Part shown: positions 1 through 25,205 of the stretch, one piece after another | How the letters are laid out: the number at the start of each line of letters is the position of its first letter | Numbering within the stretch: position 1 is the stretch's first letter | Origin: Syncephalis plumigaleata | Taxonomy: Eukaryota > Zoopagomycota > Zoopagomycetes > Zoopagales > Piptocephalidaceae | Assembly: GCA_025201365.1 (NCBI GenBank) | Contig: JAIXMF010000190.1 | Span: 1-25,205, forward strand | Direction: 5' to 3' | DNA: 25,205 nucleotides | Translations under genes and position numbers: made by a program | The notes under the pieces: model-generated | Database searches by the model: none | Told to the model about the DNA's origin: nothing | The model's input: only the letters and a program-made list of their open reading frames with translations

Positions 1-125
1 CGCTTTCTGATATAAATAAGCTGTAGCAAATAATAAGAAAAATTGAAATGCTTGTGTGTGTATTCATTTTTAATATTGATATACACAACAGATAGCACCA
101 TAATTGGCATTGTTTCTAATGATGT

Positions 126-133
126 TGACGTCA
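126..133. promoter_or_regulatory. CRE-like palindrome TGACGTCA
   Basis: A perfect 8-bp TGACGTCA palindrome lies about 310 bp upstream of the first ATG of the oxidoreductase gene. This is the classical binding site of CREB/ATF-type bZIP factors, which fungi also have. One 8-mer can occur by chance, so function is inferred only. Confidence 0.3.
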
Positions 134-311
134 TCTGTAATGCTATATGACATTGGCCTTGTTTGTCTAGCTAACAACAACAGTGTATATTAGTAGTAAT
201 AAATGTACTATATGAATAAGATATGATTCATAATAGAATATTGATCTTGCATTATTGCATGACATCATTAATCATTGAATATTACTAAGCAAGTGAGTAA
301 TACATAACTCG

Positions 312-317
312 TATAAA
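312..317 (+). promoter_or_regulatory. Candidate TATA box
   Basis: TATAAA followed by a pyrimidine-rich leader and then the ATG at 444, 132 bp downstream. The secreted-peptide gene has almost the same spacing (TATAAA at 11580, ATG at 11711), which makes both calls somewhat more believable in an AT-rich background. Confidence 0.4.
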
Positions 318-443
318 TCATCGTTCAGTGTCATTTCATTTGTATCAAGTGGCCAACTTCTTTACTCTTTCCACTCACTCTTTTGGTGATTCCTTTTCCT
401 GATACTGCTACTACTACTACTACTACGATTGTTACTATCAAAC

Positions 444-1997
444 ATGGAGGCTGTTCTTGTTAAACAACCAGGTAATATATCAATCGATATTGATGGAATA
501 CAAATACTCATGGCTAATATATATGTATGTATATATACTTGTATATAGGTGATGCTAGCCAGCTTTACATTGGATCGACGGATAAACCGACACCTCGTGA
601 CAACGAACTATTAGTTCGCGTTAAAGCATGTGCACTTAATCGAATGGATATATTGCAACGACATGGCAAGTATCCAGTGCCTCCACAGGCTAGTCCCATT
701 CTAGGTGTGGAGATGGCTGGTATTGTTGATACATGTGGATCACAAGGTAATCACAACCATTGCAAATAGCGATGATGTAAACAATGTTTACGGTCATTAT
801 CATCGATACTAAGAAGAATGATGCATGCTAGTGACAAAGTTCAAACCAGGCGATCGAGTCTTTGGTCTAATGCTAGGTGGTGCCTATGCTCAGGTAGCTT
901 ATATTACTATTCCCTCTACTAGCTCTTTAGTATGCATTTGACTAATGATCTATCACTAGTATTGTGTTATTGATGAGGCAGCAGCTATCGTAATACCCGA
1001 GTCATTGTCATTTGAAGAAGCGGCAAGTTTACCAGAGGTAAGTGTAGCAGCATAACTATTCGATAAGCATTATTGGTATTAACAATTACTACTACTATAA
1101 TATATAAATCAAGGTATGGTATACCGCTTATCAAGCTTTACATTTTATCGGTGGCCTACAACCGGAACAAGATGTGCTTATTCATGCTGGTGCCAGCGGT
1201 GTAGGAATGGCAGCGATACAAATAGCCAAGCTAGCTAAAGCGTAAGTTTACAGTCTAATCAACTATCAAATGTATTATAACGATGAGCATTGTTCGATAT
1301 TGCAGACGACGCATTATTGTCACGTGTGGATCAGAGGAGAAGATGGAGTTTTGTAAAAGTCTAGGCGCTACTCACGCCATCAACTACAAGACAGAGTCAT
1401 TCCTATCCAAGGTATTCATTGGATGAACCTATGTTCATTATTCATCATACACATGCTCATTATTCATTTAGATCATGGATTTGACAGATGGTCGAGGTGT
1501 CAATCTTGTCATTGACATGATAGGTGCCAACTATTGGAATGACAATATTCAATTGTTAGCCCTCGATGGACGTCTAGTTCTATTGGCCTTCATGTCAGGT
1601 AAATTGATTATCATCATTCGTAACACTTGATGGAATACACTAAAGCAATGATGATAATATATCGATTAGGCACTAAAATAGCCGATTTTGATATTGCTCC
1701 ACTTTTACGTAAACGATTAAGAGTAAGTAGCAATACTAGTATACTATATATATATCATTGATTGCATAACAATTAACTTGTCATTCATAGCTTGAAGGAA
1801 CCACATTACGCTCACGCTCTCTATCCTACCAGTGTGAATTGCGTGATTTATTCAGCAGTCAAATTCTACCACATATCGTTGATGGCAGTCTCAAGCATAA
1901 TGTTGATCGAGTCTTTTCATGGCGACAAGTCATTGATGCTCATCTCTACATGGAGAGCAATCAAAGTCGTGGTAAAATTGTCATGACAATCGATTAA
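444..1997 (+). CDS. NADPH:quinone oxidoreductase, TP53I3/PIG3 type (MDR family)
   Basis: Predicted exons are 444-471, 549-746, 832-893, 960-1037, 1114-1241, 1306-1411, 1472-1598, 1670-1722 and 1791-1997. They join without a frameshift into 328 residues; human TP53I3 has 332. The zinc-free medium-chain dehydrogenase/reductase layout is clear. An N-terminal GroES-like part carries [14 protein letters not shown]. The nucleotide-binding AGASGVG loop lies at about residues 147-153. The second half contains INYK and the ending GKIVMTID. The family reduces quinones with NADPH, is usually cytosolic, and acts in oxidative-stress metabolism. The first ATG ([10 protein letters not shown]) is chosen because it aligns with the family N-terminus. 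All eight introns are GT-AG and 60-85 nt long. TP53 regulation known in mammals cannot be assumed here. Confidence 0.92.
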
Positions 1998-2055
1998 ACC
2001 GTAGACACACTCATGCCTATGCTCTGCTTGTTTAATGTGATCGCGTATCATTGGA

Positions 2056-2061
2056 AATAAA
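2056..2061 (+). terminator. Poly(A) signal AATAAA of the oxidoreductase gene
   Basis: AATAAA lies 59 nt after the TAA at 1995-1997 and before the next gene on the same strand begins at 2210. It is a reasonable 3'-end signal; the cleavage site is not determined. Confidence 0.5.
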
Positions 2062-2209
2062 TCAACAACTGATTAGCAACACGATGATAACAGTTTATAA
2101 TAAAAACTACAAGTGTAACATGAATTAGAAATGTTAAGCATACGAACGTCATTGAAATTATTTACTTGTTCGTTTATTTACTTGCTCGTTCACCTAACTC
2201 AACTTGAAC

Positions 2210-3843
2210 ATGCTGTCCATATCAGGTTCCTATTCCATTTGGTTAGTGATAACTACCAGTGTTGTAGTACTGCTTGCATTATACAGTTCATTTTTACTAT
2301 CAAATCAGCCAACTGCACCGTACATCTCAGACTTATGGTCGTCTAAGCATCGCACCGATTATTCTCTATGTCAGGCTGGTGTTCCCACTTGGTCCAACTA
2401 TACAGTGCCCGTAAGAGAACGTTAAATCACATAGCAATACATCAATCACTATCTAATGGTAACTCGTCTACTCTATCTCTAGAGTAATGCTCAACTAGTG
2501 CATATCCAATTGGTTACACGTCATGGGGATCGTGCCCCTCTACTTGGTATATTCCCTTATGAACAAGTGGACTGGCAGTGTAACGACGCTGAAGAAGCCA
2601 TTATATCGTTAGATAACGATAGTAATGACAAGGATCATCGAGTGACCACTGGCTACATACGACGAGTTACCGTACCGTCGAAGAAAGCCTATCCTCATGC
2701 CATATGGTCATCGGGTACTTGTGCCCTTGGTCAATTGACGCGTAAGGGAATACGACAACATGAGATGCTAGGCAGACATTTACGTGACATTTATATCGAT
2801 CAATTGAAGGTGCTACCCGATCAACTAACTAGTCAATCATGGCTGAACTCATCGGTTCGTGTGCGTAGTACGGACACGCAGCGTACACTTGCCTCGGCAT
2901 CCGCTTTACTTCGTGGATTATGGCCGACAACTAAGCGTGACACTGAATCGCAACTGGTTCCCATTAGCGTGTATCCAAGTGTCGCCGAAACGATGTGGGG
3001 ACAAACGTCGAGTTGTCCACGAGCACTTGAACTTGCTCTACAACTACGCACTACATCAAAGACACATGTAGATATGCTTGAGCAATACCAGTCATTACGT
3101 CATCGTTTAGAGCAGATATTAGGTACGAAACATATGCCATCCTACCAGAATGATGTACGATACTTTATCGAGTATATGGATCCACTGTATACGCGAATCT
3201 GTCATGAAAAACCATTACCATGTCATGACCAACATGGTTGTATCACGAAGGGTGACGTTGAGGCCTTGCTCGTAGGTACTAGTGAATCATACGCACTACT
3301 ATGGAATAGTCAGGAATCAGCGGAAGCAGCCGAGTATACTCGACTTCGAATGGGATATTTCCTCGGTGAGCTACGTGATCATCTCACCACTGCCATTCAT
3401 TCATTGGCGACAAGCAACTCGACAATGGGATCAATACCGCATTTCGAGTTATTCTCTGGACACGACAGTACTATTTACGGTCTTATTGGTGCGTTGAACG
3501 TGTCAGATCTACGATGGCCACCTTATGTAAGTTAATTGTTGTATATAAGTGATCGTCTATTCCGGTATACAACTAGCTTACTATCATCATCAATGATTAG
3601 GCATCCAATTTACTGTTTGAAGTTTGGCAATCTGACTCGTATCTTCATAATGATGATGATCACGATGACACATCTACATCCAATTACTTTATACGTATTC
3701 TCTATAATGGACATCTATTACCATTATCATGGTGTAATAATCAGTCATACTGCCCATTATCCGTTTACTTGAACCATATTAATTCATTAATTCCAATCAA
3801 TCTGCTACAAGAATGTAAATCCACGAAGAAGACTAGCGAGTAA
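2210..3843 (+). CDS. Membrane-anchored histidine phosphatase, PXYLP1 (2-phosphoxylose phosphatase)-like
   Basis: Exons 2210-2410, 2483-3526 and 3601-3843 join in phase 0 into 495 residues; human PXYLP1 has 480. Residues about 10-30 form one hydrophobic segment after a short N-terminus, giving a type II signal anchor and a lumenal catalytic domain. The branch-2 histidine acid phosphatase motif RHGDRAP is at about residues 80-86 (phospho-acceptor His81) and the proton-donor motif GHD at about 393-395. Family-specific stretches include LRDIYIDQLKVLP and ILYNG, and paired cysteines suggest disulfides. In animals PXYLP1 removes phosphate from xylose in the Golgi glycosaminoglycan linker. If this is a fungus the substrate must differ, so I call family, not reaction. 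The start is the ATG at 2210. The stop overlaps its own poly(A) signal and the gene converges on SEC23. Confidence 0.85.
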
Positions 3844-3847
3844 TAAA
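3842..3847 (+). terminator. Poly(A) signal overlapping the phosphatase stop codon
   Basis: The TAA stop at 3841-3843 is embedded in TAATAAA, so AATAAA begins at the second base of the stop. With SEC23 ending at 3888 on the other strand, the 3' UTR is either very short or antisense to SEC23. Confidence 0.5.
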
Positions 3848-3855
3848 TGTCGATC

Positions 3856-3861
3856 TTTATT
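3856..3861 (-). terminator. Poly(A) signal of SEC23 (minus strand)
   Basis: TTTATT on the plus strand reads AATAAA on the minus strand, 27 nt after the SEC23 stop at 3888-3890. It lies inside the 44-bp gap shared with the convergent phosphatase gene. Confidence 0.5.
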
Positions 3862-3887
3862 ATCCTGATTAATGTTCAACCTGTTAA

Positions 3888-7151
<3,264 letters not shown>

Positions 7152-10100
7152 TTAACGCGGTAGCTTATTCTGTTTTGTTCTGCCCTTCCTAATATAAGGA
7201 GGTGCAACTCGTTTTGACTTTCTAACAATATCCGCTCGCGATAGAATGGTTGTACTAGCTATGCTCGCACCACTCGTATCTGTATCGTGTGTCGTGTCAT
7301 TGTCATTACGTTCGTCATTTGATCTAACGGTCTTCTTGATCATGCCTGCATCCTGCAAGCATTTAATGAGCATTGGCTTTGTTTCACATTGTTGCGCCTG
7401 TAAATAAACTAAATGTCGCTTCTTATCATATTCGCTTAATCTAGTCGTAGCTTGCTTATCCAGCGATAAAGATGATCTCTTGGTGAATTCTAAGCGTGGC
7501 TTCCCAAGCTCGCCCTTTGTCAAGTCGAGTAACTCTGTAATGGTTAATTTCTCACCCGGTTCAATTGGATGTGGATTGGACGGTGTCACACAATTCATGT
7601 CGACTTCCTTGCGTAGAACATGATCAATATCGACACATGAGAAAAATGCTACAGACTAAATGCAACATAAACAGATCAGTTATGCATTCATATAGGTTAT
7701 CCAGTCATACTTACTTGAGGTAGATCATTAATACCAAGCTTGTAACTAAATAATGCACGCGTCCATAAATTGCTGATTTGCAAGGCCAATGCCGCGCGAT
7801 ACTTGTCCTCCTCCTTTACTAAATATCGTATTTCATCGTGAACTGATAGCATAAATCGAGCATCAATATCGTAGCATTTGATCAAATAGGCCATTGCCGT
7901 GATTAACAAGTGTAGATAGTCAACACCCGATGACTGTACCACCCAATTGATACGCGATGTCATAAACTGAATAAAATAATAAAAACAATAATTAGTAATC
8001 ACACTAATGTACCTAACGAGTAACTTACCTGCTTCTCCGTATACTCTGGTGTAAGTGCATCGGTAATGGAACAGCCAAGTACCGGTGTTTTCGGTGATTT
8101 CGAGGTGGCAATATTCTCGAGTGCATTGAATACGTAACTTTCACTGCCACCGAACCAGAATCCCCTACCGAATGGTGTATCAGAGTGCCATTTGTTACCT
8201 TTGGTAGCCGCGTACAAATCCCATGCTCGTTGCTGAGCCGTTTCCTCGTCCATATTCGGATTGAATTGCATTAGTAATTGTGTAGCGAATTTAATACCGG
8301 CACCGTAAATTCGTCCGTAATTAAATATCTTGGCATGATCCCGATTAATCCCTAGGATACTCGCTGTTTTCGAGTGCATATCCGTACCGGCTGATTTCGT
8401 GCCTTGCAGCGTCATCCACCCGAAGGCGGTTGCACCGTGTGCACCAAATTGTGCATCACCGATCAAACTAGAGATCCAAAGTTCCTCGGAGTCAACATCA
8501 GCACCGATAATACGATAACCGGGTGGTGCGTGTACCGTTGATTTCAACTCGGATCCAATACGATTCTTCTTCGCGTTACTCGCCGTCATCCAGGTGGGTT
8601 CGACCGCTCGACGTGTAATGGTGCCCATAGTACTGATTTGCGGTAGAATCATACCTTTCCCCGTGCCTGGACCACGAGAGGGTGTACCAAAATGAATGGC
8701 CGGTGTACATCGTACATGAGGTACTGTCAGTGTCGTGTCACTACTGTCGGGCGCTGTTGTGTCCGATGATTTATCGATTCTTCCCGCTACACTTGGACAT
8801 CCTAGTTCATTTGTAATGGCGATGATACTGTTGTCGATGGCTGTAACATCGGTCGTATTATCCCATACGACAAATTGTGAACGTACACGTTCGCGTGCAC
8901 TAATCCAATAGGAACAAGACGCGTTCATGGCGAGTGCCTCGCTTGCCAACGGATACTCCGAGGTCAGAGTGCCATCCTCGAATGCACTAATGTAATTCTT
9001 GGCCAATGGATTGCCGCATCGTGCTGCTTCGCCATCTTTGTGTGGGATCTTATAGTAAATACCATCAGTGTCCTCGGCGGGAATAGGCTCATACTCGGCA
9101 TTGGCTAGTTCAGGATCCAGGGGTGTGTCCTCTTCGACTGGCAACAGAAACAATGGAGTGTCCTTATCATTATTATTGTCATCAAGTGGTGGTTTCGGCG
9201 GGAATTTCAACGGTGTCAATTTGGTATTGAAATCGGCGTCTCGTGGTACTCGAAATGTCCAGCCATGCAACTGACTGTAATACAACGGGTAGCCATTCCA
9301 CTTCAACTTGAGTAGTAAGGGAGCGATCCTCGATCTTGTCGTTAGTTTCGGTTGTTTAGTCGTTCGATCGCATAGATCGCGATACCATAACGGATAGCCC
9401 GGCATGAATTGACGAGCCACCGGACGTGGTTCCCCATTCTTGGCATAGCTACCATCCTTGCGATACTTTGCTTTCGTCATACGTAATTCGGGTCTTGTCC
9501 AATCCAATTGTTTCAGCCATGGATCTTGCATGGGATTCGACTCGTTCAGCGCCTCCAATGCTAATTCACGTAATTTGGACTCCACATGCTTCGATCTCTC
9601 CTGGTAGATGCACTCGGATCGAGCAATGTACTGGGGCCAGCCCTCGTCGACCGTAAGGAACGAGCTACCCATCTGTAGCATACCAAAGAACGCGACAGGA
9701 TGTGGACATTTCTTAAGGTATTTGGGAAATACCTCGCAATAAACGTTGTAGGTTGCCTCGACATCAAGTGCGCAGTAATGCATTAAAGCTTGGAAATTCG
9801 ATTGCACATCAAATAGCGTGCCCTCCACGAAAATATTACGCTGCTCCTTGTCCAATTCAATTTGACAATGGAATCGTGCCACCTCGCGTAGACTGTTGAC
9901 CGAACTGACGTCAAAGTATTTCATCGACTCGTGGTGTTCCCTCAAGTATTCCATGTCACCTTGATCGACCGCTTTAGAGAATTTCAACCATCCATTACGC
10001 TGTCGAGTGCATAACCCGCTCACCGCCACATGCAAACTCATCGTGTCGATATAGCCGATACTCGATGGCTTGAGACTGTACTCGTCAAGAATACGCGCTC

Positions 10101-10960
10101 GATCATACCCCACGTTATGTCCGATAATTACTCGTGCCGATTTGTCAGGTCCACCGCCCATAGGTATCAAGTGTTCACTCGTATCGGATTCATTAGTCAA
10201 CCACGGTGATATCCATCCGTACCATGCCTCCGAGGATGCTGCGCAAGCTAACACGGCATGATGACTTTCACGCGGCAGGGTTTCCACGTCAAACACGACT
10301 ATATCCTCCGAGGGCCATGACACTGGTGTCGCCCGTCCATCCGACGTGTAACGCGTCCATCCCGACTTGAATAGCCATCGATCAGGTCGTTCGGGTAGTT
10401 TAGCCTTCTCGACAAATAGTTTCGCCATTGACAAGTAGGGATGAGCTAGCTCCGCGCCAACATTCATGATATGCTCCTCGATCGTTGATCCAACCAGTGG
10501 TGGCAATGAAAATGGCGTGTCATCCACCGGCTCACCCACCTTCTCCCATATACCTTGTTGTTGCAAGTGTCGTTTGGCAACTTCGAATTCTTCAGCATCC
10601 AATACCTCGCCTTTCCGATTCCTCTGACCGAACAATTGTTTCCACAGTGATGTCGTCAGCATTTGCACGCCAAGCTTATTCATACGTTTTTCTAAATGAT
10701 ATATATGTATATATGCATATATTCAGTTAGTTCATTGCATTTAATGTCGATCACATAGAGTAAATACCCGGTAATGTAGCAGCAATATCATTTTCTTGGC
10801 GAGATACAGTATCGCTGACTATTTGTGTACTATAGCCATGGGTTTGTATAGCGGGGAAACATAGTCTACCGGATAGTTCATAGCGTGTTGATCGTAATCT
10901 ACTACCGTAATGCTTATTGGCGAGGATCGCCGAATGACAATGCTTTACTGCTGACCACAT
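7152..10960 (-). CDS. MIP1: Mitochondrial DNA polymerase gamma, catalytic subunit
   Basis: Exons 10960-10768, 10691-8029, 7966-7715 and 7655-7152 join to 1203 residues (human POLG 1239, yeast Mip1 1254). It is the family A polymerase that replicates mtDNA in the matrix. Exon 1 (64 codons) is Arg/Lys/Ser-rich with almost no acidic residues until late and looks like a mitochondrial targeting sequence. The family-typical LGVQML follows directly in exon 2. Proofreading motifs: Exo I FDVE (Asp199, Glu201), Exo [13 protein letters not shown] (about 255-265), Exo [12 protein letters not shown] (Asp374). Polymerase motifs: A with ADVDSEELW (Asp796), B with [16 protein letters not shown] (from Arg848), C with SVHDE (Asp996). 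No catalytic residue is missing. The C-terminus has a basic, Ser/Thr-rich tail after [10 protein letters not shown], as in fungal enzymes. The symbol is the fungal one; the animal name is POLG. Confidence 0.96.
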
Positions 10961-11034
10961 TCACTAGCAATTCTATATATTATTTATTGCCGCTGCTGAT
11001 ATACGTTCTACTCGTACTGTATGAAGAAGTGTTA

Positions 11035-11054
11035 ACACACACACACACACACAC
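11035..11054. repeat. AC dinucleotide microsatellite, ten copies
   Basis: Ten perfect AC copies between the two divergent genes. Likely length-polymorphic. Confidence 0.9.
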
Positions 11055-11579
11055 TATTCGCGTCTACAATAGCATACGTCTAAACAACAAAGCAAATAGA
11101 AACGTATCTAGACGTCAAGCGATACTCAGAATAAATAGATCGCGTGAAAGAAGCAGTGTTATTATTGCTGAATTACAAAAAGAGCAAAAAGAAATGAACA
11201 ATAATAATAATCGACTAGGTCAAATGTGTTTCCATATATCGTACACGTTTAGTAAATTGTTCCTTAACATTTGTCTATCAACATGATAATGATATGGATT
11301 GATTTACATTTAGGTATATTCATATACATGATGTTCAATACAATCATTTCAATAGAATATAACCAGCTATGATGGTTGTAACAGGTGTACGCGTCATTGT
11401 TGATGGAGTATTCTGAAATGATGATGATGTATAGATTCAGACAATTGACAGAGCATGCGGTTACACGACATGACAGACATTCATTCATTCATCTAATTGG
11501 TACTATCTGTTCGGTGTACCATCTACAAGCAATGAATTGACCATTCAGCTATACTAATATCCGCCATCATCATCTCGGC

Positions 11580-11585
11580 TATAAA
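11580..11585 (+). promoter_or_regulatory. Candidate TATA box of the secreted-peptide gene
   Basis: TATAAA lies 131 bp upstream of the ATG at 11711 and is followed by a CT-rich leader of the kind seen before highly expressed fungal genes. Confidence 0.5.
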
Positions 11586-11710
11586 TCGAGTACTTTTTGA
11601 CACACTTGACTTGCCATCTTCATACTCGCTCTTCTACTCTACTCTCTTTACTTTCTACTCTTGTTCTAGTCAACTTATCTGTCTATCCATTCCACTAGGC
11701 CAATATCAAC

Positions 11711-12871
11711 ATGAAGTTCTCTGCCGTTATCGCTATTGCCGTCGCCGTTGTCGCTCTCACCAGTCTGGTCGCCGTTGAAGCTAGTCCCGTCCTGGATCGT
11801 CGTGGTATGTCTGGCCGTGACCCTATCAATTAATGTACTAATTGTAGTCTATGATTTCATTGCCTACCGATAATTACCGATAGCTCGTAAGCTCATGTGT
11901 ATCAAATGGTTGTTTTGACATGTTAATCACACTATAATGTTTATTATACCTATTAATTTGTTAATAATAGCTGGTAAGTTATCCTATTAACCATAACAAG
12001 TACTATGCTAACAGTAGTATACATCAAAATTATATGTGACTACTATTTCAAGATCATGTAGGTTATAATATAATTGTAATGGGCAGCGCACTAACCACAA
12101 TACCCCATGTAACCTATATGCTCCTGTATGTTAGCATGTAAGCTACTATTATGACTGCAGCAAGCGAGGCACTAACCATACTATGACATATGATCTACGT
12201 ATGTTTCTGTATGTTAGCATGTAAGCTACTATTCTGACTGCAGCAAGCGAGGCACTAACCATATTATAACATACGATCCATTTATGTTCCTGTATGATAG
12301 GGTGTAAGCCATTATTTTGATCGTAATAAATGATACACTAATCATGCTATGGCTCATGATCCACGTATGTTTGTGTATAACAGCATGTAAGTCATTATTC
12401 TGACCTTAATGAACGTGGTACTAACTATAGTATGGCACATGATCCACGTATGTTCCTGTATGCTAGCATGTAAGTTACCATTCTGATTGCAATGCATGGT
12501 TGTGCTAACCACGCTATGGCTCATGATCCATTTATGTTCCTGTATGATAGGGTGTAAGTCATTACTCTGGTTGTAATAAATGATACACTAATCACGCTAT
12601 GGCTCATGATCCATTTATGTTCCTGTATGATAGGGTGTAAGTCATTATTTTGATCGTAATAAATGATACACTAATCACGCTATGGCTCATGATCCACGTA
12701 TGTTTGTGTATAACAGCATGTAAGTCATTATTCTGACCTTAATGAACGTGGTACTAACTATAGTATGGCACATGACCCGCATATGCTCCTATACGATAGC
12801 ACGTAAATTACCATTCTAGTTGTTACCTATGAGGCGCTAATCACATATGAATTATTATATTTCTACAGTGA
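11711..12871 (+). CDS. Small secreted His/Gly-rich peptide encoded by a chain of 3-nt micro-exons (predicted)
   Basis: Exon 1 (11711-11804) encodes a clear signal peptide: Met-Lys, a hydrophobic core of Ala/Val/Ile to about residue 22, then AVEASPVLDRR and the first base of a codon. Its codons favour C or T endings, as in highly expressed genes. A GTATGT donor follows at 11805. Predicted micro-exons: 11884-11886, 11971-11973, 12053-12057, 12135-12137, 12218-12220, 12301-12303, 12384-12386, 12467-12469, 12551-12553, 12634-12636, 12717-12719, 12800-12802, then a terminal exon from 12869. Joined they read A-P-D-H-H-H-G-H-H-G-G-H-H and stop at TGA 12869-12871, giving 44 residues. RR before APD could be a Kex2-type processing site, releasing a metal-binding-like peptide (inference). 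Alternatives: unspliced translation stops at 11831 (40 residues); removing the whole array as one intron gives a short VTLSGR tail. Exon 1 is firm; the micro-exon chain is a prediction. Confidence 0.6.
11805..12868 (+). repeat. Tandem array of about 83-bp intron-plus-codon units
   Basis: Units start at 11805, 11887, 11974, 12058, 12138, 12221, 12304, 12387, 12470, 12554, 12637, 12720 and 12803; the central spacing is 83 bp. Each begins with a donor (GTATGT, GTAAGC, GTAAGT, GTAGGT or GTAAAT). Nearly all carry a CTAAC or CTAAT motif about 30-40 nt in, and end in TAG, CAG or AAG followed by three bases (five in one unit) and the next donor. The first three or four units are diverged; 12138-12802 are strongly similar. 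Implied introns measure 79, 84, 79, 77, 80, 80, 80, 80, 81, 80, 80, 80 and 66 nt. This is a satellite-like repeat whose period coincides with splice signals. A passive minisatellite inside one long intron remains possible. Confidence 0.85.
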
Positions 12872-13083
12872 CATTAAGCGGTAGGTAATAATCCACAATG
12901 ATCATAGCCATACTAATCCATTATGATTACAGAGCAAGACAAGGACATCATCATCAAGTAGATATTATAGGTATTCAAGTCAAGAATGGATTGGTGCAAG
13001 ACCCTCATTTAGTGTCCATACCATTCAAGTCATTATTCCTTGGACCAAGAAATATATCTACAAGATCATTCAAGCATTCATTG

Positions 13084-13089
13084 AATAAA
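13084..13089 (+). terminator. Poly(A) signal downstream of the micro-exon gene
   Basis: AATAAA about 213 nt after the predicted TGA. It would give the secreted-peptide transcript a 3' UTR of about 230 nt. A further short intron in the UTR is possible (GTAGGT at 12881, branch-like TACTAAT at 12911, ACAG ending at 12932). Confidence 0.4.
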
Positions 13090-13098
13090 TCTATGTGA

Positions 13099-13898
13099 TA
13101 TTCTGATCATCTTACCTTATAGTCTGACCGGACTTCTTGCAATAATTGAATGCACCATTACAACTCTCTTCCAGAAAGTTAAAATGGCCAACACTGAAAT
13201 TGTAATAATTTGTTTCAATCGTATTATTATGAAGCAAATCATTCATCTCTCGTTATATCCCAACTTGCTTGTTTCATAGAAATAAACGATTATTATCAAC
13301 GAGCGAATGCATGCTTTATTCCAATTATCGTTAGATGTCTATATCCCTGTATTTATAGTGAGCATCAAATAGACAAAGACCATCGTCTATAGTATTGCTA
13401 AACAATCCGAGTGCATCCGTGACAAATGGCCCACTATCATTTACATGCTTTCTTTTTGACACTTTCAACTTTGTTTATTCATTCAATTGCTCTTACAAAA
13501 AAACCAGTAATTTAATTATTGCGTTCACCCAACCAGCTCTATCCAACTATCCTCACTCTTTCTTGCTACTACTCTATCTACCGTCTTTACTCTTGTTAGG
13601 CTGAAGTCATTTTACTCCTCTTCTTCTTTCAGACTATTTGCAACATTTCACTTTACAGCTTTGGCCAAGTGCGTGCACCGAGTCGTTATTTGTTCCATTG
13701 TTTGTTTATCGCAATACACGCACTCGCCCACTCACACATAAGCTCATTCCTTCACAGCAGCTAGGTCTGCTAATATATACGTCTATTGTTCCATTTCTTA
13801 TTGTAGTGAGCAGCTCACTCATCTTTCTGGACTAGCATCTACCTTTTCATCTGGCATTTCATTCCTTTTCCGTGACCGTTATTACACTCAAAGAAAAG
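13099..13898. other. Intergenic region and pyrimidine-rich leader
   Basis: About 800 bp with only short, stop-riddled frames and no recognisable gene. From about 13540 it becomes rich in C and T, which fits a promoter and leader for the gene starting at 13899. Nothing else could be supported. Confidence 0.5.
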
Positions 13899-15811
13899 AT
13901 GCCAACTTCCATTCCCGAGTATTCTGAGGCAAGTATATTAACTCTTATGGTCGGCGTTTTGATATTTCTATTACATACATCCAATGTTATATGAATACTA
14001 TCCCTTCCTCCCTCCCTCTCCCGTTGGTTTGCATATCTGCGTGCACGGCATTAAAGGATTCAAAAAAGGGGAGAGAGAGCGAGCAAGCACGGCAAAAGAA
14101 TCAATGTGATATAGGTGGATGTTTCATTTTCCTGCTATTATTGATGCTCATTACCAGTTCCATATCATTGCTTACCTGTATTTATCACAAGCTTGATGCA
14201 ATAGCAGCAGCAATAGCAGTAGCAGCAGATATGTAGATTAAGTGAATATTACAGTTATTGACTTTGGTTATGTTATGTCATCGTATAGTCACACTCAACT
14301 ACTAGGTATCATAATGATAATGAAGAAGCAAACAATTTGATACTTGCCAGCAATGAAATCTCGGATCATCATCATGGCGTAACAGCAACAACAGCTCAGT
14401 CTGAATTGGATATAAATTCAACTTCTCCTCTAGCGGATATAGCCATCGACACCAATGATACGGCCGATTCAAGCGTAGTATTAACGAAAATATTCAGATC
14501 TGACACGGAGAACACAGCACGTAGCAGCTTATTAGAGGATTTCCTTCAATTAGTTGAACCGAGTAAATCGAATGATGATGATGATGATGATGGTACATGT
14601 CACCCTCCTTTACACGTATCAAGTAGCATGGATACGGTCACGGTTAATTTGGACGATCATCTCGTGCAACAGCAATCGCCTGCCACGAAATTGCACACAT
14701 CTGAATCGGTGTTATCGTCGACCGCCATCATTAGTGACACGGCCGATCCTCGTTTGTTGCGTATTAAACCGGATCAATTGAAACCGCTAGCCACCCTGTT
14801 TACTGAATTCTATGAAGCGCAAGCTACATCTGATACAGATATGTTACCGCAATATAAACAAGCAGTAGAAGCAATGCATAGTATACCGGTCGAATCACGT
14901 CAAGCACTCACCGAGGTGCTTAATGATATCGATAGATTGGCAGTTATCACGGGAGATGCATTTGCCGATCAGCGCGTCACTCTATCGAATAATAAACAGG
15001 AAGAGATGGCCGCTATCGAATTGGCCAAACGTATTATACGCCTATCAAAGCGTATGGACAGCCAACGTGTTGAACTACGTGGCACACGTCAATCGGCTCT
15101 AGTTGAACTAACTGACGCCATCGAGCGTAGCGGTCAGCAAATGGCCGATCAACGCGTGGCTATCGACAATGCATTGGATCGTCGTATGCAATTGGCACGC
15201 GTCACCGCCCTAGTCGAGAAGATGGATCGAACTCGTTTAACCGATCAGGTAAGCAGGATCGACGTAGAAGAAGATGAATGACGATGAATGACGATGATAG
15301 ATGAGCTAACTGTTATTATTACTATTAGGACTGGTTGAATCCGCAACTACAACGAGAAGATGATATCTCACGTATTACACAGCAATTACAGCGTACACCC
15401 AGTGCTTATATCCGTCAACGATACACGATGAGTGGGCAGAAACAGCGCGACATGTTCATTGATGGTATAATGACACGTATTCGTCGATTGGACGAGTTGC
15501 GTATGAGTAATCAAGATGCGGAAATGCCGCGTATTTGGCAGCAACGCCATCAGAAACGCTACTCGATGAGTGACTACGAGGCAATCGAGCAAATAGTCTC
15601 ATCGGCACCCGAACGATTTGAAGATCAACGAGCTAGTCGTAAAAGTACAGCATCCACTAGGACAAACAGTCGTGGTAGTAATCTTGCTAGTTCCACTGAA
15701 ATAACACCATCTAATAGTGGTGGCACGCCTCGTAAAGGACATAGATCGGTACAATCATTGGATATTCGTCGTCGTCTCTCTAATGCAGCTGAATTCTTCC
15801 GTGCCAAATAA
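13899..15811 (+). CDS. Unrecognised protein with three ~30-residue helical repeats and a basic Ser-rich tail
   Basis: Proposed exons 13899-13928, 14289-15248 and 15329-15811 give 490 residues. I do not recognise the family. The N-terminal third is low-complexity, Ser/Thr/Asp-rich with a six-Asp run. A predicted helical region follows, with DQRV, DSQRV and DQRV at about residues 237, 267 and 297, an internal period of 30. A basic Gln/Arg-rich helix then leads to a Ser/Thr/Arg tail ending RRRLSNAAEFFRAK, with phosphorylation-like RRLS. There is no signal peptide or membrane segment, so it is probably cytosolic or nuclear. The second intron (15249-15328) is solid. The first exon is less certain: it needs a GC-AG intron (GCAAGT donor at 13929, TATAG acceptor at 14288, 360 nt). 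Exon 2 is open only back to about 14289 and has no early in-frame ATG, which favours a spliced start. A shorter protein from an internal ATG is the alternative. Confidence 0.7.
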
Positions 15812-16122
15812 TCATCTCATTATTGACCTGTTCATATACACTTATACAATTAGTTAATTAATATTACTTGCATCCATTACTAATTGTCGTTGTCGTTTAC
15901 TATTCCATCTTCATCTTCATCTTCATTATTATCAGTAGGGTCTAGTATCTATTATAAATTATTCGTTTATTTCGTGTTTACAAACTATGTAAATGTATGA
16001 AATGTGTAACAACGAATCTTAACAAATATATTTTGAATTTTTCTTTTTTTCTTCTTTTTTAACGATTACTTGGCTATTCTTTACTCGTTCACATCAAGTA
16101 TACAACGGTACTCGTAGAGAGA
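15812..16122. other. Spacer between the unrecognised gene and PWP2
   Basis: 311 bp, AT-rich, with a T/C tract at about 16038-16060 upstream of the PWP2 ATG. No canonical AATAAA for the upstream gene is visible, and no further gene. Confidence 0.5.
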
Positions 16123-19100
16123 ATGAAGACGAATTACAAGGTAAATGACACATATACTAGTGTCACTATGTTGGCATGCCAATAACCTATTGATTATTGT
16201 CTAGTTTGCCAATTTATGTGGCACTGTCTATCGACAAGGCAATCTAGTGTTTACGAAAGATGGTAGCACACTATTGAGTCCTGTAGGCAATCGAGTATCA
16301 GTCTACGATTTGGTAAAGTAAGTAGAGGCTTGACTAGTTATTGTAAAGGTGCAACATATAGCTTATTCAACTGTACTCTACAGTAATCAATCGTATACTT
16401 TGTCATATGAAACGAAGCAAAATATCGCTCAAATAGCACTTTCACCTAATGATGCATTATTATTAGCTATCGATTTATGTAAGTATTCATATTGTATTAT
16501 TTGCTATATCAAATGATTGAATAACAATGATAATAATGATAACAATTAGCGGGTCGAGCCATTCTGGTCAACTTTCAACGACGTGTTCTCCTAAGCGAGT
16601 TCAACTTTAAAAATCCTGTACGCAATGTACAATTCAGTCCTAATGGAAAGTAAGTATTTTTGTATTTGTTTTTCCTTCATTATTGCTACTCTATACATGG
16701 ATCAATCAACTATGAATTACTTGCTAATATTCTTGTTATCCTTGTTGTTAGATTCTTTGCCGTGACTATCGGTAAACAGATTCAAGTATGGCGTGCTCCT
16801 GGTTTAAATCCGGAATTCGCACCATTTGTTCATTATCGGAACTATCCAGGCCATTTCGACGATGTCACGTCTATTCAATGGTCGCCTGATTCACGGTAAC
16901 TATCTACTAGTAATGATCGGTGACTAATATATTACTAACTAGCGAATACTATTGATGATTAGCTTTTTCGTGAGTGGATCAAAGGATATGACATGTCGTC
17001 TATATTCATTGGACGCCATTGAAGGATTCGGTGCCGTAACACTTACTGGACATAAAGCGGCCATTGTTAATGCTTTCTTCTCGAATGATCAGAAAACGGT
17101 AAGTTACTATGTCATGAATAGATAGTATCATGTAATCACATAATATGCAATGACTAATTGTGATATACACACATACATGTAGATTTACACAATTAGTCGT
17201 GATGCTCAACTATTTGCATGGCGATGTAAATTGAAGCGTAGACGTTACAAGAATAAATATGAGGATGATGAAAGTGAAGAGGATGAGGAGGATGAGGAAG
17301 AGGATGAGAAGGAAGAGGAGAAAAGTAACAATACTGCTGCTACTGCTAATAGAGATGATGTTGATCCAGATGCAGCACGTATTACAGATGCTCGTAACTG
17401 GAAGATTACCGAGCGTCGTACGTTCAAACAGAATTACGCTCGTATTGTTTGTGCCACGTATCAGCCACGTAATGGATTGTTATGTGTTGGATTTGCCAGT
17501 GGTGTATTTGGCATTTGGGAGATGCCTGACTTCAATAATATCCATACATTAAGGTATGTCGCTTTTTATATAACATCTTAGTTATTTAGTAATTAAGCAT
17601 TATTATTATTATTAGTATTTCACAGCATCGTATTGATACTTGTGCCGTTAACAATACCGGTGAATGGCTTGCATTCGGATCGACTAAACTTGGTCAACTT
17701 CTAGTTTGGGAATGGCAATCTGAATCGTATGTGTTGAAGCAGCAAGGACACTACTACGACATGGATACACTTGCCTTTTCACCCGATGGACAGCATGTTG
17801 TAACGGGTGGTGCGGATGGCAAGGTGAAGATATGGAATACCGCTTCCGGTTTCTGTTTTATCACCTTTGCCGAACATACTGCTGGTGTGACGGCGGTTGA
17901 ATTCGTTAAGCAGGGTCAAGTGGTGATATCGGCCTCGTTAGACGGTACCGTGCGTGCCTACGACATGACTCGCTATCGTAATTTCCGCACTTTCTTGACA
18001 CCCGAACCGAAGCAATTCACCAGTTTAGCGTGCGATCCAAGTGGCGAGATTATTTGTGCTGGCACGCGTGACTCGTTCGAGATTTACGTGTGGTCGATGC
18101 AAACGGGTCGACTACTCGATGTACTCGCCGGACATGAAGGACCCGTTAGCTCGTTGGCATTCTCGCCCACCGACAGTGTACTTGCCTCGGGCAGCTGGGA
18201 CAATAGCGTACGCACGTGGGATGTATTCGGACGAGGTCGAGCGGTTGAGGTGTTCCAGCATCAAGCGGAAGTGCTGGCCATCGCGTATCGCCCTGATGGT
18301 CGCCATATTGCTGCCACCACGCTTAACGGCGAGATTACATTCTGGGACGTTGAACACGGCCGACAACTCGGTGTCATGGACGTGCGTCGTGATATCGGCC
18401 TGGGACGTCGTCAAACCGATCGACGAGCCACCGCTAATCGAGATGCCGATCGTTACTTCAATAGTATTTGCTACACAGCCGACGGACGTAGCATACTAGG
18501 CGGTGGCAATTGTCGATTCGTCTGCCTCTACGATATCGACAGTCGAGCGTTGTTAAGACGTTTCGAAGTATCGCGTAACTTCTCCTACGATGGTGTACGC
18601 GCCATGCTCAATAGTAAACGAATGACCGAGGCCGGTTCCACGGATGTCATCAACGAAGTGATGACCGATAGCGAGGACGAGGAGGAGAAACGCGAGAATA
18701 AACGGCGCGGTCGTGGTATGCGTACACTACGCGATCAAGCGTTACCGGGCGTGCAATCGGGCGATTTATCATTGCGTACGGTGAAACCGGAAATGCGTAC
18801 GAAATGGGTTCGATTCTCGCCTACGGGTCGATGCTGGGCGGCAGCAGCCACCGATGGTCTCGTTATATTCTCGCTCGATGATATGGGACAATTTGATCCG
18901 TTGGAACTCGACATGGATTTAACGCCCGAGTCGGTGCTGGCCTCCCTACGCGAACAAGCCTGGCTACAAGCGTTGGCCATGTCGATTCGTCTTAATGACG
19001 TCGAGTTAATACGTCGCACTTACGAGACGATACCGCCCGCAGATGTGGCACTCGTGGCTAAATCACTACCTGTACGATATCTCGAGCGTCTACTACGATT

Positions 19101-19443
19101 TATAGCGGAGGAACTGGAAAGATCGCGTCATCTTCATTTCCATTTAGTATGGTCGGTGGCACTACTCAATGAACACGCCACGTATCTACGTGATCACGCC
19201 AGTCGACTACAACCGACAATGCGAGCACTAAGGAAGGGATTGTCCCGTATGCATGAGGCATTAGCTAAAACGTAAGTGTTATTGCTCTTTTTATACTGGA
19301 TATCAGATTAACCGTGTAATATTTATTAATGAAATAGATGCAACGAAAATACTTATTTAATTCGATATCTCCTCGATGAACGACAACGTATGCATCAATT
19401 AGAGACGGGTATGGAGACGATGCAATTGGATACAACATTATAA
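16123..19443 (+). CDS. PWP2: Periodic tryptophan protein 2, WD40 subunit of the small-subunit processome (UTP-B)
   Basis: Exons 16123-16140, 16205-16317, 16384-16478, 16550-16649, 16752-16895, 16963-17098, 17183-17553, 17616-19271 and 19338-19443 join to 912 residues (yeast Pwp2 923, human 919). It is a nucleolar scaffold of the UTP-B complex, needed for processing pre-18S rRNA. The start MKTNYKFANLCGTVYRQGN and the following SPVGNRVSVYDL match the family. Tandem WD40 repeats fill residues 1 to about 690, for example GHKAAIVNAF, LAFSPDGQHVVTGGADGKVKIW and GHEGPVSSLAFSP. An acidic Asp/Glu loop at about residues 229-249 sits where the yeast protein also has one. A C-terminal Utp12-type helical domain follows (DLTPESVLASLREQAWLQALAMS). 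The first exon is only six codons. A bipartite WD40 plus helical end leaves little doubt. Confidence 0.96.
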
Positions 19444-19469
19444 TTATTATGATTATGATAAATATATAT

Positions 19470-19475
19470 AATAAA
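19470..19475 (+). terminator. Poly(A) signal AATAAA of PWP2
   Basis: AATAAA 27 nt after the PWP2 TAA at 19441-19443, giving a short 3' UTR. Confidence 0.6.
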
Positions 19476-20113
19476 CAATGCTGCTGCTGCTGCTTCTTAT
19501 ATTCTTTATGTTCTATGGATTTGATTAATAATAATTGAATAGCCATTAATGAACGGTCATCATCATCAACTGACAAACTGATTTATTGTGCAACGATTAG
19601 TAATAGATCCGTTGTCTTAATAACTGGTACTTATACTGCTGCTACTACTATGGCTACTGCTCTTGTCATCATCATCATCAGAATATCGTCACCCGTAGCA
19701 TTATGCCATATATAAGCATGCACACACAAATACACACATAGACATAGATATATATGCACACGACGTATACATCCATACAAAACCATACTCATAACACATG
19801 CGTATATCCTCATATATATTTACTAGTCTTTGCCATTTGATTATTACACGTCAATAGGCAGAAGAGAAAGTCACGAGAACGGGGGAAAACGAGCAAAAAT
19901 AATGAAAGTCATTGAATAAGAAACGCGAGAAATTGAAATAAGAAAAACGAAAGATAGGAAGTAAGGATGGAAGGTAGATAGATAGATAGGTAAGAGATAG
20001 AAGGAGAGAAGAAGGAAAGAGAGAGAAGGAGGAAAGAGAAAGAGAGAGTAAATAGGCGATAGTGATATAATAAACGTGTATCTCTTTTCTTCACTCTTTC
20101 TTTCTTTCTCTCT

Positions 20114-20179
20114 GTATGTATGTATGTATATATGTATGTATATATGCATGCATGTATGTATGTGTATTTGTGTATGTAT
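20114..20179. repeat. TATG/TATA tetranucleotide tract
   Basis: Imperfect TATG repeats with TATA and GCAT interruptions, downstream of the PP1 stop. Simple-sequence DNA. Confidence 0.8.
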
Positions 20180-20240
20180 ACGCATAGGATAGATATGAGA
20201 GATGGCACCGTCCGGCGGAACATGACACTAGCGATATTAC

Positions 20241-20244
20241 TTTA

Positions 20245-20246
<2 letters not shown>
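20241..20246 (-). terminator. Poly(A) signal overlapping the PP1 stop codon (minus strand)
   Basis: On the minus strand the last codons read TCA TAA followed by TAAAG, so AATAAA starts inside the stop codon (20245-20247). The phosphatase at 3841 has the same arrangement. Confidence 0.45.
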
Positions 20247-21851
<1,605 letters not shown>

Positions 21852-22860
21852 CGGTATGCTAATAGAGATGGAGTAATAATGATAATAATAAAACGACCTG
21901 GTAAGTGTTTAACACGTAACAACAATGAGGAACTGATAAGTTCTCCCACAAGGCAAGTAAGAGAGAGAGAGAGAGAAAAAGAGGAAGAGAAGGAGGGGAG
22001 AAAAGGAAGGAGAAAAAGAGCGAGCAAGTAAGCGAACGAGCAAGCAAATTTAAAAAAGACGAAAGAAAGAAGAAAGGAAAGAAAGAAGGAAGAAAGGAAA
22101 GAAGAAACGATGACTAACTCTACCAATATGGTGATAGTGATAGTGGTGGTAGTAGCAATAGTAGTAGTGATAGGTTAGAGGTTAGGGTATCCGTCCACAA
22201 GGCCACACATGCACACACACTACAATTCCAGAGTAGTGTTGCTTATTTGTAGGCGTACACTCACGCGCGCGTTACTACCCTAGAGAGAGAAAGAGAGAAA
22301 GAGAAAGAGAGTAGTAGTAGTGGTGGTGGTTTTACTGTTGTCTCAATAGATTGAATAACAGCCAAGGATTAGGTTATACTACTATTCAATCCACTATAGC
22401 TACTATTAGTAGTAGTAGTAGTAGTAATAGTACCAATAACTGAAGTGAGATGAAAGATGACAGAAAACGGGATGTCAAACTGATTAAAGGATAGGCAACC
22501 GCAAATGTGTGTGCGTATGCGCGTGTGGTGGTGGTGTGTGTGTGGAGGAAGAGGAAGAACAACACAACTGAAGGAGGAGAAGGGAAAAGAAAGAGGAAAA
22601 GTCAAAGAAGTTGTTTTTTTTTGAAAAAGGAGCAATGTTGTGATTGTAAAGGAGAGCAATACCAATATAATACTAGCACGTCTACTCTAGATGGAATACG
22701 CGTATAACACGGTCAATACGATATAGAATAGGGTAAAGGTATGAAACACGTAGATTGGTGTAGAGTGCTAGTATACAGATGCAAAAAGATACTTGCTTAT
22801 GAAGTAACGCGACATAGGATGTACTCATTAGTTACTTTTACTTACCTTAAGCAGAGGTGG
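21852..22860 (-). other. Leader and possible 5'-UTR intron of the PP1 gene
   Basis: Low-complexity DNA, pyrimidine-rich on the PP1 strand (purine tracts on the plus strand at about 21959-22110 and 22283-22310, and CCA/CTA-like triplet runs near 22137-22170 and 22310-22430). On the minus strand AAG-GTAAGTAAAAG gives a good donor at 22845, and an ATTAG acceptor at 21859 lies 7 nt before the PP1 ATG. A 5'-UTR intron of about 987 nt would remove the whole tract. No coding gene is supported. Confidence 0.35.
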
Positions 22861-24941
22861 ATTTCAACCCCGAATAACTAATACTATACTGATCAATGAA
22901 GGGATGGCACAGAGTAATCGAGAGTGAGGGCAGTAAGAAGGAACTACGATCAAGTAGCAAGAAAGTGTATAAATAGGAATCTATACACACACAATGCTGC
23001 CTACACGCATATACACATACACGCGCCAATAAGGATGGATCAAAGGAAGAAAAACACTGGCCAAGTAAGAGAGGAAGTGAGGAAGAGAGGGATGGTAACA
23101 ATTATAAAACTGGATGGATGTGAAGAATTCGGATCCTCATCTTCTGATGGAGATGATCTATTATTAGCATTCATGAATTGTTACATTGTAATTAACGAGT
23201 ATACAATACAATACAATGCAATACATTACATTATTGCTAGTAGTTTTATATATTAGATATATACATATGCTTATTAGTCAGTTGATTCAGTTGAATAAAG
23301 TGGGTAAAGAACTCATCCACGTGGATCTGTATGGCCTTTGTATGGTTTCAATTGAGTGTAGATGTGTGCCTTTTTTTACTATTAAACTTCATTATACATT
23401 AGAAACTAGGTTGTTTACATCTAGATCTACTAATCTACTAATCGATTTATGAACCTGTTGATGGTTATCGTACACGTACACGCGTTCTATCCATTAAATC
23501 ATCTTGTTGTTTACGCAAATGGCAATGAATTCGTAGATACTTCAGCTACTCTCACGCTTGCATAGTCGACCAACCAGCATCGCTTCCCAATGAGATTACC
23601 TCCTTTCTACTGGTTCATTTTCACACTCACACTCACAGGATTAATACTACCATTAATGCTACTACTACTACTACTATTAGTCTCAGTGCCAATTACAAAT
23701 TGTACCCCTGGTCTATGAGGGATAGAATTAATTGTTCATACACACATCATTGTTAAATGTGTACAAATTCTAATTTGCCTCTCGCTCTCTTTCTTGCTCT
23801 CTCTTGCTCTCTCCTTTTCCTTATCCTATTGCCACACTTTTTTTCATTCCGCAAACGCCCAGCTTTGCGTTTCGTTCCTTCTTCATCTCTCATCCTGCAC
23901 GCACGCACGCACTCTTACTCACTCACTCACTCACTCACACTTATACTCACTCATCAACAGCACACGTCTGTCCACACTTTCTTTAGTACAACAAAGAATA
24001 TTGGGTTACGGCGTTCTTTCTTTTTTCTGTCCTCGTCTCGCCTCGTCCCGTCTCGTTTACTCCCACTTACTCACTCACACAATCACAATCTCACTCTACT
24101 CTCTACTCTCTACTCTCTTTCGTTTCTCATTGTCATATTCGTACTACTACTACTACTACTACGGCCTGCCTGCGCGTCAGTCAGCTTGTCAGCCAGCCTG
24201 CTTTATCAAGTTTCTCTCTCGCTCTCGCTCTCGCACACTCACTCACTCTTTCTATCCTTCCATTAACAACAAAAAACTAGCCAATCCCTTACAATATTGC
24301 ACTCATCATCTTTACATATTGGTTGGTGTGCACGCTTTGATCATCGCGCTACTGTTTCCATAGGTTTCACTATATTCTGTGCAGATTGACACGTTAATAG
24401 CTGTTGCTATTAGGTGATATATTGCTTCGACTTACTGTGTGTGGTTGCTGCTGCTGCTACTGATAGTACTGCTACTGCTATTATTTGCTCGGCAACAGAG
24501 TCGCTGCTCTTCTTTCTCCTTCTTTCTATTGTCTTTCTCGCACCATTTATTTGCCTGCGCACGTGCGCTAGCCGCCTTGGACGCACTGCAGACGACGTCG
24601 ATTGTCGTTCTTTTTATTTGCACTCTATCAAAGTCTGTGATCCGGTGATCCAGCTTCATACTACTACTACTACTACTACTACACTCTATTATTCATCCTG
24701 CTATCATAGTATTATATCTACTCACTCCTTCTACTCACTTCTACTACTACTACTACTAGCACTTTGAGTAGCATACTACTACTACTGGTTCGTGTACAGT
24801 CGTCTATCACAAACGATTGACGGTCACGGTATCTCTATTGGAAGAGGTGTCTATTGCCATCATAATTATTGTTATACCACACTATTACACAAGCGTGTAA
24901 ATAGTATAGAATCTTGCTGCGGGACACAACTAGTCAACACC
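22861..24941. other. Low-complexity intergenic region and long pyrimidine-rich leader
   Basis: About 2 kb between the divergent PP1 gene and the gene at 24942. 22861-23750 is AT-rich with scattered dinucleotide runs and no supported gene. From about 23770 to 24780 the plus strand is dominated by CT, CTCA and ACGC/ACTC repeats and by several CTA triplet runs. The long open frames here (for example 23757-24363) translate into Ser/Leu/Thr/His low-complexity strings with no domain. Most of it is read as promoter and 5' UTR for the plus-strand gene. Confidence 0.5.
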
Positions 24942-25205
24942 ATGTCTGCACAGCCATCGTCTATGCAGCGCCCTGTGTCAGATACATTCGCGTTCTCTGA
25001 TATGGCGGCAGCAGTCAAGGAAGCAACTTCGAATAGCAAGGTCGACGCTAACATCAATGGTAGCCATGCAGCACATGTAACCAATGGAATGGCCATGGAA
25101 CCCGGTGTTGTGCACCAGCGTCCAGTTTCGGAAATTATCCCAAAGGATATGCCAAAATCTTCTGAAGGTGAGTATCATTACTACTACAAGTGATAATGGC
25201 ATAGT
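24942..25205 (+). CDS. Unrecognised protein, 5' end only, with duplicated QRPVS motif
   Basis: Exon 1 runs 24942-25167 (75 codons plus one base) to a GTGAGT donor at 25168; the rest lies outside the window. The ATG at 24942 sits in a good context (CACCATG) and is preferred over the frame's extension upstream, which has no ATG. The visible part starts MSAQPSSMQRPVSDTF and is polar and probably disordered. It contains QRPVS followed by Asp at about residues 9-14 and QRPVS followed by Glu at about 59-64; RPVS resembles a basophilic-kinase or 14-3-3 type site. There is no signal peptide or membrane segment in the visible part. I do not recognise the family. Confidence 0.65.

Follow-up and report, generated by a model that had tools for sequence, protein, structure and literature searches.

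The window, the 25,205-nucleotide stretch of DNA analysed here, contains a member of what is very probably, from the sequence signs described below, a large gene family for secreted peptides whose mature part is written one codon per exon. A previous sequence-only reading had described this locus as a single gene; the locus is real, but the phenomenon is a genome-wide family, and the sister loci support the view that it is a putative signal-peptide gene whose mature part is made of single-codon exons. Several signs in the sequence agree in saying that the triplets of these arrays would be spliced together and translated.

Organization of the window gene

All features of the window gene are on the + strand. 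A TATAAA box, recognized by sequence and of presumed function, lies 5' of the gene at 11580–11585, and TATAAAT is found within the 150 nt that precede the ATG of the window gene, L022 and L026, three of the eight loci looked at. Exon 1 (11711–11804; 150 scored genome matches) codes for a putative signal peptide, assigned by eye from the sequence and not by a predictor, and a SPVLDRR pro-segment; it reads MKFSAVIAIAVAVVALTSLVAVEASPVLDRR followed by G, ends in phase 1, and is followed by a GTATGT donor from 11805, exactly where the sequence-only reading had placed it. Downstream are two leader micro-exons in phase 1, CTC (11884–11886) and CTG (11971–11973), a 5-nt adapter micro-exon, ATCAT (12053–12057), which has a CAAG acceptor and changes phase 1 to phase 0, and a series of single-codon exons: CAT (His, 12135–12137), CAT (His, 12218–12220), GGT (Gly, 12301–12303), CAT (His, 12384–12386), CAT (His, 12467–12469), GGT (Gly, 12551–12553), GGT (Gly, 12634–12636), CAT (His, 12717–12719) and CAC (His, 12800–12802). 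These are the twelve micro-exons, eleven of 3 nt and one of 5 nt, that had been proposed earlier, and all twelve are recovered by a parser that relies on splice signals and ignores coding content; a plain pattern search alone recovers 11 of the 12, the adapter being called by the parser, and the junction of the CTC leader also has a counterpart in the paralogue L065. Joining the parsed exons gives the same product as before, one open frame in which RR is followed by A-P-D and then by His and Gly only (A-P-D-H-H-H-G-H-H-G-G-H-H-stop).

The stop is a TGA in the terminal exon, TGACATTAAGCG (12869–12880), identified by pattern, parser and comparison with sister loci. This exon had been taken for the last one; it holds the stop as proposed, but one more intron and the true last exon follow. 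The last intron (12881–12932), 3' of the stop, corresponds to contiguous junctions in paralogues, and the last exon (12933 to approximately 13105; 150 scored genome places), which is read as 3' UTR, includes AATAAA at 13084–13089.

Repeat analysis places a tandem array of intron-plus-codon units at 12117–12817, with a period of 83 nt and a higher-order period of 250 nt that corresponds to blocks of three 83-nt units. Because the core is a tandem array, the regular spacing at this locus alone could stem from duplication. The predicted product is a His/Gly peptide without the Cys framework seen in some sister loci, and metal binding is a guess. Neighboring open reading frames in the window match the mitochondrial DNA polymerase exonuclease and WD40/Utp12 families; the WD40 frame is closest to periodic tryptophan protein 2 (PWP2) entries, the first of which we take to be from Chaetomium and yeast, with human slightly weaker; by these matches the host is a eukaryote, probably fungal. 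Positions 22001–25000 of the window have a strong purine, then pyrimidine skew and simple repeats.

A family of split genes in the genome

The 32.6-Mb, 383-contig source assembly was searched, with alleles included in the counts. Exon 1 as a protein query gives 150 scored places (169 candidates), and the last exon likewise 150 (206 candidates). The 41 loci read are the window locus and 40 sisters from the top of the signal-exon match list; they were thus chosen by signal-exon similarity, come from one genome, and mix alleles with paralogues. In 36 of the 41 a GT donor follows exon 1 (split genes), and the other five are intronless; eight further short stretches, L061–L068, were chosen for their long open frames. 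Several pairs of loci are nearly identical and are probably alleles, among them the window gene and L056, which share 98.4% identity in the array and 99.1% downstream.

The strict junction TRTATGATAG-NNN-GTAAGTYA has 362 exact matches in the 32.6-Mb genome and none in the reversed control, and with this family in hand the regularity of the window locus is beyond chance. The same pattern occurs in 12 contigs of a prokaryote collection of 257 billion bases, with one match each, and in one contig of a viral collection. It catches 90 of the 589 units in the loci read, which extrapolates to about 2,400 units genome-wide, alleles included. With one 83-nt unit as the query there are 61 matching places in the source genome, 60 of them within about 3 kb of a family signal-exon or last-exon match as judged by eye; the remaining one, C318:646836, has no family match nearby, and may be a truncated locus or an array that does not belong to the family.

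The split loci share a common order: a signal exon with an Arg-Arg end in phase 1, leaders, an adapter, a core of 3-nt exons, a stop exon and a last exon. This order was derived with the splice-signal parser, which gives a bonus to CAAG acceptors, accepts loose donors and was tuned by eye between versions; four of the 36 split loci gave no parse, and there may be pseudogenes and parser errors among the loci. In the parsed loci the leader exons are often 3 or 9 nt long and in phase 1, and usually one 5- or 2-nt exon, often with a CAAG acceptor, shifts the frame to phase 0. Every unit of an array carries a donor, a branch-like sequence and an acceptor of its own, and three bases separate one unit from the next. 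At the 3' end a terminal exon, a short intron and the common last exon follow; in most split sister loci the terminal exon reads TAAGC[AG] and is followed by GTA[AG]G; in the window gene and L024 the stop is TGA. The longest parses are those of L026 and L027, in which 49 exons, counting the terminal one, follow exon 1. The leader arrays of L058 and L059 are expanded, with 9-nt phase-1 exons such as CTCCACCTC and GACCACGCC that recur several times.

Sizes were tallied in 23 of the 32 parses, those of L025, L037, L042, L045, L046, L048, L049, L050 and L055 being left out as doubtful. Among 523 small non-terminal exons 470 are of 3 nt, and the remainder are 23 of 9 nt, 16 of 5 nt, eight of 2 nt, four of 6 nt and two of 12 nt. 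The 546 introns range from 50 to 95 nt with a median of 80; GTAAGT (420) and GTAAGC (60) are the main donors, and the acceptors are TAG (366), CAG (145), AAG (34) and GAG (1).

Intronless paralogues and the last exon

The intronless paralogues have the same ends as the split genes with another cargo between them, about 120 residues long in L068. The similar intronless paralogues L053 and L054 have predicted cargoes of 23 and 37 residues, respectively, from position 25. L065 contains CGTCGTGCTCCTG, which equals window exon 1 joined to CTC and CTG (CGTCGTG+CTCCTG), a match that extends six bases past exon 1. At the other end, TAAGCA joined to AACAAGACAAG is contiguous in L053 and L054, TAA being the stop in L054, and TAAGCG joined to GACAAGACAAGG is contiguous in L061, L063, L066 and L067, where the TAA is out of frame with the signal. 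An ancestral gene without introns could account for these junction matches. Contiguous copies of three mature array peptides were not found in a genome search run without a positive control, and there is therefore no processed copy to prove splicing of the array core.

The last exon has an open reading frame, beginning RARQGHHHQVDIIGIQVKN..., that is uninterrupted in the window gene as in many of the other copies. It was considered as the coding C-terminus of the window gene and rejected; it follows the stop in L033, L035, L038, L054 and L068, and L038 also breaks its frame, and for these reasons the last exon is read as 3' UTR. The stretches L061–L067, selected for long frames and devoid of an array, carry the last-exon sequence in the same frame as the signal region (in L066 without an ATG), and may be relics or genes with a coding tail. 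The L025 parse enters this frame as well; the last exon may thus be coding in some paralogues.

The array triplets as probable codons

Stop triplets were counted in 27 loci, a single representative being kept by eye from each allele group and the intronless L053 excluded. In phase 0 there is one stop among 382 triplets, where 8.7 (position-specific) or 18.7 (pooled) would be expected, and this one, in L025, follows an extra 2-nt exon in the parse and is hence out of frame. Shifting the frame of the same triplet set gives 2 stops in 331 (+1) and 34 in 331 (+2), and none of the 100 strict junctions listed out of the 362 has a stop triplet, a set that partially overlaps the loci read. The first in-frame stop is in the terminal exon in 23 of the 32 parsed loci, two of which (L037 and L045) depend on doubtful parses, and the other nine are not open that far. 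The number of parsed loci with no stop before the terminal exon is 27 of 32 in phase 0, 28 in frame +1 and 5 in frame +2. This comparison mainly excludes frame +2, and because frame +1 is nearly stop-free too, stops alone do not pick phase 0.

Synonymous codon usage was compared with a reference of 242 codons from six intronless cargoes, L068 contributing about half of the codons. Phase 0 scores +0.22 bits per codon and the other frames -0.68 and -0.61; the best of 500 base-permuted sets reaches -0.255, and the best of 500 sets coding for the same peptides with housekeeping codons reaches -0.176. The codon-usage table, like that of the unit pairs below, includes the intronless L053, with chance matches. 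Examples of the phase-0 bias are CTT for Leu (14 of 16) and CAA for Gln (11 of 11). Against the housekeeping frames of the window, phase 0 and frame +1 are not separated (-0.065 and -0.05; -0.148 and -0.105 in a second scoring). The triplets of the 27 loci use only 46 of the 64 kinds, with TTC, TAC, CAG, GTA, ATA and most NCA, NCG and NTA absent or nearly so; the window housekeeping frames use them.

A C..CC..C framework is present in 7 of 11 long peptides that were hand-picked from the parses, whereas the highest count reached by 20,000 within-peptide shuffles is 3 of 11, and by 20,000 pooled draws 4 of 11; as an example of a long peptide, the L022 array spells CPDQEWNEFWDSDAQNCCHWGGNDILC. 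This result bears on whether all triplets would be used at once. The triplets could be coding but highly alternatively spliced, each transcript keeping a subset as in the schistosome micro-exon genes so that one gene makes many peptides, and any subset would be in frame, since every core triplet begins and ends in phase 0 and the splice signals are nearly identical; a framework shared by most of the hand-picked peptides suggests, however, selection on full-length products, and we consider this alternative possible although rather doubtful.

Variation and evolution of the arrays

Within each array unit, variation is highest in the triplet. In 262 unit pairs with 6–12 flank mismatches, which are not mutually independent, the three codon positions differ at frequencies of 0.44, 0.45 and 0.36, and intron positions in the same pairs, with the core splice signals left out, differ at a mean of 0.138 and a maximum of 0.355. 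Between the window gene and L056 no codon base in 27 and 11 intron bases in 748 have changed, fewer than one codon change being expected; the counts are 0 of 120 and 30 of 3612 for L026 and L027, and 0 of 87 and 20 of 2779 for L048 and L049. Eight pairs together have 17 of 432 codon and 266 of 13110 intron bases changed (Fisher p = 0.015), a modest excess in a test whose sites are not independent, which uses L048 twice and L043/L044 only in part. Faster codon change between close alleles is not supported, as codons change no faster than introns in the closest pairs, and these counts place the diversification between units and paralogues rather than in present hypermutation. The probable alleles L028 and L029 differ by a gap of 162 nt, equal to two units, and the L026 array includes repeated multi-unit blocks.

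Comparison of L043 with L044 between 1000 and 3200 nt after the ATG reveals an insertion of about 2 kb in the L043 array, with a 649-residue open stretch on the opposite strand. On either side of it lies a direct repeat containing a micro-exon and its splice sites (ACGATAGATGGTAAGTT), and the insertion therefore seems to have duplicated the micro-exon; pieces related to the inserted sequence are also present in L048 and L041.

An array interrupted in this way, together with the nine parsed loci that are not open to the terminal exon, would fit a reading in which many arrays, including the low-complexity His/Gly array of the window, are decaying or non-functional. We regard this as unlikely, since 23 of the 32 parsed loci, the window among them, are open; the absence of codon changes between the window gene and L056 points the same way, though with less than one change expected from the intron bases.

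With introner elements, one intron recurs in many unrelated genes, and the array introns could similarly be mobile elements inserted between the codons of a formerly continuous gene, as their mutual similarity and the existence of intronless paralogues with the same ends would allow. This reading is quite improbable: the 250-nt period, the L026 blocks and the two-unit difference between alleles fit tandem duplication of intron-plus-codon units, regular insertion at each codon is left unexplained, and the 60 of 61 unit matches (compared by eye, from a single unit sequence as the query) lie near family loci. That each array is one long repetitive intron, with exon 1 joined to the terminal exon, or removed by recursive splicing, and the triplets lost, is very improbable, for although duplication alone could explain the AG-NNN-GT regularity of tandem-repeat units and frame +1 is nearly stop-free as well, non-coding triplets should contain stops (1 of 382 seen), should not fit the synonymous usage of the intronless cargoes in one phase only, should not yield a common Cys framework and should not exceed the introns in variability.

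Comparison with known systems

Schistosome micro-exon genes are described as coding for secreted, fast-evolving proteins with a signal peptide, mainly from short symmetric exons of up to 36 bp, and as comprising 72 genes in 25 families that are apparently restricted to schistosomes (PMC8293314). The window family is similar in its 5' signal-peptide exon, as judged by sequence, and in being coded mainly by symmetric exons of 36 bp or less, here 470 of 523 being of 3 nt, but differs in its runs of single-codon exons within similar tandem introns. The host is also no schistosome; the PWP2-like WD40/Utp12 and mitochondrial DNA polymerase reading frames point to a fungus, and with window neighbor genes that look fungal, the earlier proposal that the gene was reduced from a schistosome-type micro-exon gene finds no support. 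By a wide definition of micro-exon genes, in which all exons are short and symmetric, the window family may be an extreme variant.

The aphid bicycle genes, named after a Cys motif, are insect genes, unlike the window family, and their exons exceed one codon. They are described as fast-evolving putative effector genes in which many internal exons are unusually small and of one phase, almost all starting at codon position 2 (termed phase 2), and a megacycle gene contains over 100 microexons (PMC9168663). In the window family the core exons, which are the majority, start instead at codon position 1, and only the leaders at position 2.

Isolated exons of 1 to 3 nt are described in Arabidopsis APC11, plant VPS55 and Fusarium CYP621A, and two 3-nt exons in Dactylellina lipS (PMC4674806, PMC8831610, PMC12940212, PMC5639578), the 1-nt Fusarium exon being from a 2026 report (PMC12940212). 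These cases are similar in that spliceosomes can include exons of 1–3 nt, but they are one or two tiny exons in ordinary genes, and here there are dozens in runs. For plant microexons, removal of the two flanking introns is apparently consecutive and more often begins with the downstream one (PMC8831610). This calls for caution about 5'-to-3' splicing in the window family, and the stepwise order proposed earlier for the window gene is so far unsupported.

Stwintrons are removed in consecutive reactions. They are fungal, with two intron units at one place (PMC5639578). Unlike these, no internal intron interrupts the splice signal of another in the window family, and stwintrons are without a coding triplet between the introns and without long arrays. 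Peptide families of the cone-snail type have a constant prepro region and 3' UTR with a variable Cys-framework cargo, and a mature peptide coded in ordinary exons. The window family shares the constant signal and 3' ends and the variable Cys-framework cargo, but its mature peptide is split over single-codon exons.

No description of runs of 3-nt exons is among the literature matches listed, subscription papers and most preprints being outside their scope, and the signal sequence as text has no match in the literature searched; we rate the kind as new because no runs of single-codon exons are among those matches.

A proposed mechanism and its implications

In the reading that we favor, a secreted-peptide family with one codon per exon, the spliceosome would remove every array intron by intron definition, using a strict GTAAGT, a TACTAAY-like branch site and YAG. 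A KEX2-type protease would then cleave after Arg-Arg and free the array-encoded peptide, which would have the C..CC..C framework in several genes and His and Gly in the window gene; the order of splicing and the function of the peptide are what we infer from the sequence. Unequal crossing-over or gene conversion inside the introns would add, remove or swap whole codons, and because similar introns flank every codon, such gain, loss or exchange would leave the frame intact, so that the secreted peptide would diversify codon by codon. We lean towards regarding this as a distinct gene architecture: across the genome roughly two thousand single-codon exons, counting alleles, would form a library with interchangeable introns, in which peptides would be edited by germ-line recombination and splicing would keep the frame.

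This, if true, would mean that tens of consecutive single-codon exons can encode the mature part of a protein, a challenge to the minimal exon size and the steric limits assumed for the spliceosome, and the order and fidelity of splicing would become testable within one transcript. Standard gene annotation would then likely miss whole families of this kind, and the arrays suggest a frame-safe route by which hypervariable secreted peptides may evolve.
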